Shown here: piece after piece, positions 1-64,000 of the stretch
Numbering within the stretch: the first letter of the stretch is position 1
Layout: the number at the start of each line of letters is the position of its first letter
NCBI RefSeq assembly: GCF_001984155.1
Contig: NZ_MTQO01000046.1
Span: forward strand, 62,001 to 126,000
Length of the DNA stretch: 64,000 nt
Reading direction: 5' to 3'
DNA from: Actinosynnema sp. ALI-1.44
GTDB taxonomy: Bacteria; Actinomycetota; Actinomycetes; Mycobacteriales; Pseudonocardiaceae
The notes under the pieces: model-generated
Seen by the model: only the letters and a program-made list of their open reading frames with translations
Told to the model about the DNA's origin: nothing
The model's database searches: none
Translations under genes and position numbers: made by a program

Positions 1-44
1 GCCGTGAACGTCGTGCCGAGGTCGATCCCGAGTCGATACGGCAT
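1..44 (-). CDS. Hsp70 family protein (N-terminus only, runs off window)
   Basis: Only the first 14 codons plus two bases lie in the window. Read on the minus strand they give MPYRLGIDLGTTFT, the Hsp70/DnaK phosphate-1 motif (GIDLGTT) that contacts ATP in the actin-like nucleotide-binding domain. The ATG at 44 is preceded by GAGGAGGAA at an ideal distance. The gene is divergent from the IniB-like gene at 259, so the two may share the intervening promoter region. Hsp70-like proteins beside IniB/dynamin genes are, as far as I recall, common in actinobacteria and are usually extra Hsp70 paralogues rather than the housekeeping DnaK. Which type this is cannot be told from 14 residues. Confidence 0.85.
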   Translation of the reverse strand, partial: MPYRLGIDLGTTFT

Positions 45-258
45 GCCAATTCCTCCTCGTCGGGGGTGGGGCGTGCGTGTGATCGCACCACGGCAGCGGG
101 TGTTAGCCGCCGGGACACGAACGAGGGGAATTCCCCTATGGCCCGCATCGGCATTGGGGGATCGGGCTTGTCGGCAACAGGTGATCCGCCCCGATGAGCC
201 CATGGCGCCGCTGTCCTTACGTTGGTGGCTCACCCCGGTCCCCATGAAAGGAACAGTC
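45..258. promoter_or_regulatory. Divergent promoter region between hsp70-like and iniB-like genes, with 14-bp palindrome
   Basis: This 214-bp region separates two divergent genes and holds no gene I can support. It contains a perfect palindrome, AGGGGAATTCCCCT, at 124-137, about 120 bp upstream of the IniB-like start. It is a candidate binding site for a dimeric regulator, possibly the LuxR-type protein encoded at 3851-6157. No convincing -10/-35 pair was found. A GAAAGGA Shine-Dalgarno sits just before the IniB-like start. Confidence 0.5.
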
Positions 259-1152
259 ATGACGAGTCTGCTCCAGTTCATCCTCTCCCTGCTGCGCGAC
301 CCGGAGTTTAAGCAGGAGTTCCGCGACGACCCCGCCGGAACGCTGGAGAAGCACGGGTTGGAAGGGCTGTGCGGCCAGGACGTCGCCGACGTGCTGCCGC
401 TGGTCGTCGACAACAGCCGCGTGTCACTGGACCGCTCCTACGAGACCGGCAACAACCACGTGATGGTCGTGCCGCCACCGCCGTCCCCGCACCCGATGCC
501 CGGTGAGCCAGGACTGCACTCCGTGGTGCGGCAGTTCGACTACATAACCAACACCTACGTCTACAACGACAGCCACGACACCGTGCTGGACAACTCCGTG
601 AACCAGAACATCTGGGCATACGGTGACGTGTTCCAGAAGTTCGACAACGATCCGGTGGTGGCGTCCGGCGATGGTGCCGTCGCGGCAGGCGACGACGTGG
701 ACGATGTGAACACCGGGGACATCGACGCCGACGACGGCGCCGCGGTCGCGGTCGGTGGTAACGCCACCGGGTCCAATGACGACAACTCCACACAAGCCAA
801 CGTCCACAACTTCGGTTCGGGCGAAGTCGCCGTGGCGGGCACGGGCGGAACCGCGACCCAGAACGACTCCGATTCGCACGACGACATCGGCTCGCACAAC
901 GACGTCGACGTGGACATCGCGTCCAACAACGATGTCAACTCGCACAACGACATCGACTCACACAACACGACAACGACAACGACCACGACAACGGCCACCG
1001 CGAACTCGAACAACCAGATCGATTCGCACGACGACATCGGGTCCCACAACGATGTCGATGTCGCCTCGCACAACGACGTCAACTCCAACAACGACCTGAG
1101 CACCCACACGGACGTCGCGTCCCACAACGACACTCTCGTCATCGCTCCGTAG
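259..1152 (+). CDS. IniB N-terminal domain protein with Asp/Asn/Ser/His-rich repeats
   Basis: A 297-residue protein. Residues 1-50 (MTSLLQFILSLLRDPEF onward, then a DVADVLPLV helix) look like the IniB N-terminal domain found at the start of mycobacterial isoniazid-induced IniB. The rest is low complexity: first a Gly/Ala/Val/Asp-rich stretch, then repeats built on SHDD, SHND and SNND with a run of nine threonines, so it is acidic and probably disordered. The ATG at 259 was chosen because it follows AAAGGA and starts the recognisable domain, although the frame stays open upstream to position 4. It heads a tandem series with two dynamin-like genes, the order B-A-C known from iniBAC. In mycobacteria this operon answers cell-wall inhibitors; the same role here is inference. 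No signal peptide is obvious. Confidence 0.8.
   Translation: MTSLLQFILSLLRDPEFKQEFRDDPAGTLEKHGLEGLCGQDVADVLPLVVDNSRVSLDRSYETGNNHVMVVPPPPSPHPMPGEPGLHSVVRQFDYITNTYVYNDSHDTVLDNSVNQNIWAYGDVFQKFDNDPVVASGDGAVAAGDDVDDVNTGDIDADDGAAVAVGGNATGSNDDNSTQANVHNFGSGEVAVAGTGGTATQNDSDSHDDIGSHNDVDVDIASNNDVNSHNDIDSHNTTTTTTTTTATANSNNQIDSHDDIGSHNDVDVASHNDVNSNNDLSTHTDVASHNDTLVIAP
871..1130 (+). repeat. Degenerate intragenic repeat encoding SHDD/SHND units
   Basis: This is the repetitive 3' part of the IniB-like gene. The unit DSHDDIGSHNDVDV occurs twice (from about 871 and about 1021), separated by related ASNNDVNSHND units and a tract of ACN codons at about 967-999 that encodes nine threonines followed by ATA. The repetition is visible in both DNA and protein, so the length may vary between strains by slippage or recombination. 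Confidence 0.75.
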
Positions 1153-1184
1153 AGGTGTTCGTGTCCGACACGCGGGGAGGAAGC

Positions 1185-2696
1185 ATGTCGACCGTCGTCG
1201 AAGTGATCGACACCGCGATCACGGCGGCCGAGGCCTACCACCGCGACGACCTGGCCGCCCGGCTCCGCCAGAGCCGGGCGCGGGCGTTGTCCGGCGAGGT
1301 GCGGGTCCTGGTCGCGGGCGGGTTCAAACAAGGCAAGAGCCGCCTGGTGAACGCGCTGGTCGGCGCCCCTGCCTGCCCGGTCGCCGACGACACCACACCG
1401 GCCAAGGCGATCACCCTGCGGTACGCCGACACTGCCGGGCCCATCGGGGACGACACGGGCCAGATCGGCCTGCCGAGCGGGATCCTGCGTGGACTGACCC
1501 TGGTGGACAGTCCGGTACTCGAACCGGCCGACGCGATCCTGATCGTGTCCGACGCGTCCGCCCCCTACACCCAGGCCGAGCTGGACCTGATCGACCAGGC
1601 ACGCGCCCTGGCACCGATCGTCGTCTGCGTGCTGTCCAAGGTGGACCTCCACCCCGGCTGGCGTGAGGTCGCCGAGCGCAACCAGGCATCGACCGGTCTG
1701 CCGGTGGTCCCGGTGTCGGCGGAGCTGCGGTGGCACGCGATGGCGACCGCGGACGCCGGGGTGAACGACGAGTCCGGGTTCCCGGCGTTGACCGCGGTCC
1801 TGCGCGCCGAACTGGGCGCACACCGGGGCACCCGGCGGTCGGCGGCGTACGAGGTCCTGGCGGTGACAGGCGACCTGACGGCGACGATGACCGGCGAGGT
1901 GGACGGCCTACGGGCCGAAGAGACCGAGCAGTTGGGGATCCGCTGGCAACAGGTGCTCAACGACGGCATCACCGACCTGATCGCGGACATCGACCACGAC
2001 CTGCGCGACCGGCTGCGCGACGTGCTCAAGGTCGCCGAGGCCGAGTTGGACGCGGTCGACCCGGCCAAGGTCGGCGACGACTTCGCCGAGTGGCTGCGGA
2101 CCAGGGAGTCCCGGTGCACCGCCGAGACGTTCGAGTGGATGATGACCCGGGCCCGCTGGCTGGCCGGGCACGTCGCCGAGCAGTTCGGCGACGACCACGC
2201 CCTGCCGGAGATCCCCGACGCCGGCGACCTCGCGGTCGGTGACCTGGAGCTGGCCGCGGGCGAGAAGTTCGGGGTCGGCCAGCGACTGATCGTCGGGATG
2301 CGCGGTGGGTACGGCGGCACCCTGATGATCGGCATGGCCAGCACGATCGTCGGCGTCGCCATGATCAACCCGCTGTCCGTCGGCGCCGGGCTGCTGCTCG
2401 GCGGCAAGACCGTGCAGGAAGAACGCAAGCGGCTGCTGCAGCGGCGCCAGGCCGAGGCGAAGGCGTCCCTGCGCAAGCACGTCGACGACCTGATCTTCCA
2501 GGCGGGCAAGCAAAGCCGGGACATGCTGCGCGGGATCCAGCGCACCCTGCGTGACCACTTCGTCGGCCACGCCGAAGAGGTGCACCGGGCGCTGGTGGAC
2601 GCGGCGGCGCAGCGCAGAACCCGCATCCGCGACCTGAACGCCGAACTCGCGCGCGTGCGCGACCTGGAACGGATGGCACGGGAGTTGGTCGCATGA
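1185..2696 (+). CDS. Dynamin-like GTPase, IniA-like
   Basis: A 503-residue bacterial dynamin-family protein. The G1/P-loop GGFKQGKS is at residues 45-52. A TTPA switch-I motif is at about 70-73, a DSPV in the G3 position at 108-111 (the usual DTPG is altered) and SKVD as G4 at 151-154. A glycine-rich hydrophobic segment at about 365-410 could insert into the membrane, and helical stretches follow. The ATG at 1185 follows GGGGAGG; an in-frame GTG at 1155 lacks such a site. Bacterial dynamin-like proteins remodel or repair the plasma membrane, and mycobacterial IniA is linked to envelope stress and drug tolerance. The gene is 32 bp downstream of the IniB-like gene and overlaps the next gene by 4 bp, so the three are almost certainly one transcript. 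Confidence 0.85.
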   Translation: MSTVVEVIDTAITAAEAYHRDDLAARLRQSRARALSGEVRVLVAGGFKQGKSRLVNALVGAPACPVADDTTPAKAITLRYADTAGPIGDDTGQIGLPSGILRGLTLVDSPVLEPADAILIVSDASAPYTQAELDLIDQARALAPIVVCVLSKVDLHPGWREVAERNQASTGLPVVPVSAELRWHAMATADAGVNDESGFPALTAVLRAELGAHRGTRRSAAYEVLAVTGDLTATMTGEVDGLRAEETEQLGIRWQQVLNDGITDLIADIDHDLRDRLRDVLKVAEAELDAVDPAKVGDDFAEWLRTRESRCTAETFEWMMTRARWLAGHVAEQFGDDHALPEIPDAGDLAVGDLELAAGEKFGVGQRLIVGMRGGYGGTLMIGMASTIVGVAMINPLSVGAGLLLGGKTVQEERKRLLQRRQAEAKASLRKHVDDLIFQAGKQSRDMLRGIQRTLRDHFVGHAEEVHRALVDAAAQRRTRIRDLNAELARVRDLERMARELVA

Positions 2697-3769
2697 ACCT
2701 CGAGCACCGAGTACGGGGGTTGCTGCGGCGGGCCCGTGACGCCCACCCGGACGAGCCCGGCCTCGACGACGCGCTGGCCAGGATGAGCGCGCCGCTGCGC
2801 ATCGCGATCACAGGCGGGCCGGGCGCGTCCACGGTCCGCGCGGTTCTCGCCGGCCAGTGGTTCCACATCGAACCAGACGCGGACGCCGTGATCCACCTGT
2901 TCCCGCACACGCCCGAGGTCCACATCCCGGTACAGGTGCGCGACCAGGGCGTGATCGGTGTGTTGACCCACGCCGACGAGATCGGCGGAGGACGGCTGGA
3001 CGCGTTGACCTCGGCACGGCAGATCGCACGCCGGTACACGGCTGATCCACGGCTGCGCGGGGTGTGCCAGACGGTCGTGCCGGTCGCGGGACTGCTGGCG
3101 CGCGCCGCGACGAGCATGACACAGTCCGAGATGGACCGGTTCAGCGAACTGGCGGCACGGCCGCGTGCCGTGATCGATTCGGCATTGCTCTCAGTCGACC
3201 GTATTCGATCGACAGCGCCCGATTTGCTCGACCGCTTCGGTCTGTTCGGCATGAGGATCGGCGTGACGCTCGTGCGCCAGGGGTTCTCCGACCGGGCCGC
3301 CCTCGCGGCCGAACTCGTCTCCAGAAGCGGACTGGGCGAGTTGCTCGCGCAGATCGACACGCGATTCCGTGAACGTTCTCATGTGCTGAAAGCGCGGTCC
3401 GCACTGGTCTTTCTCGACGAATTCCTTCGCCGTGCGCGGGACCGGGCGCTGCACGCGGAGGTCGAACGGCTCGCCGCGAGCACGCACGAGTTCGTCGAGA
3501 TCCGGGTGCTCGACGCCGTCCGGGCAGGTCAGATCGCTCTGCCTGCCGATGTGGCCGGTGAGGCCGTGCGGCTGCTCGGCGGCGACGGCGCGACGATCAC
3601 GTCACGACTGGGCGTGCGCGGCGATGCCGGAGAGCAGCGCCACGCCGCGCTGCTGACACTCCGCCAATGGCGCGCGCGGGCCGGGAATCCCGTGGCCGGG
3701 CGGCAGTTCGTCGAGGCGGCGCAGGTGATTGTGCGGACATGTGAAGGTATGGTCGCGCGGTTGGCGTGA
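2693..3769 (+). CDS. Dynamin-like partner protein, IniC-like, with degenerate P-loop
   Basis: A 358-residue protein whose ATG overlaps the TGA of the IniA-like gene (ATGA), indicating translational coupling. The N-terminal region has the layout of a dynamin G domain (hydrophobic strand LRIAIT, then a glycine loop at residues 41-47). The loop reads GGPGAST instead of GxxxxGKS, so the lysine needed for GTP phosphate binding is absent. It is also shorter than the ~490-residue mycobacterial IniC. The C-terminal half is helical and charged. By position and pairing it is the IniC-like member of the cluster. I infer a non-hydrolysing or weakly binding partner of the upstream GTPase, as in other heteromeric bacterial dynamin pairs. 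Sequence similarity beyond the context is modest. Confidence 0.7.
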   Translation: MNLEHRVRGLLRRARDAHPDEPGLDDALARMSAPLRIAITGGPGASTVRAVLAGQWFHIEPDADAVIHLFPHTPEVHIPVQVRDQGVIGVLTHADEIGGGRLDALTSARQIARRYTADPRLRGVCQTVVPVAGLLARAATSMTQSEMDRFSELAARPRAVIDSALLSVDRIRSTAPDLLDRFGLFGMRIGVTLVRQGFSDRAALAAELVSRSGLGELLAQIDTRFRERSHVLKARSALVFLDEFLRRARDRALHAEVERLAASTHEFVEIRVLDAVRAGQIALPADVAGEAVRLLGGDGATITSRLGVRGDAGEQRHAALLTLRQWRARAGNPVAGRQFVEAAQVIVRTCEGMVARLA

Positions 3770-3850
3770 TTACGATCGAGCATCGCCGTATGGCGAATTC
3801 ACTTGCGGTGCGATAGAAAACTCGTGCTCAATTCTCGGATTGGCGGGAAT

Positions 3851-6157
3851 ATGCACACCTTGTCGGTCAAAGTGTCCTCGGATCCGTCGGCGCCGCTGCG
3901 GCTCGCGGTGGTAGCCCCCGGCGGCTACGGCAAAACACGGCTCCTGCGCGAACTGTGGCAGGCGTACCGCGACGCCGGTGTCCCCGTGGTCACGGACTGG
4001 CCGACCACCGGCGCGGACGACTGGCGCCGCGCGGTCATGCTGGTGGACGACGCACACCTGTTGCCGGACACACAACTCCGGATGCTGCGCGAGATCCCCT
4101 GCTCGCGACTGGTGGTGGCGTGCCGTCCGTGGCCGCGTTCGCCGGAACTCGTCGAACTGCTCGCGCCGTTCGACCGCGTCGCCCTGTCCACATGCGACGT
4201 CGCGGACGTCCGGCGGATGTGCCCTTCGGCAGCCGACACGATCCACTCGTTGACCGGCGGAGTGCCGAGGTGGACTGTCCGGCTGGCCCAGGCCGGCGGC
4301 CAGGTCACCGCGGCGGTGTCCGACGCGATGCGCTACGAGCTGGAAACGCTGGACGAGGACGTCGTGCGCTACCTGATCGCGGCGCGCTCGGGTCTCGGCA
4401 ACCGGATCGACCTGCTCATCGCGCTCCTGGAGATGCCGGGGCACAGCGTCGGCGAGGTGATGCGCGCCGCCAGGGCGACCGGCCTGGTCAACCCGGACGG
4501 CACGGTGATCCCGCTGTGCGACCTGGCGTTGTCCACTGTGGTGCCCGCGGAGTTGTATCTCGGTGTGCTGCAACAGCTCGCAAGGCTCCAGCTCGACCGG
4601 GCCGAACCCGTCCTGCCGTTCGCCCGAGCCCTGCTGGGCAGCGGCGCGATCGGGTCCACAGTGGCCACGGTGTTGACCACAGCGGCCCACGAAGCCGCGT
4701 CGCACGACTCCGTGCTCGCCGCGGAGATGTTCGGCGCGGCCGTGTCCGCTGGACAGCCACTGCCGGACGTGGCCACCGGGTGGGCCCACGCGGCCGCGTT
4801 GTCCGGAGACCTCGACACCGCGCTGCGCCTGGCCGACCAGGCGATCGCCAACCAGGACGGTGCCGGTGCCTCGATCAGCGCCGCCGCACTGGCACACCGA
4901 GGCCAATGGGCACGCAGCGCCCGGTTGTACAGCTGGGCGCAGGAGCCCACCTTCGCCCAGATCGCCTCGTACGCCGTCGGTTCGTTCGCCGTCGCACCGC
5001 CCGCACGCGCCGATCGACCACCGACCGCGTTGGACGGCGCGGCCGGGCTGATGGCCGACGGGATCCGGCAGTCGGTCTCCGGGGATCCCATGGCGGCGTT
5101 GTCGTCGCTTGTCCAGGCGGCGGCGTTGCTCGAACCGGCGGGCCAGGACGCGTTGGTCCCCGACACGCCCGCCGCGCTGGGCGCACTCGTCGCCCTGCAC
5201 CGTGGGGAGATCGACATCGCGTCGTCGCTGCTGGACAACGCGCTGGCCGCCCGCATGGGCGGCGACGTGATGCGGGCACGGCACAGGCTGCTGCTCGCCT
5301 GGACCCGGATGGCACGAGGCCAGGTCGGCGAAGCCGCCCATCTCATGGACGGCCTCGTCGTGCGCGAACCCCGCGACGAACTGTTCCGGACCGGGCTGGC
5401 GGCCGGGCTGGCCCGGCGCGCCGGGGACACCGTGACCTTGCGACGGGTGCGAGCCGAGGCCGCAGCGTGCCTGTTCCGCCAACCAGTCGACCTGTTCACC
5501 TTGCTGCCGGTCGCCGAGTTGGCGCTCGCGTCGGCACGGCTGCGTGACCACGGTGACGCGCTGTTCGCCGACGCCCTCACGTTGCTGGACAAGCTCGGCA
5601 ACCCGCCGCTGTGGTCGGCGCCGATCCACTGGGCTGCCGTCCACGCCGCCATCCTCACCGACAACCCGGCCGCCGCCGATCCCCACATCCGCGCACTGGA
5701 ACTGAACCCGACCCGGTACGGAACAGCGCTGGCACGCGCCGCACGATGCTGGACCGCCGTGTACTCGGGCCACGTCGACCTGACGGAGGTGACGCGGTGT
5801 GCCCGGGGCCTGCGGGACGCGGGCCACTGGTGGGAAAGCGGGCGGCTGGCCAGCGAGGCCGCGCTGCGCACCGGTGACCGCAAGGCGATGGTCAGCCTGC
5901 TCGAGTGCGCCCGTCAACTGCAGGTCCACGAGTCCGCGCAGTCGTCGGACACCGCCTGCCCGCTCAGCGATCGGGAACAGGAAGTCGCCGAACTCGTGGT
6001 GCGGGGAATGACCTACAAACAGATCGGCGACACCCTGTTCATCTCGGCGAAGACCGTGGAGCACCACATGGCGCGCATTCGGCAACGCCTGGGCGCCACC
6101 AACCGCAGCGAACTGCTGGCGCAGCTACGGACTCTGGCCATCGGATCGAGCCGCTAG
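3851..6157 (+). CDS. LuxR-family transcriptional regulator with N-terminal STAND-type ATPase domain
   Basis: A 768-residue regulator. A Walker A motif (APGGYGKT) is at residues 22-29 and a Walker B-like VMLVDDAH at 62-69. A long helical, TPR-like middle follows. The C-terminus carries a LuxR-type helix-turn-helix (LSDREQEVAELVVRG, then KTVEHHMARIRQRLG). The architecture matches large ATP-binding LuxR regulators and resembles mycobacterial IniR, the activator of iniBAC; since it follows the dynamin genes here, regulation of this cluster is a reasonable inference. The ATG at 3851 begins just before the Walker A strand; an alternative in-frame start at 3803 adds 16 unlikely residues. The 3' end overlaps the convergent MFS gene by 33 bp. 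Confidence 0.82.
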   Translation: MHTLSVKVSSDPSAPLRLAVVAPGGYGKTRLLRELWQAYRDAGVPVVTDWPTTGADDWRRAVMLVDDAHLLPDTQLRMLREIPCSRLVVACRPWPRSPELVELLAPFDRVALSTCDVADVRRMCPSAADTIHSLTGGVPRWTVRLAQAGGQVTAAVSDAMRYELETLDEDVVRYLIAARSGLGNRIDLLIALLEMPGHSVGEVMRAARATGLVNPDGTVIPLCDLALSTVVPAELYLGVLQQLARLQLDRAEPVLPFARALLGSGAIGSTVATVLTTAAHEAASHDSVLAAEMFGAAVSAGQPLPDVATGWAHAAALSGDLDTALRLADQAIANQDGAGASISAAALAHRGQWARSARLYSWAQEPTFAQIASYAVGSFAVAPPARADRPPTALDGAAGLMADGIRQSVSGDPMAALSSLVQAAALLEPAGQDALVPDTPAALGALVALHRGEIDIASSLLDNALAARMGGDVMRARHRLLLAWTRMARGQVGEAAHLMDGLVVREPRDELFRTGLAAGLARRAGDTVTLRRVRAEAAACLFRQPVDLFTLLPVAELALASARLRDHGDALFADALTLLDKLGNPPLWSAPIHWAAVHAAILTDNPAAADPHIRALELNPTRYGTALARAARCWTAVYSGHVDLTEVTRCARGLRDAGHWWESGRLASEAALRTGDRKAMVSLLECARQLQVHESAQSSDTACPLSDREQEVAELVVRGMTYKQIGDTLFISAKTVEHHMARIRQRLGATNRSELLAQLRTLAIGSSR

Positions 6158-7396
6158 TTCGCCAGGGGCTGTCTGGAGCCTGGCGTGCCGGAACGGGGAC
6201 CAGATCAGGATGAGTGCCGCTCCGACCAGCACGGCGATACCGGTCCACAACGCGGTGCGGAAACCGGCGGTGTCGGCGATGATCCCGCCCAGCGGCGCGC
6301 CGATCACGATCATCCCGCGGTTCAACGAGCGGATCGTGGTGTTCATCCGGCCCTGCAAGCGGTCGGGCGTCACTGACTGCCGGTAGCTCATCTCGTTCGG
6401 GCTCGCGGCGCCCATCGTCAGCCAGGTGATGAACTGGGCCGCGGCGAGCAGGACCACCGCCGCGGCGCCGGACTCGGCGAGCGGTACCAACACCCAGGCC
6501 ACCGGCATCACGACATGCGCCGCGATGCTCACGGGCCCCGCGCCGAACCGTCGCCCGGCCCGGTCCGCGAACGCCCCGCCCAGCACCGCGCCGACGCTCG
6601 CACAGGCCACGGTCACGCCGAGCCAGAACTCCCCGAGCCGGAGCTCGAACAGACCGTAAGCGATGTAGACCGTGCCGAGCATGCTGTGGGCCAGGAACCA
6701 CACGTGACTGGACAGCGCCACGGGGGCCAACATCCGATGCTGATAGACGTATGCCAGGCCCTCACGCAGTTCCGCCAACATCGGCCGCCGCTCGTGGTGG
6801 CGGGGCGCCGGTTCGGTGACCCGGATCGACGCGAGCAGCAGGCCGGAAACCAGGTAAGACACCGCGTCGAACAGGAACGCGACCGGCGCACCGACCACCT
6901 TGAGCAGACCACCGGCCAGCACCGGACCCGCGGTTTGGGCGGCCGCATCGGACTGCTCCAGCCTCGCATTGGCCAAAGTGAGCAGTTCCGCGGGCACGAG
7001 CCGAGGCAGGAACGACTGGTCGGCCGCGTCGAACAGCAGGGACAACACCCCGAACGCGAACACGACCACAGCCAGCGCCGGGAACGTCAACAGGTCCGCG
7101 AACGCCAGCGCCGGGATCACGCACAGCAGCGCGGCCCGGCCGAGATCGGTCGCCACCAGAACCGGCTTGCGCCGATACCGGTCCACCAGGACACCGGCGA
7201 CCAGGCCCAGCACCAGGTACGGCGCCCAGCGCGCCGCGTTGAGCAGACCAAGCTGGGCGGTACTGGCGTGCAACGTGTTCAACGTGACGATCTGCAGTGC
7301 GAAGGTGGTGACCGGCGTGCCGAAGGACGACATGGTGGACGCGGCCCAGAACCGGCCGAATCCCGGCAATCGCCGCAACGGCGACGTCCGGCTCAC
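6125..7396 (-). CDS. MFS transporter (DHA3-type, enterobactin/macrolide-exporter-like)
   Basis: A 423-residue, roughly 12-helix major facilitator protein starting with GTG at 7396. The N-terminus is short and cytoplasmic (RLPGFGRFWAASTMSSFG). The loop GVLVDRYRRKPVLVATD between helices 2 and 3 is the MFS motif A (D-R-x-x-R-R-P). The sequence style is that of EntS / MefA-like drug or siderophore exporters. The substrate cannot be inferred. It lies 76 bp downstream of the lipoprotein gene on the same strand, so the two may be co-transcribed, and its last 33 bp overlap the convergent LuxR gene. Confidence 0.85.
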   Translation of the reverse strand: MSRTSPLRRLPGFGRFWAASTMSSFGTPVTTFALQIVTLNTLHASTAQLGLLNAARWAPYLVLGLVAGVLVDRYRRKPVLVATDLGRAALLCVIPALAFADLLTFPALAVVVFAFGVLSLLFDAADQSFLPRLVPAELLTLANARLEQSDAAAQTAGPVLAGGLLKVVGAPVAFLFDAVSYLVSGLLLASIRVTEPAPRHHERRPMLAELREGLAYVYQHRMLAPVALSSHVWFLAHSMLGTVYIAYGLFELRLGEFWLGVTVACASVGAVLGGAFADRAGRRFGAGPVSIAAHVVMPVAWVLVPLAESGAAAVVLLAAAQFITWLTMGAASPNEMSYRQSVTPDRLQGRMNTTIRSLNRGMIVIGAPLGGIIADTAGFRTALWTGIAVLVGAALILIWSPFRHARLQTAPGELAARSDGQSP

Positions 7397-7472
7397 CGAA
7401 CCCTACGAAGTCGAACCCGCCTTCTCCCCATCGGGCCACTGTCGCCTATCCGGAGTACTCATGTCCACCAGG

Positions 7473-8096
7473 TCAGGACGTCGGGGTGGTCGACCCGGTC
7501 GACCGGTTCGCGACGACCTGCTTGATCTTCTTGCACTCCTCGGACTGCTCGGCCGCGGCTTCCATCTCGGGCCCTGACATGGCGGGGGAGTCCATCGGGT
7601 TCTGCATCGAACTCAGGGAGGTTCCCATTTCCTTGGTGGCGTTCTGCACCGCGGTCGTCACGGCCTGCTGGTTGTTCGGGTCGACCGTGTCCAGCTTGGC
7701 CTTGGCGTCGTCGACCGCCTGCTTCATCTGACTGAACGTGTTGCGCAGCTTGTCGACGGCCGCCTGCCCGTCGGGTACGCCCGCGGTGTCGGCGTCCTTG
7801 AGGTCGTTGCCCGCTTCGGCCAGCCCGCCCGACAGGGACGACAGCTGGGTCTTGAGCGAGGTCATGGCGGCTGCCGGGCTGCTGGTGTCGGGGCGGAACG
7901 CGGCAGCCGGTGCGACGAACTTCGCCACCGCCCCGCAGATGTCGTCGGCGAAGTCGACCTTGGCCCGGTCCGGGGCGCCCGCGGTCGACGAGGGCGTTGT
8001 GGTTGTCGCCTGGCCGGATCCGCCGGACTGCTGGCCTCCGCCGCATGCCGTGGTGGCCGCTGTTGCCAGCGCGAGGACGACGATCAGCCGCCGCAT
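7473..8096 (-). CDS. Putative lipoprotein, helical, function unknown
   Basis: A 207-residue protein with a lipoprotein signal peptide: two arginines, a hydrophobic stretch, then TTAC as lipobox with Cys at about residue 17. A Gly/Ser/Thr linker follows, then a mostly helical domain with regularly spaced hydrophobics and an ECKKIK segment. The ATG at 8096 follows AAGGAG. No enzymatic motif is visible. It resembles the many small secreted helical lipoproteins of actinobacteria. It is divergent from an MFS gene and upstream of another on its own strand, so a role near transport at the outer face of the membrane is possible but unproven. Confidence 0.8.
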   Translation of the reverse strand: MRRLIVVLALATAATTACGGGQQSGGSGQATTTTPSSTAGAPDRAKVDFADDICGAVAKFVAPAAAFRPDTSSPAAAMTSLKTQLSSLSGGLAEAGNDLKDADTAGVPDGQAAVDKLRNTFSQMKQAVDDAKAKLDTVDPNNQQAVTTAVQNATKEMGTSLSSMQNPMDSPAMSGPEMEAAAEQSEECKKIKQVVANRSTGSTTPTS

Positions 8097-8262
8097 GGGA
8101 ACTCCTTGTCGTCGGTTGGTTTCGGTGCGTGCTTTTTCGGTGCGTGCCGGGTTCCCGGGAAAAAACTTTCTCAATCTTCTTGGCGCGGGATGTCGATCCG
8201 GCCGGGGCGGGTTCGACGCCTGGGTGACGGACACGAGAGATCAGCACAGAGGGAGACAGGCG
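8097..8262. promoter_or_regulatory. Divergent promoter region with 13-nt direct repeat
   Basis: The 166 bp between the lipoprotein gene and the MFS gene contain two identical copies of TTTCGGTGCGTGC at 8120-8132 and 8135-8147 (15-bp periodicity). A relatively A/T-rich stretch at about 8158-8180 could hold a promoter. Direct repeats at this spacing can bind a regulator to one DNA face. No gene for such a regulator is adjacent. Confidence 0.4.
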
Positions 8263-9756
8263 ATGCGAGCAGGACGACGTGAGTGGTGGGGACTGGCGGT
8301 ACTGGCACTGCCGACGCTGTTGCTGTCGCTGGACATGAGCGTGCTGCACCTCGCAGTCCCGCACCTGGCCGCCGACCTGCGGCCGAGCAGCACCCAGCTG
8401 CTGTGGATCATCGACATCTACGGGTTCCTCGTCGCCGGGTTCCTGGTCACCATGGGCACCCTCGGCGACCGGGTCGGCAGGCGGAAGCTGCTGATGATCG
8501 GCGGCGCGGCGTTCGGGCTGGCCTCGATCGCGGCGGCGTTCGCCACCAGCCCGGAGATGCTCATCGCGGCGCGTGCCGTGCTGGGCGTGGCGGGCGCGAC
8601 GCTGATGCCGTCGACGCTGGCGCTGATCAGCAACATGTTCCAGGACCCCAAGCAGCGCGGCACGGCGATCGCGGTGTGGATGAGCTGCTTCATGGGCGGC
8701 ATGGTGATCGGCCCGGTCGTGGGCGGCGTGCTGCTGGAGAACTTCCGCTGGGGCGCGGTGTTCCTGCTGGCCGTCCCGGTGATGGTGTTGCTGCTGGCCA
8801 CCGCGCCGAAGCTGCTGCCGGAGTACAAGGACGAGGAAGCCGGACGGCTCGACCTGGCCAGCGTGGCGTTGTCGCTCGGCGCGATCCTGCCGATCATCTA
8901 CGGCCTCAAGGAGATCGCCAAGGACGGCTTCGGTCTGGTGAACGTCGTCGCGCTGGCGGCGGGCCTGGTGGTCGGCACGGTGTTCGTGCGGCGGCAGCGG
9001 ACCCTGGCGACGCCGATGCTCGACCTCGGCCTGTTCAAGGTCCGCGAGTTCAGTGCCGCGCTGGGCATCATGCTGGTCGGCGCGACCACGATGGGCGGGC
9101 TGTTCCTGCTGGTCAGCCAGTACCTTCAGCTGGTGGCGGGGCTGAGCGCGGTGCAGGCCGGGATCTGGCTGGTGCCGCAGGCGATCGCGGTGGTGATCGG
9201 CTCGCTGATCGCGCCGAAGCTGGCGCAGCGGTTCCGCCCGGAGTTCGTGCTGGGCTTCGGAATGCTGATCGCGGCGGGCGGGATCCTGCTGTTCACGCAG
9301 GCAGAGGGTCAGGGCGGGCTGTTCGCGATCGTGGTCGGCCTGTGCGTCGCCGCGTTCGGTATGGGCCCGCAGGGCGTGCTGTGCACCGAGATGGTCGTCA
9401 GCTCCGTGCCGCCGCAGAAAGCCGGTGCCGCGTCGGCGATGTCGGAAACCAGCGGCGAGTTCGGGATCGCCATGGGCATCGCGGTGTTCGGCAGCGTGGC
9501 CACGGCCATCTACCGCGGCGGTGTACCGGCTGGCACACCCGACAGCTTGGCCGGTGCGCTGGAATCCGCGGCGCAGCAGCCCGGCCCCGCCGCTCAGGAC
9601 CTGGTCGCGGTCGCCAGGGAGGCGTTCACCACTGGTCTGCACACCGTCGCGGGAATCGCGGCCGCGATCGTGGTGGTGTTCGCGGTCGGCGGCATGATCC
9701 TGCTGCGCCGCACGGCGGCCAACACCGAACCCGCCGGAGAACTGGTCCGCAACTGA
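8263..9756 (+). CDS. MFS transporter, DHA2 (EmrB/QacA) family
   Basis: A 497-residue, probably 14-helix drug:H+ antiporter. Helix 1 carries LDMSVLHLAVPHLA, the DHA2 signature with an acidic residue, and GTLGDRVGRRKLL is motif A between helices 2 and 3. The motif-C helix is around GPVVGGVLLE. The ATG at 8263 follows GGGAG. Members export lipophilic drugs, dyes or self-made antibiotics. It is closely related to the exporter at 40793-42322, and both share the STQLLWI(I/L)D(I/L)YGF stretch, so they are paralogues. A strong hairpin follows the stop codon. Confidence 0.9.
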   Translation: MRAGRREWWGLAVLALPTLLLSLDMSVLHLAVPHLAADLRPSSTQLLWIIDIYGFLVAGFLVTMGTLGDRVGRRKLLMIGGAAFGLASIAAAFATSPEMLIAARAVLGVAGATLMPSTLALISNMFQDPKQRGTAIAVWMSCFMGGMVIGPVVGGVLLENFRWGAVFLLAVPVMVLLLATAPKLLPEYKDEEAGRLDLASVALSLGAILPIIYGLKEIAKDGFGLVNVVALAAGLVVGTVFVRRQRTLATPMLDLGLFKVREFSAALGIMLVGATTMGGLFLLVSQYLQLVAGLSAVQAGIWLVPQAIAVVIGSLIAPKLAQRFRPEFVLGFGMLIAAGGILLFTQAEGQGGLFAIVVGLCVAAFGMGPQGVLCTEMVVSSVPPQKAGAASAMSETSGEFGIAMGIAVFGSVATAIYRGGVPAGTPDSLAGALESAAQQPGPAAQDLVAVAREAFTTGLHTVAGIAAAIVVVFAVGGMILLRRTAANTEPAGELVRN

Positions 9757-9768
9757 GCATCGGCGTTC

Positions 9769-9796
9769 CCCGCCCCGCGACGAAGCGCGGGGCGGG
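9769..9796. terminator. Bidirectional hairpin terminator
   Basis: An 11-bp perfect GC stem (9769-9779 pairing with 9786-9796) encloses the loop ACGAAG, between the convergent MFS and SRPBCC genes. There is no U-tract, as is usual for high-GC actinobacterial terminators. Confidence 0.8.
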
Positions 9797-9817
9797 TTCA
9801 GGCTGTCGCGCCGAGGA

Positions 9818-10267
9818 TCAAGACTCGGCGAGCGCGGCGAGCCTGTCGAGGGAAGCCCGCAGCTTGTCCGCAGTCGTGGCGCGAGCGCGCACCAAACGGG
9901 TCTCGTCGGTCAACTGGGTCCAGTCGTAGGTGTGGGTCACGCGGGTGCGGGTGTCGTCGATCGGCTCGAGTTCCCACCGCCACAGGTGGCCGGGCGGCTG
10001 CTGGCCCTGTACCGAGGGACGCCATGCGATCCGGCGACCTTCCTCGAACTCCACGACGTGGTTGTCCCGGACCTCGCCGATGGTGAGAGTCATCGAGAAC
10101 ACGTCGCCAGTGGCGTGCACGCGCTGACCGGTCGGCGCCTCGGCGAGGTTGTCGTTGCCGTCCCACAAGGGTTGTTGTGCGGGGTCGGCGATCAGCTCGA
10201 AGATCCGGGCCGCGCCTGCGGCGATCTCCCCATCGACACTCACGATTCTGGCATTGTTGTCGGTCAC
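9818..10267 (-). CDS. SRPBCC family protein (polyketide cyclase/START-like)
   Basis: A 149-residue protein of the SRPBCC ligand-binding fold. The N-terminus reads as the first strand with the IFELIADPAQQPLWDG helix typical of 'polyketide_cyc2' members. The middle has GHLWRWELEPIDDTRTRVTHTYDW, the family's W-x-W-E-L-x-P strand and TRVTHTYD strand, broken here only for description. Such proteins bind lipids or polyketide-like ligands, and most small stand-alone members have no known ligand. It sits 18 bp downstream of the MarR gene on the same strand and is probably co-transcribed with it, so it would be under control of the palindrome at 10758. Confidence 0.82.
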   Translation of the reverse strand: MTDNNARIVSVDGEIAAGAARIFELIADPAQQPLWDGNDNLAEAPTGQRVHATGDVFSMTLTIGEVRDNHVVEFEEGRRIAWRPSVQGQQPPGHLWRWELEPIDDTRTRVTHTYDWTQLTDETRLVRARATTADKLRASLDRLAALAES

Positions 10268-10285
10268 GGGCGTGATTCAAACACG

Positions 10286-10720
10286 TCAGCCCGGATCGTT
10301 CGCCGCCAGCCAGCGGTCCAGTCTGGCCATCGCCTCGGCGGTGGCGTCGAACGCCTCCGCGCCGATCACCGCGCGCATCTCCTCGTTGAACCTGTCGATC
10401 ACCGGCCGGACCTTCTCCAGCGCCTTGCGGCCGACCGGCGTGAGCTCGAGCGCCATCGCCCGGTACTGGCGGGGATGGGTGCGTTTGGTGATCAGCCCGG
10501 CGTCGACGAGCCGCGTCACCATCGACGTGATCGCCGATTCGCGTTGCCCGAGTGTGTGCGCCAGTTCCTGTTGCGTGATGCCCGGCTTGTCCCGCACAGC
10601 GAACAGGGCACCCAGTTGCGCGGTCGTGATCCCGGCGGTGCTCGTGCACAGCCGGTCGGCCGCGAGCCGGAGCTGGTGAGCCGCTCGCTGGAGCAGGAAG
10701 TACAGCCGCTGGTCCGCCAT
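10286..10720 (-). CDS. MarR family transcriptional regulator
   Basis: A 144-residue winged-helix regulator. The HTH runs from ITTAQLGALFAV through QQELAHTLGQRESAITSMV, and the wing contains LITKRTHPRQYRAMALELT. Flanking helices form the dimer interface. The ATG at 10720 was preferred to one six codons upstream because it begins the first helix. MarR proteins bind palindromes between divergent genes and are released by small aromatic ligands. Here a 24-bp perfect palindrome lies directly upstream between this gene and a thioesterase gene. Targets are therefore likely its own gene, the SRPBCC gene and the thioesterase. Confidence 0.88.
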   Translation of the reverse strand: MADQRLYFLLQRAAHQLRLAADRLCTSTAGITTAQLGALFAVRDKPGITQQELAHTLGQRESAITSMVTRLVDAGLITKRTHPRQYRAMALELTPVGRKALEKVRPVIDRFNEEMRAVIGAEAFDATAEAMARLDRWLAANDPG

Positions 10721-10757
10721 GACCCCAGATCTTGACAAAGAACGCCGCGCGGCACAT

Positions 10758-10781
10758 CCTCACTTCACTAGTGAAGTGAGG
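10758..10781. promoter_or_regulatory. 24-bp perfect palindrome, probable MarR operator
   Basis: A perfect 24-bp inverted repeat with half-site CCTCACTTCACT and no spacer, between the divergent MarR and thioesterase genes. Upstream on the plus strand TTGACA (10732-10737) lies 17 bp before CATCCT (10755-10760), giving a possible promoter that the palindrome would overlap. Binding there would block transcription of the thioesterase gene. Confidence 0.8.
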
Positions 10782-10789
10782 GGAGTGGG

Positions 10790-11185
10790 ATGGACATCGA
10801 GTACGCCCGCGCGGGCCTGGCGCGGCAGCCGTTCAGCGTGTTGCTGGGGGCGCGGCTGACGGCGTTCGGGGACGGCGCGGCGACCATCGAGCTCGACGCC
10901 CGCGACGACCTGCGACAGCAGAACGGGTACCTGCACGGCGGGGTGGTCTCCTACGCCGCCGACAACACGCTCACCTTCGCCGCCGGCTCGGTGTTGGGGC
11001 CGTCGCTGCTCACGGCGGGTTTCACCATCGACTACGTGCGCCCGGCCGACGGACGCACACTGCGGGCGGAAGCCAAGGTCGTCCAGGCGGGCAAGTCTCG
11101 GGCGACCTGCCGCTGTGAGATCTACTCCGACGACGAACTGTGCGCTGTCGCGCAGGGAACCGCCGTCGTCGCCGTCAAACGATGA
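10790..11185 (+). CDS. PaaI/YdiI-type hotdog-fold acyl-CoA thioesterase
   Basis: A 131-residue hotdog-fold protein. The central stretch QNGYLHGGVVSYAADNT carries the HGG motif and the following Asp that define PaaI-like thioesterases, and TAGFTIDYVRPA is the next strand. These enzymes hydrolyse acyl-CoA or aryl-CoA thioesters in the cytoplasm, often relieving CoA sequestration during aromatic degradation. Divergent placement from a MarR gene fits control by an aromatic ligand. A GGGGAG site precedes the ATG. The 3' end overlaps the convergent hydrolase-like gene by 11 bp. Confidence 0.85.
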   Translation: MDIEYARAGLARQPFSVLLGARLTAFGDGAATIELDARDDLRQQNGYLHGGVVSYAADNTLTFAAGSVLGPSLLTAGFTIDYVRPADGRTLRAEAKVVQAGKSRATCRCEIYSDDELCAVAQGTAVVAVKR

Positions 11186-12308
11186 AACCGACGTCCGGGT
11201 GCTCGGTGGACGGTCCGCGCAGCAGCCCGTTGTCGCGGCCGCGCAAGTGCAGGTCGAAGAACGCCGTCAGGTAGGCGCGTTGCGCGGCGATCGACCGTGC
11301 GGGCGCGATGGTGCCGATCTCGTTGCCGTAGTCGTAGTCCGGACAGCCCGCCCGGATCGACGGGAACAGCGCTTGGTAGTCGCAGAACGAGCCCCAGGTG
11401 GAGCCGGTGAGCCGCAGGGAGAGCTTCCAGCCGGTCAGGTCCGGCCAGAACTCGCGCCACGCCGGATTGTCCCGGTGGTTGTTGCCCGGCTCGGCGAACT
11501 GCAGGAACGGCACCGGCGCCACGTCGGTCACCCAAGGCCCGACGACTTCCGGCATCCCTGCGATCGCGTCGATCCGGGCGCCGCGGGCGGCGGCGCGCAT
11601 CGCGGCCACGGCGCCGCCGACCATTCCGAAAGCGCCCACAGCGGACACGTCGAACCGGGAGCGGACGGACCGCAGGACGAACGCCAGGTCGTCAGCCCGG
11701 CTGCGCACGGCTCGTTTCTGCTTGTCCAACAGGTCCACGGGATCGCCCGGTGCGGGAATCGACTGCGGTTTCACGGTTTCGAGCCGTCCGTACGGGAACT
11801 CGACGGCCAGCGCCTCGTGCGTGCCTTCGGTGGTGACGACGACGTACCTGCGGCTGGCGAGCTCCTCGGCCAGCAAGGTGGCGTACGACCGGATCTCGAA
11901 GTGCTTGGGGGAGAACAGGATCAACGGCCTGCGGCCCGGCAGTACCGGCGCGTCCACGTGCGCGTGCGTCCGGATTCCCGCCCAGTTCAGCGCGGACGGT
12001 GAGATCTTGCCCAGCACCTGGCGCTGGTACTCCGCGGCGACCAGCGGAGGTTGGTAGAGCGCGCGGGGACGTCCGCGCACATCCCGCGCCGGATACCACA
12101 CGCTGACCATCAGTTCCCGGTAACGCCGATCCGGCAACCACGGATCCGCCCGCGACCGATCGACCAGGTGCATGTCCGTGCGTCCGATGACGTGCGGCCC
12201 GGTCGGCGCCGTCAGAACCGGGGTGACCGCGGCCCACGCTGGAGCCCCGGTACCGAGCGCCGCGACTCCGGCCGCGGCTGTGGTGAGCAGGGTTCGTCGT
12301 GTCAACAT
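11175..12308 (-). CDS. Secreted PAF-acetylhydrolase/lipase-like protein with apparently lost catalytic triad
   Basis: A 377-residue protein with a twin-arginine signal peptide (LTRRTLLTTAAAGVAAL, then cleavage after AWA). The fold landmarks match actinobacterial PAF-acetylhydrolase-like lipases: early VWYPA, PLILFSPKHF for the oxyanion strand, a long middle helix, FWPDLTGWK near the end. However, where the family has the nucleophile elbow GHSxGG this protein reads GMVGG, with no serine. The NLDG acid position reads AGMP, and the GHFSFTD histidine position reads STWGSFCD. On this by-eye comparison it would be an inactive homologue, perhaps binding rather than cleaving a substrate. The ATG at 12308 begins the signal peptide. 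Confidence 0.7.
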   Translation of the reverse strand: MLTRRTLLTTAAAGVAALGTGAPAWAAVTPVLTAPTGPHVIGRTDMHLVDRSRADPWLPDRRYRELMVSVWYPARDVRGRPRALYQPPLVAAEYQRQVLGKISPSALNWAGIRTHAHVDAPVLPGRRPLILFSPKHFEIRSYATLLAEELASRRYVVVTTEGTHEALAVEFPYGRLETVKPQSIPAPGDPVDLLDKQKRAVRSRADDLAFVLRSVRSRFDVSAVGAFGMVGGAVAAMRAAARGARIDAIAGMPEVVGPWVTDVAPVPFLQFAEPGNNHRDNPAWREFWPDLTGWKLSLRLTGSTWGSFCDYQALFPSIRAGCPDYDYGNEIGTIAPARSIAAQRAYLTAFFDLHLRGRDNGLLRGPSTEHPDVGFIV

Positions 12309-12613
12309 GGTCGCAACGATGCCGCTCCGACCGGCCGCGATCCTCCCGCACGAGAGGGAACGGCCTCCCTCGCAGGGCCCAGCCATATCCGAGTTCCGGC
12401 CACGATGGCGACACAGTCACCGGTCCGAGTGAACCCCGTCAAGTTCACCGGCTCAGACCAGCGACGACCCCGAAGTGCCGGGAAACTGGTGGCTGGGGCT
12501 GGATCCCAGCCGGTACCACCGGTGACCCCCGTTCGTTCGACCGCTGTTCGTTGACACCTCCGGCGTGTGCGCTCTATCAAGGAGAGCGTCACACGCTGGA
12601 ACGGGGACGTGCC
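12309..12613. other. Divergent intergenic region (305 bp), no gene seen
   Basis: This lies between the secreted hydrolase-like gene (minus) and the flavin monooxygenase gene (plus). It must hold the promoters for both, but I see no confident -10/-35 pair, no strong inverted repeat and no small coding region with a good ribosome site. Confidence 0.4.
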
Positions 12614-13684
12614 ATGGGTTTTCAGCTCGGTCTTTTCTCGGCGAACACCGAATCCGGCTTGGCGATCACCACCGCCCCCGAGCGGTGGTCGGGGACCTGG
12701 GCCGACAACCTCCGTCTCGCCCGGCTGGCCGACGAGGTGGGCATCGACTTCCTGCTGCCGGTCGCCCGCTGGACCGACTGGGGCCGGGACAGCGAGTTCC
12801 AGCGCAACGTCCTCGACCCGCTGGTCTGGGCGACCGGCATGCTCGCCCACAGCACCCGGATCCGCGTGTACACCACGGTGCACACCGCGTTCCACCACCC
12901 CGTCGTCGCGGCCAAACAGCTGGCCACGGCCGACCACGTCAGCTCAGGCCGGATCGGTCTGAACATCGTCGCGGGCTGGCACGCCCCGGAGTACGAGATG
13001 TTCGGGCTCACCCTGCCCGACGACCACGACACCCGGTACGCGCTGGCACAGGAGTGGTGGGACGTGGTCAGCCGGATCTGGTCGAGCGCCGAACCTTTCG
13101 ACCACAGTGGACAGTTCTTCCGGCTCGGCCGGGTGGTCGGCATGCCGAAGCCGTACCACGGAAACCGCGTGCCGATCATCAACGCCGGATCGTCGCAGCA
13201 GGGCCGCTCGTTCGCCGCCCGCAACGCCGATCATGCCTTCACCGTGGTGGCCGGGCCCGATGACGGCGCCGACGTGGTGGCCGGTATCCGCGCCGAGGCA
13301 CGGTCGTACGGCCGGGACGTGGGCGTGCTGACCATCGGGCACGTGGTGTGCAGACCGACCCGTGCCGAGGCTGAGGACTACCTGCGCTACTACGCCGACG
13401 AACGCGCCGACTGGTCGGCGGTGGACGAAGTCATGCGGCTGCAAGGACTGCACGCGCAGTCGTTCACCCGGGAAATGCTGGCGACCTTCCGTCACCGCTT
13501 CGCCGCCGGGCACGGCTCGTGCCCGCTCGTCGGCGATCCGGACGATGTGGCCGGTGCGATCGCCGCGTTCGCCCAAGCGGGCTTCGACGGGATCGGGCTG
13601 TCGTTCCTCAACTACGCCGACGAACTCGGCTACTTCGCGCAGGAGGTCATGCCCCGGCTGTCCGCGCTGGGCGTGCGGGACTAG
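12614..13684 (+). CDS. LLM-class FMN-dependent monooxygenase (SfnG/SsuD-like)
   Basis: A 356-residue luciferase-like monooxygenase. Typical segments are FLLPVARWTDWG after helix 1, TVHTAFHHPVVAAKQLATADHVS for the third strand and helix, GRIGLNIVAGW, and GSSQQGRSFAARNADHAF. The latter two are the FMN/phosphate-binding parts of the alkanesulfonate monooxygenase / dimethylsulfone monooxygenase subgroup. They use FMNH2 from a separate reductase to oxidise sulfur compounds or similar small organics. No reductase or sulfur transporter is adjacent, so the substrate is open. The start at 12614 has only a weak GGGG site. The stop overlaps the convergent ArsR gene by 4 bp. Confidence 0.82.
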   Translation: MGFQLGLFSANTESGLAITTAPERWSGTWADNLRLARLADEVGIDFLLPVARWTDWGRDSEFQRNVLDPLVWATGMLAHSTRIRVYTTVHTAFHHPVVAAKQLATADHVSSGRIGLNIVAGWHAPEYEMFGLTLPDDHDTRYALAQEWWDVVSRIWSSAEPFDHSGQFFRLGRVVGMPKPYHGNRVPIINAGSSQQGRSFAARNADHAFTVVAGPDDGADVVAGIRAEARSYGRDVGVLTIGHVVCRPTRAEAEDYLRYYADERADWSAVDEVMRLQGLHAQSFTREMLATFRHRFAAGHGSCPLVGDPDDVAGAIAAFAQAGFDGIGLSFLNYADELGYFAQEVMPRLSALGVRD

Positions 13685-13977
13685 GGAAAGATCGCGTTCA
13701 ACAGGCCGGGGAACGCGGCGTCCATTTCCTCGGTGCGCAACACGTTGAACGCGTTGCCGCCTTCGCGGTGCGTGGCGATGACGCCCGCCTCCCGGAGGAT
13801 CTTGAAGTGGTGGCTGAGCGTGCTCTTGGCCACCGTCGTGTCGAACCGGCCGCACGCGATCGCTCCGTCCGCCTCGCGCAACTGGCGGACGAGGTGCAGG
13901 CGTACCGGGTCCGCCAGTGCGTGCAGGACGGCGGTGACCTCCAGGGTGGCCGGGGGAGACGGGTACGTCGTGGTCAT
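13681..13977 (-). CDS. ArsR family winged-helix regulator
   Basis: A 98-residue regulator: LHALADPVRLHLVRQL is the first winged-helix segment, TVAKSTLSHHFKILREAGV the recognition helix region, and ATHREGGNAF the wing. No metal-binding CxCxxC is visible; one Cys follows the first HTH helix (AIACGRF), so sensing is not clearly metal-based. The ATG at 13977 matches the usual length; an alternative in-frame ATG lies four codons upstream. It is divergent from an MFS exporter, and the region between carries three GTTCGA-type half-sites, so it most likely represses itself and the exporter. Confidence 0.85.
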   Translation of the reverse strand: MTTTYPSPPATLEVTAVLHALADPVRLHLVRQLREADGAIACGRFDTTVAKSTLSHHFKILREAGVIATHREGGNAFNVLRTEEMDAAFPGLLNAIFP

Positions 13978-13993
13978 GGCGTCCAGCATATCC

Positions 13994-14049
13994 GGTGTTC
14001 GATAATCGTCGAACAGATCGTAGGGTAGTTCTATGGATATCGAACACCG
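13994..14049. promoter_or_regulatory. Probable ArsR operator: three related half-sites
   Basis: TGTTCGA (13996-14002) and TCGAACA (14009-14015) form a 7-bp inverted repeat with a 6-bp spacer. A third site, TATCGAACACCG (14038-14049), is the exact reverse complement of CGGTGTTCGATA (13994-14005). The last site extends past the ATG of the exporter gene (14033), so bound repressor would block both initiation and early elongation. Confidence 0.72.
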
Positions 14050-15400
14050 TCGGGGTGTCGTGGCGTTGGCCCTGATCGCCGCGTTCATGGTCTTCGTGGA
14101 CGGCACGATCGTGAATCTGCTGCTCGACCAGCTCACCGTCCACCTGCACGCCTCCCGCGCCGAACTGGAGTGGGCACTGGACGCCTACACGCTGTCCTTC
14201 GCCGCCGTCCTGCTCGGCGCGGGCGCTGTCACCGACACCCTCGGTGCGAAACGGGCCTTCATCGCGGGCCTGGTGGTGTTCACGGTGTCGTCGGCGGTCT
14301 GTGCGTTCGCCGGTTCCATGCTCGTGCTCAACATCGCCCGGCTCGTCCAAGGCGCCGGTGCCGCCCTGCTGCTGCCCAGCGCGCTCGTCCTCGCCACCGC
14401 GTCAGCTCCCGACGACCGCGCCCGGCACCGTCTCGTCGGCTGGTGGGCCGCGGCCGGTGGCGTGGGCATGGCCGCCGGGCCCCTGCTGGGCGGCGTGCTG
14501 GTCACGTTCGCCGACTGGCGAGCGGTGTTCGCCGTCAACGTCATCCTCGGCGTGCCCGCCGTGGTCTGGAGCATCCGCTCGATGCCGGTGGTGCGACGCG
14601 GCGGCAGGCGACTCGACACCGGCGGCATGATCGCCGCCACCGTGTTGATCGGCGGACTCGTGTTCGCCCTCATCGAAGCCCCCACGCACGGGTGGTTCAG
14701 CCGTGAGGTGACCACAGCCGTCGTCCTCGCCCTGGCCGGGATCGTCGCGTTCGTCTGGATCGAACGGACCACCCGGACACCCCTGCTGCCCGTCGGCACT
14801 TACGCCAACCGCGGATTCGCCGGAGTCGCGGTCCAAGGAGCGCTGTTCAACTTCGCGTTCTACGGACTGCTGTTCGCCCTGAGCCTGATGCTCCAGCAAG
14901 GCCGCGGACTCGGCGCACTCGCCAGCGGCCTGCTGTTCCTCCCGCTGACCGGCCTCATCTCGCTGGCCAACGTCTGTGCCGCCCCGCTCGCACACCGCTT
15001 CGGCCGTCCCGCTGTGCTCGGCATCGGCCAGGTGCTCCTGGTCGTGTCCCTGCTCGCGGTGGCGTGGGCCAGCACCGCGGACGCGCTCTGGCCACTGGTC
15101 GTCGCGCTCATCCCTGTCGGCTTCAGCTCCGGGCTGCTCGTGCCCACCATGACCTCGCAGACCATCGCCGCCGTCGAACCGGCACTGCACGGCGCGGCGT
15201 CGGCCGTGTTCAACACGTCCCGCCAAGTCGGGGCCGCCGTCGGCGTGGCCACGTTCGGCCCGTTGCTCGGCGCTACGCACGACTTGCGGGGCGGGTTCGT
15301 CACGTGCCTGTTGGTTGCGGCTGCTGCCATCGTGGTCACCTTGCTGCTCACCGCGCTCACCCAACGGTCCACGCCGGTGAGGGTGCCCGCGGTCGCTTAG
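14033..15400 (+). CDS. MFS transporter, DHA2-type drug exporter
   Basis: A 455-residue multi-helix exporter. Helix 1 has MVFVDGTIVNLLL, the DHA2 pattern with a membrane-embedded Asp; AVTDTLGAKRAFI is motif A; RLVQGAGAALLLPS and AAGPLLGGVLV (motif C) follow. It is divergent from, and presumably repressed by, the ArsR protein at 13681-13977, whose putative operators overlap this gene's start. TAGGG about 9 bp upstream is a modest ribosome site. The likely substrate is a hydrophobic drug-like compound. Confidence 0.87.
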   Translation: MDIEHRRGVVALALIAAFMVFVDGTIVNLLLDQLTVHLHASRAELEWALDAYTLSFAAVLLGAGAVTDTLGAKRAFIAGLVVFTVSSAVCAFAGSMLVLNIARLVQGAGAALLLPSALVLATASAPDDRARHRLVGWWAAAGGVGMAAGPLLGGVLVTFADWRAVFAVNVILGVPAVVWSIRSMPVVRRGGRRLDTGGMIAATVLIGGLVFALIEAPTHGWFSREVTTAVVLALAGIVAFVWIERTTRTPLLPVGTYANRGFAGVAVQGALFNFAFYGLLFALSLMLQQGRGLGALASGLLFLPLTGLISLANVCAAPLAHRFGRPAVLGIGQVLLVVSLLAVAWASTADALWPLVVALIPVGFSSGLLVPTMTSQTIAAVEPALHGAASAVFNTSRQVGAAVGVATFGPLLGATHDLRGGFVTCLLVAAAAIVVTLLLTALTQRSTPVRVPAVA

Positions 15401-15439
15401 GACGGCGGAGTCTTTCCGTAGTATCTGGTCAATGGCACG

Positions 15440-18400
15440 TCAACAGGACCGCGTCCCGGCTGAGCACCCTCGCTTCAGCGGGTAGGCGTCGATGATCGTC
15501 TGCTCCACTGTGTTGCCCTCGGCGTCAGACGCACTGGCTCGCAACGACACCGACGGCGCGCCGAGCGGGTGGTACAGCAGCAGGTACTCGCCGTACAGCG
15601 CGGCTTTCTCCCACGTGACACCGCGGTCGTAGGAGACCTCGGCCGACGTCAGCGTCGGCTTGGACCGCGAGCCGGCCTGGGGCTGCACGTGAACCGGGAC
15701 GGCGAACAGGCCGCCGCTGTGGGCGTGCTCGGAGTCGTCGAGCTTCGGGGTGAACCGGATCGCCGAGACAGGCAGTGCGGTCACCCCGGGACTGTGGTCG
15801 GACTGGAAGGTCCACGCCGCCGAGACGTAACTGGCCTTGGCGTAGCCCGTTCTCGTCGCCTCCGCCGTCAGCCGGTACCTCGCCGAGCCCTGTGGCACGG
15901 CCAGCCGGACATACCCGGCTTCCGTGCTCTCGCTGAGCAGTTCGCCGTCGCGGTAGAGCTTTGTGGACGCCTTGTCGGCCGTGGCGAAACCGGCGTTGCC
16001 CGCACCGTCACCGAACAACGGGAGGTACGCGACGAGCGTTTCGCCACGCTGCTGCACCCACGGATCCCCGTGGTTGTCCGAGAAGGACGGTCCGAACACG
16101 CCACGGTAGTACGACTCCGTGTATGTTTTGCCCGGCTCGTAGTTCTTCGGGGGACCGTTGAGCCCGCCCTGGTAGCCGTTGGTGCCCAGCACGTTCATCC
16201 GCCGTGCCCAGTCGGCGTTCTCGCCGCCGTAGTACTCGGTCCGGACGCCCGGTGTGAACGGTGTGATCGAGCCGAGGCCCCAGTCCCCTCGGCCGCGCGG
16301 CGAGGACGTGGCGCCGATCTCCGCCGATTGGCCGGGCAGCAGCGGTCCGACGTCCACCTTCACGGTCGCCAGGTCGCCGTGGTGGATCTCCTTGGTGATC
16401 CCGGACGGCGCCCGGCCCTTGGCGTACCACGCCAGCCCGTAGAACTCGTCCCCGACTGTCCAGTTCGTACTGAGCTGGCCGACCACCTCCTCGGAGTCCG
16501 GCCCGAGGGTGGCCAGCCCGACGTGGTCGGCGTTGCCGCCGAAGGACAGATTGGACACCAGGTACCGGTCGGTCGCCGACGTGCGCTCGAACCCGACCTG
16601 GAGCATCGCCAGCCGGGCGGGCTCGGCGGGGAGCCTGATCGAGATCGGCTGGGTGGCCCGCGCGTCGAGGTCGATCGTGGCGGGACCGGTGATCGTCAGG
16701 TTCGGGTAGTTGATCACGTCGTGCGTGTGCGGGTCGCTGCCGAGCACGGAACTGGTCAGCAGGTACCGGCCCTTGCGCAGCCGCTGGGTGAGCCTGCCGT
16801 CCAGAGTGGCGTCGGGGAAGACGCGCTCACCGGTGTCCACATTGATCAGGTAGGCCGACGTGAAGTCCGCGGGCTCGCCGTTGCGGCCGATCGCGTTGAG
16901 CACCAGGTCGTAGCTCTCCACCTCGAGATCGACCTCGATGGCGGTCCGCACCCGCTGTCCGCCGCCCGTGGCCACGATCGCGCCACCGAACTGTCCGCCG
17001 TCGGCCGCGGTGCTGATCGCGGCCGTGGTGACGGCCGTGGCCTTTCCCTTTGCGGGAACGACAAGCCGCGCGGGCTCGACCGTGAACAGGTTGGCCGGGC
17101 CGTTGGTTTCCGCCCGCAGGTCGAGCGTGACCGGTGTGGGGCCGTCGTTGGAGTACGTGATCTCCTTGCGCACGTCGGGTTGAGTGGCGTGCGGCCACCG
17201 GTGAGCACCGAAGCTCGCGCTGCTCGGTTCGGCGCTCACCGCTTGCTTCATCGCCGCCGCTGAATCCACCCGCCCCGCGCCCTGCTGGAACGGCGTGAGC
17301 CCGGGCGTCGGCGTGCTCGACGCGATCAGCAACGCCTTGAGTCGCGCGCCGGAAAGCTCCGGGTGCTGCTGGGCGAGCAACGCCGCTGCTCCGGCGACGT
17401 GGGGCGTGGCCTGCGACGTGCCGGACAGGGCCGTGTAGCCGTCGACGACCGGCTCGCCGATTCGTCCGTCGGAGTGCAGGGCGGCCACGATGCCCACGCC
17501 AGGTCCGGTGATGTCGGGTTTGATCACGCCGCCGCCCTCACGCGGGCCGCGGCTGGAGAAGTCGGCGATCCGGTTGTTCCGGTCGACCGCGCCCACCGCG
17601 AGCGCCGCGTCAGCGCTGGCCGGGGAGTCGATCGTGCCGTCGGCCGGGCCGTAGTTGCCCGCGGCGACCACGAACAGCGTGCCGAACTGGGCCGAGAGCC
17701 GGTTGACGGCGGCCTCGACCGGATCGACACCGGGGTCGTCGAACCCGCCGAGACTCATGTTGATCACGTCCGCGCCCTGCTCGGCCGCCCACTGCATGCC
17801 TGCGATGATCCCGGAGTCCGACCCGTTCCCGTTGTCCGCGAGGACTTTCACGTCCAGGATCCGGGCGTCCGGTGCGACACCGCGGAACTGGCCACCCGAC
17901 TGGGCGCCGGTGCCCGCCACGATCGACGCCACATGGGTACCGTGCCCGTAGCGGTCGACGTTGTCGCGCGAGGCGGAGAAGTTCTTCTCGCCGATCTCAC
18001 GGGACGCGAGATCCGGGTGGGTCTGGTCGACCCCGGTGTCCAGAACCGCGACCGTGACCCCCTTGCCGGTGAGGCCGGCCTGCCACGCGGCGGGCGCCCC
18101 GATCTGCGGCACACTCCGGTCGAGCGACACGGACCGCTTGGCGTCCAGCCAGACCTTCTTGATCCCCCCGGACACGGCGGTGGTCCAGACATCGGTCCCC
18201 GTCGCCGCGAGCGCGACCGCCCCGATGCTCGGCAGCTCGGCGGTGACGTGCGCGGTCAACGGTTTCCGCCCGGCCGCGTACTGCACGATCACCGGCACAC
18301 CGGTCCTGCCGTAGCCGCTGTCGCGCAGTCGCGTGACGTCGAAAAGCCGCTCGTCGAGTACTCCCTTCGCCAGCAAGGGCATTGCGTCGGCCGGCACAAC

Positions 18401-18655
18401 GAAGCTGTGCCCCTTCGCCTGGTACATCGAGAAACCCTGCCGCTCCCGGCCGGGTGCGGGCCGCAGATACCGCGGAGTTCCCCGTGCGCCGAGGAAAACC
18501 TGATCACCGGTGAGCAACGTGACGGCGTCCGGCTCGGTCGGCCCGGCACCGGGCGCCGCCTGAGCCGTGACCGGCGCGAGAAGCGAAGCTGCACAAAGAA
18601 AAGCGACGGCTCCAGCCGCCTGGCCTCGATGTCGACCGCGCACGAGTGCCTCCAT
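15440..18655 (-). CDS. Large secreted S8 family serine peptidase (subtilase)
   Basis: A 1071-residue secreted protease. A signal peptide (residues 1-33, ending AQA) and a ~150-residue propeptide region precede the catalytic domain. The triad is visible: Asp206 in AVLDTGVDQTHPDL, His238 in GHGTHVAS and Ser414 in SGTSQATPHVAG, with the oxyanion Asn334 in AAGN. The ~600-residue C-terminal part is beta-rich and unassigned, as in the giant Streptomyces subtilases. The ATG at 18655 has a weak ribosome site but starts the signal peptide. The enzyme probably degrades extracellular protein for nutrition. It is monocistronic by context. Confidence 0.88.
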   Translation of the reverse strand: MEALVRGRHRGQAAGAVAFLCAASLLAPVTAQAAPGAGPTEPDAVTLLTGDQVFLGARGTPRYLRPAPGRERQGFSMYQAKGHSFVVPADAMPLLAKGVLDERLFDVTRLRDSGYGRTGVPVIVQYAAGRKPLTAHVTAELPSIGAVALAATGTDVWTTAVSGGIKKVWLDAKRSVSLDRSVPQIGAPAAWQAGLTGKGVTVAVLDTGVDQTHPDLASREIGEKNFSASRDNVDRYGHGTHVASIVAGTGAQSGGQFRGVAPDARILDVKVLADNGNGSDSGIIAGMQWAAEQGADVINMSLGGFDDPGVDPVEAAVNRLSAQFGTLFVVAAGNYGPADGTIDSPASADAALAVGAVDRNNRIADFSSRGPREGGGVIKPDITGPGVGIVAALHSDGRIGEPVVDGYTALSGTSQATPHVAGAAALLAQQHPELSGARLKALLIASSTPTPGLTPFQQGAGRVDSAAAMKQAVSAEPSSASFGAHRWPHATQPDVRKEITYSNDGPTPVTLDLRAETNGPANLFTVEPARLVVPAKGKATAVTTAAISTAADGGQFGGAIVATGGGQRVRTAIEVDLEVESYDLVLNAIGRNGEPADFTSAYLINVDTGERVFPDATLDGRLTQRLRKGRYLLTSSVLGSDPHTHDVINYPNLTITGPATIDLDARATQPISIRLPAEPARLAMLQVGFERTSATDRYLVSNLSFGGNADHVGLATLGPDSEEVVGQLSTNWTVGDEFYGLAWYAKGRAPSGITKEIHHGDLATVKVDVGPLLPGQSAEIGATSSPRGRGDWGLGSITPFTPGVRTEYYGGENADWARRMNVLGTNGYQGGLNGPPKNYEPGKTYTESYYRGVFGPSFSDNHGDPWVQQRGETLVAYLPLFGDGAGNAGFATADKASTKLYRDGELLSESTEAGYVRLAVPQGSARYRLTAEATRTGYAKASYVSAAWTFQSDHSPGVTALPVSAIRFTPKLDDSEHAHSGGLFAVPVHVQPQAGSRSKPTLTSAEVSYDRGVTWEKAALYGEYLLLYHPLGAPSVSLRASASDAEGNTVEQTIIDAYPLKRGCSAGTRSC

Positions 18656-18834
18656 GTGATCACCGTGTCGCGGACAGTAATCCGCCGTCCGGCACGTCCA
18701 CAAGAGCCGGACGGAGCACTCCGCGGCGTGTCCGGAGCACCCGGACGCCATCACCAGTTGCCACTATTCACGCCTTCACTGTCCACACTGGAGCTGGCAG
18801 CCGATGCCCTGGCACGGGTGGGATGACGGGGTGA

Positions 18835-19647
18835 TCAGCGGCCGAAGCGCGGTGTCTTGAACACGAGCAGGGTTTCCTCCGGGCTCAGCGCGAGCCTGGT
18901 GAGGTGGTCGAGCGACTGCCGGATCGCGGCGGTCTGGGCGAAGTCCTGGGTGTCCTGTAGCCCCAGCATGGTCTCGGTGAAGGCCGCGTCGGGTTCGAAG
19001 AGATCGTCGAACGACAGCAGCACCACCGAGCCGTTGAGGCCCTCGTGCAGGTAGTTGCGCTGCGGGACGATCTGGATCGTGACGTGCGGCATCTCCGCGC
19101 GGCTGATCAGCATGTCGCGCTGGGTGCGGTCGATGCCCTGCCGCAGGACGGGTTCGTGGATCAGGGCGTGGACGTGCAGGAACGGTTCGGTGTCCAGCCT
19201 GTCCTGCTGGCGCATGCGCAGATCGGTGAACTTCTTGACGGTCTGCTTGCTGCCGGACATGGTCGCGCGGGCATAGTCCTCGGTCTGCAGCAGCGTCGGG
19301 AGGTGCCCGAGCTGGAACTCGTACTTCAACGCGGCCTCGTCCTCCATCCGGACGTACCGGGCGTCGTCGAGTTGGAAGTCCCGCCACCACGGCCGCCGCC
19401 GCGCCAGCTCCCACAGCGCCACGTAGGGGCCGTAGTCGCAACTCGGGACTCCGTAGGCGTCCAGCAGCGTGATCAGTTCGTGGTAGGTGGGCAGCTGGCG
19501 GCGTTCCATCCGGCTCAGCTTCTTGTACTCGATGTGGACGCGTTGGCCCGCTTCCTCCTGCGTGAGCCTTGCCTGTTCACGCAGGAACCTGAGTGCCCGC
19601 AGCAGCTGTTTGCCGTAGTAGTTCAGGTCCTGGTTCATGCCTGCCAT
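18835..19647 (-). CDS. HTH-type regulator with C-terminal DUF5753 (Scr1 family)
   Basis: A 270-residue protein with an N-terminal XRE-type HTH (LRFLREQARLTQEEAGQRV, then YKKLSRMERRQ). The DUF5753 domain is recognisable by GHLPTLLQTEDYARA, the RMRQQDRL helix and MPHVTIQIVPQ. Scr1-like proteins are actinobacterial regulators usually paired with a small DUF397 protein, but none is encoded nearby. Two ATG codons, three codons apart, are possible starts; the upstream one follows AAGG. It is divergent from a second DUF5753 regulator, with duplicated palindromes between them. Confidence 0.85.
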   Translation of the reverse strand: MAGMNQDLNYYGKQLLRALRFLREQARLTQEEAGQRVHIEYKKLSRMERRQLPTYHELITLLDAYGVPSCDYGPYVALWELARRRPWWRDFQLDDARYVRMEDEAALKYEFQLGHLPTLLQTEDYARATMSGSKQTVKKFTDLRMRQQDRLDTEPFLHVHALIHEPVLRQGIDRTQRDMLISRAEMPHVTIQIVPQRNYLHEGLNGSVVLLSFDDLFEPDAAFTETMLGLQDTQDFAQTAAIRQSLDHLTRLALSPEETLLVFKTPRFGR

Positions 19648-19696
19648 GTGCCTTGTCTTTCGCCTGTCGGTGTCCCGGCAGGCGGGAATCTAGTCC

Positions 19697-19747
19697 ATGT
19701 ACGTACATCGACGACATCACCTGATGGTGTACTTCAGGTACGTACAT
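19697..19747. promoter_or_regulatory. Duplicated 12-bp palindromic site between two DUF5753 regulator genes
   Basis: ATGTACGTACAT at 19697-19708 is a perfect palindrome. AGGTACGTACAT at 19736-19747 matches it in 11 of 12 positions, with centres 39 bp apart. Both lie between the divergent regulator genes, so they are good candidates for autoregulatory operators bound cooperatively or separately by the two proteins. Confidence 0.7.
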
Positions 19748-19769
19748 GACGTCGGGCAGACTGTTCACC

Positions 19770-20621
19770 ATGACGGACACCGACGACCTCAGCCCCGGCT
19801 CTCTGGTGCGGCGCTGGCGACTGGGCAGGCAACTGCGGAGCCTGCGCGAAGACGCGGGCAAGACGATGTCGCAGGCCGCCGCGTACATCGGTGTGAAGCG
19901 CCCGACCATCAGCCGGATCGAGACGGGCAGGCAGGCCATCCTGCCGAAGAACGTGAAGTTCCTCTGCCAGTTCTACGACGTCGGCGCGCCCGAGGTGGAC
20001 ACGCTGCTCCGCCAGGCCGAGGAGTCGAACGAACGCGGCTGGTGGCTGTCCTATGCGGACGCGATACCGGACTGGTTCGAGATGTACGTCGGTTTCGAGG
20101 CGGACGCGAAACAGATCTCGGCGTACAGCGCCGAACGACTCCCCGGCCTGTTGCAGACCCCGGATTACGTGCGGGCCGTGAACGAGGGAACGCCGCTGGG
20201 GAAGTTGCGGGACACGCAGGTGGAGAAGCTGATCGCGTTCCGGCAAGCCCGGCAGGCGCGGCTGGTCGAGAAGCGCACCCCGTACCGCGTCGTGCTCAAC
20301 GAGGCCGTTGTGCGACGCTCGATCGGCGACATGCGAGCGCAAGTCAGGCACCTGATCGAGATGTCCGAGCGCGACCACGTCACCCTGCAGGTGCTTACCT
20401 TCGACTCCGGTCCCCATCCCGCGATGGCGGGGGGATTTGACCTGGTCACGCTGCCCGATGAGCCGTCGCCGAACTTCGTGTACGTCGAGCAGGAGAACGG
20501 CGCGGTCTACCTGGAGCGCCCCGCGGACACGGCCCGCTACACGGCCATCGCGGAGGCGCTCGCAACGCAAGCCCTCACACCAGGGAAAACCCGGGATTTC
20601 CTTGCCGCGTGCGCCCAGTAG
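19770..20621 (+). CDS. HTH-type regulator with C-terminal DUF5753 (Scr1 family)
   Basis: A 283-residue regulator. The N-terminal HTH is LRSLREDAGKTMSQAAAYIG with PTISRIETGRQA, and the DUF5753 part has AERLPGLLQTPDYVRAV, RQARQARLVEKR and DHVTLQVLTFDSG. It is a distant paralogue of its divergent neighbour at 18835-19647. The ATG at 19770 was preferred because an upstream in-frame ATG (19746) lies inside the second palindromic site; neither has a clear Shine-Dalgarno, so leaderless translation is possible. No DUF397 gene follows; the next gene is a convergent acetyltransferase. Confidence 0.83.
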   Translation: MTDTDDLSPGSLVRRWRLGRQLRSLREDAGKTMSQAAAYIGVKRPTISRIETGRQAILPKNVKFLCQFYDVGAPEVDTLLRQAEESNERGWWLSYADAIPDWFEMYVGFEADAKQISAYSAERLPGLLQTPDYVRAVNEGTPLGKLRDTQVEKLIAFRQARQARLVEKRTPYRVVLNEAVVRRSIGDMRAQVRHLIEMSERDHVTLQVLTFDSGPHPAMAGGFDLVTLPDEPSPNFVYVEQENGAVYLERPADTARYTAIAEALATQALTPGKTRDFLAACAQ

Positions 20622-20636
20622 CGCCGGGGCAAGCGC

Positions 20637-21128
20637 TCATCGCACGTCGATCGTGAAGATCTGCCGGGATCCACCTTCCGGGCCGGAATCGGTCATCGGG
20701 CCCGCCGTGTAGCCGAGTCGTTCGTAGAACGCGCGGGACTCGGCGCCAGGGTGGTCCGGTCCGAACGTCACCACCTCGATCGTCGACGGCGCCTGGACGA
20801 ACCGGCGCATGGCCTCGTCCACCAGAGCACGGCCGATGCCCGTTCCGCGTGCCTGCTCGGACACCACCATCCAGTCGATGTGGTACTTCGGCCCCGCCGG
20901 GTCGAACAGCAGCCCACCCGACACACCGTCGCCGGCCACCAACGCTGTTCCGCGGTCGATGTGCGTCCGCACGGCCCGGTGGAACCCCGGTTCGTCCACC
21001 ATCGGCCCGAACCAGTGCTCCACCTCGGCGGCCAACGCCATGATCCCGGCGAAATCCGCGTCGCCCGCGACCCGGACCGCCGCTCTGGTCACCGGGGCAT
21101 CGTCTCGACCAACCTGATCAACTGCCAT
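20637..21128 (-). CDS. GNAT family N-acetyltransferase
   Basis: A 163-residue (or 151-residue) GNAT protein. Motif A, the acetyl-CoA pyrophosphate loop, is QARGTGIGRALVDEA, preceded by the strand YHIDWMVVSE and followed by AFYERLGYTAGP (motif B). The acceptor is unknown. Two starts compete: ATG at 21128 has a good GGAA site but overlaps the upstream gene by 40 bp, while GTG at 21092 overlaps the upstream stop by 4 bp (GTGA) as in coupled genes. It is likely an operon with the unknown protein upstream. Confidence 0.83.
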   Translation of the reverse strand: MAVDQVGRDDAPVTRAAVRVAGDADFAGIMALAAEVEHWFGPMVDEPGFHRAVRTHIDRGTALVAGDGVSGGLLFDPAGPKYHIDWMVVSEQARGTGIGRALVDEAMRRFVQAPSTIEVVTFGPDHPGAESRAFYERLGYTAGPMTDSGPEGGSRQIFTIDVR

Positions 21129-21805
21129 GTCGCTTCCGTTCCCCCGACCATGTGCTGTGCCTGTCGCGCCACCACCGCCAACGGCAGATGGTCCGGATCA
21201 TCCACCACCGCTTGGAAGTACCGGGCGCCCGGGTGCGTCAGCAACGCGTGCCGCGCGAACTCCGCGGCCAACGACGACGCGCGCTCGGCGTCCACCTCGT
21301 CCACCAGGTTGATCATCAGCTGCGGGTCGATCCGGTCCGCCGTCTCCAGCAGGTGCGTCAACTGCCAGACCGACTCCCGCCCACCCGTGTACCGCCGGAC
21401 CACGGTCTGCGCCTCCGCGGCGACCGTCCGCACCGTGACGTTCTTCAGCTCACCGCGGCTCAGGCCCTCACGCACGAGATCCCGTTGCCAGCAGACCGAC
21501 ACCGCGAGCACTGTCACCCAGAGGATCTCCTCGGCGAGCCTGCTGCCCGCCACCCGGACCTTGGCGTGCGCGGCGGCGGCGTCCGCCAGCGCGGTCATGC
21601 TGGCCTCACCGGCGAACAGGGCTTTCGCCGTGCCCAGGTAGACACGTGCCATGTCTTGCTGGTCCGGGGTCAGCTCGCCCGCGCACACCTGGACGACGTG
21701 CTCGGCGAACGCCAGGGACAGCACCTTGCCGCGCATCGGGTCCACCGACCGCAGTTGCTGCTCCAGCACATTCGAAACCGTGATCACAGGTATAGATTCT
21801 GTCAT
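21089..21805 (-). CDS. Hypothetical protein, mostly helical
   Basis: A 238-residue protein I do not recognise. It is rich in Ala, Val and Leu with amphipathic helices, has two Cys, and shows no signal peptide, membrane segment or catalytic motif. The sequence tracks a real coding region by third-position GC and by the tight overlap with the acetyltransferase gene that follows. The start ATG at 21805 has a poor ribosome site. Function unknown; a regulatory or scaffolding role with the acetyltransferase is only a guess from the overlap. Confidence 0.65.
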   Translation of the reverse strand: MTESIPVITVSNVLEQQLRSVDPMRGKVLSLAFAEHVVQVCAGELTPDQQDMARVYLGTAKALFAGEASMTALADAAAAHAKVRVAGSRLAEEILWVTVLAVSVCWQRDLVREGLSRGELKNVTVRTVAAEAQTVVRRYTGGRESVWQLTHLLETADRIDPQLMINLVDEVDAERASSLAAEFARHALLTHPGARYFQAVVDDPDHLPLAVVARQAQHMVGGTEATWQLIRLVETMPR

Positions 21806-21879
21806 CGACCGAGTGGTCCTGTCGGTCCGTGGACTGTGTCACGATTCGTGTTCCGGCTCCACGCGGATGGGAGGCGATC

Positions 21880-23478
21880 ATGGACGATCGGACCCGCAAT
21901 CGCACCGATGTGGACAGCGCGCTGCTGGGCCACAGCACCTATCGCAGCCTCGGCGAGCAGAAGCTCTCCCCGGCCGAGGAACGGTTCGAGAAAGCACGGC
22001 GCACCGTCGGGTTATGGCTCGCCCCACTGGTGACCGTCGTGTTCCTGGCGTTACCCCTTGACCTGGCAGGCAACCAGCAGACGCTCGCGGGCATCCTGCT
22101 CGGCGTGATCGTGCTGTGGATCACCGAGGCCGTGCCGATCCCGGTCGGCGGCCTGATCGGCGTCGCGCTGATCGTGCTCCTCGGGGTCGTGCCCGCGGAC
22201 GACGCGCTCGAACCGTTCGGGTCGTCGACGATCTTCACGTTCATCGGGGCGTTCATCCTCGCCCAGGCCATGCTGAAGCACGGGATCGCGCGGCGGTTCG
22301 CGTTCCGCATCCTGGCGTTGCCCCGTGTCGGCTCGTCGACGTTCGGCGTGATCATCGCGTTCGGCGGGATCACGTGCCTGCTCTCGGCGTTCGTGTCCAA
22401 CACCGCGACGGTGGCGATGCTGTTGCCCACAGCGGTCGGCATCCTGGCCGTGATCGCGAAGCTGTTGCAGGACAGGAACATGGTCGCCGAGGACTTCGAC
22501 CCGTTGCGGCTGCGTGTCGGCGCCGCGCTGATGCTGATGCTCGCGTACGGCGCCAGCGTCGGCGGCCTGCTGACCCCGGTGGGCAGCCCGCCGAACCTGA
22601 TCGGCCGCGGCCTGATCGAGAAGGCGACGGGGGAGCGGATCTCGTTCGCCCAGTGGTTCCTGGTCGCGCTGCCGATCTGCCTGCTGATGTTCGTCGTGCT
22701 CGTGGTGATCCTGCTGTTGCTCAACCGCCCGGAGATCCGCCGCATCGAGGGCGTGAGCGACTACATCGCCCAGCAGCGCGCCGAGATGGGCCCGTTGTCA
22801 CGCGCGGAGAAGAACACCTTGATCGCGTTCGGTGTGACGGTGACGCTCTGGATCGCGCCGGGGATCGTCGCAGTGGGCTTCGGCAACGACTCCGCGGTGT
22901 ACGACGCCGTCAGCGGCCGTCTCAACGAAGGCGTCGTGGCAGTGCTGGGCGCGGCGCTGCTGTACCTGCTGCCCACCGACTGGTCCAACCGCGAGTTCAC
23001 GCTGCGCTGGCGGGACGCGGCCGCGATCGACTGGGGCACGATCGTGCTGTTCGGCACCGGCATCATCTTCGGCTCGCTGCTGGCGAGCACCGGGCTGGCC
23101 AAGACGCTGGGGCAGTCCGCGTCGCAGTCGCTGGGGCTGAGCAGCACGGTGACGATCACGATCTTCGCCGTGCTGCTGGCGGTGGTGGTCTCGGAGACGA
23201 CGAGCAACACCGCGTCGGCGTCGGTCGTGGTGCCCATCGTCATCCCGATCGCCGTGGCGGCGGGGGCGAATCCGTTCGTGCCCGCGCTGGCCGCCACGTT
23301 CGCCGCGTCGTTCGGCTTCATGCTGCCGGTGTCCACGCCCCAGAACGCTGTGGTCTACGGCTCCGGCGCCGTCTCGATCACCCGGATGATCCGGTCCGGT
23401 ATCTCGTTCGACGTGGTCGGCGCGATCCTCATCCTCGTCGGCCTGCCCGTGATGGTGGCCGTGCTCGGCCTCGGCTAG
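21880..23478 (+). CDS. SLC13/DASS family sodium- or proton-coupled carboxylate permease
   Basis: A 532-residue membrane transporter. About 45 hydrophilic residues precede the first helix. Both inverted-repeat SNT motifs are present: AFVSNTATVAMLLP and ETTSNTASASVVVP, the sodium/substrate sites of the VcINDY-type fold, and GGLLTPVGSPPNLIG is the conserved hairpin tip. These carriers take up C4-dicarboxylates, citrate or sulfate-like anions. The ATG at 21880 follows GGGAGG. No sensor kinase or metabolic gene is adjacent, so substrate cannot be narrowed. A strong hairpin follows the stop. Confidence 0.9.
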   Translation: MDDRTRNRTDVDSALLGHSTYRSLGEQKLSPAEERFEKARRTVGLWLAPLVTVVFLALPLDLAGNQQTLAGILLGVIVLWITEAVPIPVGGLIGVALIVLLGVVPADDALEPFGSSTIFTFIGAFILAQAMLKHGIARRFAFRILALPRVGSSTFGVIIAFGGITCLLSAFVSNTATVAMLLPTAVGILAVIAKLLQDRNMVAEDFDPLRLRVGAALMLMLAYGASVGGLLTPVGSPPNLIGRGLIEKATGERISFAQWFLVALPICLLMFVVLVVILLLLNRPEIRRIEGVSDYIAQQRAEMGPLSRAEKNTLIAFGVTVTLWIAPGIVAVGFGNDSAVYDAVSGRLNEGVVAVLGAALLYLLPTDWSNREFTLRWRDAAAIDWGTIVLFGTGIIFGSLLASTGLAKTLGQSASQSLGLSSTVTITIFAVLLAVVVSETTSNTASASVVVPIVIPIAVAAGANPFVPALAATFAASFGFMLPVSTPQNAVVYGSGAVSITRMIRSGISFDVVGAILILVGLPVMVAVLGLG

Positions 23479-23505
23479 GGGAGCGGGCAAAACCTGTCAA
23501 GGATG

Positions 23506-23531
23506 GGCGCTCCGACCTCGGCCGGAGCGCC
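23506..23531. terminator. Hairpin between convergent genes
   Basis: A 9-bp perfect stem, GGCGCTCCG at 23506-23514 with CGGAGCGCC at 23523-23531, and an 8-nt loop. It sits between the SLC13 gene and the convergent DUF1524 end of the broken restriction gene. Confidence 0.75.
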
Positions 23532-23549
23532 TCCAGATCTCGACCTCGC

Positions 23550-25371
23550 TCACGGCCGTTGCCAGATGGCCGTCACTCGTTTCGCCAGCTGTTGAGTACG
23601 ACTCAGGATGTCCTCGTCAGTCCATGCGTTCGGATGAGCGTCGATCAGGCGCTTGTTGAGCAGCAGCACACTGTGGTCGAACAAGGATCCGCGCTTGCCC
23701 GGGATCTGCTTGCCGTCGACCTCGACTGACAGCCATGGATGGTTCGAGACGTAGGGATTCATCTTCCCGGCCAGCAGCGTCAGATTGCCGAGTGTCTGGA
23801 CGAGTTCGGCACGCCGGTGTCCGGCAGCGGGGTCGCCGGCAATGTCAGCGCCCCAATGGGCCCTCCATTTCTGCGGCATGATGTGCTCAATGGTCAGAAC
23901 GCCACGCCTGCAGTGTGCTTCCTCCGTCTTGGGCGAGCGCAGGTCGTCTTCGAGCGCTTCGAGCAACATGCGGGCCCGCCTTCGCGGCACCAGGGCCGTG
24001 TACAACCGCATGCCCGTCAGGCTCTCCACGACTTGGTCGTCCCCGGGCCACCGCCTGGTCTCGCTTGTTTGCGCGGCGAGGAAACGCCTCGCCACCTGCC
24101 CGGCCATCGCCGGTTCGACGGCGTGCAACTGGTGCAGCAACTCCACCATGGTGCTGTTGGTGTCGGCCAGCGTCACCCGGCTCAGCGTTCGTCGCACCAC
24201 CCAGCTTTCCACAGCCTGCAACGCCTCATCTCGGGCTGCTGCCGCAACCCCCGATGCCGGGCGCATCAGCCACAGCAGCACAGGCATGGTGGCCGCGATG
24301 TCCAGGACCTCGATGACCCGGTAGTAGAACGTGCCAGGCACCGAAAAGGGTGGCTGCTGAGCGAGTTGCCGGTAGCACGCGCTGTCGCGGCTGAGTTCGT
24401 CGAGCACAGGCCGGACGTCCGGACTGCCTGCGAGCACGTGATCACGGAAGTCGGTGAAGATGCGGTCCGAAGGCACGACGTGGGCACGCCGCATGGTCAA
24501 CCAGTAGTTCAGGAAGACGTCGATCCGCGGCCGGTTGAGTCGTCCCTGTCGCTGTTCTTCACGCCAGTAGGGGGCGTCCAAGGCCGCCCAATGCCGCTGA
24601 TTCAATGCCTCAGCGTCCAGCCCCTTGCCGTTCGGCGGCCTGGAATACCGCGTTCTTGATGAGATCGGCGGCCAGCAGCGGACTGCCCCGGTCGTTGAGC
24701 GCCTCGAAGATGGCCTGGGCGTTGTCGCCGGGCTCCAGGTCGATGACCACCAGCTTGAGGTGCTGCGCGAGCGTCATCGTCAGTGCCTGGAGCCGTTGCT
24801 CCGGGGTGGTCTGCCCGTTCGAGTCGAGCGCCCACGCCGTGATCCGGTCGCGCAGAAACGCGATCGCCTGGCTGACGAGGTGCTCACCCCCGTCGTTTTC
24901 GCGATCGGAGTCCATGGCCGACTGGAAGGCGCCTCGATCCGCCGAGATCGGCCACACCTTGAGAAGCTCGTCGTCGCTGTCGACCACGTGCTCGGGATTG
25001 CGCACCAACGTGGCGAGCAAGGCGGTGTCCCGTGAGCGCCCGTGGTGTTCGGTGACCTGCCGGGTGGCATTGAGCAGGAGCTGAAGAGTGATCAGCCGTT
25101 GCTGTCCGTCGATGACGTGACGTACCGCGATGTACCCGGATGGGCTTTGTTGTTGGTCAAGCACGACAGCCCCGAGGAAATGCGGCGGCACAGCCTGACT
25201 GCCGGAACCCCCCGCGGCGTCGAGCAGCTCTTCCGCCACGGCCCGGACGTCTGCCCAGAGCGGTTCCCACTGTTTCTCGATCTTCCACACATACGGACGC
25301 TGAAAGACCGGGATGACATACCGCACCTGCGGCTCGAACAGTTTCTGGGGAGTCAGCGTACTAGCCTGCAT
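23550..25371 (-). pseudogene. DUF262-DUF1524 (GmrSD-type restriction) gene split by a frameshift
   Basis: Two consecutive minus-strand frames make one gene. The 5' part (25371 to 24610) is DUF262: FQRPYVWKIEKQWEPLW, HFLGAVVL, the IDGQQRL nucleotide site, FEALNDRGSPLLAADLIKN. The 3' part (to 23550) is the DUF1524 HNH-like nuclease, with TIEHIMPQKW and LGNLTLLAGKMN. The frame is lost after AAERQG: skipping one G in the G4 tract (plus-strand CCCC 24621-24624) gives GLDAEALNQRHWAALD and joins both halves at exactly the expected point. GmrSD proteins are type IV enzymes that cut modified phage DNA and use nucleotides. The lesion is either a true mutation or a base-calling error; if true, the nuclease half is not made from the main start. 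Confidence 0.85.
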
Positions 25372-25485
25372 CCACACCCTCGTTCATCTCGACCAGTCAG
25401 CAATGGGGCAGCGCCCCGGCAACTCTAGATCGAGTGGTGACGTTCGGTGTTACTCGCGGGCCGAAATCATTCCAGAAGGTGACAA

Positions 25486-25520
25486 GCCCGGGGCCCGACG
25501 TCGTTGTCGGGTCCCCGGGC
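25486..25520. terminator. Strong hairpin terminator after the beta-helix protein gene
   Basis: A 14-bp stem (25486-25499 with 25506-25520, one bulged T at 25512) and a 6-nt loop. It lies directly downstream of the minus-strand gene ending at 25538 and probably terminates the secreted-protein cluster. Confidence 0.8.
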
Positions 25521-25537
25521 GCTTTCATGCGGACCCG

Positions 25538-26500
25538 TCAGAGACGGGCCTTGCCCTTCGCGGCGGCGGCGCTGGTGGCCGCTGCCGTCCGGTCAGCTGC
25601 CTTCTGTTCCGCTGCGCTCTGGCGCTCGGCGGAGGCCAGGGCGCGGGCGGCTGCCGGGGAGGTCGACTCACCGACGACGCCACCGCGGATCCGGTTGTTC
25701 GCGGCGAGCTGGGCGACCGGGTTGTTGGCCGACAGTTCCAGCTTGCCGTTGATGATGGTGTCGTCCACCGACGACTTGCCGGTGGTGTTGTTGATGTTGA
25801 CGTCGCGTGCGAAGTAGCCGCCGCTGGCACACGAGTCCAGGCCGCCGTTCGGGCCGAGCTGCACGCCGCCGCGGTTGCCCGCGAAGGTGGCCTTGCCCTG
25901 CACGGCACCACCGCAGACAACGCTGCCCTCGCTGTTGTTCAGCACGGACACGGTGCCGTCGACGAACGCGTTCGTCAGGTCGGTGTACAGCGACCCGTTC
26001 GTGGTGACGTTGCCGAGGACCTCGCTGTCGACGACCTTGACCTCGCCCGCGCTCGAGCTGAGGGCGCCGTCGATCTTCGACTGTCCCTCGACGAACAGGA
26101 AGCTCTGCGACGCGGTCTTCGGCTGCACGGTCACCTTCGCGGTGCCCGTGTTCCTCAGGTACAGCCCGAACCCGCCGGGAGCCAGCGTGACGTCACCGTC
26201 GACCCGGGTGGCCGTCGCGTCGAAGTAGCCGTCCGAGGCCACCTCGACCGCGCCGTTGATGGTGCCGCCCTTGACGATCAGGTTGGCGCCCTCGCCGACC
26301 TTCACGTTCCCGGTGATGACCGTCCTGTCCAAGGTGCAGGACTTGCCCGGCGCCACGGCGAGGTCGGTCGGCAGCGTCACAGGGCCGCCTTCGCCCTCGC
26401 AGTAGGTGACGAAGCCGGCGTTGGCGGGCGCGGCCATCATCACGGACGCGGTGACCACGGCGCTCAGAGCCGCGAGCGCGGATGCGGTCCGTCTAGCCAT
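25538..26500 (-). CDS. Secreted protein of probable right-handed beta-helix type, function unknown
   Basis: A 320-residue protein with a Sec signal peptide (residues 1-30, ending ANA). The mature part is made of short repeated strand-turn units such as VITGNVKVGEGANLIV, GTINGAVEVASDG and RVDGDVTLAPGG. Gly/Asp turns at regular intervals suggest a solenoid or bactofilin-like beta-helix. Three Cys residues could form disulphides outside the cell. The C-terminus is an Ala/Lys/Arg-rich helix. GGGAG precedes the ATG at 26500. It is only 29 bp downstream of the OmpL47-repeat gene and probably co-transcribed, so it may be a structural or binding partner of that protein at the cell surface. I cannot name a family. 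Confidence 0.7.
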   Translation of the reverse strand: MARRTASALAALSAVVTASVMMAAPANAGFVTYCEGEGGPVTLPTDLAVAPGKSCTLDRTVITGNVKVGEGANLIVKGGTINGAVEVASDGYFDATATRVDGDVTLAPGGFGLYLRNTGTAKVTVQPKTASQSFLFVEGQSKIDGALSSSAGEVKVVDSEVLGNVTTNGSLYTDLTNAFVDGTVSVLNNSEGSVVCGGAVQGKATFAGNRGGVQLGPNGGLDSCASGGYFARDVNINNTTGKSSVDDTIINGKLELSANNPVAQLAANNRIRGGVVGESTSPAAARALASAERQSAAEQKAADRTAAATSAAAAKGKARL

Positions 26501-26529
26501 CTGTTTTCTCCCTGCTGCGTTGAAAGGAA

Positions 26530-28896
26530 CTAACTGCCGATGTCGGATCGCGAGGCCGCGCGCACGATGGTGCCTGCGTCCCGGCGGGACAGCACGCCGC
26601 GGGCCACCAGCTCGCTGGTGACGGTGTCGACATGCCTGACGAACACCCCGTGGCTTTCCCAGTTGCGGTACTGGTCCACGAGATCGCTGACGGTGCAGCC
26701 ATTGCCGGTGTCCGGGTTCGCGACACCGGTGTCGTCGCGTTCGATGATCACAGTCGCCCTGGTGTCGGAGTTCGGGCACTTGTCCGAGCCGGACTCGACC
26801 ACGGTGAACGACACGGACTTCTCCGCCGCGGCGTTGCCCGCCTTGTCGGTGGCCCGGTACTTCACGGTGTGCGCGCCCTTGGTGGCGACCGAGATGGTGT
26901 TCAGGTACTGCGTCCAGGCGGCGTTGTCCAGCGAGTACTCGACTGACTGGATCCCGGACTCGGCGTCGGTCGCGGTGATCGTGACGGACGCGCTGCCGAG
27001 GTAGTTGCCTTGCGGGTCTTTGTCACCCGTGACGGCCGCGCTGGTCGTCGGCGGGTTGGTGTCAGGCTGCGGGACCACCACCGTGAAGTTGGCCATGCCC
27101 TCGGGGGAGACGTTGTTCGCGTTGTCGGTGGCCCGGTAGTGCAGCATGTGCGCACCGGCTGTGCTGACGACGACTGGTGTGGTGTAGGCGGTCCAGTTGC
27201 CGGAGTCGAGCTTGTACTCGGTCGACTTGACACCTGATCCGGTGTCGGTTGCCGTCAGGGTGACGGTTGCCTTGGTGATGTAGTTGCCTTGGGCGTCTTT
27301 GTCGCCTGTGACGGCGGAGGTGACTGTGGGCGGTGTGGTGTCTGGCGGAGCCACGATGGTGAAGGTGGTCGTGCCTTCGGCGGAGACGTTGTTGGCGTTG
27401 TCCGTAGCCCGGTACGTGACCGTGTGGGCGCCAGCCGTGTTGACCACAACCGGTGCGGTGTAGGCGGTCCATGCACCTGAGTCGAGCTTGTACTCGGTCG
27501 ACTTGACACCCGAACCGGTGTCGATCGCGGTCAGAGTGACGGTCGCCTTGGTGATGTAGTTGCCTTGGGGGTCCTTGTCGCCTGTGACGGCGGAGGTGAC
27601 TGTGGGCGGTGTGGTGTCTGGCGGAGCCACGACCGTGAAGCTCGCTGTGCCTTCCGGTGAGACGTTGTTGGCGTTGTCGGTCGCGCGGTACTTGACCGTG
27701 TGCGCACCGGCTGTGCTGACAATGACTGGCGCCGTGTAGGCGGTCCAGTTGCCCGCGTCCACCTTGTACTCGGTCGACTTGACACCCGAACCGGTGTCGG
27801 TCGCGGTCAGGGTGACGGTTGCCTTGGTGATGTAGTTGCCTTGCGGGTCCTTGTCACCCGCGACCGCCGAGGTCACCGTCGGGGGAGTGGTGTCCGGCTG
27901 CTGGACCACGACCGTGAAGTGGGCCATGCCTTCGGGCGAGACGTTGTTGGCGTTGTCGATGGCCCGGTAGTGGAGCATGTGCATGCCCTCGGTCGAGACC
28001 ACGACAGGTGCGGTGTAGGCGGTCCAGTTGCCCGAGTCGAGCTTGTACTCCGTGGACTTCACGCCCGACTCGGTGTCCGTCGCGGTGACCGCGACAGTGG
28101 CCTTGGTGATGTAGTTGCCCTGCGGGTCCTTGTCACCGGTGATCGCGTGACTGACTGTCGGCGGGGTCTTGTCCGTCTGCCCTGGGACGACCTTGAACCG
28201 CGTCGAGCCGACCTCGGACTGGTTGCCCTTCTTGTCGGTCGCGCGGTACTGCACCGAGTAGTCGCCTTCGGTGGTGAAGTCGACCGGTGCGGTGTACGGC
28301 TGCCAGCTCTGGTCGTTGATCTGGTACTCGACCTTGTCCACACCGGACTGCGAGTCCGACGCGGTCACCTCGACAGTCGCCTTGCCGACGTAGTTGCCGT
28401 TGGTGTCCTTGGTTCCCTTCACCGCCGCGCTGACCGTCGGGGGAGTGGTGTCCTCACCGTCCGGCAGCACCGTCAACTCGGTGACCATGGTCTGGTGACC
28501 GGGGTACGTGCAGTGGATGCGGTACTTGCCCGGGGTGAGGGTGACCTCCGCCTCCCACTTGCCCTGCTGCTCGTCCTCCGGGTTGGCGGTGATGTTGAGC
28601 CTGACGTCGGTGTTGTACCCGGGTGTGTCCCGGTCGAACGTCAGGGTGTGGGTCATGTCGATGCTCTGGGTGGCCTTGCTGTTCTCGAACTGGATGGTGG
28701 CCTTGCCCGCGACAGCCGTGGTCGGGAACGACGTGTACTGGTCGGTCGCCTGGCTGGCGGTCCACCTCAGCACCTGCTGCGCCTGCGCCTGAACGGGGGC
28801 GGAGGCGGGGGTCGGAACTGCGGATGCCGGTATGGCCATGGCGATGGACGTCACCATCAGCGCGCCTGCCACCCCGGCGATCAAGCGTCGAAACAT
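26530..28896 (-). CDS. Secreted cupredoxin-like protein with six OmpL47-type repeats and a shared C-terminal module
   Basis: A 788-residue secreted protein. A signal peptide covers about residues 1-26. Residues 40-145 look like a cupredoxin: His83 in MTHTLTF, then HCTYPGHQTM with Cys129, His134 and Met137, the ligand set of a type 1 copper site. Residues 149-706 are six ~92-residue OmpL47-like beta domains (ATDxxSGVKSTEYKLD, then YRATDNANNVSPEG); repeats 2-5 are nearly identical. Residues 707-788 form a Cys-containing module that recurs in the 1324-residue protein encoded upstream. GGAAGG precedes the ATG. Likely role, inferred: an electron-transfer or binding protein held at the surface and working with the laccase and sugar dehydrogenase-like protein of the same strand. 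Confidence 0.8.
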   Translation of the reverse strand: MFRRLIAGVAGALMVTSIAMAIPASAVPTPASAPVQAQAQQVLRWTASQATDQYTSFPTTAVAGKATIQFENSKATQSIDMTHTLTFDRDTPGYNTDVRLNITANPEDEQQGKWEAEVTLTPGKYRIHCTYPGHQTMVTELTVLPDGEDTTPPTVSAAVKGTKDTNGNYVGKATVEVTASDSQSGVDKVEYQINDQSWQPYTAPVDFTTEGDYSVQYRATDKKGNQSEVGSTRFKVVPGQTDKTPPTVSHAITGDKDPQGNYITKATVAVTATDTESGVKSTEYKLDSGNWTAYTAPVVVSTEGMHMLHYRAIDNANNVSPEGMAHFTVVVQQPDTTPPTVTSAVAGDKDPQGNYITKATVTLTATDTGSGVKSTEYKVDAGNWTAYTAPVIVSTAGAHTVKYRATDNANNVSPEGTASFTVVAPPDTTPPTVTSAVTGDKDPQGNYITKATVTLTAIDTGSGVKSTEYKLDSGAWTAYTAPVVVNTAGAHTVTYRATDNANNVSAEGTTTFTIVAPPDTTPPTVTSAVTGDKDAQGNYITKATVTLTATDTGSGVKSTEYKLDSGNWTAYTTPVVVSTAGAHMLHYRATDNANNVSPEGMANFTVVVPQPDTNPPTTSAAVTGDKDPQGNYLGSASVTITATDAESGIQSVEYSLDNAAWTQYLNTISVATKGAHTVKYRATDKAGNAAAEKSVSFTVVESGSDKCPNSDTRATVIIERDDTGVANPDTGNGCTVSDLVDQYRNWESHGVFVRHVDTVTSELVARGVLSRRDAGTIVRAASRSDIGS
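26779..28452 (-). repeat. Six tandem ~276-bp repeats (OmpL47-type domains)
   Basis: These are intragenic tandem repeats coding for residues 149-706 of the cupredoxin-like protein. The middle four copies are near-identical in DNA as well as protein (GDKDPQGNYITKATV recurs), while the first and last are diverged. The pattern suggests recent duplication or gene conversion and makes copy number prone to change or assembly error. Confidence 0.85.
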
Positions 28897-28919
28897 GCTG
28901 CACCTTCCGGTGAGTGCGG

Positions 28920-28963
28920 GGACCGGCCGGTGCGCCGCGCAAGCAGGACGCACCGGCCGGTCC
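28920..28963. terminator. Long hairpin between the ThuA-type gene and the cupredoxin gene
   Basis: A 15-bp perfect stem (28920-28934 with 28949-28963) and a 14-nt loop. It begins 8 bp after the stop of the 1324-residue protein gene and ends 23 bp before the next start on the minus strand, so it probably ends or attenuates the laccase-ThuA transcript. Confidence 0.8.
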
Positions 28964-28971
28964 ATGCGGTT

Positions 28972-31900
28972 CTAGAGCGACCGCACTCGGATGTTGCGGA
29001 AATCGATCACGTCGGAGTTGCCGTGGTTCTGCAGACCGAGGAAGCCACTGGCGAACTGCCGCATGTCGGTCGGCGGGTCGCCCTCGCGCGACGACTGCTT
29101 GCCCGGCGTGTTGTCGAACTCGTTGATCACCTTGCCGTTGCGGATGATCGTGTAGTGTTGTCCGACGACCCGGATCTCGTAGTCGTTCCAGACGCCCTTC
29201 GGCGTGGCACCGGCGTTGTCCAGGGTGTTCGGGTCGAAGTTGTAGATCGACCCGGTCTTCTGGGGCTCACCGGTCGTGCCGTCGTAGATCTGGACTTCGT
29301 GTCCGCAGTAGATCGCGACCCACGCCTGCGAGGTGCGGGCGCTGCCGACCGTGCCACAGCTGCCCGGGGGACGCTGCTCCAGCGGAGTGCGCGGATCCGG
29401 GAACCTGGTGAACATGCCGCTGTTGGCGCGGGTGTCACCCGGCGAGGAATCCCGGAACTGCATCTTCACCGAGAAGTCGCCGAACTGCTTGCCCGCGTAC
29501 CACAGCATGCCCAGCCCGCCGGAGGAACGCAGTGAGCCGTCCGGCTGGATCGAGAACGACCCGCCCGGTGCCTGCACCCAGTCCTTCAGCGACGCCTCGG
29601 TGCCGTTGTAGATCGACTGGTAGCCGGTGTTGGCCGCCGTGCCGATGTCCGATCCGGCCGCGGCGCGCACCAACGCGCCGTTCTCGCGGCTGTTGATCAC
29701 ACCGTCCTTCTGCAGCTGCCCGGCCAGGGCCTCGACGTGCCGGACGAACGCGCCGTGGTCGGTCCACGGGCTCTCGTCGTCGACCATGTCGTTGATCGTG
29801 CAGCCGCCGCCGACCGGCTTGTTGGCCACACCGGAGTCCGTGCCGCCCATGAACACCGTGCCGCGGCTGTCGGGCACCGCGCACCCGACGTTCACGGTCA
29901 CCGGCAGGACCTGGGTCTCGCCGTTGGCGTACGTCACCGTCAGCTTCGCGTTGTACGTACCGATGCGGGCGTAGGTGTGGATCGGGTTGGCCTCGGTCGA
30001 CTGCGTGCCGTCGCCGAAGTCCCACCGGTAGGACACGCCACCGGACTTCGAACCGGAGAACCCGTAGGTCAGCGGCTTGTTCTGCACGGCGGTCGACGTG
30101 GCCGTCGGCCGCGGCGTCGGTGCGCCGCCCGTGTAGCTGATCTTGATCAGCTTCTGGTTCTGGTGCAGCGTGAAGAACCCGCCGCCGTAGTCGAGCAGGT
30201 AGAGCGCGCCGTCCGTGCCGAACTTCGCGTCCATCCAGCTCTGCAGCTGCGTGCTGCCGTTGCCGCCGGGGATGATCGCCCGCAGGGACTCGGCGAACGC
30301 CGGGGGCTGGCCGGTCGGGACACCGGCGGGGTCCGCCGTCACCGCGATGCGGTTCTGTGCGTTGCCCTGGTCACCGATGAACCACTTGTTGTTCCAGTAC
30401 TCCGGCCACGCCACACCGCTGTTGGCGTTGATCAGCTCGCGGTGGTAGGTCGGGCCGGTCATGACGGCCTGGTTGCCACCCTTGAGGTACGGCTGGGTGT
30501 AGGTGGCGTCCGTGTCCTTGTACGTCGGCAGGCCGCTGCCGTCCGGCCGGGCCGGGAAGACCGGGCCGCCGCCGTCCGGCGTGTACCAGATCATGTTGTT
30601 CTTCACCGGCGGCAGGTCGACCAGACCCGTGTTGCGCGGCGAGTTGTTCTTCGGCGCGTTGCAGTCGTACCACCCGGTCAACACATTGGCGTCGGTGTTG
30701 CTGCGGTCGCGGTACGGCTGCTTGTTGCCCATGCAGTACGGCCAGCCGTGGTTGCCCGCCTCGGTGATGATCGTGGCGGTCTCGTACTTGGCCGGGCCGA
30801 GTTCGGGGTTCGGCTTCGTGGCGTCCGGGCCGACCCACGCGGCGGTCAGCCACTGCGTGACCGGGTCGATCTGCAGGCGCGAGATGTTGCGCACGCCCAT
30901 CACGTAGATCTCCGCGCGGGTCTTGTCCGTTCCCGGCGGGAACAGGTTGCCCTGCGGGATGGTGTACGTGCCGTCCGCCTCCGGGTGGATGCGGATGATC
31001 TTGCCGTTCAGGTCGTTGGTGTTGCCCGCGGTCCTGCGTGCGTCCTGGAAGGACAGTCCTTCGAAGTCCTTGGTCCAGTTGTTGCCGGAGTACCCGCCCG
31101 ACCCCTCCGAGGAGTTGCTGTCACCGGAGCCCACGTACAGGTTGCCCTTGGCGTCGAACGCCATGCCGCCACCGGCGTGGCAGCAGCTGTGCTCCTGCGT
31201 CAACCATTGCAGCAGGTCCTTGCGCGTGCTCTGGTCGATCGTCTGGGCGGTGCGGTCGTAGGTGAACCGCGAGATCGTCCGCTTGCCGGTGTGCTTGACG
31301 CGGTCGACCGTGTCGTGCGGCATCCAGTAGACGTAGATCCAGCCGTTCTCGGTGAACTTCGGGTCCGGCACGATGCCGAGCAGGCCCTCTTCGTTCTTCT
31401 GCAGCTCACCGCCGCCACCGCGGTTGCCCATCACCGGCAGGGTCGTGAGCAGCTTGACCTGCTTGGTGTCCGGCTTGTACTGGTGGATGGTGCCGCAACC
31501 GAGGCCGACGTTCGGGTCTTCCCAGTCGGAGATCTCGCCGGACGGGCACGCCGCCTTGCCGACGTAGAAGATCGTGCCGTCGGGGGCGGTGGTGATGCCG
31601 TGCGGTTCACCGATCTGGTCGAGCTGGCCCGGCTTGTTGGCCGCGGTCAGCCGCTCGATCTTGTAGTTCGAGGCGATGGTGGCCTGGCAGTCACCGCGCA
31701 CCACACCGGTCGTCCACTGCAGCGCGCCGGTCAGGTGGCTGCGGAACGCGGGCTCGCTGTAGCTGCCCTCGGTGTGGCCCATCCCGGTGTAGAACGACCG
31801 GCCGCCTTCGTAGTCACGGCACCAGGACACCGGGTGGAACGGGCCGTTGGCGCCCGGACCCGGGTCGTAGTGCCGCTCCTCGACCTGCGCGACCGTGTGC

Positions 31901-32946
31901 ACGGTGCCGACGGGGTTCGGCGACCAGTTGTACCACCGGTCGGAGCGGGTGAGGTTGAGCGGCAGGCCCTTGGTGGCCGGGTGCTGCCGGTCGAGGATGT
32001 TCACCACCGCCTGGTTGACCCCGGGCGGCGGCGGGGGAGTCGGGTCCCCGGCGAACAGGCTCAGGTCGGCCAGCTGGATGATCGGGTCACCGTTGTTGGC
32101 GGTGATGGTGAGCCGGTAGTTCGTGTACGACACCGGCGAGGCGATCGGGTACAGCTTGGTCTGGAAGATGTCGGTGAACACCTGGTTGGACTGCTGGTCC
32201 ACCTTCGTCCACGTGGTGCCGTCGTTGGAGCCCTCGAGGGTCCAGTCCTTCGGCGCGCGGCCGACGTAGTCGTTGGCCGAGGTGAGCGAGTACCGGTTGA
32301 CCGCCGAGGCCGACTTCATCTGGTAGGCCAGCCACCCGGTCGGGTTGAACGTCAACCACTTGGTGCCCGGGTTGTTGTCGGCCGCCTTCGCCGCGGTCTC
32401 GTTCGGCGCGTTCTCCGCGCTCGCGGTGACGGTGCCGACCGATTCCGGTGTGGAGAAGGTGTTGACCGGACGCGTGCCGATCAGACCGGTGAACCACGCC
32501 GAGTCGGGCTGCGCCTTGGCCGCGTCGCCGACGCCGAGGAACCCGTTGCCCGCCTTGATGTATGCCTGCAGCACGGCTTCCTGGTCGCGGGTCAGCGCGG
32601 CCTTCTCCGCGGACAGGAACACCACGCCGCGGTAGGCGGCGAGGTTCTGCGCGGTGAACGCGTTCGGGTCCGAGGTCGTGTCGACCGAGAAGCCGTTGGC
32701 CGCGCCGATTTCCTTGACAGTGGTGGCCGCTTTGGCCACCGGGTCCTGCTGGTCGGCCAGCGGACCGTGGAACACCAGGACCTTGACGCCGGTGTCGGCG
32801 ACAGCAGCCGCGGGTGCCTGCTGCTGCGGTGCCGCGGCGGCGGATGTCAGCGTTCCGCCCACCATGGCCGCCGCGGCGGTCAGCACCAATAAGGCTTGTC
32901 TCCCTGTTCTCCTGCGAAATCGGCCAGTCATAAGCCGTCGCCCCAT
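28972..32946 (-). CDS. Secreted multidomain ThuA / discoidin / sorbosone dehydrogenase-like / PKD / DUF1080 protein
   Basis: A 1324-residue secreted protein. After the signal peptide (to about 39) there is a ThuA-like domain in two parts (53-165 and 312-415), interrupted by an F5/8 type C (discoidin) domain at about 170-300. A beta-propeller of the PQQ glucose/sorbosone dehydrogenase type spans about 430-930 (GEPHGITTAPDGTIFYVG, EEGLLGIVPDPKF, HAGGGMAFDAKGNLYVGSGD). A PKD domain is at 940-1021 (YRWDFGDGTQS). The Cys module shared with the downstream cupredoxin protein is at 1022-1102. A C-terminal DUF1080/3-keto-disaccharide hydrolase-like domain follows (VWNDYEIRVVG). The start follows AAAGGAG. 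It is 33 bp downstream of the laccase gene. It probably binds and oxidises or cleaves sugars outside the cell. Confidence 0.85.
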   Translation of the reverse strand: MGRRLMTGRFRRRTGRQALLVLTAAAAMVGGTLTSAAAAPQQQAPAAAVADTGVKVLVFHGPLADQQDPVAKAATTVKEIGAANGFSVDTTSDPNAFTAQNLAAYRGVVFLSAEKAALTRDQEAVLQAYIKAGNGFLGVGDAAKAQPDSAWFTGLIGTRPVNTFSTPESVGTVTASAENAPNETAAKAADNNPGTKWLTFNPTGWLAYQMKSASAVNRYSLTSANDYVGRAPKDWTLEGSNDGTTWTKVDQQSNQVFTDIFQTKLYPIASPVSYTNYRLTITANNGDPIIQLADLSLFAGDPTPPPPPGVNQAVVNILDRQHPATKGLPLNLTRSDRWYNWSPNPVGTVHTVAQVEERHYDPGPGANGPFHPVSWCRDYEGGRSFYTGMGHTEGSYSEPAFRSHLTGALQWTTGVVRGDCQATIASNYKIERLTAANKPGQLDQIGEPHGITTAPDGTIFYVGKAACPSGEISDWEDPNVGLGCGTIHQYKPDTKQVKLLTTLPVMGNRGGGGELQKNEEGLLGIVPDPKFTENGWIYVYWMPHDTVDRVKHTGKRTISRFTYDRTAQTIDQSTRKDLLQWLTQEHSCCHAGGGMAFDAKGNLYVGSGDSNSSEGSGGYSGNNWTKDFEGLSFQDARRTAGNTNDLNGKIIRIHPEADGTYTIPQGNLFPPGTDKTRAEIYVMGVRNISRLQIDPVTQWLTAAWVGPDATKPNPELGPAKYETATIITEAGNHGWPYCMGNKQPYRDRSNTDANVLTGWYDCNAPKNNSPRNTGLVDLPPVKNNMIWYTPDGGGPVFPARPDGSGLPTYKDTDATYTQPYLKGGNQAVMTGPTYHRELINANSGVAWPEYWNNKWFIGDQGNAQNRIAVTADPAGVPTGQPPAFAESLRAIIPGGNGSTQLQSWMDAKFGTDGALYLLDYGGGFFTLHQNQKLIKISYTGGAPTPRPTATSTAVQNKPLTYGFSGSKSGGVSYRWDFGDGTQSTEANPIHTYARIGTYNAKLTVTYANGETQVLPVTVNVGCAVPDSRGTVFMGGTDSGVANKPVGGGCTINDMVDDESPWTDHGAFVRHVEALAGQLQKDGVINSRENGALVRAAAGSDIGTAANTGYQSIYNGTEASLKDWVQAPGGSFSIQPDGSLRSSGGLGMLWYAGKQFGDFSVKMQFRDSSPGDTRANSGMFTRFPDPRTPLEQRPPGSCGTVGSARTSQAWVAIYCGHEVQIYDGTTGEPQKTGSIYNFDPNTLDNAGATPKGVWNDYEIRVVGQHYTIIRNGKVINEFDNTPGKQSSREGDPPTDMRQFASGFLGLQNHGNSDVIDFRNIRVRSL

Positions 32947-32979
32947 CCCTAACTCCTTTGTCGTAGGCAGGCCAGGAGG

Positions 32980-34053
32980 TCAGTTGTGATGCGCGTGCCC
33001 CTGCGTCGCCGGTTCTCCTGGCGGCGGTGCCGTGTCGGCTGCCGCGGGCTTGTGCTCGTGGCCGTGGAAGCGGTCGATCGCTTCCTGCGCACCGGGGGGC
33101 ATGCTGCCGTCCGCGTTGCGGACGAGGAAGATCCCGGACATCCCGCTGTCCGAGTGGCTCTGCACGTGGCAGTGGTACATCCACGCGCCCGGGCCGACAC
33201 CCTGGCCCGCGATGACCTGGAAGCCGAACGACGTGCCCGGGTTGAGGTCCTTGATGTCGATCACGCGGCTGGGGTCGGACGGCCCCTCGAGCATGCCCGT
33301 GCGGTTGTCGGCCCAGCGGTGCGCGTGCAGGTGGAACGTGTGGTACAGGTTGCCGTGGCCGATCGCCAGCCACTCGACGCGCTGGCCGAGGTTGGCCTCG
33401 AACATCGGGGTGTCCGGCGCCTTCTTGTGGTTGATCCTGGTGTCGTCCATGACGACCACGAAGGTCTTCTCCGGCAGGATGTCGCCGCGGCGGCGCACGA
33501 TCAGCCCGCCGTACATGCCGCGCAACAGGCCCGCGGTGCCGTGGTCGCCGTACGCGTGGTCGTGGTAGTGCCAGTAGCCCGCGCTGCCCGGCATGAACCG
33601 CCTGCCTTCGGCGGCGGACATCTCGTTGCTCCGCCAGGTGTACACCCGGGTCTGGCCGGGGGCGTTGAAGGAGTCGTTGAGCGGGCTGCCGTCGGACTCG
33701 GTGCTGTAGTCCACGCCGTGCGGGTGGATCGACAGCCGCTGGTCGGTCTTGTTGACCAGGGTGATCTCCAGCGTGTCGCCCTCGTAGATCTGCAGCAGGG
33801 GACCGGGGATCGACGGCTTGCCCTCTTCGAGGCCGTAGCCGATGAAGTAGTTGGTGGTCTGACCCGGCAGGTACTCCGCGTACATGGTGATCTTCTTGAC
33901 CACACCGGTCTGTGCCTGTGCGGCCGATCCGCCCGGTGCGGCCGCGCCCAGCGTCATGGCGGCCGGTACGGCCAGGCCGACGGTGCTTGTGGCGAGCACA
34001 GAGCGACGGGTGACAAGTTTCTGCAACCAGCCGGTCTGGGCGTGCTTGTCCAT
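32980..34053 (-). CDS. Secreted two-domain multicopper oxidase (small laccase type)
   Basis: A 357-residue protein with a twin-arginine signal (TRRSVLATSTVGLAVP). All four copper-ligand motifs are present in the order of two-domain laccases: HPHG at 110-113, HYHDH at 162-166, HLHAH at 241-245 and HCHVQSHSDSGM at 294-305, which includes the type 1 copper Cys. The length fits the homotrimeric bacterial small laccases, exported folded. The C-terminus is His-rich (HGHEH, HAHHN). It oxidises phenolic or metal substrates with reduction of O2 to water. It is the first gene of the minus-strand group with the sugar-dehydrogenase-like and cupredoxin proteins, so electrons may pass between these extracellular proteins. 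Confidence 0.9.
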   Translation of the reverse strand: MDKHAQTGWLQKLVTRRSVLATSTVGLAVPAAMTLGAAAPGGSAAQAQTGVVKKITMYAEYLPGQTTNYFIGYGLEEGKPSIPGPLLQIYEGDTLEITLVNKTDQRLSIHPHGVDYSTESDGSPLNDSFNAPGQTRVYTWRSNEMSAAEGRRFMPGSAGYWHYHDHAYGDHGTAGLLRGMYGGLIVRRRGDILPEKTFVVVMDDTRINHKKAPDTPMFEANLGQRVEWLAIGHGNLYHTFHLHAHRWADNRTGMLEGPSDPSRVIDIKDLNPGTSFGFQVIAGQGVGPGAWMYHCHVQSHSDSGMSGIFLVRNADGSMPPGAQEAIDRFHGHEHKPAAADTAPPPGEPATQGHAHHN

Positions 34054-34572
34054 CCTTCTCCATTCGGGTCAACGGCGAATCGGTCCGAACGGTCCTCGAA
34101 GCGTCTTCGACACCGCTACGAGGGCATGGCGGCACACCGCGACTCCAGCGTGGCGGCTCGCACATCCCCAGCAATCACGCAAGTGGCGCCCATGCCGCGC
34201 TTGCATGGACGGCTGCTGATGTTGTTGTCTTGCCTCAGTCCGACGGGGCCAGGTTCTTTCGGTTCGATCCCGTGCAACTTATGCATTCCGCAGACAAAAG
34301 TTAAGGACCAAACGGCCTAACGGACGAGACAGTCTTCTGTCATTTTCGCAAGACAGCCGTCTTGCGAGCGGGATTGGTTCATGACACGGCCAATCTGCCG
34401 GCTTCGACAGCCATGACTACGTCCACAGTGAGTATGAAAGTGACGAAAATAGGATGATCCACGACCGGCCGGGAAGTGCGGTCCTGGAAGCTGCTGTCTT
34501 TGGCACAGAGGGCTTTCGTCGACTGGGGGCGATGGACCGCTGACCGGGAGGTCCACCCTGGATCGGTGGATC
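34054..34572. other. Divergent intergenic region (519 bp) with inverted repeats, no gene seen
   Basis: This lies between the laccase gene and the MFS gene. CGCAAGAC (34347-34354) pairs with GTCTTGCG (34359-34366), a perfect 8-bp inverted repeat. Just upstream GACAG (34328-34332) pairs with CTGTC (34337-34341), and AGACAG occurs in both. The surrounding 34420-34455 is unusually A/T-rich for this genome, so promoters are likely there. No coding region with a credible start and composition was found. Confidence 0.5.
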
Positions 34573-35895
34573 ATGCACCGCGCCGGGGCGGCCCGCCATG
34601 GCCTGGCGTGTTTCTTGATCAATTCGTGGTGTGCCGCTCGCCCGGATGGTTGGATCACCGGGGTGGGGCGAGACTTCGGGTGGCTGTGGCGGGCGTACAC
34701 GGCCAGCACACTGGGGACGTATCTGGCGCTGGACGCCTTCCCGCTGATCGCCATCCTCGCGTTGCACGTCAGTGCCGCGCAGGTGTCGCTGATCGCGGCG
34801 GCCAGCCTGGCGATCGGCGCGCTGCTCGCCGTGCCGCTGGGTCCGTGGATGGAGTCCCGGCGCAAACGGCCGCTGATGATCAGCGCCGACGTGCTGCGGT
34901 TCGCCGTGCTGGCCACGGTTCCAGCCGCGTACGCGCTGCACGCGCTGACCTACTACCACCTGCTCGCGGTGGCGATCGTGGTCGCGCTCGCCGACATCGT
35001 CTTCGTCGGCGCCAGCGGGGCACACCTGAAAGGCCTGGTGCCCCCAGAACACCTGCTGACCGCCAACGGCCGGTTCGAGAACGTCCTGTGGATCTCCGCG
35101 GCAGTCGGGCCGCCACTGGGCGGCGGGCTCGTCGGCGCACTCGGCCCGGCGGCCACCACCTTGCTCAACGGCGTCAGTTTCCTGTTGTCCGCACTGGGAA
35201 TCCGCATGATCAAGGCGCCGGAACCGCCGCCTCCGGCCGTGCGCGAACACAAGGGGCGGGTCACCGAGGGCTGGCGGGCCATCTTCCGCGACACCTGGCT
35301 GCGGCTGATGCTGGCCAACGGGGTACTGGCGAACTCGCTGATCATGGCCACCGGGCCCCTGCTGCTGTACCGGATGGTGCACGAACTGGGGTTCACTCCG
35401 CTGGCATACGGCCTGGCGCTGGGGATCTCCTGTCTCGGCGGCCTGCTCGGCGCGCGCCTGTCACAGCCGCTGACCCGCCGGTTCGGCCAGCGCGCGATCC
35501 TGCTCGGCTTCGGCGTCGCGCGGACGGTGTGGCTGATGGGCCTGGGGTTCATCGGGACGGGTGCGGCCGGGCTGGTGATGGTGATCGCGGTGCAGTTCAG
35601 CATGATCACGTGCATCGCGGTGTTCAACCCGGTGTTCGCCACCTGCCGCCTGCGACGCGCCCCGGACGACAAGGTCGCCAGGATCCTCACGGCGTGGACG
35701 ATCACCAGTCGTACGGGGATCGCCGTGCTGACGGCCGGTTGGGGTGTGCTGGCCGCGTTCACCAGCGCCAGCGCGGCGATGGCGATCGCGGGCGTGCTGA
35801 TGGTGCTGACGTCGGTGCTGCTGCCGTGGCGGCGTCAGAACTGGGACAGCGCGGACTCCGCGTCGGCTTCGGAAGTGACCACCGCGGCGACGTAG
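34573..35895 (+). CDS. MFS transporter (DHA3-type)
   Basis: A 440-residue, roughly 12-helix MFS exporter. The membrane part starts at about residue 36 (WLWRAYTASTLGTYLALD). The motif-A loop is GPWMESRRKRPLM, and a VWISAAVGPPLGGGLV helix follows. The ATG at 34573 has a weak GGTGGA site; a GTG at 34663 would remove the first 30 residues, which do not look like part of the fold, so the true start may be there. Substrate unknown. The 3' end overlaps the convergent FAD monooxygenase gene by 61 bp. Confidence 0.82.
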   Translation: MHRAGAARHGLACFLINSWCAARPDGWITGVGRDFGWLWRAYTASTLGTYLALDAFPLIAILALHVSAAQVSLIAAASLAIGALLAVPLGPWMESRRKRPLMISADVLRFAVLATVPAAYALHALTYYHLLAVAIVVALADIVFVGASGAHLKGLVPPEHLLTANGRFENVLWISAAVGPPLGGGLVGALGPAATTLLNGVSFLLSALGIRMIKAPEPPPPAVREHKGRVTEGWRAIFRDTWLRLMLANGVLANSLIMATGPLLLYRMVHELGFTPLAYGLALGISCLGGLLGARLSQPLTRRFGQRAILLGFGVARTVWLMGLGFIGTGAAGLVMVIAVQFSMITCIAVFNPVFATCRLRRAPDDKVARILTAWTITSRTGIAVLTAGWGVLAAFTSASAAMAIAGVLMVLTSVLLPWRRQNWDSADSASASEVTTAAT

Positions 35896-37202
35896 GCGTC
35901 CGGCCGGATCACCCAGATCTCGCCGGGCCGCACACCGAGCTTCTCCGCGATCGGGTCGCCGTGCCGGACGACCTGCAGCCCGTCACGGGCGACCGCGCGA
36001 ACCTGTTCGGGAACAAGCAGACCCGCGGCGGGATGTGTCCCGTAGGTCAGGGGGGAATCGCGGTACGGGTGTGGTTGGGACAGTCGTCCCGAGTTGACCC
36101 GCGGGTGCACCGACGGGTCGTGCCTGGCCTGCTCCAATATGGACACTCGGTGCCGCCGTCGCGTCTCGTCGCGCGGCACGAGGAAGTCCATCGTCTCGCC
36201 GGTGACGCGGAGGTTCTCCGTCGCGGCGGCGTGCCGTTCGACGTGGTACGTCTCCAGCAGATCCGTCGATGCCTTGCCCTGCACGGTGAACGCGATCTTC
36301 CACGCGGCGTTCTCGGCGTCGGCCACGCCGGAGTTCAGGCCACGCGCGCCGAACGGGGCCATCAGGTGCGCGCAGTCGCCTGCCAGCAGGACCCGGCCCA
36401 CCCGCAGCCGCGAGGCCACCCGTGAGTGGAACCGGTACACCGACCGCCAGATCACCGAGTAGTCCGCGTCGCCGATGATCGCTTTGATCCGGCCGTCCAG
36501 GTCGTCGTCCTCGACCGCGTAGTCGCCCACCACCTGCCAGTCGATGCGGAACGCCGAGCCGGGGCACGGGTGGATCAGCACCTGGCGGCCGGGGTTCCAC
36601 GGCGGGTCGAAGTAGAACCGCCGCTCGTGCGCCCAGCCGGGCAAGTCGGCGTGGATGTCGCAGATCAGGAACTGGTCGTCGAAGGAGCGCCCGTCGAACG
36701 TCACGCCCAACGCCGTGCGCAGGTCCTCGGCACGAGCCCCCGCGCACAACACCATGTGGGATCCGCGTAACACTTGGCCGTCCGCGCACGTCGCGGTCAC
36801 GCCGTCCGCGTCCTGCTCCAGACCTGTCACGTGGTGACCCCAGCGCACGTCGATCAGCGGCTGCCGGGCGATCCACGAGTCGAGGATCTCCTCGGTGCGG
36901 GCCTGGGAGAGGTTCACGAACGGCGGCAGCACGCCGTCGGACGGCAGGTCGACCGCGAACAGCTCGGTGTCCTGGTAGAACGTCCGCGCGGTGCGCCAGG
37001 TCAGGCCCTCGGCGGCGATCTGGGCGCCCGCGCCGACCGAGTGCCAGATGTCCAGCACGTCCCGCTGCTGGCAGATCGACTTGGAGCCGACGGGATCACG
37101 GGCCGGACGCCCGTCGAGCAGCACACTCGGCACACCCCAGCGGGCCAGCAGCAGCGCCGTGGTCTGGCCGACCGGTCCGTTGCCGACGACCAGGACAGTC
37201 AC
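35835..37202 (-). CDS. FAD-dependent aromatic monooxygenase (PheA/TfdB/MhpA type)
   Basis: A 455-residue flavoprotein hydroxylase. The N-terminal dinucleotide motif is VVGNGPVGQTTALLLARWG. The DG motif region is near CAGARAEDLR, and the second FAD motif is VLLAGDCAHLMAPFGARGLN. The family uses NAD(P)H and O2 to hydroxylate phenolic or polyketide rings. It starts with GTG at 37202, whose GTGA overlaps the TGA of the upstream metallohydrolase gene, so the two are translationally coupled and probably act on one aromatic substrate. The substrate-binding C-terminal thioredoxin-like domain of full-length PheA appears reduced to about 60 residues. Confidence 0.85.
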   Translation of the reverse strand: MTVLVVGNGPVGQTTALLLARWGVPSVLLDGRPARDPVGSKSICQQRDVLDIWHSVGAGAQIAAEGLTWRTARTFYQDTELFAVDLPSDGVLPPFVNLSQARTEEILDSWIARQPLIDVRWGHHVTGLEQDADGVTATCADGQVLRGSHMVLCAGARAEDLRTALGVTFDGRSFDDQFLICDIHADLPGWAHERRFYFDPPWNPGRQVLIHPCPGSAFRIDWQVVGDYAVEDDDLDGRIKAIIGDADYSVIWRSVYRFHSRVASRLRVGRVLLAGDCAHLMAPFGARGLNSGVADAENAAWKIAFTVQGKASTDLLETYHVERHAAATENLRVTGETMDFLVPRDETRRRHRVSILEQARHDPSVHPRVNSGRLSQPHPYRDSPLTYGTHPAAGLLVPEQVRAVARDGLQVVRHGDPIAEKLGVRPGEIWVIRPDAYVAAVVTSEADAESALSQF

Positions 37203-38158
37203 GCCAGTTGGTCCCAGACTTCGCGGTCGCGCTCGGCGGTCCAGATCACCGGACGTTCGATCCCGGCCAGTTCGTCCCACGCCCGGGAGACGTCGAACGG
37301 CAGGCAGTGCTCGAAGATCGGCCACTTGCCGTACTGCGGCGACAGTGCGGCGTGCGTGCGCTCGAACGCCTCCTTGAGCGTGCCGCCCGCCTCGAACACC
37401 GCCGAGACCTCGCGGCGCATGACGTCGAGGAAGTTGCGGGTCTGGTCGATGGCCGCGTGCACCGCGTCCCGGCCGTGGGTGACCGCGCCGCGGCCGCCGA
37501 TCAGCACCTCCGCGTCGAACGTCCGCACGGTGTCCAACGTGGTGGTCGCCCAGTCGGTGTGGAACGCGTCGCCGGTGTACAGCGCCGCCTGCGCCTCGAC
37601 CAGGTCGCCGGCGAAGAGGACCTTCTTGCGCGGCAGCCATGCGACGATGTCGCCCTCGGTGTGCCCGCGGCCGCAGTACTGCAGCACGAGGTCGCCGCGC
37701 TCGCCGCCGAGGTCGATGGTCAGCCGGTCGGTGAACGTCAGCGTCGGCCACGTCAGGCCGGGCACCGACTCCGGCGACTTGGCCAGTCGCGGCATCCTCG
37801 CGAACTCGCTGGCCCAGTCCTGCTTGCCGCGTTCGGCGATCAGCGCCTTGGTGTTCTCGTGCGCCACGATCACGTCGGCGTCGAACGCGGAGGCGCCGAG
37901 CGTCCGGACGGCGTGGTAGTGCGAGAGCACCAGGTAGCGAACGGGTTTGCCGGTGTGTTCCCTGAGTCTGTCGAGCCACTCCCGCGCCGCGACCGGCGTG
38001 GCCAGCGCCTCGAAGCAGACGAGGAAGTCCTCGCCTTCGATCGCGCCCACGTTCGGGTCGCCTTCCGCGGTCAGCGCGTAGACGCCGTCGCCGAGAATCT
38101 CCAACGTCTGTTCCTTGTCGGCGAGGTCGGCCGACGAGGCGAAGCTCTTCTGGCTCAC
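37199..38158 (-). CDS. MBL-fold metallohydrolase with altered metal-binding motif
   Basis: A 319-residue metallo-beta-lactamase-fold protein. Expected landmarks are present: VRYLVLSHYH, GRGHTEGDIVAWLP (third metal His) and VLFAGDLVE (bridging Asp). However, the first motif reads HYHAVR rather than HxHxDH, so the Asp-His that bind the second metal are missing and a mononuclear site is expected. It is coupled to the FAD monooxygenase downstream by a 4-bp overlap. By comparison with aromatic pathways it may hydrolyse the ring-opened or lactone product of that enzyme, but this is inference. The GTG start at 38158 was chosen at the beginning of the fold. Confidence 0.8.
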   Translation of the reverse strand: MSQKSFASSADLADKEQTLEILGDGVYALTAEGDPNVGAIEGEDFLVCFEALATPVAAREWLDRLREHTGKPVRYLVLSHYHAVRTLGASAFDADVIVAHENTKALIAERGKQDWASEFARMPRLAKSPESVPGLTWPTLTFTDRLTIDLGGERGDLVLQYCGRGHTEGDIVAWLPRKKVLFAGDLVEAQAALYTGDAFHTDWATTTLDTVRTFDAEVLIGGRGAVTHGRDAVHAAIDQTRNFLDVMRREVSAVFEAGGTLKEAFERTHAALSPQYGKWPIFEHCLPFDVSRAWDELAGIERPVIWTAERDREVWDQLA

Positions 38159-38252
38159 CTGCCCGACTCTAGCCGGTGGAGTGGTGTGGCCGGAGCTGGT
38201 CCATCCGGGTGACGCCGGATTTCGTTGCCGTTTCCCGGACGGGTGAACCGCT

Positions 38253-38277
38253 GTACCATCTGTTGGCGTAATGGTAC
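38253..38277. promoter_or_regulatory. Inverted repeat in divergent promoter region
   Basis: GTACCAT (38253-38259) and ATGGTAC (38271-38277), separated by 11 bp, lie between the metallohydrolase gene and the unknown gene at 38362. An 18-bp centre-to-centre distance suits a dimeric regulator. The binding protein is unknown. Confidence 0.5.
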
Positions 38278-38361
38278 CTTTCCGTCGCCGACAGGATCGA
38301 CAGATCAGCCGTCGCCGCCCATTTTTCACACACCGGCCATCTGAGGGAAGAATTCCGTACC

Positions 38362-39315
38362 GTGCGCACTGTCGGTGAGATCGTGAAGGAAAGCCTTGTC
38401 CAGCTGCGCAAGGGCCGCGGCGTGCAGTCGAAGGACCTGGAATCCCGGATCGACCCGGAGTTCGCCGCGCTTATCGGCACATCGGTGGACACCGGGACGG
38501 CGTTGCGGGTCAGGGTAGTCGCCTATCTCAACGAGCTGATGACCGGATTGCCCGAATCGCTGGAGCGGGTCGCGCGGTGCGCGTTGAACGTCCCGCCCGC
38601 GCCCGACGGGGACACATTGCGGCAGCGGCTCACCGGCCTGGCGGGGGAATTCTTCTACGACGAGAGAACCGCGCGCAGGCGGATGGACGACGCGTTCGAG
38701 CGGATGGTGGCCAACGCCGATCGCGGCCAGGCGCCGATGCCGGGCGTCGGGCACGGCGGCACCGGCTGGTACGTCGACATGTTCGAGGCGGTGGTGCGGC
38801 TGGACCTGCCGAGCCCCGAGGCGGTCGAGCGGCGCACGATCGTGGTGACCGCCGACTCCCTCGACAAGATCGTGACCTCGATCGACATCCCGAAGGACCC
38901 GTCGAACGGCAGCGGGCCGGTCGGCGTCGCCCCGGAGATGATGTTCGGCGGCCTGCTGGCGGCGACCGGTCAGGGCTCCAGCACGAACTTCAGCACCGAC
39001 ATCACCCTGCCGAGGACGCTGCACCGCGGCGAACGGCACACCTACGGCCTGATCCAGCGAATTCCCCCGGGCCAGCGAATGGCGACGAGGTACGTCTACG
39101 TCCCCTATCGGCAATGCCGTTTCTTCACGCTGGTCGTGCGGTTCCACCCCGACCGGGTGCCCGGCACGATCTGGCGGCACGACGGTGCCCCGTACAGCGC
39201 GGTGCACGACGACCCGGTGCCGGGGGCGGAATTGGTGCCGGACAAGGCGTACGAGGTGAGCACGCAGTTCCGGGATCTGATTAACGGGTGTGCGTACGGA
39301 ATTCAATGGCGGTGA
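38362..39315 (+). CDS. Hypothetical protein with regulator-like N-terminal helical domain
   Basis: A 317-residue cytoplasmic protein. Residues 1-105 are helical and end in DERTARRRMDDAFERMV, a pattern I recall from many uncharacterised actinobacterial proteins in which this domain precedes a variable C-terminal part. Residues ~130-317 look all-beta (WYVDMFEAVVRLDLPSPEAVE, RRTIVVTADSLDKIV, YVYVPYRQCRFFTLVVRFHP). No signal peptide, membrane segment or catalytic motif is visible. GTG at 38362 is the start, with GGGAAG 10 or more bp upstream. A 15-bp hairpin begins inside the last codons. Function unknown. Confidence 0.72.
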   Translation: MRTVGEIVKESLVQLRKGRGVQSKDLESRIDPEFAALIGTSVDTGTALRVRVVAYLNELMTGLPESLERVARCALNVPPAPDGDTLRQRLTGLAGEFFYDERTARRRMDDAFERMVANADRGQAPMPGVGHGGTGWYVDMFEAVVRLDLPSPEAVERRTIVVTADSLDKIVTSIDIPKDPSNGSGPVGVAPEMMFGGLLAATGQGSSTNFSTDITLPRTLHRGERHTYGLIQRIPPGQRMATRYVYVPYRQCRFFTLVVRFHPDRVPGTIWRHDGAPYSAVHDDPVPGAELVPDKAYEVSTQFRDLINGCAYGIQWR

Positions 39316-39349
39316 TGTCCGGAGATCACGACATCCGGACATCACCGCC
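39308..39349. terminator. Perfect 15-bp hairpin overlapping the stop codon
   Basis: The stem 39308-39322 pairs with 39335-39349 around a 12-nt loop, starting 8 bp before the end of the unknown gene. It is probably the shared terminator for it and the convergent XRE-TPR gene. Confidence 0.82.
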
Positions 39350-39361
39350 CTCACGGACGCA

Positions 39362-39376
39362 TCAGTGCGGCTCCAT
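39362..39376 (-). other. Four-codon open frame (M-E-P-H-stop) with strong ribosome site
   Basis: On the minus strand AAGGAGG (39383-39389) lies 6 bp before ATG at 39376, but TGA follows after four codons. It lies downstream of the XRE-TPR regulator gene. It could be a minimal peptide or leader, the remains of a lost gene, or chance. No coding potential beyond four residues is claimed. Confidence 0.25.
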
Positions 39377-39484
39377 GGTTTTCCTCCTTCAGGAAGCCAT
39401 GCGTGAAGGAAGACGTCGACCTTCGTGGGATGTGTCACCGGTGGTGACGCCAAGAATGACCGCGGTCGCGGAGATGAGGAAGGC

Positions 39485-39513
39485 GTTTCCTGATCTCCTG
39501 TCGGTCAGGAAAC
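39485..39513. terminator. Hairpin at the end of the XRE-TPR regulator gene
   Basis: GTTTCCTGA (39485-39493) and TCAGGAAAC (39505-39513) form a 9-bp stem with an 11-nt loop that includes the stop-codon region of the minus-strand regulator gene. It may terminate or attenuate transcription towards 39362. Confidence 0.6.
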
Positions 39514-40746
39514 AGGAAACCCGAACAGCGCTGCGGTGATTTCGACGTGCAATTGTTTCGCCGGGCGGTAGTTGTGCCTGCGCGCCATGGCCCGCGTGAG
39601 CCTGCGCAGCTCGGTCCGTGCGGTGGACGAGCCGATCGGCTGGGCGATGTCGATGACGTACGCCGCGACCTCGCACATCCGGTCGAGGTCGCTGGTGGCC
39701 TCGTAGGCCAGTGCGAGCCGGGCGCCGTACATCGCGCGGGCGCGTCGTGCGGTCGGCGCGGTCTGGGACAGCGCGCGTTCCAGTTGCTCAGCGGCCTGCC
39801 GGGGGCGGCCGAGGTCGTAGGTGCACCAGCCGGAGACGGCCAGGTTCAGGTCGGCGACGCTGGTGGAGCCCAGCGGCGACCCGCCTGGGCCATCGGGTGA
39901 GCCGTCGGCCAGCAAGGTTTGTGCACGGTCCAACGCGGCGTGGCAGTCGTGGCCGTTGTTGAGCATGGCGTGGCCCTGGGCCTCCCGATGCGCGGCCAGC
40001 GCACGGACTCGGGTGCCTGTTCCCCGCTGGGCTTGTGCTTGTCGTGCAAGGGAGATCGTTCGTGAGGCGTCGTGCGCGTACATGGCGAGCTCGGCTTCCC
40101 GCACCAGGGTGTACGCGGCCAGTGCGGTGTCACCCGCGCGGGTGGCGAGGTTCGCGGACTGCCTCGTCCACGCCAGTGCGGCCTCGTTGTCGCCGGCCTC
40201 CTGGGCCATCCAGCCGGCGAACTCGGCATATCGGGCGGCGAGGACCTCGAACGCCGAGCGGGTCGACGGGGCGTGGGCGGCGTTGGCGAGCTCGAGCAGC
40301 GTGCAGTACTCGACGCCGACTGTGCGCAGGACGAGGCCGGGTGCGCTTTGCTGGCCCCGTCTGCGCAGCTGCTCGAACTGGTCGCGGTAGTACAGCCGTG
40401 TCTGCGGGTCCTCGCCCGCGGTTTCCGCGTCGCCGTCGCTGATTCCCAAGGGGAGGAACAACGCGCTGCCGAAGGCGAGGACTTCACGTCTGCTGGCGTG
40501 CACCGCCTTGGCGTGTGCCGGGGTGTGGGCCGACTGTCCGGGGTGCTCGACCAGAGCCGCCAGGTCGCCGTCGGCGCCGAGTTCGGCGTCGGCGAGGCGG
40601 GCGAGTTGTTCGGTCGGTGCCTGCCTGCCGGTCTCGATCTTGCTGAGGTAGCCCTTGCTGAAGTTCAGCCGTTGGGCCAGTTCGCTCAGCGAGACCTCGG
40701 CGTGCACCCGCCGCCGCCGTAGTTCGGCGCCGAATTCGTGTGTCAC
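39505..40746 (-). CDS. XRE-family regulator with TPR-like sensor domain
   Basis: A 413-residue protein. The N-terminal HTH is clear (VSLSELAQRLNFSKGYLSKIETGRQ). The remainder is a chain of helix pairs with TPR spacing (AALAWTRQSANLATRAGDT, AAEQLERALSQTAPTAR), as in actinobacterial regulators that bind a peptide or protein signal. GTG at 40746 follows GGGGGAGG. It is 46 bp downstream of the DHA2 exporter on the same strand and may be co-transcribed with it. The effector is unknown; the open frames immediately downstream are too short to name a signal peptide. Confidence 0.83.
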   Translation of the reverse strand: MTHEFGAELRRRRVHAEVSLSELAQRLNFSKGYLSKIETGRQAPTEQLARLADAELGADGDLAALVEHPGQSAHTPAHAKAVHASRREVLAFGSALFLPLGISDGDAETAGEDPQTRLYYRDQFEQLRRRGQQSAPGLVLRTVGVEYCTLLELANAAHAPSTRSAFEVLAARYAEFAGWMAQEAGDNEAALAWTRQSANLATRAGDTALAAYTLVREAELAMYAHDASRTISLARQAQAQRGTGTRVRALAAHREAQGHAMLNNGHDCHAALDRAQTLLADGSPDGPGGSPLGSTSVADLNLAVSGWCTYDLGRPRQAAEQLERALSQTAPTARRARAMYGARLALAYEATSDLDRMCEVAAYVIDIAQPIGSSTARTELRRLTRAMARRHNYRPAKQLHVEITAALFGFPVS

Positions 40747-40792
40747 TCACCCGCACCTCCCCCTGGCACGGTACTGATGTGACCGCCGTCCG

Positions 40793-42322
40793 CTAGGCCG
40801 GTTGGCTCGCGGCCGGTTCCGGGGTGGACGTTCGCGCAGGTACTCGTCGCAGCACGAGCATCACGAACGCGGCGATCAGCACCGATCCGATCGCCGCGAG
40901 CCACACGATCCACTGCATGCTGCCCACGAAGCTCTCGTTGGCGGCGCGGATCAGCGGGGCGGCGAGGTCGGCGGGCAGGGACGCGGCCGTTTGGTGTGCC
41001 GCGCCGAGGGTGTCGCGTGCCGGGCCCTCGATGTGCTCGGGCAGGCCCGCCTGGTAGATCGCCGCGGCGATGCTGCCGAGCACGGCGATGCCGATCGCGC
41101 CACCGAACTCGTTGGCGGTCTCGGACAACGCCGCCGCCGAGCCCGCGCGGTCTTTCGGCGCCGTGGCCATCACCAGGTCGGTGGCGATCGTGGCCACACC
41201 GCCGATGCCGACGGCCAGCAGCACCTGGGAGATGACCACCCAGCCCAGTCCGCCGGTCGTGTCCGCCTGGGCCAGCAGGACGTAGGCGACGGCCGCGATC
41301 AACAGGCCCAGTCCGACGAGCACGGCAGGCCGGATCCGTGCCGACAACGTGGTCGCCGCGGTGACGCCCACTGCCATCCCGGCCATGCCCGGCAGGTTCC
41401 ACAACGCCGCCTTCAGCGGACCGAATCCGAGCACGAGCTGCAGGTACTGCGAGATGAACAGACCAAGCCCGGCCATCAGGGCGAACGTGATCGCGCCGGT
41501 CACGATCGCACCGCTGAACTGCGCCCGGCGCAGCAGCCGGATGTCGATCATCGGGTGCTCGGCCCGCCGCATCCGGCGCAGGAACAGCGCGCCGAGTGCG
41601 AGGCCGATCGCGATCCAGCCGAAGTACTGCCACTCGGCACCGTCCGCGGCGACCTTCTTGATCCCGTAGATGACCGGCAGGATCGCCGCGAGCGAGAGCA
41701 GCGCGCCCAGCACGTCGAACGGGCCGGGCCGCGGGTCGCGGAACTCGGGCAGCAGGGCGGGGCCGAGCACGAGCAGCAGCGCCATCACCGGCACGTTGAG
41801 CAGGAACACCGAGCCCCACCAGAAGTGCTCGAGCAGCACGCCGCCCGCGATCGGCCCGAGCAGGGCGCCGCCCGCGAAGCCCATGGTCCAGATGCTGATC
41901 GCGACCTGGCGTTGGCCCGCGTCGTGGAACATGGTGCGGATCAACGACAGGGTGGACGGTGCGAGCGTCGCGCCGCCGACACCCAGCAGGCCGCGAGCGG
42001 CGATGAGCATCTCGGTGGACGTCGAGAAGGCGGCGATCACCGAGGCGACGCCGAACACGGCGGCGCCCGCGAGCAGGATCCTGCGGCGGCCGAAGCGGTC
42101 ACCGAGCGTGCCCATGGTGATCAGCAGCCCGGCGAGCACGAAGCCGTAGAGGTCCAGGATCCACAGCAGCTGGGTGCTGCTCGGACCCAGGTCCGCGCTG
42201 AGCGCGGGCAGCGCGTAGTACAGCACGGACAAGTCCATCGACACGAGCAGGCTCGACAGCACGATGACCGCGAGGCCCAGCCATTCGCGGCGTGTGGCCC
42301 TGGTCGGCACGTGCGTTTCCAT
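40793..42322 (-). CDS. MFS transporter, DHA2 (EmrB/QacA) family
   Basis: A 509-residue, 14-helix drug:H+ antiporter. Key stretches: VSMDLSVLYYALPALSADL (helix 1 acidic residue), GTLGDRFGRRRIL (motif A) and GPIAGGVLLEHFWWG (motif C). AAGGGGGA precedes the ATG. The gene is divergent from a TetR gene, with a perfect inverted repeat between them, the classical layout of a repressor-exporter pair, so expression is expected on drug-like ligands. It is a paralogue of the exporter at 8263-9756. Confidence 0.9.
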   Translation of the reverse strand: METHVPTRATRREWLGLAVIVLSSLLVSMDLSVLYYALPALSADLGPSSTQLLWILDLYGFVLAGLLITMGTLGDRFGRRRILLAGAAVFGVASVIAAFSTSTEMLIAARGLLGVGGATLAPSTLSLIRTMFHDAGQRQVAISIWTMGFAGGALLGPIAGGVLLEHFWWGSVFLLNVPVMALLLVLGPALLPEFRDPRPGPFDVLGALLSLAAILPVIYGIKKVAADGAEWQYFGWIAIGLALGALFLRRMRRAEHPMIDIRLLRRAQFSGAIVTGAITFALMAGLGLFISQYLQLVLGFGPLKAALWNLPGMAGMAVGVTAATTLSARIRPAVLVGLGLLIAAVAYVLLAQADTTGGLGWVVISQVLLAVGIGGVATIATDLVMATAPKDRAGSAAALSETANEFGGAIGIAVLGSIAAAIYQAGLPEHIEGPARDTLGAAHQTAASLPADLAAPLIRAANESFVGSMQWIVWLAAIGSVLIAAFVMLVLRRVPARTSTPEPAASQPA

Positions 42323-42348
42323 CAGGTCCCCCTTGTGGTGCTTACAAC

Positions 42349-42378
42349 GTAAACATGGCGATGTTTACAAGGTATACT
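42349..42378. promoter_or_regulatory. TetR operator and overlapping promoter
   Basis: GTAAACAT (42349-42356) and ATGTTTAC (42361-42368) form a perfect 8-bp inverted repeat with a 4-bp spacer. TATACT at 42373-42378 is a good -10 for the TetR gene, with TAAACA (42350-42355) at 17-bp spacing as a weak -35 lying inside the repeat. Binding would therefore autoregulate TetR and repress the exporter. Confidence 0.78.
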
Positions 42379-42417
42379 CGGCTGGGGGGAGTAGAGGCAA
42401 GCGAGATAGGGAGAGGC

Positions 42418-43089
42418 ATGGCACGCCCGACACTGAGTCGCGAGCAGATCGTCGCCACCGCCATCGAGGTGGCGGATGACGGTGGTCTCGACGCGGTCAC
42501 CATGCGACTGGTGGGACAGCGGCTCAACGCCAGCGGGATGGCCCTGTACCGGCATGTGGCCAACCGGGAAGCTCTGCTCGAAGCCATGATCGACGCCGTG
42601 GCGGGGGAGTTCGGCTACCCGGAGCCGCGTCCGGCGCACTGGCGGGACGCGCTCGCCGCGATGGCCTGGCAGGACTGGCGATCCTATTTCGCGCACCCCT
42701 GGTTCCTCGTCGCGACGGCGACATGCCGTCCAGTGCTCGGACCGCGCATGCTGCAGTCAATGGAGTGGGCGCTGGCGGCATTCGACGACGTCGACGTGAA
42801 ACCGCACGAGAAATTGCGCCTGCTGTCCGTGCTCTATTCCTATGTGCAGGGGCTGGCCTTGACCTGGACGCCGCAGGGCGACGGCGAGAGCGTGCGGCAG
42901 TACTGGACCGAACGGCTGTTGGGAACCGGACTGAACCGGCTGGAGGCCATCGTGGGCGACCTGGGCGAGGGTGAGTTCGACCTGGACGCGGATTTCGAAT
43001 TCGGGCTGCGGCGCGTGCTCGACGGAATCGAGCTGTACCTGACCACGCGCCCGGAACGCCCGGTGAAGGCTGCCCCTGATCGGCAGTGA
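42418..43089 (+). CDS. TetR family repressor
   Basis: A 223-residue regulator. The HTH is LSREQIVATAIEVADDGG, then TMRLVGQRLNASGMALYRHVANREALLEAM. A TetR_C-type ligand domain follows (WRDALAAMAWQDWRSYFAHPW, with RRVLDGIELYL at the end), like the tetracycline-repressor subgroup. GGGAGAGG precedes the ATG. It lies divergent from a DHA2 exporter with the operator between, so drug-responsive control of that exporter is the likely job. A hairpin follows the stop. Confidence 0.9.
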   Translation: MARPTLSREQIVATAIEVADDGGLDAVTMRLVGQRLNASGMALYRHVANREALLEAMIDAVAGEFGYPEPRPAHWRDALAAMAWQDWRSYFAHPWFLVATATCRPVLGPRMLQSMEWALAAFDDVDVKPHEKLRLLSVLYSYVQGLALTWTPQGDGESVRQYWTERLLGTGLNRLEAIVGDLGEGEFDLDADFEFGLRRVLDGIELYLTTRPERPVKAAPDRQ

Positions 43090-43100
43090 GTTCACGAAGA

Positions 43101-43138
43101 CGCGGGCCGTGCGGAACACGAGGTTCCGCAGGCCCGCG
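43101..43138. terminator. Bidirectional hairpin terminator
   Basis: The two-part stem CGCGGGCC/GGCCCGCG (43101-43108 with 43131-43138) and GCGGAAC/GTTCCGC (43111-43117 with 43123-43129) surrounds loop ACGAG, with a small internal loop. It separates the convergent TetR and cyclophilin genes. Confidence 0.82.
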
Positions 43139-43170
43139 TCACTCGATCGAGGAAACCCGGACGGGTCGGC

Positions 43171-43671
43171 TCAGTCGATGACCTCGGCCTTGTCGATGGT
43201 GACGTCCTGCTTCGGCACGTCCTGGTGGCCACCGGCGTTGCCCGTCGGGACCTTTGCGATGGAGTCGACGGTGTCGGTGCCCTCGACGACCTTGCCGAAC
43301 ACCGCGTAACCCCAGCCCTGGCCTGCCGGCGCGGTGTGGTTGAGGAAGTCGTTGGTCGCGGTGTTGATGAAGAACTGCGCGGTGGCCGAGTGCGGGTCCG
43401 AGGTCCGGGCCATCGCCACGGTGTAGTGGTCGTTCTTGAGCCCGTTCTGGGCCTCGTTCTTGATCGGCGCGCCGGTCGGCTTCTGGCGCAGACCCGGCTC
43501 GAAGCCACCGCCCTGGATCATGAAGGTCTGGATGACGCGGTGGAAGATCGTGCCGTCGTAGTGCCCGCTGTTCACGTACTGCAGGAAGTTCGCCACGCTC
43601 TCGGGGGCCTTTGCCGCGTCGAGCTCGAGGACGATCGGGCCGTGCGACGTGTGCAGCTTGACTTTGCTCAT
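43171..43671 (-). CDS. Peptidyl-prolyl cis-trans isomerase, cyclophilin type
   Basis: A 166-residue cytoplasmic cyclophilin. Active-site landmarks: [17 protein letters not shown] (catalytic Arg, Phe, Met, Gln), [18 protein letters not shown] and [18 protein letters not shown]. The length fits the bacterial PpiA/PpiB single-domain class and no signal peptide is present. It speeds proline isomerisation during protein folding. GGAGGC precedes the ATG at 43671. It is monocistronic by context. Confidence 0.93.
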
Positions 43672-43736
43672 GCCTCCATTCTGCACAGTGCCCGATACGT
43701 CTGTTGACCCCGGCCGTGACCCGTGACATGTTTTAT

Positions 43737-43748
43737 CTAATTAATTAG
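43737..43748. promoter_or_regulatory. AT-rich 12-bp palindrome upstream of the GntR gene
   Basis: CTAATTAATTAG is a perfect palindrome in an unusually A/T-rich stretch (43725-43750) directly before the GntR-type gene. It is a likely autoregulatory operator overlapping the promoter; TTGACC at 43704-43709 may serve as -35. Confidence 0.55.
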
Positions 43749-43762
43749 TGAAAGGGTGTTGG

Positions 43763-44158
43763 GTGATCGAGTTTCGGATCGACCGTCGTTCCGGCACGGC
43801 CACCTACCAGCAGATCGTCGACCAGGCCAAGCACGCGCTGCGGATGGGCATCCTGCGGCCGGGCGACCGGCTGCCCACCGCCAAGGAGGTGGTGGCGGCC
43901 ACCGCGATCAACCCGAACACGGTGCTCAAGGCCTATCGCGAGCTGGAACGCGAAGGCCTGGTGGAGGGCAAGCGGGGGTTGGGCACGTTCGTGTCCCGGT
44001 CGCTGGCGATGCCCCGCGCGGCGGCTGAGGGCCCGCTGCGCGACGAACTCGTGCACTGGGTCGGACGGGCCCAAGCGGCCGGGCTGGCGCGGGAGGACGT
44101 GGAGGCGCTGGTGAAGGCCACGTTGGACGAGAACTACAAGGGGATAGGTGACCGCTGA
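43763..44158 (+). CDS. GntR family regulator, YtrA subfamily
   Basis: A 131-residue regulator. RSGTATYQQIVDQAKHAL and MGILRPGDRLPTAKEVVAA lead into the HTH ending INPNTVLKAYRELEREGLVEGK and GTFVS; only a short C-terminal helical tail follows, as in YtrA-type members. These normally repress a downstream ABC transporter operon. Here the GTG of the ABC remnant overlaps this gene by 11 bp, so the operon layout is intact even though the transporter is not. The GTG at 43763 follows AAAGGG; an in-frame GTG at 43748 is an alternative. Confidence 0.85.
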   Translation: MIEFRIDRRSGTATYQQIVDQAKHALRMGILRPGDRLPTAKEVVAATAINPNTVLKAYRELEREGLVEGKRGLGTFVSRSLAMPRAAAEGPLRDELVHWVGRAQAAGLAREDVEALVKATLDENYKGIGDR

Positions 44159-44787
44159 ACTGGAAGCGGTGAACCTCGGCAAGAGGTACAGCCGGGGCTG
44201 GGCGTTACGGGACTGCGCCTTCCCACTGCCCGAAGGGCGGATCGCGGCGCTGGTCGGCTTCACCGTCGCGGAGATGCTGCGCGCGGGCGCGTCGAGGCGC
44301 CGACCCTGTTCGAGATCCAGGGCGTGGCCGTCGGCGCGTACGCGATCCTGGCCTTCGCGCTGGGTGTCACAGCCGGACTGCTGCTGCGCAACACATTGGC
44401 GGCCATGGTGCTGACCCTGGTCGTGTACTCCGCGCTCTTCATCGTCGTAGGCAACGCCGTGCGACCGCTCTATGCTGAGCCGACGACCATTCAGAGGCCA
44501 CTCGTGGCGCGCGACAGCACACCCGTGCCGCCGGAGTCGTGGCCCGTGGACTACGGCTACCTGGACGCGGCGGGTCGCGAGGTCGACGACCCTGTGACCG
44601 GCCGCGCCACGGGGAACAAAGCATCGTCGTGTGCCTGAAGGAGAAAGGCGCGGTCACGGAGTTCGTCCGGGCGCACATGCCCGGCCAGTTCTGGCCGTTC
44701 CAGTTCACCGAACTCGGACTGCTGCTCGTGATCAGCGCCGGTGTGCTCGGAGCCGGCGCGGTGGTGTCACGGCGTCGGCTGATCTAG
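44148..44787 (+). pseudogene. Remnant of an ABC transporter ATPase and permease, deleted and frameshifted
   Basis: The first 37 codons are the start of an ABC ATPase (ELEAVNLGKRYSRGWALRD, then RIAALVG) and stop just where the Walker A GxxGxGKS should follow, at about 44258. The sequence then continues, in another frame from about 44289, as the middle of an ABC-2 permease (FEIQGVAVGAYAILAFALG, LLLRNTLAAMVLTLVVYSALF). A second shift at the GGGG of 44611-44614 moves the C-terminal part (CLKEKGAVTEFVRAHMPGQF, then a last helix ending SRRRLI) to a third frame. A large internal deletion fused the two genes, leaving no working transporter. The GntR regulator upstream is intact. Confidence 0.82.
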
Positions 44788-44823
44788 GAACTCCATGATC
44801 GGTTCTCGGCTACGCTGTGTGCC

Positions 44824-45603
44824 GTGGGGGATGTCGAAGCGGCGCTGGACGAGCGCGATCCGGAGTTCATCCGCAGGCGCCTGGCCGACACGTGGCCGCT
44901 GGTGCGGCGGTGGTTCCGCGCGGAGGTGCGCGGGCTGGAGCTGATCCCGGACGGTCCGGTGCTGGTGGTGGGCAACCACTCCGGCGGCAACCTCACACCG
45001 GACTCGGTGATCCTCGCGCTGGCGTACAACGAGTACGCCGGCGCGGAGCGGCCGTCGTACGCGCTGACCGACGACATCGGGCCCACGTCGACCCGCTCGT
45101 CGTTCTTCCGGAAGTTCGGTGCGATCAGCCCGAGCCCGCGACACGCCAAGGCCGCGTTCGACCGTGACGCCGTCGTACTGGTCTACCCCGGCAACAACGA
45201 GGTCCACCGGCCGAGTTGGCACCGGCACCGCATCGATCTCGGCGGCAGGCACGGCTGGGCGCGGCTCGCGCGTGACCACAACGTCCCGGTCGTGCCCGCG
45301 GTCGCCATCGGCGGACAGGAAACCGCGCTGTTCCTCACCCGCGGGGAGACCCTGGCGCGGGCGCTCCGGCTGGACCGGTTGTTCGGCATCCGGGAACTGC
45401 CGCTGTCGATAGCGCTGCCGTGGGGCCTGAACGTCGGCGACTTCCTCGGCCACATCCCGCTCCCGGCCAAGATCGTCATCCAGCTGCTGCCACCGATGAC
45501 CGTCGGCGACGACCCGCGTGCCGCCTACCGGGAGATCACCGGGCGGATGCAGGCCGCGTTGACCGGAATGGCCGCGGAGCGGCGTTTCCCGGTGATCGGT
45601 TGA
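44824..45603 (+). CDS. PlsC-like lysophospholipid acyltransferase
   Basis: A 259-residue glycerolipid acyltransferase-fold protein. VLVVGNHSGGNLTPDS is the catalytic HxnD-type motif in the form used by DGAT/PlsC-like actinobacterial enzymes, and VLVYPGNNEVHRPSWHRHR takes the place of the FPEGTR motif. A C-terminal amphipathic segment (PLSIALPWGLNVGDFLGHIPLPAK) probably contacts the membrane. It transfers acyl groups to a lysophospholipid or related acceptor; the specificity is unknown. GTG at 44824 is used as start without a clear ribosome site. Confidence 0.85.
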   Translation: MGDVEAALDERDPEFIRRRLADTWPLVRRWFRAEVRGLELIPDGPVLVVGNHSGGNLTPDSVILALAYNEYAGAERPSYALTDDIGPTSTRSSFFRKFGAISPSPRHAKAAFDRDAVVLVYPGNNEVHRPSWHRHRIDLGGRHGWARLARDHNVPVVPAVAIGGQETALFLTRGETLARALRLDRLFGIRELPLSIALPWGLNVGDFLGHIPLPAKIVIQLLPPMTVGDDPRAAYREITGRMQAALTGMAAERRFPVIG

Positions 45604-45627
45604 GGTGTGTCGGCATCGCCGAGCGGG

Positions 45628-48612
45628 TCAGGCGCCACCCGGCGAAGGACGGTCCGGCGGCGCTGTGGCTTTCGGCTCACTGATACCGAGCCTGCTCATG
45701 TGCGCGACGGTCCTGGCCATGTCCCAGTGCGCGCCCAATGACGCGAAGGATCGCATCGCTTCCTCGTACGCCACCGCCGCGTCCCGGGGCAGGTCCCGCT
45801 TGGCCAGCAGAGTCGCCGCTTCCGCCAATGCCGACGCCAGTTCGACCGAACGGCCGACGGACCGGTAGTGCGAGACGGCCGTGAGCGCCGGTTCCGGATC
45901 GCCGGTGATGAGCGCCTGACAACGGTGCAGCGCGGCCTGAGCCCGCGCGGGCACCCGCTCCCGCGCGGCCTCCATCTCGGCAACGGCCAGCGCTTCGTCG
46001 ACCCGCTCGGTGTCGTGGACCTCCAGGGCCAGCCGGACCACATCCGGCAACCACTGGTGCCGGAGCATCATCTCGGCGTACGCGGGGTCCAGCACCGGCG
46101 CCAACTCGGTCAGCGCTCCGAGCGCATCGCCACGCTGCATGGCGGCGACCGCCCGCGCCACCAGCAGGAAGTCGCAGTTCTCCCGTGCCGATTCGGTGAT
46201 CAGCGAGTACTTCTCGGCGGCGTCGAGGTTCGCGGCCACGGTTGCGCGGTCGTCGCGCCTGCCTGCGATCAGCGCGGAGACACCGTGCAGCAACAGGCCC
46301 TCCGGTCCGGCGTCCATCAGCCCGGAGTACGTGATCGCCGGGCCGTCCTCGGTGATGGTCCGCAACTCCAGTAGCGCGTCGTCCCACCGGCCGGTCCAGT
46401 AGTGGTGCACCGCGGCCGACACCTGCGGTCCGACCGGCAGCCGGTGGTCGGTGACCAGTGCGGCGGCCGTGCGCAGGGTCGCGTCCGCGTCCGCGATCCG
46501 GTCGAGGTTCTGCAGCGTGAACAGCCGGTTGTCCAGCAGGTTGACGTGTTTGTCGGCCAACTCCGGCGAACCGCGGACCATGGCGATGGCCGCGTCGACG
46601 TGCCGCAGCGCGGCCTCGTGATCCCGCCGGATCGAGTCGACCAGCCACCGGGTCTGCAGCGCGTGTGCCGCCAGGTAGTCGTCGCCGTCGCGGACGGCCT
46701 CGGCGTACTCGGCTTTCGCGTCCACCTCGGCCTCGTCGACGTCGGAGACGTCCCGGCGCAGGTGTGCCAGCAGGCTTTTGCGCCGCTGCCGCCATGCCTC
46801 GGGTACCAGATCGTCTACTGTGGACTCTGTCAGGGTGCGGATGGCCTCGTCGCGTCTGCCGTTGCGGTAGACGATCGCCGCGAGCAACTGCCGCAACTCT
46901 TCGGTGCGCGCCGGGTCGGTCGACGCGGTGAGTGCCTGTCTGGCTTGGGCTTCCGGGTTGCGGGTCAGCCGGAACAGCACCCGCACCAGTGCCACGAGCA
47001 GCACTTCGCGAGACGGGTCGTGCGGCCCGATCGTCGCCAGCACGCGTTCGAGCAGATCGGCGGCGAGCAGGTTGAGGTGTTCGGTGTTGAACCAGGCCAG
47101 CGCCGCCTCGGCGTCCGGTATCGGATGGAGGTGGGTACCGGCCGCGGGCGGTTCGAGCCGGATCTGCCTGGCGTGTGCGGGTGCCAGGAACCGCAGGCCG
47201 GCAAGGGCCGTGTGGATGTAGAAGTCGACCACCCGCCGGAGCGCCGCATCTCGGGTGCGGTCATCCATGCGCCGGGCGGCGGCGGTGGCGTAGTCGCGGA
47301 TCAGGTCGTGCATGGCGTAACGACCGTGCGCGTGGCGATCCAGCAGGGACGCGTCCTCCAGAACACGCAGCGTGTCCCGTGTCCGCTGGACAGGCAGACC
47401 GGTGAGGCTGGCGGCGGCAGGCAGACCGATGTCCACCCCGGGAGTGATGCTCAGCAGCGCGAACACCGTGTGCTGTTCGGTGCTGAGACCACGCAGGGAC
47501 CAGGACAGCACCGTGGGCAGACTCGCGGTGGGATCCTCGTTGTCCAGCGCCGCCAGGCCGAGGTCCCCCAGTTCGGCGACGAACTCGCTGAGCGGGATGT
47601 GTGGCCGAGTGTGCGCGTGCCGGGCCATGATGGCCAGGGCGAACGGGTAGTACCCGCAAAGCCGGATCAGGTCGCCGGTCGCGTGAGGTTCGGCGGCCAC
47701 GCGCGCCGAGCCGAGACGCCGCGTCAGCAAGGCGTGTGCCTCGTCGGGGTGAAGCGTGTCCAGTTGCAGGTGCCGTGCGCCGTAACGATCGATCAGGGCG
47801 GCGAGTTTGTTCCTGCTGGTGACCAGGACACAACAGGTCGTCGTACCAGGCAGCAGAGGCACCACCTGATCGGTGCTCGCGGCGTTGTCCAGCAGGATCA
47901 GCATCCGTTTGCCCGCGATCTCGCTGCGGTACAAGGCGGCCTGCGCATCGGCATCAGCGGGCACGCGTTCCGGGCTGACACCCAGCGCGGTGAGGAATCC
48001 GCGTACCGCGGACTGCGGGTTGAGCGGTCTGCTGTCCGGGCTGAAACCGTGCAGGTCGACGAAAAGGTGCCCGTCGGGAAAACGGTCGGCGTTGCGGTGG
48101 GCCCAGTGCAGGGCCAGTGAGGTCTTCCCGATGCCACCGGCTCCGCCGATGACCACCATCGGTGCGGGAACTGTCAGGGAATCGTCGAGAACGTCCAGTT
48201 CCGTGACCCGCCCGACGAACGCGCTCACCGGCAGCGGCAGTTGGCGCGGTACGACGTGGTCGGCGGGAACCGCCGGGATGTCCGGGTCCTGGCCGGTGGA
48301 GCGCGGTGAGTTCCCGGTCCGCTCGTAGTCCTCGCGCCAGGCGGTGAGGTCGAACTTCGCTTCGGGTATGGACAACCGGCGGGTGTTGGCATGGTGCCGA
48401 CAGGCCGTCACGAACGTTTCGACGGTGTCCCAACGGGGCCTGCCCGAACCGGTGAGCAACGTTCCCGTGGTCGATCGCGCGAGTTTTCTACCCGATCGCG
48501 CAGCGCTGGCCTCAAGCTGAGCGTACGTCGGAGTACGCACATGTCTGTACAGGGCATTGAGGCGCGCGCGAAACGACGCCACTGGATCGTCGACTCCCGC
48601 CCTCGCTCCCAT
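45628..48612 (-). CDS. NB-ARC/TPR STAND-type regulator
   Basis: A 994-residue signal-transduction ATPase. The N-terminal ~110 residues form a small HTH-like domain (PTYAQLEASAARSGRKLARS), an NB-ARC domain follows with Walker A GGAGGIGKT and Walker B RMLILLDNA, then a winged-helix part (LLDRHAHGRYAMHDLIRDY), and about 450 residues of TPR-like helices. It is AfsR-like without the SARP DNA-binding domain, so direct DNA binding is uncertain. It is a clear paralogue of the protein at 53993-56455. The ATG at 48612 was taken over one 17 codons upstream. Confidence 0.85.
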   Translation of the reverse strand: MGARAGVDDPVASFRARLNALYRHVRTPTYAQLEASAARSGRKLARSTTGTLLTGSGRPRWDTVETFVTACRHHANTRRLSIPEAKFDLTAWREDYERTGNSPRSTGQDPDIPAVPADHVVPRQLPLPVSAFVGRVTELDVLDDSLTVPAPMVVIGGAGGIGKTSLALHWAHRNADRFPDGHLFVDLHGFSPDSRPLNPQSAVRGFLTALGVSPERVPADADAQAALYRSEIAGKRMLILLDNAASTDQVVPLLPGTTTCCVLVTSRNKLAALIDRYGARHLQLDTLHPDEAHALLTRRLGSARVAAEPHATGDLIRLCGYYPFALAIMARHAHTRPHIPLSEFVAELGDLGLAALDNEDPTASLPTVLSWSLRGLSTEQHTVFALLSITPGVDIGLPAAASLTGLPVQRTRDTLRVLEDASLLDRHAHGRYAMHDLIRDYATAAARRMDDRTRDAALRRVVDFYIHTALAGLRFLAPAHARQIRLEPPAAGTHLHPIPDAEAALAWFNTEHLNLLAADLLERVLATIGPHDPSREVLLVALVRVLFRLTRNPEAQARQALTASTDPARTEELRQLLAAIVYRNGRRDEAIRTLTESTVDDLVPEAWRQRRKSLLAHLRRDVSDVDEAEVDAKAEYAEAVRDGDDYLAAHALQTRWLVDSIRRDHEAALRHVDAAIAMVRGSPELADKHVNLLDNRLFTLQNLDRIADADATLRTAAALVTDHRLPVGPQVSAAVHHYWTGRWDDALLELRTITEDGPAITYSGLMDAGPEGLLLHGVSALIAGRRDDRATVAANLDAAEKYSLITESARENCDFLLVARAVAAMQRGDALGALTELAPVLDPAYAEMMLRHQWLPDVVRLALEVHDTERVDEALAVAEMEAARERVPARAQAALHRCQALITGDPEPALTAVSHYRSVGRSVELASALAEAATLLAKRDLPRDAAVAYEEAMRSFASLGAHWDMARTVAHMSRLGISEPKATAPPDRPSPGGA

Positions 48613-48742
48613 ACCACCACATGATGCCCTGACCGAATGCTGTCCGCTGCCCGCTACGGACAAAACCGGACGACAGGCATGCCAGCATGACCTCTACGGA
48701 TGAGCCGTGCACGATCGGCACACTGACGCACTTGTCAGTACG

Positions 48743-48777
48743 GCGGGCTCCAGCACGGGGGGTGTGGTGGAGCCCGC
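48743..48777. terminator. Hairpin terminator of the YeiH-type gene
   Basis: A 10-bp perfect stem, GCGGGCTCCA (48743-48752) with TGGAGCCCGC (48768-48777), and a 15-nt loop, 43 bp beyond the stop of the minus-strand exporter gene. Confidence 0.72.
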
Positions 48778-48820
48778 GGTCCGGTGCACTTCCTCGCGAG
48801 GGCGGGCGCACGCTACGGGG

Positions 48821-49792
48821 TCACGCCGCGCCGGACAGCAACAGCGTGCCGAAGGCCGCCGCGCCGACCAGCGCTGTCGACAGTGCGCCGAGGACCAGGC
48901 CCTTGCGGCCGGACCGCAACACCTGACGCAGCCGTACTGTCGTGCCGAGCCCGAACATGGCGGCCGCGAGCAGCACTGTCGTGCCCAGCTTGGCGCCGTC
49001 CAGGACGACCGGCGGCAGGATTCCCGTGCTCCGCACCAGGATCATCACGAGGAAGCCGGCCACGAACAGCGGCACGACCGGCGGCTTCGGGCCGTCCTGG
49101 CGCTGGAAGAACCCGACGCCCGCGACGATCGGCGCCAGCAGCACGACGCGGGTGAGCTTCACGACCACCGCGATGCCGACCGCCGCCGCGCCCGCTGGTG
49201 ACGCGGCGGCAACCACCTGCGCCACCTCGTGCACGCTCAGGCCCGCCCACTTGCCGAGGAACTCGCTGCCCATCCCGCTGCCGATCAACGGCACCAGGCC
49301 GATCGCCAACGTGCCGTAGAGCGTCACCAGCGTCACGCCCGCGGCGACGTCCTCCTTGTCCGTCCGCGCCACGCTGTCCATCGCGACGATCGCGGACGCG
49401 CCGCAGATCGAGAACCCGGTCGCGACCATCAGCCCCAACCCACGCGACACCCCGAGCAGGCGCGCCAGCCCCAGCGTGCCGAAGAACGCGGTGAGCACCG
49501 TGACCACGACCGCGATGACGGTCCCGAACCCCAGGCTGGTCACCTCGGACAGGCTCAGCTGCAACCCGAGCAGCACCACTCCGGCTCGCAGGAACCGCCG
49601 CGTGACCTGCTTGAGGTCCGCGTGCACCGGCACCGCGACACCGAGCAGGACCGCCACCGTCAACGCGCTCAGCACCGGCACGAAGTAGTTGATCGCCAAC
49701 GCCACCGCGGCACCTGTCAATACCACCCACATAGTGAGAAGGGTTGTGGTCGGCGGCCGATCGCGGTACCCCGCAGCAGGAAGCCATGTCAT
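48821..49792 (-). CDS. YeiH/YadS-type putative sulfate exporter (UPF0324)
   Basis: A 323-residue, about 10-helix membrane protein of the conserved UPF0324 family. Recognisable stretches: RRFLRAGVVLLGLQLSLSEV, ATGFSICGASAIVAMDSVA and GLSVHEVAQVVAAASPAGAA. The family is annotated as putative sulfate exporter in taurine degradation, but proven function is scarce. A LysR gene, the usual neighbour, is absent here. GGGG precedes the ATG at 49792. It is divergent from a sensor kinase gene with 74 bp between. Confidence 0.88.
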   Translation of the reverse strand: MTWLPAAGYRDRPPTTTLLTMWVVLTGAAVALAINYFVPVLSALTVAVLLGVAVPVHADLKQVTRRFLRAGVVLLGLQLSLSEVTSLGFGTVIAVVVTVLTAFFGTLGLARLLGVSRGLGLMVATGFSICGASAIVAMDSVARTDKEDVAAGVTLVTLYGTLAIGLVPLIGSGMGSEFLGKWAGLSVHEVAQVVAAASPAGAAAVGIAVVVKLTRVVLLAPIVAGVGFFQRQDGPKPPVVPLFVAGFLVMILVRSTGILPPVVLDGAKLGTTVLLAAAMFGLGTTVRLRQVLRSGRKGLVLGALSTALVGAAAFGTLLLSGAA

Positions 49793-49866
49793 AGCCCCAG
49801 GGAATGACCGGGCTGGAATGGCAGGTCAGGACGACGACACCGGCCCGCTCGGCTACGTTGCCCGTC

Positions 49867-51150
49867 ATGGGTGACGTAAGCAGCGAGGACCTGGCCTGGA
49901 GCAACTGGCGACGGCCTCGCCCCACCCCCGCCGAGCAACGCCACGACGTGTGGATCGCCCTGCTGGTGCTCGCGGGTGCGGTCGTGGCGATGGTGCTGAC
50001 CAACAGCATCGGCGCGTTCGCCTTCGGCAAGGCCCCCGCGCTGTGGGAGCAACTCCTCTGGGCCGCGGCGCTCACCGTGCCGCTGGCCGTCCGACGCCGC
50101 TTTCCCCTGGCCGTGCTGCTCGTCGTGGGCGCCGTGTTCATCGCGGCGCAGGCCAGACATGTCGGCGACAACGTCATGCCGTCGGTCGCGTTGTTCATCG
50201 CCATCTACACCGTGGGCGCGTGGGAGCGGCACCGGACCTGGGCGCGGTGGTCACGCATCGGCGTGATCGTGGCCATGTTCATCTGGCTCGCGTACGGCAT
50301 CGTGGTCGCGATGAACCGGCCGATCTCACCGTTCGAGCACGCGGCAGGTCCGCTCGACCCCGTGGTGGCCTCGGTGATCTACGGCATCGCCTACAACCTG
50401 ATGTACTTCCTGGGCGCGTACTTCTTCGGCAACCTGGCCTGGTTGGCCGCACGGCGGCGGGCCGAGCTCGTGCAGCGCGCGGAGGAACTGCGGCTGTCGC
50501 AGGAACAGAACACCCGGGGCGCGATCGTCGCCGAACGCGTCCGCATCGCCCGTGACCTGCACGACGTCGTCGCGCACTACGTGTCGGTGATGGGCGTCCA
50601 GGCAGGCGCCGCGCGCCGCGTGTTCACCAAGGACCCCGAGGTGGCCAGCGATGCGCTGCGCACAGTCGAGCAGACCGCGCGCACGGCCATCAACGAGCTG
50701 CGTGGCCTGCTCGGAGTGTTGCGCGCCGAGGACACCGACGTGCCCGAGACGCACGAAGCCTCCCCAGGCCTGGACAAGGTGCCGGAACTGGTGACCGCCG
50801 CACGCGCCTCGGGAATCGAGGTGGCCTACGGCGTGTACGGCGACGTCCGTGTGGTTCCGCAGGGTGTGGCGCTGTCGGCGTACCGCGTGGTGCAGGAGGC
50901 GCTGACCAACGTGGTGAAACACGCGGGCGCCCGCACGGCTGACGTTCGGGTCCGTTTCCTCGATACCGCATTGGAGGTGGAGGTCACCGACGACGGCAGG
51001 GGCGTGCCGGGCCGGGGCGCGGCGGCAGGGGCGACCGGGTTCGGCCTGCTGGGGATGCGGGAGCGGGTCGCGGTGCACGGCGGTGAGCTGGACGCCGGGC
51101 CACGCCGCGCCGGCGGCTACCGTGTCCGCGTCAGCCTGCCGACCGGGTGA
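49867..51150 (+). CDS. Sensor histidine kinase, NarL-partner type (HisKA_3)
   Basis: A 427-residue kinase. The N-terminal ~190 residues have about five membrane helices. The dimerisation/phosphoacceptor motif is ERVRIARDLHDVVAHYVSVM with His in RDLHD. The ATPase domain has VVQEALTNVVKHAG (N box), VTDDGRGVPG (G1) and GFGLLGMRERVAVHGG (G2). It phosphorylates the response regulator encoded 10 bp downstream. The ATG at 49867 lacks a clear Shine-Dalgarno. The tight pairing, with an ABC transporter after it, is the common actinobacterial layout in which the TCS controls the transporter. Confidence 0.9.
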   Translation: MGDVSSEDLAWSNWRRPRPTPAEQRHDVWIALLVLAGAVVAMVLTNSIGAFAFGKAPALWEQLLWAAALTVPLAVRRRFPLAVLLVVGAVFIAAQARHVGDNVMPSVALFIAIYTVGAWERHRTWARWSRIGVIVAMFIWLAYGIVVAMNRPISPFEHAAGPLDPVVASVIYGIAYNLMYFLGAYFFGNLAWLAARRRAELVQRAEELRLSQEQNTRGAIVAERVRIARDLHDVVAHYVSVMGVQAGAARRVFTKDPEVASDALRTVEQTARTAINELRGLLGVLRAEDTDVPETHEASPGLDKVPELVTAARASGIEVAYGVYGDVRVVPQGVALSAYRVVQEALTNVVKHAGARTADVRVRFLDTALEVEVTDDGRGVPGRGAAAGATGFGLLGMRERVAVHGGELDAGPRRAGGYRVRVSLPTG

Positions 51151-51160
51151 AGGAGTACGA

Positions 51161-51808
51161 GTGACGCTGCGGGTAGTCCTCGCGGACGACCACGACCTGG
51201 TCAGGGTCGGGTTCCGGGTGATTCTCGGCGCCGAGGACGACATCGAGGTGGTCGGCGAGGCCGGTGACGGGCTGGCCGCGGTGGACATGATCACCCGGCT
51301 GCGCCCGGACGTGGTGCTGATGGACGTGCAGATGCCGGGCATCGACGGTCTCGAAGCGACCCGGCGGGTGGTCGACGTGGCCAAGGTCGTCATCCTGACC
51401 ACGTTCGACCGGGACGACTACCTCTTCGAGGCGCTGCGGGCGGGCGCGAGCGGGTTCCTGCTCAAGAACGCCTCACCCGAGGACCTCGTGGACGCCGTCC
51501 GTGTGGTCGCTCGTGGCGACGCGTTGCTGTCGCCTGAGGTCACCCGAAGGGTGATCGCCAAGTTCAGCGGCAACGAGCCTCCGGCGCCGTTGACCCGCCC
51601 GCCGGAGTTGACCGACCGCGAGTGCGAGGTGCTCATCCAGTTGGCGCGCGGCGCGAGCAACGCCGAGATCGCCAAGGAGCTGTTCCTCGGTGAGACCACG
51701 GTGAAGACCCACGTGTCCCGCATCCTCACCAAACTCGGCGTCCGTGACCGTACGCACGCGGTCGTGTACGCGTACGAGAACGGAATCGTCGCGCCTGGAC
51801 GGTCGTAG
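51161..51808 (+). CDS. NarL/FixJ-family response regulator
   Basis: A 215-residue regulator. Receiver: the acidic pair in VVLADDHDLV, phosphoacceptor Asp in VVLMDVQMPGIDG, Thr in VVILTTFDRDDY and Lys in GFLLKNASPEDL. DNA-binding: LTDRECEVLIQLARGASN and GETTVKTHVSRILTKLGVRDR, a LuxR-type HTH. GTG at 51161 follows AAGGAG and overlaps no gene. It is the partner of the kinase just upstream; the ABC transporter 95 bp downstream is a plausible target. Confidence 0.93.
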   Translation: MTLRVVLADDHDLVRVGFRVILGAEDDIEVVGEAGDGLAAVDMITRLRPDVVLMDVQMPGIDGLEATRRVVDVAKVVILTTFDRDDYLFEALRAGASGFLLKNASPEDLVDAVRVVARGDALLSPEVTRRVIAKFSGNEPPAPLTRPPELTDRECEVLIQLARGASNAEIAKELFLGETTVKTHVSRILTKLGVRDRTHAVVYAYENGIVAPGRS

Positions 51809-51828
51809 CCCAGTGTCATTCGCCGGGG

Positions 51829-51844
51829 TCCTCCGCGCGGAGGA
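51829..51844. promoter_or_regulatory. 16-bp perfect palindrome between response regulator and ABC genes
   Basis: TCCTCCGCGCGGAGGA is self-complementary with no loop. It lies 20 bp after the response-regulator stop and 59 bp before the ABC ATPase start. It could be an operator for the ABC genes or part of a weak terminator. Confidence 0.4.
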
Positions 51845-51903
51845 TGGCCAACTGGGTCGCGCGCCGGACGCGCCGGTGAGCAGTGGTTCCTAGCCTTGTG
51901 CGC

Positions 51904-52785
51904 ATGTTGAAGGTGACATCGGTCAGCCGGAGTTTCGGCGACCACCGGGTCCTCGACGGGATCTCGTTCGACGTCCACCCGGGACGGATGACGGGGTTCC
52001 TCGGCGCCAACGGATCCGGCAAGACGACGACGATGCGGATCATCCTGGGGGTGCTCGCCGCGCACAGCGGAACCGTGACGTGGCACGGCGAGCCGATCAC
52101 GCAGCAGGTGCGGCAGAGCTTCGGGTACATGCCGGAGGAGCGCGGCCTGTACCCGAAGATGAAGGTGGCCGAGCAGATCATGTGGATCGGCAGGCTGCAC
52201 GGGCTGTCGTCGTCGACAGCGCAGGCCAACACGGCGAAGCTGCTCGGCGAGCTCGAGCTCAGCGGACGCGCCGACGACAAGCTGGAAGAGCTGTCGCTGG
52301 GCAACCAGCAGCGTGCGCAGATCGCGGCCGCTCTCGTGCACGACCCGGCCATGCTGATCCTCGACGAACCGTTCTCGGGTCTCGACCCGATCGCCGTGGA
52401 CACCGTGCTGCGGGTGCTGCGCGACCGTGCGGCGGCGGGCGTGCCGGTGCTGTTCTCCAGCCACCAGCTGGCGGTGGTCGAGCGGCTGTGCGACGACCTC
52501 GTGATCCTCTCCGGGGGTTCGATCACGGCGAGCGGTGGCCGGGAGGAACTGCGGTCCCGGTACGGCTCGACCCGGTTCGAGCTCGTCGTGGACACCGACG
52601 CGGGCTGGCTGCGTGACCACCCGGCTGTCCGCGTGGTCGAAGTGGACGGACCCCGAGCGGTGTTCGAAGTGGACGGTGTGGACACCGACCAGCAGGTGCT
52701 GCGCTCGGCGCTGGGCCGGGGCGCCGTGCGCGCCTTCGCGCCGGTGGTGCCGTCGCTGGAAGAGATCTTCAAGGAGGCGATCTGA
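51904..52785 (+). CDS. ABC transporter ATP-binding protein (NatA-like)
   Basis: A 293-residue ATPase. Walker A is GANGSGKTTTMRI, the Q-loop region SFGYMPEERGLYPKM, the signature LSLGNQQRAQ, Walker B MLILDEPFSGLDP and the H-loop FSSHQLAVVERL. The EERGLYPKM wording and the ~80-residue C-terminal extension are typical of NatA/YhaQ-type exporters. It works with the permease 1 bp downstream. The upstream two-component system probably controls it. It may export sodium, peptides or an antibiotic; the cargo cannot be read from sequence. Confidence 0.9.
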   Translation: MLKVTSVSRSFGDHRVLDGISFDVHPGRMTGFLGANGSGKTTTMRIILGVLAAHSGTVTWHGEPITQQVRQSFGYMPEERGLYPKMKVAEQIMWIGRLHGLSSSTAQANTAKLLGELELSGRADDKLEELSLGNQQRAQIAAALVHDPAMLILDEPFSGLDPIAVDTVLRVLRDRAAAGVPVLFSSHQLAVVERLCDDLVILSGGSITASGGREELRSRYGSTRFELVVDTDAGWLRDHPAVRVVEVDGPRAVFEVDGVDTDQQVLRSALGRGAVRAFAPVVPSLEEIFKEAI

Positions 52786-52786
52786 C

Positions 52787-53848
52787 GTGGCTGCCACCGG
52801 ATTCTGGCCCGCGACGAAACTGGTCGCCGAACGCGAGATCAAGACGTTCGTCCGGCTGAAGGGGTTCTGGATCACCATCGCGGTGCTCCTGGTCGGCGTG
52901 TTCGCGGCGGCCCTGCTGCCGACGCTGATCGGCGGCTCGAACGCCAGCGTCGCCGCGGTCGGTCCCGAGGCCCGCCAGCTGCTGACCGGCGCCGAGCTGG
53001 ACATCCGTGACGTGCCGGATGTCGCGACGGCGGAGCAGCTCGTGCGTTCGGAAGAGGTGGACGCGGCCGTGGTGCCCGGACCACGCGTGATCGCGCTGGA
53101 CGACCCGCCGACCGGGGTTCTCGCCGCGCTGACGACCGCGCCCCCGGTCGATCTCCTCGCGCCCGCGACGGTGGGCAAGGGCGTGCGGATCCTGGTGATC
53201 CAGCTGTTCGCGGTGATCTTCCTGATCTTCGGGATGGGCGGCGCGGCGATCGCGCAGTCCACGGTGACCGAGAAGCAGACCAGGATCGTGGAGATCCTCG
53301 TCGCCACGGTGCCGGTGCGGGCGTTGCTGGCTGGCAAGATCTTCGGTCACTGGATCCTGACCGTCGGCCAGTTGCTCGTGCTCGCGGTGGCCGCGCCGAT
53401 CGCGTTGAAACTGGGCGGGCATTCGGCGTTGCTGGACATGGTGGCGCCCGCGCTCGGCTGGTACGTGCCGTTCCTGTGCGTCGGGTTCGTCCTGGTCGCC
53501 TCGCTGTGGGCGGTGGCGGGCGCGCTGGTCAGCCGCCAGGAGGACCTGGGCGCCAGCATGGGACCGGTGATGCTGCTGGTGATGGGCCCGTACTTCGGCG
53601 TGGTGTTCGCCTCGGACAACACGTCCGCGATGACCGTCCTGTCGTACATCCCGTTCTCCTCGGCCGTCGCGATGCCGGTGCGGTTGTTCACCGGCGACGC
53701 GCAGGCGTGGGAAGCATTGGTGTCACTGGGTTTGCTCGCCGGGACAGTCGTCGCGATCGTACTGCTGGCCAGTCGCCTCTACGCGGGCTCGCTGCTGCAG
53801 ACCGGCGGCAAGGTCGCGCTGAAGAAGGCATGGGCGCACGCGGACTGA
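52787..53848 (+). CDS. ABC-2 type transporter permease (NatB-like)
   Basis: A 353-residue membrane protein. One N-terminal helix (GFWITIAVLLVGVFAAALLP) is followed by an extracytoplasmic loop of ~120 residues and a block of five to six helices, the NatB/YhaP pattern. EKQTRIVEILVATVPVRALLAGK is the conserved coupling region between them. GTG at 52787 is preceded by AAGGAGG within the end of the ATPase gene, so translation is coupled. It forms the exporter with the upstream ATPase. Confidence 0.88.
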   Translation: MAATGFWPATKLVAEREIKTFVRLKGFWITIAVLLVGVFAAALLPTLIGGSNASVAAVGPEARQLLTGAELDIRDVPDVATAEQLVRSEEVDAAVVPGPRVIALDDPPTGVLAALTTAPPVDLLAPATVGKGVRILVIQLFAVIFLIFGMGGAAIAQSTVTEKQTRIVEILVATVPVRALLAGKIFGHWILTVGQLLVLAVAAPIALKLGGHSALLDMVAPALGWYVPFLCVGFVLVASLWAVAGALVSRQEDLGASMGPVMLLVMGPYFGVVFASDNTSAMTVLSYIPFSSAVAMPVRLFTGDAQAWEALVSLGLLAGTVVAIVLLASRLYAGSLLQTGGKVALKKAWAHAD

Positions 53849-53992
53849 CGCGGTCGATCGGTGCGGGGCTGTCGGGAAGCAGTTCCCGCACTGGCGGCCG
53901 GCCGTTCGGGCAGGGCCGGGCGGCTGTCGCGGCGGTAAACTTCGCCGGGGATCCGGCGTGGTCCGGTGCCGGGCGCGAGGGGGTGTGCGGCG

Positions 53993-56455
53993 GTGACCGG
54001 TGCGGGACGACAGGCGCTGGTTCGGTTCGTGGCCGAACTCATCCAGTTGCGGCAACAGGCCGGAACCCCGTCGCTGAACCGGTTGGTGGAACTGTCCGCC
54101 GCCGCCGGACGCCCGTTGGCTCGCTCGACCATCAGCGACAAGCTCAATGCCAAGTCGTTACCGGAATGGGAGTTCGTCGTCGGCTACCTGGCCGCATGCG
54201 CCGCGCACGCCAAGGAGATCGGCGCACCGCTGGCGGACAGCTTGGTGCACGCGGCTCGGTGGGACGAACTGCACTGGCGGATGCTGCGGGCCGTCGACGC
54301 CGGCCGCAGCGAGGACCGGCTCGTGCTGGCCGTTCGCGCCGAGATCCACCGCAGGGGCACCCAGGCCACCGGCTCCGGCACTGACGGTGTCCCGGCGCCG
54401 GTGCCGCGGCAGTTGCCTGCCGCGGTGCGGCACTTCGCGGGCCGGGCCGCTGAGCTTGACCGGTTGACCGCCACACTGCCCACGGGTGAACCGTCGCCGG
54501 ACGGCACCGTGCCGATCGTGGTCATCGGTGGTGCCGCAGGCGTGGGAAAGACCGCGCTGGCGCTGCATTGGGCGCATCAGGTGCGCGACCGGTTTCCCGA
54601 CGGGCAGCTGTACGTGAACCTGCGCGGCTTCGACCCAACCGGACCGATGGTGCACCCGGCCGAGGCGGTACGCGGCTTCCTCGACAGTCTCGGCGTTGCG
54701 CCACAACGGGTTCCATCCGACCCGAACACGCAGGTCGGGCTCTACCGCAGCCTGCTCGCCGACCGGCGCGTGCTGATCGTGCTGGACAACGCCCGCGACG
54801 CCGAGCAGGTGCGGCCACTGCTGCCCGGCGCGCCCGGTTGTGTGGTTGTCGTGACCAGTCGCAACCAGCTCGCCAGCCTCGTCGCCGCTGAGAACGCCGA
54901 CCCGCTCACACTGAGCCCGATGTCCGTCGTGGAGGCCCGGCAGCTGCTGGCCGGAAGGATCGGTGGCGACCGGGTACGCGCCGAACCCGAGGCCGCCGAC
55001 CAGATCATCGACCGGTGCGCCCGGCTGCCGCTGGCGATGGCGATCGTCGCGGCCAGGGCGGCAACCCATCCGCGGTTCGCGCTGTCCGTGCTGGCCGGTG
55101 AACTGGGCGACGCGCACGGCGGGCTGGACGCGTTCGTCGGTGGCGACGCGACCACCGATGTGCGGGCCGTGTTCTCCTGGTCCTACCGCACGCTCGGGGC
55201 GGGCGCCGCCCGGCTGTTCCGGTTGCTGGGCGAGCATCCTGGCCCGGACACCGATCCGGTCGCCGCCGCGTCGCTCACTGGCATGCCGGTGGCCACCGCC
55301 CAGCACCTGCTCGCCGAGCTCACCCGGGCGCACCTGCTCGGCGAACACCTTCCCGGCCGGTACCGGCTGCACGACCTGCTGCGCGCCTATGCCCGTGAGC
55401 AGGCGCGGATCCACGACAGCGCAACGGATCGGCGTGCGGCGCTGCACCGCGTGCTGGACGGCTACCTGCACACCGGTGTCGCGGCCGCCGGTTTCCTGGA
55501 CCCGTCGCTGGAACCGATGACGCTCCAGACGCCGTCGCCGGGCACCACGGTTCACCGGGTCACCGATCACCAGCAGGCAATGGACTGGTTCACCGCGCGG
55601 CGGGCCGTTCTGCTGGCCGCGATCGAGCGCGCCGCCGTGGACGGATTCGACACCCACGCATGGCAGTTGCCGCTGGCGGTGGCTACTTTCCTCTACCGCC
55701 AAGGACATTGGCCGGACTACCTGGACACCCAGCGGACCGCCGTCGCGGCCGCGGTACGGCTCGGCGACGTCGCCGCGCAGGCCGTCGCCCACCGCCAACT
55801 CGGGCGCGCCTGCACGCTGTTGCGTGAGTTCTCCGAGGCACGGGCCAATCACCAGCGGGCGCTGGCGCACTGGCACGCCCTCGGCGATGTCGCCGGGCAG
55901 GCCCGCACACACCTCGCGCTGGCCTGGGTGTGCGAGCGTCAAGAGGACTACGCCGGGTGCGCCGTGCACGCGCGGCAGGCGCTTGAGCTGTTCCAGACCA
56001 CCGCCGACGTCTCCTGGCAGGCCCGCACGCTCAATGCGCTCGGGTGGTGCCAGGCCAAACTCGGCGAGCACGAGGAGGCGCTGAACCACTGCGGTCAGGC
56101 GCTGGAGCTGTTCCGGTCGCTGGGCGACAGCGACGGCGAGGCAGGCTCGTTGGACAGCATCGGCTTCGTCGAGCACAGCCTCGGCAGACACGACGAGGCG
56201 GTCGCCCGGTACCAGCAGGCCCTTGCGCTGTACCGGTCACTGGGCGACCGCTACTACGAGGCGGACACGCTGCACCACCTCGGCGACACGTACGACGCCG
56301 CGGGTGATGCCGACGCCGCGGAGACAGCTTGGCGGCAGGCCCTGGACATCATCATCGACCTCGACCACCCGGACGCCGGAAAAGTCCGGACCAAGCTGGA
56401 CCGGGTGCGAGACCGAGGGCCCGGTGCGCGGTCACCGGACCCTCGGAGCGGATGA
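53993..56455 (+). CDS. NB-ARC/TPR STAND-type regulator
   Basis: An 820-residue signalling ATPase. Residues 1-80 form a small HTH-like domain (SLNRLVELSAAAGRPLARST) homologous to that of the protein at 45628-48612. NB-ARC follows with Walker A GGAAGVGKT and Walker B RRVLIVLDNA, then RYRLHDLLRAYAREQ. The C-terminus carries clear TPR units (NALGWCQAKLGEHEEALNHC, DSIGFVEHSLGRHDEAVARY). It is AfsR-like but without a SARP domain. GTG at 53993 follows GAGGGGG; an in-frame GTG at 53966 is possible. It may sense a signal through the TPR part; its target is unknown. Confidence 0.85.
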   Translation: MTGAGRQALVRFVAELIQLRQQAGTPSLNRLVELSAAAGRPLARSTISDKLNAKSLPEWEFVVGYLAACAAHAKEIGAPLADSLVHAARWDELHWRMLRAVDAGRSEDRLVLAVRAEIHRRGTQATGSGTDGVPAPVPRQLPAAVRHFAGRAAELDRLTATLPTGEPSPDGTVPIVVIGGAAGVGKTALALHWAHQVRDRFPDGQLYVNLRGFDPTGPMVHPAEAVRGFLDSLGVAPQRVPSDPNTQVGLYRSLLADRRVLIVLDNARDAEQVRPLLPGAPGCVVVVTSRNQLASLVAAENADPLTLSPMSVVEARQLLAGRIGGDRVRAEPEAADQIIDRCARLPLAMAIVAARAATHPRFALSVLAGELGDAHGGLDAFVGGDATTDVRAVFSWSYRTLGAGAARLFRLLGEHPGPDTDPVAAASLTGMPVATAQHLLAELTRAHLLGEHLPGRYRLHDLLRAYAREQARIHDSATDRRAALHRVLDGYLHTGVAAAGFLDPSLEPMTLQTPSPGTTVHRVTDHQQAMDWFTARRAVLLAAIERAAVDGFDTHAWQLPLAVATFLYRQGHWPDYLDTQRTAVAAAVRLGDVAAQAVAHRQLGRACTLLREFSEARANHQRALAHWHALGDVAGQARTHLALAWVCERQEDYAGCAVHARQALELFQTTADVSWQARTLNALGWCQAKLGEHEEALNHCGQALELFRSLGDSDGEAGSLDSIGFVEHSLGRHDEAVARYQQALALYRSLGDRYYEADTLHHLGDTYDAAGDADAAETAWRQALDIIIDLDHPDAGKVRTKLDRVRDRGPGARSPDPRSG

Positions 56456-56489
56456 CGATCCGCTACCTTTCCCCTCCCCATCCACGTCG

Positions 56490-57764
56490 CTACGTCATGA
56501 CGGTCACGTTGTAGCGGGCCAGCGACTCCTGCAGCGGCGCGTAGAACACGTGCTTGAAACAGGTGGTGTTGGACTGTGCGACGCTGCCCGGCGGGCAGGG
56601 GACTGGGCTGTTGCCCGCTGTGATCGTTCCGGCGGCGTACACGTACACGATGCCGCCGCCGGTGACCGGGCTGTAGGAGTCCTGCGCCGCGACCGGTCCG
56701 CCGCTGTCGCCTTGGGCCACCGCCGTCGTCTGCTTGTCGCTCCAGGCGCTGACCATCGGGAACACGCTGCGGATCGTCCCGTTGTCCTGGACGTTGATCC
56801 GCACGTTCACCGCGTCGATCCGCAGGTCGCAGTTCTGGCCGCTCATCGCGCCTGAGGTGCACACCAGCGTGTTGACGTAGTTGCCGATCGGCATCCGGAC
56901 CGGCTTGAACACCGAGGAGTTCCACTTGCCGACGTACATCGCCGACATCGCGTCGGACCGGATCAGCATGGTGTCACGGTTGTCGTCGTCGTGCTCGACC
57001 GTGCCGATCCGGCGACCGCCACCGGTGTTGACCACCAGCCCGTCGCTGCCGCAGTGCCCGGCGGTGAGCAACCACTCCGACACGTTGCCTGTGAACGGGC
57101 TGGTCCACTTGACCGGCCAGCCGGTGGTGCACCGGCCGGTGCCACCTCCGGCCGCGAAGGTGAACGTCGCCCCGCCGCCGTACGGGCACGCGTCGTTCTG
57201 CCGGCTGTACCCCACCACAGGCACGCAGGACACCGGCGGGATGCGTTGGGAGGTCATGCGGGCGTACTCGCCGCGCCGGACCTCGACGGCCACGCCGACG
57301 TCACGGATCGCCGGGCGGGCTTGAGCGATCGCCGCGTCGCCCGCGTACCCGAGAGTCACGCCGCTGCCGTCGACCTTCGGGCCGACGCTGGTGACGCCGG
57401 GCTCGGCGGCCAACCGCTCGGCGACGGCGAGCAGCTCCCGCTCCGAGTTCGCCGCCGGCAGCACCCGGACGCCGACCTCCCGCCGGGCTTGATCCACCGC
57501 GCGAGCGACTCCGGCGGACAGGGTGCCCTTCCAGTACAGCGTCAACTCCCGGCTCTGCGGCGACAGCGCGATGCCCGCGTAGCCGTCGCCGCCCGCGCCT
57601 TTGATCAGGTCCGCCGCGGCGATCAGCCTCGTCTGCGTCTGGAACAAGTCACCACGGCCGCCGGACCCCGACTGCGTGGCCGCGGCCGGCACTCCGGCGC
57701 CGGTGACGCCTCCCATGGCCAGCAGGGTCGCCGCCAGTACCGTGCTCCATCGGGCTCGTGCCAC
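56490..57764 (-). CDS. Secreted S1-family (chymotrypsin-like) serine protease with pro-region
   Basis: A 424-residue secreted protease. The signal peptide is residues 1-29. A ~145-residue pro-region follows (AVDQARREVGVRVLPA, LAVAERLAAEPGVTSVG), resembling the folding pro-domain of streptogrisin/alpha-lytic proteases. Catalytic residues: His237 in LLTAGHC, Asp264 in NRDTMLI and Ser354 in GDSGGPV. Six or more Cys in the mature part allow disulphides. GTG at 57764 follows AGGA. It is divergent from the oxygenase operon. It probably degrades extracellular proteins. Confidence 0.87.
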   Translation of the reverse strand: MARARWSTVLAATLLAMGGVTGAGVPAAATQSGSGGRGDLFQTQTRLIAAADLIKGAGGDGYAGIALSPQSRELTLYWKGTLSAGVARAVDQARREVGVRVLPAANSERELLAVAERLAAEPGVTSVGPKVDGSGVTLGYAGDAAIAQARPAIRDVGVAVEVRRGEYARMTSQRIPPVSCVPVVGYSRQNDACPYGGGATFTFAAGGGTGRCTTGWPVKWTSPFTGNVSEWLLTAGHCGSDGLVVNTGGGRRIGTVEHDDDNRDTMLIRSDAMSAMYVGKWNSSVFKPVRMPIGNYVNTLVCTSGAMSGQNCDLRIDAVNVRINVQDNGTIRSVFPMVSAWSDKQTTAVAQGDSGGPVAAQDSYSPVTGGGIVYVYAAGTITAGNSPVPCPPGSVAQSNTTCFKHVFYAPLQESLARYNVTVMT

Positions 57765-57831
57765 AATTCCTGCCCCTTTCCGTTCCGCCGGCCCGTCGTC
57801 GCCGGCTCCCCGCAGCGATCCTCCGGCCGGT

Positions 57832-57864
57832 CGGTGGTGTCCGGCGTGTTCCCGGACACCACCG
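57832..57864. promoter_or_regulatory. 13-bp perfect hairpin in divergent promoter region
   Basis: The stem 57832-57844 pairs perfectly with 57852-57864 around a 7-nt loop. It lies between the divergent S1 protease (start 57764) and oxygenase (start 57971) genes, so it is not a normal end-of-gene terminator. It may be an operator, or a hairpin in the leader RNA of the protease gene. Confidence 0.6.
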
Positions 57865-57970
57865 CGACGCGGGCGGAGATCGGTCACGCGCGCATCAGCC
57901 CTGTGCGCCGTTCCGGAGCGCAGGTCCAGAGATTGGGACTGCGGTTGCGCTGGGCCAATAGGCTGCAGGG

Positions 57971-58972
57971 GTGACCAGTACGCCGCTGCCGTTGATCGAC
58001 TTGTCCCGGTTCCGCGATCCCGGGGCCGACCGGGCCGCGTTCCTCGCCGAGCTGAGGTACGCCGCCCACGAGGTCGGCTTCTTCTACGTCGTCGGGCACG
58101 GTGTGCCCGACGCGCTGACCACCGGCATCCAGCAGGTCGCCAAGAGGTTCTTCGCGTTGCCGCTCGAGCACCGGCTGGCCATCGAGAACATCAACTCACC
58201 CCAGTTCCGCGGCTACACCCGCACCGGCTACGAGTACACCGGCGGCAAGCAGGACTGGCGCGAGCAGATCGACATCGGCCCGGAGCGCGCCGCGCTGCCC
58301 GTGACCGGCGGTGCCCCGGCGTGGCAGCGGCTGATCGGCCCCAACCAGTGGCCCGAAGCCTTGCCTGAGCTGCGGGACACCGTCCTGGCCTGGCAGGACG
58401 AGGCCCTTCGGGTCAGCCGTGAGGTGCTGCGGGCGCTGGCCGTGGCGCTGGGTCAGGACGAGAGCTACTTCGACGCCTGGTTCGACGAGGAAGCGTCCAC
58501 GCACGTCAAGATCGTCCGCTATCCCGGCCGCGACGACAGCGAACAGGGCGTCGGCGCGCACAAGGACTACGGCTATCTCGCCCTGCTGCAGCAGGACGAC
58601 ATCGGCGGCCTGCAGGTCCAGGCCCAGGACGGCGGTTGGATCGACGCCACCCCGATCCCCGGCAGCTTCGTGTTCAACATCGGCGAGATGCTGGAGATCG
58701 CCACCCAGGGCTACCTCACCGCCACCCGCCACCGGGTGATCAGCCCGCCCGCCGGTGTCGAACGGTTCTCCATCCCATTCTTCCTCGGCCCGCGCCTGGA
58801 CGCGGTCGTCGAGCCGCTGACGCTGCCCGCGGAGCTCGCCGGTCAGGCGCGGGGTGTCAGCGACGAGAAGGACAACCCGTTGCACGCCGAGTTCGGCGCG
58901 AACGCCCTGGTCGGCTGGCTGCGGTCACACCCGAAGGTGGCCGAGCGCTGGTGGGCGGACGTCACCGCATGA
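57971..58972 (+). CDS. 2-oxoglutarate/Fe(II)-dependent oxygenase (isopenicillin N synthase family)
   Basis: A 333-residue oxygenase. The N-terminal DIOX_N part has HEVGFFYVVGHGVP. The iron facial triad is His197 and Asp199 in GAHKDYGYLALL and His254 in TATRHRVISPP, and Arg265 with Ser267 (RFS) binds 2-oxoglutarate, so all key residues are present. It hydroxylates or desaturates a small molecule with CO2 release. GTG at 57971 has GCAGGG just upstream. Its stop overlaps the next gene's ATG (ATGA), so it is coupled to the sulfhydrylase-like enzyme, suggesting a shared amino-acid or sulfur-containing substrate. Confidence 0.88.
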   Translation: MTSTPLPLIDLSRFRDPGADRAAFLAELRYAAHEVGFFYVVGHGVPDALTTGIQQVAKRFFALPLEHRLAIENINSPQFRGYTRTGYEYTGGKQDWREQIDIGPERAALPVTGGAPAWQRLIGPNQWPEALPELRDTVLAWQDEALRVSREVLRALAVALGQDESYFDAWFDEEASTHVKIVRYPGRDDSEQGVGAHKDYGYLALLQQDDIGGLQVQAQDGGWIDATPIPGSFVFNIGEMLEIATQGYLTATRHRVISPPAGVERFSIPFFLGPRLDAVVEPLTLPAELAGQARGVSDEKDNPLHAEFGANALVGWLRSHPKVAERWWADVTA

Positions 58973-60252
58973 CCCGCTGGTCTTTCGAAACACGCCAGAT
59001 CCACGCCGGTGCCAAGCCCGACCGCACGACCGGTGCCCGCGCGACACCCATCTACCAGACGACGTCGTTCGTCTTCGACGACGCCAACCACGCGGCGGCG
59101 GCGTTCGCGCTGCGGGACCTGGAAACCCACGCCTACAGCCGCCTGTCCAACCCGACGACCGCCGTCGTGGAGGCACGGCTGGCGGACCTGGAGAACGGCG
59201 TCGCGGCCGTCGCGGTCGCCAGCGGCCAGGCCGCGTCCGCGCTGGCGATCCTCAACATCGCACGAGCGGGCGACCACGTCGTGTCCGCCGCCACCCTTTA
59301 CGGCGGAACGTACAACCTGTTCGCGTACACGTTGCAGGACATGGGCATCGAGGTCGACTTCATCACCGACCCGGACGACCTCGACCAGTGGCGCGCGGCG
59401 GTGCGGCCCAACACCAAGGCGTTCTACGCCGAAACCGTCGGCAACCCGCTCGGCAACGTCCTGGACGTCACCGCCGTCGCCGAGATCGCGCACGCCGCGG
59501 GCGTGCCGTTCATCGTGGACAACACCGTGCCGACCCCTTACCTGACCCGGCCGATCGACCACGGTGCCGACATAGTCGTGCACTCCACCACGAAGTTCCT
59601 GTCCGGCCACGGATCCGGCATCGGCGGTGTGATCGTCGACAGTGGTCGGTTCGACTTCACCGCCGACGCCGGGCGCTGGCCGCAGCTGACCCAGCCGGAT
59701 CCCAGCTACAACGGCCTGGTGTTCGGCGCGGAGTTCGGCGAGCTCGGCTACCTGCTGCGGCTGCGGACCAAACTGGTCCGCGACCTCGGGCCCGCCGTGT
59801 CGCCGTTCAACAGTTTCCTGCTGCTGCAGGGGATCGAGACGTTGTCGCTGCGGATGCGACGGCACGTCGCCAACGCCTCGGCGATCGCGCACCACCTGCG
59901 GGAGCACGACGCCGTCGAGCAGGTGCACTACGCGGGCCTGCCGGGCAACCGCTGGCACGAGGCCGCGAAACAGTACCTGCCCGACGGTGTCGGCGCGGTC
60001 CTCGCCTTCGAGCTGACCGGGGGAGTGGCCGCGGGCAGGAAGTTCGTGGGCAGCGTCGAGCTGTTCAGCCACCTGGCCAACATCGGGGACGTCCGCAGCC
60101 TCGTCATCCACCCCGCCTCCACCACGCACGCCCAGCTCACCCCGGCGCAACAACTCGCCAGCGGCGTGACGCCCGGACTCGTGCGGCTGTCCATAGGATT
60201 GGAAGGCGTCGACGACCTGATCGCTGATCTGAATCGGGGGCTGCATGCCTGA
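58969..60252 (+). CDS. metY: O-acetylhomoserine sulfhydrylase-like PLP enzyme
   Basis: A 427-residue enzyme of the Cys/Met metabolism PLP family. TRQIHAGAKPDRTTGARATPIYQTT (seen as TRQIHAG and ARATPIYQTT) and YSRLSNPTTAVVEARL are the hallmark N-terminal stretches. SGQAAS binds the PLP phosphate and Lys209 in HSTTKFLSGHG is the Schiff-base lysine. The length and GVTPGLVRLSIGLE end fit MetY rather than the shorter cystathionine synthases. It would make homocysteine from O-acetylhomoserine and sulfide, or a related thiol transfer. It overlaps the oxygenase by 4 bp and the hydrolase by 8 bp, which is not the usual metX-metY layout, so a special role is possible. Confidence 0.85.
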   Translation: MTRWSFETRQIHAGAKPDRTTGARATPIYQTTSFVFDDANHAAAAFALRDLETHAYSRLSNPTTAVVEARLADLENGVAAVAVASGQAASALAILNIARAGDHVVSAATLYGGTYNLFAYTLQDMGIEVDFITDPDDLDQWRAAVRPNTKAFYAETVGNPLGNVLDVTAVAEIAHAAGVPFIVDNTVPTPYLTRPIDHGADIVVHSTTKFLSGHGSGIGGVIVDSGRFDFTADAGRWPQLTQPDPSYNGLVFGAEFGELGYLLRLRTKLVRDLGPAVSPFNSFLLLQGIETLSLRMRRHVANASAIAHHLREHDAVEQVHYAGLPGNRWHEAAKQYLPDGVGAVLAFELTGGVAAGRKFVGSVELFSHLANIGDVRSLVIHPASTTHAQLTPAQQLASGVTPGLVRLSIGLEGVDDLIADLNRGLHA

Positions 60253-61066
60253 GTTCGCGGGAAGCACCGGCACGATCCACTACCGGACCTGGGTGCCGGA
60301 CGAGCCGAGTGCGCTGCTGGTGCACTACCACGGCCTGGGCGAGCACATCGGCCTCTACGAACCGTTCGCCGCCGCGCTCAACGAGGCCGGGATCGCGGTC
60401 TGGGCGCACGACCAGCTCGGCCACGGCCGCAGCGACGGCGTCCGAGTGCTGATCGACAACGTCGACCACCTGCTCGACGACGCGGAAACCCTGCTGGGCC
60501 TGGCGAAAGCCGCACACCCTGGCCTGCCGGTGGTGCTCAGCGGCCACTCGCTGGGCTCCGCCGTGGCCACCCTGCTGACCGCCGAACGACTGCTGCCCGC
60601 ACATCACGCGCCGACCGGACTGGTACTGGCCGGGTCGTCGCTGGTGCACGTGCCCGGCGCGGACAGCGCGCTGGTGGAGCTGCTGGCGTCCGGCATCGAC
60701 CCGATGGACCTGCGCAAGGACCCCGGCGAGATGAGCCGCAACGAGGCCTACGCGCAACAGCTGCGCGAGGACCCGCTGACCTGGCAGGGCGGTATTCGCC
60801 TGGAGACGTTGCAGGCGCTGGGGATCGGCGCTGCCCGGTTGTCGGCGGTGATCGAGTCGGCAGTGCTCGACGTGCCGGTGTTGCTGCTGCACGGCGAGAA
60901 GGACGACATGGCGCCCGCCGTCGGCGCGCGGGAGGCGGCACGGCTGCTGCCGAATGCCCGCGCGGTGGTCTTCCCGGACGACCTGCACAACATCCTCAAC
61001 GAGATCGACCGCGAGGACGTGTGGAAAGTGCTCGTCGACTTCGTCGAAGAGGTAACCGGCGATTAA
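60245..61066 (+). CDS. Alpha/beta hydrolase, monoacylglycerol lipase-like
   Basis: A 273-residue hydrolase of the Hydrolase_4/serine aminopeptidase S33 type. HYHGLGEHIGLYEPFAAAL is the oxyanion-hole HG motif. The nucleophile is Ser102 in LSGHSLGSAVA, the acid is in LLLHGEKDDMAP and the His in DDLHNILNE, so the triad is complete. The family includes monoacylglycerol lipases and lysophospholipases. It has no signal peptide and so is cytoplasmic. The ATG overlaps the previous gene by 8 bp, making it the third gene of the oxygenase operon. Confidence 0.86.
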   Translation: MPEFAGSTGTIHYRTWVPDEPSALLVHYHGLGEHIGLYEPFAAALNEAGIAVWAHDQLGHGRSDGVRVLIDNVDHLLDDAETLLGLAKAAHPGLPVVLSGHSLGSAVATLLTAERLLPAHHAPTGLVLAGSSLVHVPGADSALVELLASGIDPMDLRKDPGEMSRNEAYAQQLREDPLTWQGGIRLETLQALGIGAARLSAVIESAVLDVPVLLLHGEKDDMAPAVGAREAARLLPNARAVVFPDDLHNILNEIDREDVWKVLVDFVEEVTGD

Positions 61067-61189
61067 CACGTAAAATAGTGTGAAAAACGCGGTCGTCTGT
61101 AAATGGGACGGCCTGGAATCGCTTCGGAAGCGCACATAACTTCGTGGTGGGGCCCAACCCGAGGGGTCATCAGCGAGGGAGAAAGAATC

Positions 61190-62344
61190 GTGCGCACAGT
61201 ATTAGGGATTGGCGTCGCCGGTATTGCCGCGTTCGCGGTCATCGCCAGTCCGGCGCAGGCGGCGGAAGGAAATGTCGTCGGAGCTGGCGCGGACGGCGCG
61301 ATCCGCGACAGCTACATCGTGGTGCTCAAGCCGGGCGCCACCACGCCGGCCGCCGGCCTTGCAGGGAGGTTCGGCGGCCGGCTCGGCTTCACCTTCCCGG
61401 CGATCAACGGGTTCGCCGTGCACGCCAGCGAAGGCCAGGCCAAGCGGCTGGCCGCCGACCCGTCGGTGGCGTACGTCGAGCAGGACCGCGCTGTCCGGGT
61501 CACCGCGACCCGGACCAACCCGCCGTCATGGGGTCTGGACCGCGTTGACCAGCGGAAACTGCCGCTCGACAAGTCCTACACGTACGCGAACACGGCGTCG
61601 AACGTGAACGTGTACGTGATCGACACCGGTGTCCGGGCGACGCACAAGGACTTCGGCGGACGGGTCAAGCAGGGCTACGACTTCATCGACAACGACACGA
61701 ACGCCGACGACGGCTACGGCCACGGCACGCACGTGGCGGGCACGATCGCGGGTTCGCAGTACGGCGTGGCCAAGGGCGCGTCGATCTACCCGGTGCGCGT
61801 CCTGGGCAACGACGGCGGTGGCACCACCGCCGGTGTCATCGCGGGCGTCAACTGGATCACCCAGAACGCCAAGAAGCCCGCGGTGGCCAACGCCAGCCTC
61901 GGCGGTGGCACGTCCGGCGCGCTGGACGACGCCGTGCGCAAGTCCGTCGCGTCCGGCGTGACCTGGGTCGTGGCCGCGGGCAATTCCAACACCAACGCGG
62001 ACTCGTTCTCCCCGGCCCGTGTGCGTGAGGCGGTCACCGTCGGCGCCACCGACAAGACCGACACCCGTGCCGGCTACTCCAACTACGGTGCCGCGCTCGA
62101 CCTGTTCGCCCCGGGTTCCGGCATCACCTCGGCCTGGAACACCAATGACACCGCGAACTACACCGGCAACGGCACGTCGTTCGCCGCGCCGCACGCGGCC
62201 GGTGCCGCGGCGCTCTACCTGTCCACGAACACCGGCGCGACACCCGCGCAGGTGTCCCAGGCGCTGGTGGCGAAAGCGACGCCCGGACTCGTGAAGACCC
62301 CGGGCACCGGTTCGCCGAACCGCCTGCTTTACACCGGCCCGTAA
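61190..62344 (+). CDS. Secreted S8 serine peptidase with I9 propeptide (proteinase K/alkaline protease type)
   Basis: A 384-residue secreted subtilase. Signal peptide residues 1-25 (cleavage after AQAA). Inhibitor-I9 propeptide about 38-105 (SYIVVLKPGA, then VAYVEQDRAV). Catalytic residues: Asp145 in YVIDTGVRATH, His178 in GHGTHVAGT, Asn in AAGNSN and Ser330 in GNGTSFAAPHAAG. The mature size fits proteinase K-like enzymes of actinobacteria. GTG at 61190 follows GGGAGAAAG. It has a separate promoter region of 123 bp that is A/T-rich near 61070-61090, and a terminator hairpin after the stop. Confidence 0.92.
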   Translation: MRTVLGIGVAGIAAFAVIASPAQAAEGNVVGAGADGAIRDSYIVVLKPGATTPAAGLAGRFGGRLGFTFPAINGFAVHASEGQAKRLAADPSVAYVEQDRAVRVTATRTNPPSWGLDRVDQRKLPLDKSYTYANTASNVNVYVIDTGVRATHKDFGGRVKQGYDFIDNDTNADDGYGHGTHVAGTIAGSQYGVAKGASIYPVRVLGNDGGGTTAGVIAGVNWITQNAKKPAVANASLGGGTSGALDDAVRKSVASGVTWVVAAGNSNTNADSFSPARVREAVTVGATDKTDTRAGYSNYGAALDLFAPGSGITSAWNTNDTANYTGNGTSFAAPHAAGAAALYLSTNTGATPAQVSQALVAKATPGLVKTPGTGSPNRLLYTGP

Positions 62345-62356
62345 TCCGGGTCAGCT

Positions 62357-62392
62357 TGAACGGTCACCGTCAACATGGGCGGTGGCCGTTCA
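62357..62392. terminator. Convergent hairpin terminator
   Basis: A 13-bp stem (62357-62369 with 62380-62392, one G-U type pair) and a 10-nt loop between the subtilase gene and the convergent aminomutase gene, touching the latter's stop codon. Confidence 0.78.
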
Positions 62393-63790
62393 GGCCTGCT
62401 GGGACCACCATTCCCGACCGGCGTCCGGCAACGAGCCGATCGGGTCGTAATACGGGTACTGCCTGGAAAGGGCGTCCGGGTCCTGGAGTTCGATTCCGGT
62501 GCGGTAGTTCTTCGTCCAGTAGGAGATTCCGCGTTCCCGGTCGTACTCGTGCAACTGGTGCACCCAGCGCTTGCCGACGTACGGCACGTCGCACACGATG
62601 CGTGGCGTGGCGTAGCCGGGCAGGTAGCCCATGATCGCGTGCTGCAACTCCTGGGCCTCCCACACCGCGACCCGCCAGTGCTCGGCGTTGGGGATCATGT
62701 CGCACATGTAGAAGTAGTACGGCAGGATGTTGGCTTCCCCTTGCAGGGCAAAGCAAAGATCCAACAGGTCGGCCGGGGTCGCGTTCACGCCCCGCATCAG
62801 CACGCCCTGGTTGCGGACGTCGCGCACGCCGACGTCCAGCGCGGTCCGCGCAGCCTCGGCCACCAGCGGCGTCACCGACTGCACGTGGTTGACGTGCGTG
62901 TGGATGGCCAGGTTCACGCCACGGCGGTGCGCGGTCCGCGCCACCCGCTCAAGCCCTTCGACGACCTTCGGCTGCAGCCAGTGCTGCGGCAGCCCGGCCA
63001 GTGCCTTGGTGGCCAGCCGGATGTCGCGCACGGTGTCGATGTCCAACAGGCGCATCAGGAACGATTCCAGCTGGTGCCACGGCACGTTGGCCACGTCACC
63101 GCCGGACACCACGACGTCGCGCACACCCGGGGTCTTGCGCAGGTACGCGATCATCTCGTCCTGCCGGTCGACCGGCTTGAGCGTCAGCTTGTGCTTGTCC
63201 ACCTGCGAGGTGGAGTTGCCGACCAGGTCCATCCGGGTGCAGTGCCCGCAGTACTGCGGGCAGGTCGACAGCAGTTCGGCCAGCACCTTCGTGGGGTAAC
63301 GATGCGTCAGGCCTTCGACGACCCACATCTCCGCCTCGTGCAGCGAGTCCCGTGACGAGTACGGGTGGTTCGGCCACACCGGGTCGCGGTCACTGCGGAC
63401 TGGCAGCATGTAGCGGCGGATCGGGTCCGCGTAGAACGCCTCGGTGAACTTCGCGGGGTCGTCGCCCGCGTCCGTGGCCATCGTGTTGAGCATCTGCGGC
63501 GGCAGCAGCATCGACATCGTCGCCAGGTGCTGCTGGTCAGCCGTCAGGTCGTCGTAGAACCGCTCCTCGAGCAGATCCCCCATCAGGGCCCGCAGCTGCT
63601 TGACGTTGCGCAGGCAATGCACCCGCTGCCACTGGGCGTCGCGCCACTGCGCGTCGGTGACGTCTCGCCAGCCGGGGAATCGACGCCAGTCCGGTTCGAC
63701 GAGCTCGTGCCGGGTGTAGGAGTACGGCTGCTCGGCGTTGGCCTGGATCGCTGCGGCGACGGTGGGGTCCCCACCGACAGTTGCAGTCAT
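62390..63790 (-). CDS. kamA: Lysine 2,3-aminomutase (radical SAM, PLP)
   Basis: A 466-residue radical SAM enzyme. The 4Fe-4S motif is CPQYCGHC (Cys177, Cys181, Cys184), VVVSGGDVANVPWHQLE is the SAM-binding GGD region, and AIHTHVNHVQSVTPLV and GVLMRGVN are conserved in KamA. It turns L-lysine into L-beta-lysine with SAM and PLP as cofactors. GAGGAGGAG precedes the ATG at 63790. The divergent neighbour begins the dehydrogenase of the same catabolic route, so the job here is lysine breakdown through 3,5-diaminohexanoate rather than antibiotic beta-lysine supply. The length is slightly above the classical clostridial 416-residue enzyme, with an extended N-terminus. Confidence 0.92.
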   Translation of the reverse strand: MTATVGGDPTVAAAIQANAEQPYSYTRHELVEPDWRRFPGWRDVTDAQWRDAQWQRVHCLRNVKQLRALMGDLLEERFYDDLTADQQHLATMSMLLPPQMLNTMATDAGDDPAKFTEAFYADPIRRYMLPVRSDRDPVWPNHPYSSRDSLHEAEMWVVEGLTHRYPTKVLAELLSTCPQYCGHCTRMDLVGNSTSQVDKHKLTLKPVDRQDEMIAYLRKTPGVRDVVVSGGDVANVPWHQLESFLMRLLDIDTVRDIRLATKALAGLPQHWLQPKVVEGLERVARTAHRRGVNLAIHTHVNHVQSVTPLVAEAARTALDVGVRDVRNQGVLMRGVNATPADLLDLCFALQGEANILPYYFYMCDMIPNAEHWRVAVWEAQELQHAIMGYLPGYATPRIVCDVPYVGKRWVHQLHEYDRERGISYWTKNYRTGIELQDPDALSRQYPYYDPIGSLPDAGREWWSQQA

Positions 63791-63824
63791 ATCTCCTCCT
63801 CGCTGTCAACGTCGCGTAAAGATA

Positions 63825-63843
63825 TACTGTCAGAACGACAGTA
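63825..63843. promoter_or_regulatory. Inverted repeat operator between kamA and kdd
   Basis: TACTGTC (63825-63831) and GACAGTA (63837-63843) form a perfect 7-bp inverted repeat with a 5-bp spacer. Flanking AAAGAT and ATCTTT extend the symmetry loosely. TATACT at 63823-63828 could be the -10 of the kdd promoter. The site lies where one regulator could control both divergent lysine genes. Confidence 0.65.
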
Positions 63844-63868
63844 CAACGTAAATCTTTCGGAGGCGTGC

Positions 63869-64000
63869 ATGTCGGTGTACGGACTGCATCGGGTGGTCGA
63901 GCCTGTCGGCGTGCTTCCCCAGCAGGCGGATCGGCTGGATGCCGACGCGACACCGCGCCTGGACGAGGTAGTCGTCGACGTCGAGTGCCTGAACCTGGAC
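63869..64000 (+). CDS. kdd: L-erythro-3,5-diaminohexanoate dehydrogenase (N-terminus only, runs off window)
   Basis: Forty-four codons are present. YGLHRVVEPVGVLPQQA and EVVVDVECLNLD match what I recall of the N-terminus of Kdd (HRVIEP.GVLPQ and DVE.LN.D), the NAD-dependent enzyme that oxidatively deaminates 3,5-diaminohexanoate in the aminomutase pathway. CGGAGG precedes the ATG. Divergent pairing with lysine 2,3-aminomutase strongly supports the call. Further genes of the pathway (kce, kamDE, kal) probably follow outside the window. Confidence 0.85.
   Translation, partial: MSVYGLHRVVEPVGVLPQQADRLDADATPRLDEVVVDVECLNLD

Follow-up and report, generated by a model that had tools for sequence, protein, structure and literature searches.

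Accessory modules on secreted enzymes are already known. The dockerins of the cellulosome, each consisting of two calcium-binding F-hand repeats, are small modules carried by diverse secreted enzymes and present in many copies in one lineage. FIMAH (PF22888), of approximately 80 residues, is an accessory domain on large multidomain proteins of the same organisms as those considered here. The closest precedent from experiment is the GH92 mannosidase of Neobacillus novalis (NnGH92), a multidomain secreted glycosidase that ends in a small four-helix bundle, FHB (PDB 7nsn). Deletion of the C-terminal FHB roughly halved the amount of enzyme bound to yeast walls, with about 80% of the activity kept and a decrease of the Tm from 60 to 53 °C (PMC10167667). 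The precedent mixes binding and stability, since the same deletion also lowered the Tm.

The module described here is small, like a dockerin, is likewise found on diverse secreted enzymes and in many copies in one lineage, and has the length and the type of host of FIMAH. In contrast to the all-helical FHB, it holds a predicted beta-hairpin.

Two copies of a module in the window

The window, that is, the whole stretch of 64,000 nucleotides that was analysed, encodes two large proteins whose N-termini look by eye like signal peptides, and for which the sequence-only reading had proposed a common ungapped stretch of about 81 residues with some 38 identities. BLASTP between the two whole proteins has recovered precisely this stretch as the single significant local match (38 of 82 residues identical, 46%; 53 of 82 positive; no gaps; E 2e-20), and the remaining matches listed show E-values of 2.6 or worse. 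The match covers residues 730-811, the extreme C-terminus, of the 811-aa ORF and residues 1022-1103 of the 1324-aa ORF. Residues 707-787, given earlier for the first protein, are the same stretch numbered from an internal Met24. The features of this region are as follows:

26530-28965, minus strand: cupredoxin and OmpL47-type repeat protein, 811 aa; NCBIfam NF047446 (barrel_OmpL47) in 6 stretches; module at its end
26536-26778, minus strand: module copy 1, 81-aa core, at the C-terminal end of the cupredoxin/OmpL47 protein; BLASTP 38/82, E 2e-20; member of the module alignment
28456-28779, minus strand: cupredoxin domain, with the blue-copper pattern His...Cys-x4-His-x2-Met
28972-32946, minus strand: protein with ThuA, F5/8C, GSDH, PKD, module and 3-keto-disaccharide hydrolase, 1324 aa (Pfam)
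28981-29625, minus strand: 3-keto-disaccharide hydrolase domain (Pfam PF06439, residues 1108-1322), immediately after the module
29641-29883, minus strand: module copy 2, 81-aa core, between the PKD and 3-keto-disaccharide hydrolase domains of the ThuA/GSDH protein; AlphaFold2 pLDDT 96.9, pTM 0.87
29911-30120, minus strand: PKD domain (Pfam PF18911, residues 943-1012), immediately before the module
30724-31404, minus strand: GSDH (glucose/sorbosone dehydrogenase) domain (Pfam PF07995, residues 515-741)
32980-34053, minus strand: two-domain small laccase, 357 aa, without module, first gene of the cluster; PDB 3t9w small laccase, E 1.8e-116

The domains of the 1324-aa protein are assigned with Pfam E-values of 2.1e-55 (ThuA), 5.2e-32 (3keto-disac_hyd), 4.3e-21 (GSDH), 5.5e-15 (PKD_4) and 7.7e-10 (F5_F8_type_C), the last of which has the CBM32 of NnGH92 as its closest PDB match. 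The GSDH domain aligns weakly with PDB 2ism and 3a9g, and its HxGG, RN and GNxGWP segments are kept in 2ism; some of these are PQQ-site residues, and the use of this cofactor here is putative. For the cupredoxin protein, no Pfam cupredoxin family was reported at E<=1. The strict blue-copper pattern is found in 59 of 79 unique cupredoxin homologues, the other 20 showing Cys-x4-His with a Met nearby, and in one homologue (L249) Pfam Copper-bind reaches 21.1 bits versus a cut-off of 21.2. The whole cluster (26530-34053) looks like an extracellular glycoside-oxidation unit.

The OmpL47-type repeats (26779-28455) match the NCBIfam model very strongly (3.5e-159) in an actinomycete, and the protein even passes the equivalog model for Leptospira OmpL47 (271 bits versus a cut-off of 250). 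This family name, taken from a Leptospira surface protein, is misleading for the actinomycete protein of the window.

Absence from domain libraries

The module family is new to the copies of Pfam-A, NCBIfam and PDB searched, in agreement with the sequence-only reading, which had recognised no named domain. Pfam-A reported no family over the module in either window protein at E<=1, and 21 modules scanned at E<=10 gave weak scattered matches only (best 0.007). NCBIfam likewise gave no family, its best E-value of 0.0024 belonging to an unrelated model that matched 1 of 110 members. Among PDB sequences there was no match to the window module, and the module profile reached at best E 0.26. Identity with a known domain was rejected on these results. 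Five of the 21 modules touched PF20091 (best E 0.007), in the Abhydrolase_10 tail, whose likeness is restricted to the helical half of the module and may or may not reflect common ancestry: the C-terminal 43 residues of one Abhydrolase_10 protein (L204) resemble the helical hairpin with a local E of 4.5e-5, in a comparison with a small database and filters off in which 3 of 12 loci gave E <0.01. In the literature, no title or abstract start among the matches listed concerned the module, and the phrase "FIMAH domain" was not found in the literature searched.

Predicted fold and conserved residues

AlphaFold2, run with 110 members, predicts one compact fold (pLDDT 96.9, pTM 0.87), with strands at 9-12 and 15-20 and helices at 30-34, 43-59 and 65-77. 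According to this model, the module would be a unit of about 81 residues that folds independently, with an N-terminal beta-hairpin followed by three helices, reused on secreted sugar-processing and other enzymes of Actinomycetota. No known fold could be assigned, as the best scores of Foldseek (E 1.0 in PDB, 0.67 in BFVD) and of the VIA fold search (Z 4.4, with ribosomal protein chains) all lie within the chance range. A search of PDB sequences with the module profile did not match 7nsn, and superposition of its FHB on the module is a weak structural match (VIA Z 3.0, 65 residues, 3.4 Å).

All 110 members of the alignment have C1, D5 and C28, and the two cysteines are found together in 170 of the 196 unique modules. 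In 12 modules C28 is present and the start is unaligned, with a Cys shortly upstream in 11 but not in the remaining one (L161). Fourteen modules have Cys at neither aligned position, although in one of them (L033) a Cys lies slightly upstream, outside the alignment, and in the GH127-type modules both cysteines are missing together. Because C1 and C28 are retained jointly, they probably form a disulfide that pins the N-terminal beta-hairpin.

Distribution and hosts of the family

Among 60 genomes searched (the module's own included), the module was found in 18, and 15 of these 18 hold two copies approximately 2.3-3.5 kb apart, so the similarity is far beyond chance. In its own genome of 11.7 Mb, no third copy was found at E<=1, and the window pair are the sole two copies found. 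With a profile built on 21 members, the class sample (296 genomes) yielded 52 genomes with the module, and a phylum sample of 246 genomes, overlapping with the first, yielded 12; both counts include the module's own genome. Where family f34 carries the module, it has 4-18 copies in each genome, and one of its genera (g89), which includes Jiangella ureilytica and J. asiatica, has 10-18. A scan with two conserved peptides showed that 124 contig stretches encode relatives of the module; the 79 loci retained from the best 80 of them bear actinobacterial titles throughout. Spread by phages was ruled out by the absence of any match in 50,697 phage records; five plasmid records matched at E<=1, two of them (Streptomyces, Nonomuraea) with at least 80% of the query covered. 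On the evidence of sequence comparison and modelling, the module is a real domain family, outside the copies of Pfam, NCBIfam and PDB searched, with members in a sizeable fraction of the actinobacterial genomes sampled and on several kinds of secreted enzymes.

Besides the two architectures of the window, hosts include GH127 arabinofuranosidases with Laminin_G, polysaccharide deacetylases, proteins with GSDH, PKD, CBM6 and hydrolase domains, and the hydrolase alone. Domains co-occurring with the module are CBM_6, F5/8C and Laminin_G_3. The genome G116, of genus g89, holds 18 modules in 17 ORFs, and in the 15 ORFs scanned with Pfam the hosts were ThuA/GSDH or GSDH proteins (6), GH127 (3), GH31, a deacetylase, an M14 carboxypeptidase, an S15 X-Pro peptidase and an OmpL47-type protein. 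No Pfam family was found at E<=1e-5 in L164 of G116, nor in L183 of genome G180. In L167 (4682-6952), a single ORF carries two modules, each preceding a polysaccharide deacetylase domain, as the product of an internal tandem duplication.

Counting duplicates, 203 ORFs gave 204 module placements; the module ends at most 20 residues from the C-terminus in 89 of these and lies 151-260 residues ahead of it in 103. The proteins are presumably secreted, since a signal-peptide rule was satisfied by 146 of 195 unique module ORFs versus 207 of 761 other long ORFs; the rule is crude, and several of the misses start with an out-of-gene stop-to-stop read-through or at a locus edge. The absence of LPxTG in the final 60 residues of all 195 unique ORFs indicates that the module proteins are not themselves marked for sortase.

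A tree of 196 modules required 12 changes of host-architecture label versus a mean of 93.1 after shuffling, a figure to be read knowing that the tree is based on 81 columns, that 78 of its 193 forks are open and that near-copies favour the clustering of labels. From this tree, the window copies appear to be paralogues of long standing, each following its host protein. A recent duplication within their own genome was ruled out, as the copies group by type of host protein across other genomes. On the same tree, the locus L079 (JOAA01000013.1) falls with Kibdelosporangium, although its record bears the title Rhodococcus rhodnii NRRL B-16535, and it probably comes from a mislabelled genome.

The laccase, ThuA-GSDH and cupredoxin cluster

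The small laccase, the ThuA-GSDH-module-hydrolase protein and the cupredoxin-OmpL47-module protein form a conserved cluster, and all three are present in 69 of the 79 named loci (best 80 of 124). In this same set the GSDH-module-hydrolase protein appears in 79 of 79 loci, which was to be expected from the query, since this type made up 4 of its 6 rows, among them the first. A homologue of the small laccase is found in 75 of the 79 loci, 65 on the same strand and 10 on the opposite one, and none of the 88 laccase homologues in the loci holds the module. Cupredoxin partners number 70. The module is present in 50 and absent from 12 intact ones, and the other 8 are either truncated at a locus or contig end or masked, hence 12 of the 62 assessable partners are without it. 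Four of the module-less partners (L109, L113, L115 and L123) end instead in a short basic tail with two Cys (for example, GKGKGCKD).

FIMAH in the place of the module

At E<=1e-30, a search for the hydrolase domain in the class sample of 296 genomes gave 48 places in 43 of them. Among the 30 places read, the module stands directly before the hydrolase in 28 (own included). In two genomes of one genus (G121 and G136), the ThuA orthologues pass from the end of PKD directly to the hydrolase, and the module is cleanly absent. These proteins hold instead a C-terminal FIMAH (29.6 and 32.2 bits against a cut-off of 24.8). Of the two laccases encoded beside each ThuA gene, one has a FIMAH tail that scores just under this cut-off (24.4 and 23.3 bits) and that was recovered at 1e-14 and 3e-14 by a local profile containing the G121 FIMAH stretches. 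The corresponding loci, in which the ThuA protein and the clustered laccase both have FIMAH tails and the module is missing, are:

L247, 1109-7131
L248, 4209-10239

In both genomes, the contig ends within the cupredoxin ORF. Another contig end of G121 (C26), with matching OmpL47-like repeats at its start and FIMAH (44.5 bits) at its close, may be the continuation of the truncated ORF. In a genome of the same family (G086), the module is found on both the ThuA and the cupredoxin proteins. The exchange, in two genomes of a single genus, is probably one event. Two hydrolase matches in another genome (G192) belong to other architectures, with neither module nor FIMAH.

FIMAH is present in 8 of 10 genomes searched, with 42 matches and 3 modules in G121, and 7 matches and 18 modules in G116. 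It is not a relative of the module on sequence (hhalign probability 0.3), the Pfam scans gave no PF22888 match over the module, and the beta-hairpin and likely disulfide belong to the module, in contrast to FIMAH. Both are separate neighbours in one protein (L175; FIMAH at 964-1043, module at 1060-1138). Since FIMAH stands on the ThuA protein where the module is missing, and on a laccase of the same cluster, module and FIMAH would serve a like purpose. A tentative and rather doubtful extension of this idea is that they are unrelated, interchangeable address tags, with the partners of one extracellular sugar-oxidation pathway (the ThuA/GSDH/3-keto-hydrolase protein and the blue-copper cupredoxin) sharing a tag, lineages exchanging it jointly, and the tagged proteins assembling on a common receptor or matrix. 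If so, these tags would represent a non-cellulosomal assembly principle in actinobacteria, and the FIMAH version would mark the small laccase too.

Proposed role of the module

With moderate confidence, we favour the module being a non-catalytic tag for attachment or co-localisation, with a putative target. The module would bind a common extracellular partner or matrix (wall glycan, exopolysaccharide or a receptor), bringing the tagged ThuA/GSDH/3-keto-hydrolase and cupredoxin proteins side by side and near the small laccase, where electrons may pass from GSDH to the cupredoxin and from it to the laccase. A reusable function is suggested by its clean absence from the FIMAH-bearing orthologues, by the 10-18 copies per genome in g89 and by its use behind unrelated enzymes. 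The docking or surface-anchoring role first suggested is supported to this extent, as the module has a self-contained predicted fold, is often C-terminal and is found on several unrelated enzyme types. The accompanying proposal that the module links the partners of the cluster has evidence on both sides: FIMAH on the ThuA protein and laccase of the same cluster lends it some support, but 12 of 62 assessable cupredoxin partners and all 88 laccase homologues in the loci lack the module, and few module ORFs of G116 and G180 lie in such a cluster. A laccase gene and a cupredoxin gene were found in the same fetched stretch for just 2 of 17 module ORFs of G116 and 2 of 12 of G180, so the module must have uses other than linking these partners.

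According to a stricter version, which we judge unlikely, the modules of the ThuA/GSDH and cupredoxin proteins bind each other, or a shared protein of the cluster, to build an extracellular oxidase complex. The closely spaced copies in 15 of 18 module-bearing genomes and the 50 module-bearing cupredoxin partners in 79 loci (best 80 of 124) are consistent with it, as are the separate old lineages that follow their hosts on the tree (12 changes versus 93.1), as interacting halves would. However, the 12 assessable partners without module, together with the location of most module ORFs of G116 (15 of 17) and G180 (10 of 12) outside such a cluster, make strict module-to-module docking less likely, and an obligatory form of it is disfavoured. 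Moreover, cohesin (PF00963) was found in none of 8 genomes by a search whose control in Methanosarcina acetivorans was positive, so there is no known docking receptor. The same search bears on identity with dockerins, which was rejected: no dockerin profile matched the two proteins (E<=1) or 21 modules (E<=10) in Pfam, and the module model, as far as its secondary structure goes, has no duplicated loop-helix.

Equally unlikely in our opinion is a structural cap or spacer that binds nothing and either stabilises the preceding domain (PKD, Ig-like or the C-terminal part of GH127) or sets the spacing of domains. A beta-rich domain does precede the module in both window proteins; the PKD-module-hydrolase unit is modelled with pLDDT 90.8 and pTM 0.88 and with junctions that appear to lack a floppy linker; and loss of FHB cost NnGH92 7 °C of Tm (PMC10167667). 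Against a cap stand the two otherwise intact orthologues that do without the module, its 10-18 copies per g89 genome, its use behind unrelated enzymes, and the two modules of L167, each placed ahead of a deacetylase domain.

It is very improbable that the module is a small enzymatic domain or a ligand sensor, such as one with metal or redox activity through conserved Asp, His and Cys. D5, D16, D32 and H43 are indeed strongly conserved (110, 102, 102 and 104 of 110 modules), but the same intact orthologues lack the module, the cysteines are jointly missing in GH127-type members, and the weak helical match to the Abhydrolase_10 tail is the only relation to an enzyme family. Mere chance, or a generic low-complexity or Ig-like likeness, has a negligible probability given the ungapped match, the 196 unique members and their one confident fold, and no point in its favour was found.

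If the module is an attachment tag, it would account for how these enzymes stay in place although they have neither LPxTG signals nor a cohesin-dockerin system, and the laccase/cupredoxin/GSDH cluster would become testable as an extracellular electron-transfer unit. Downstream of the cluster, 25538-26488 encodes a protein without Pfam or NCBIfam match that appears by eye to be secreted and beta-helix-like, with homologues in 28 of the 79 loci (best 80 of 124 relatives).
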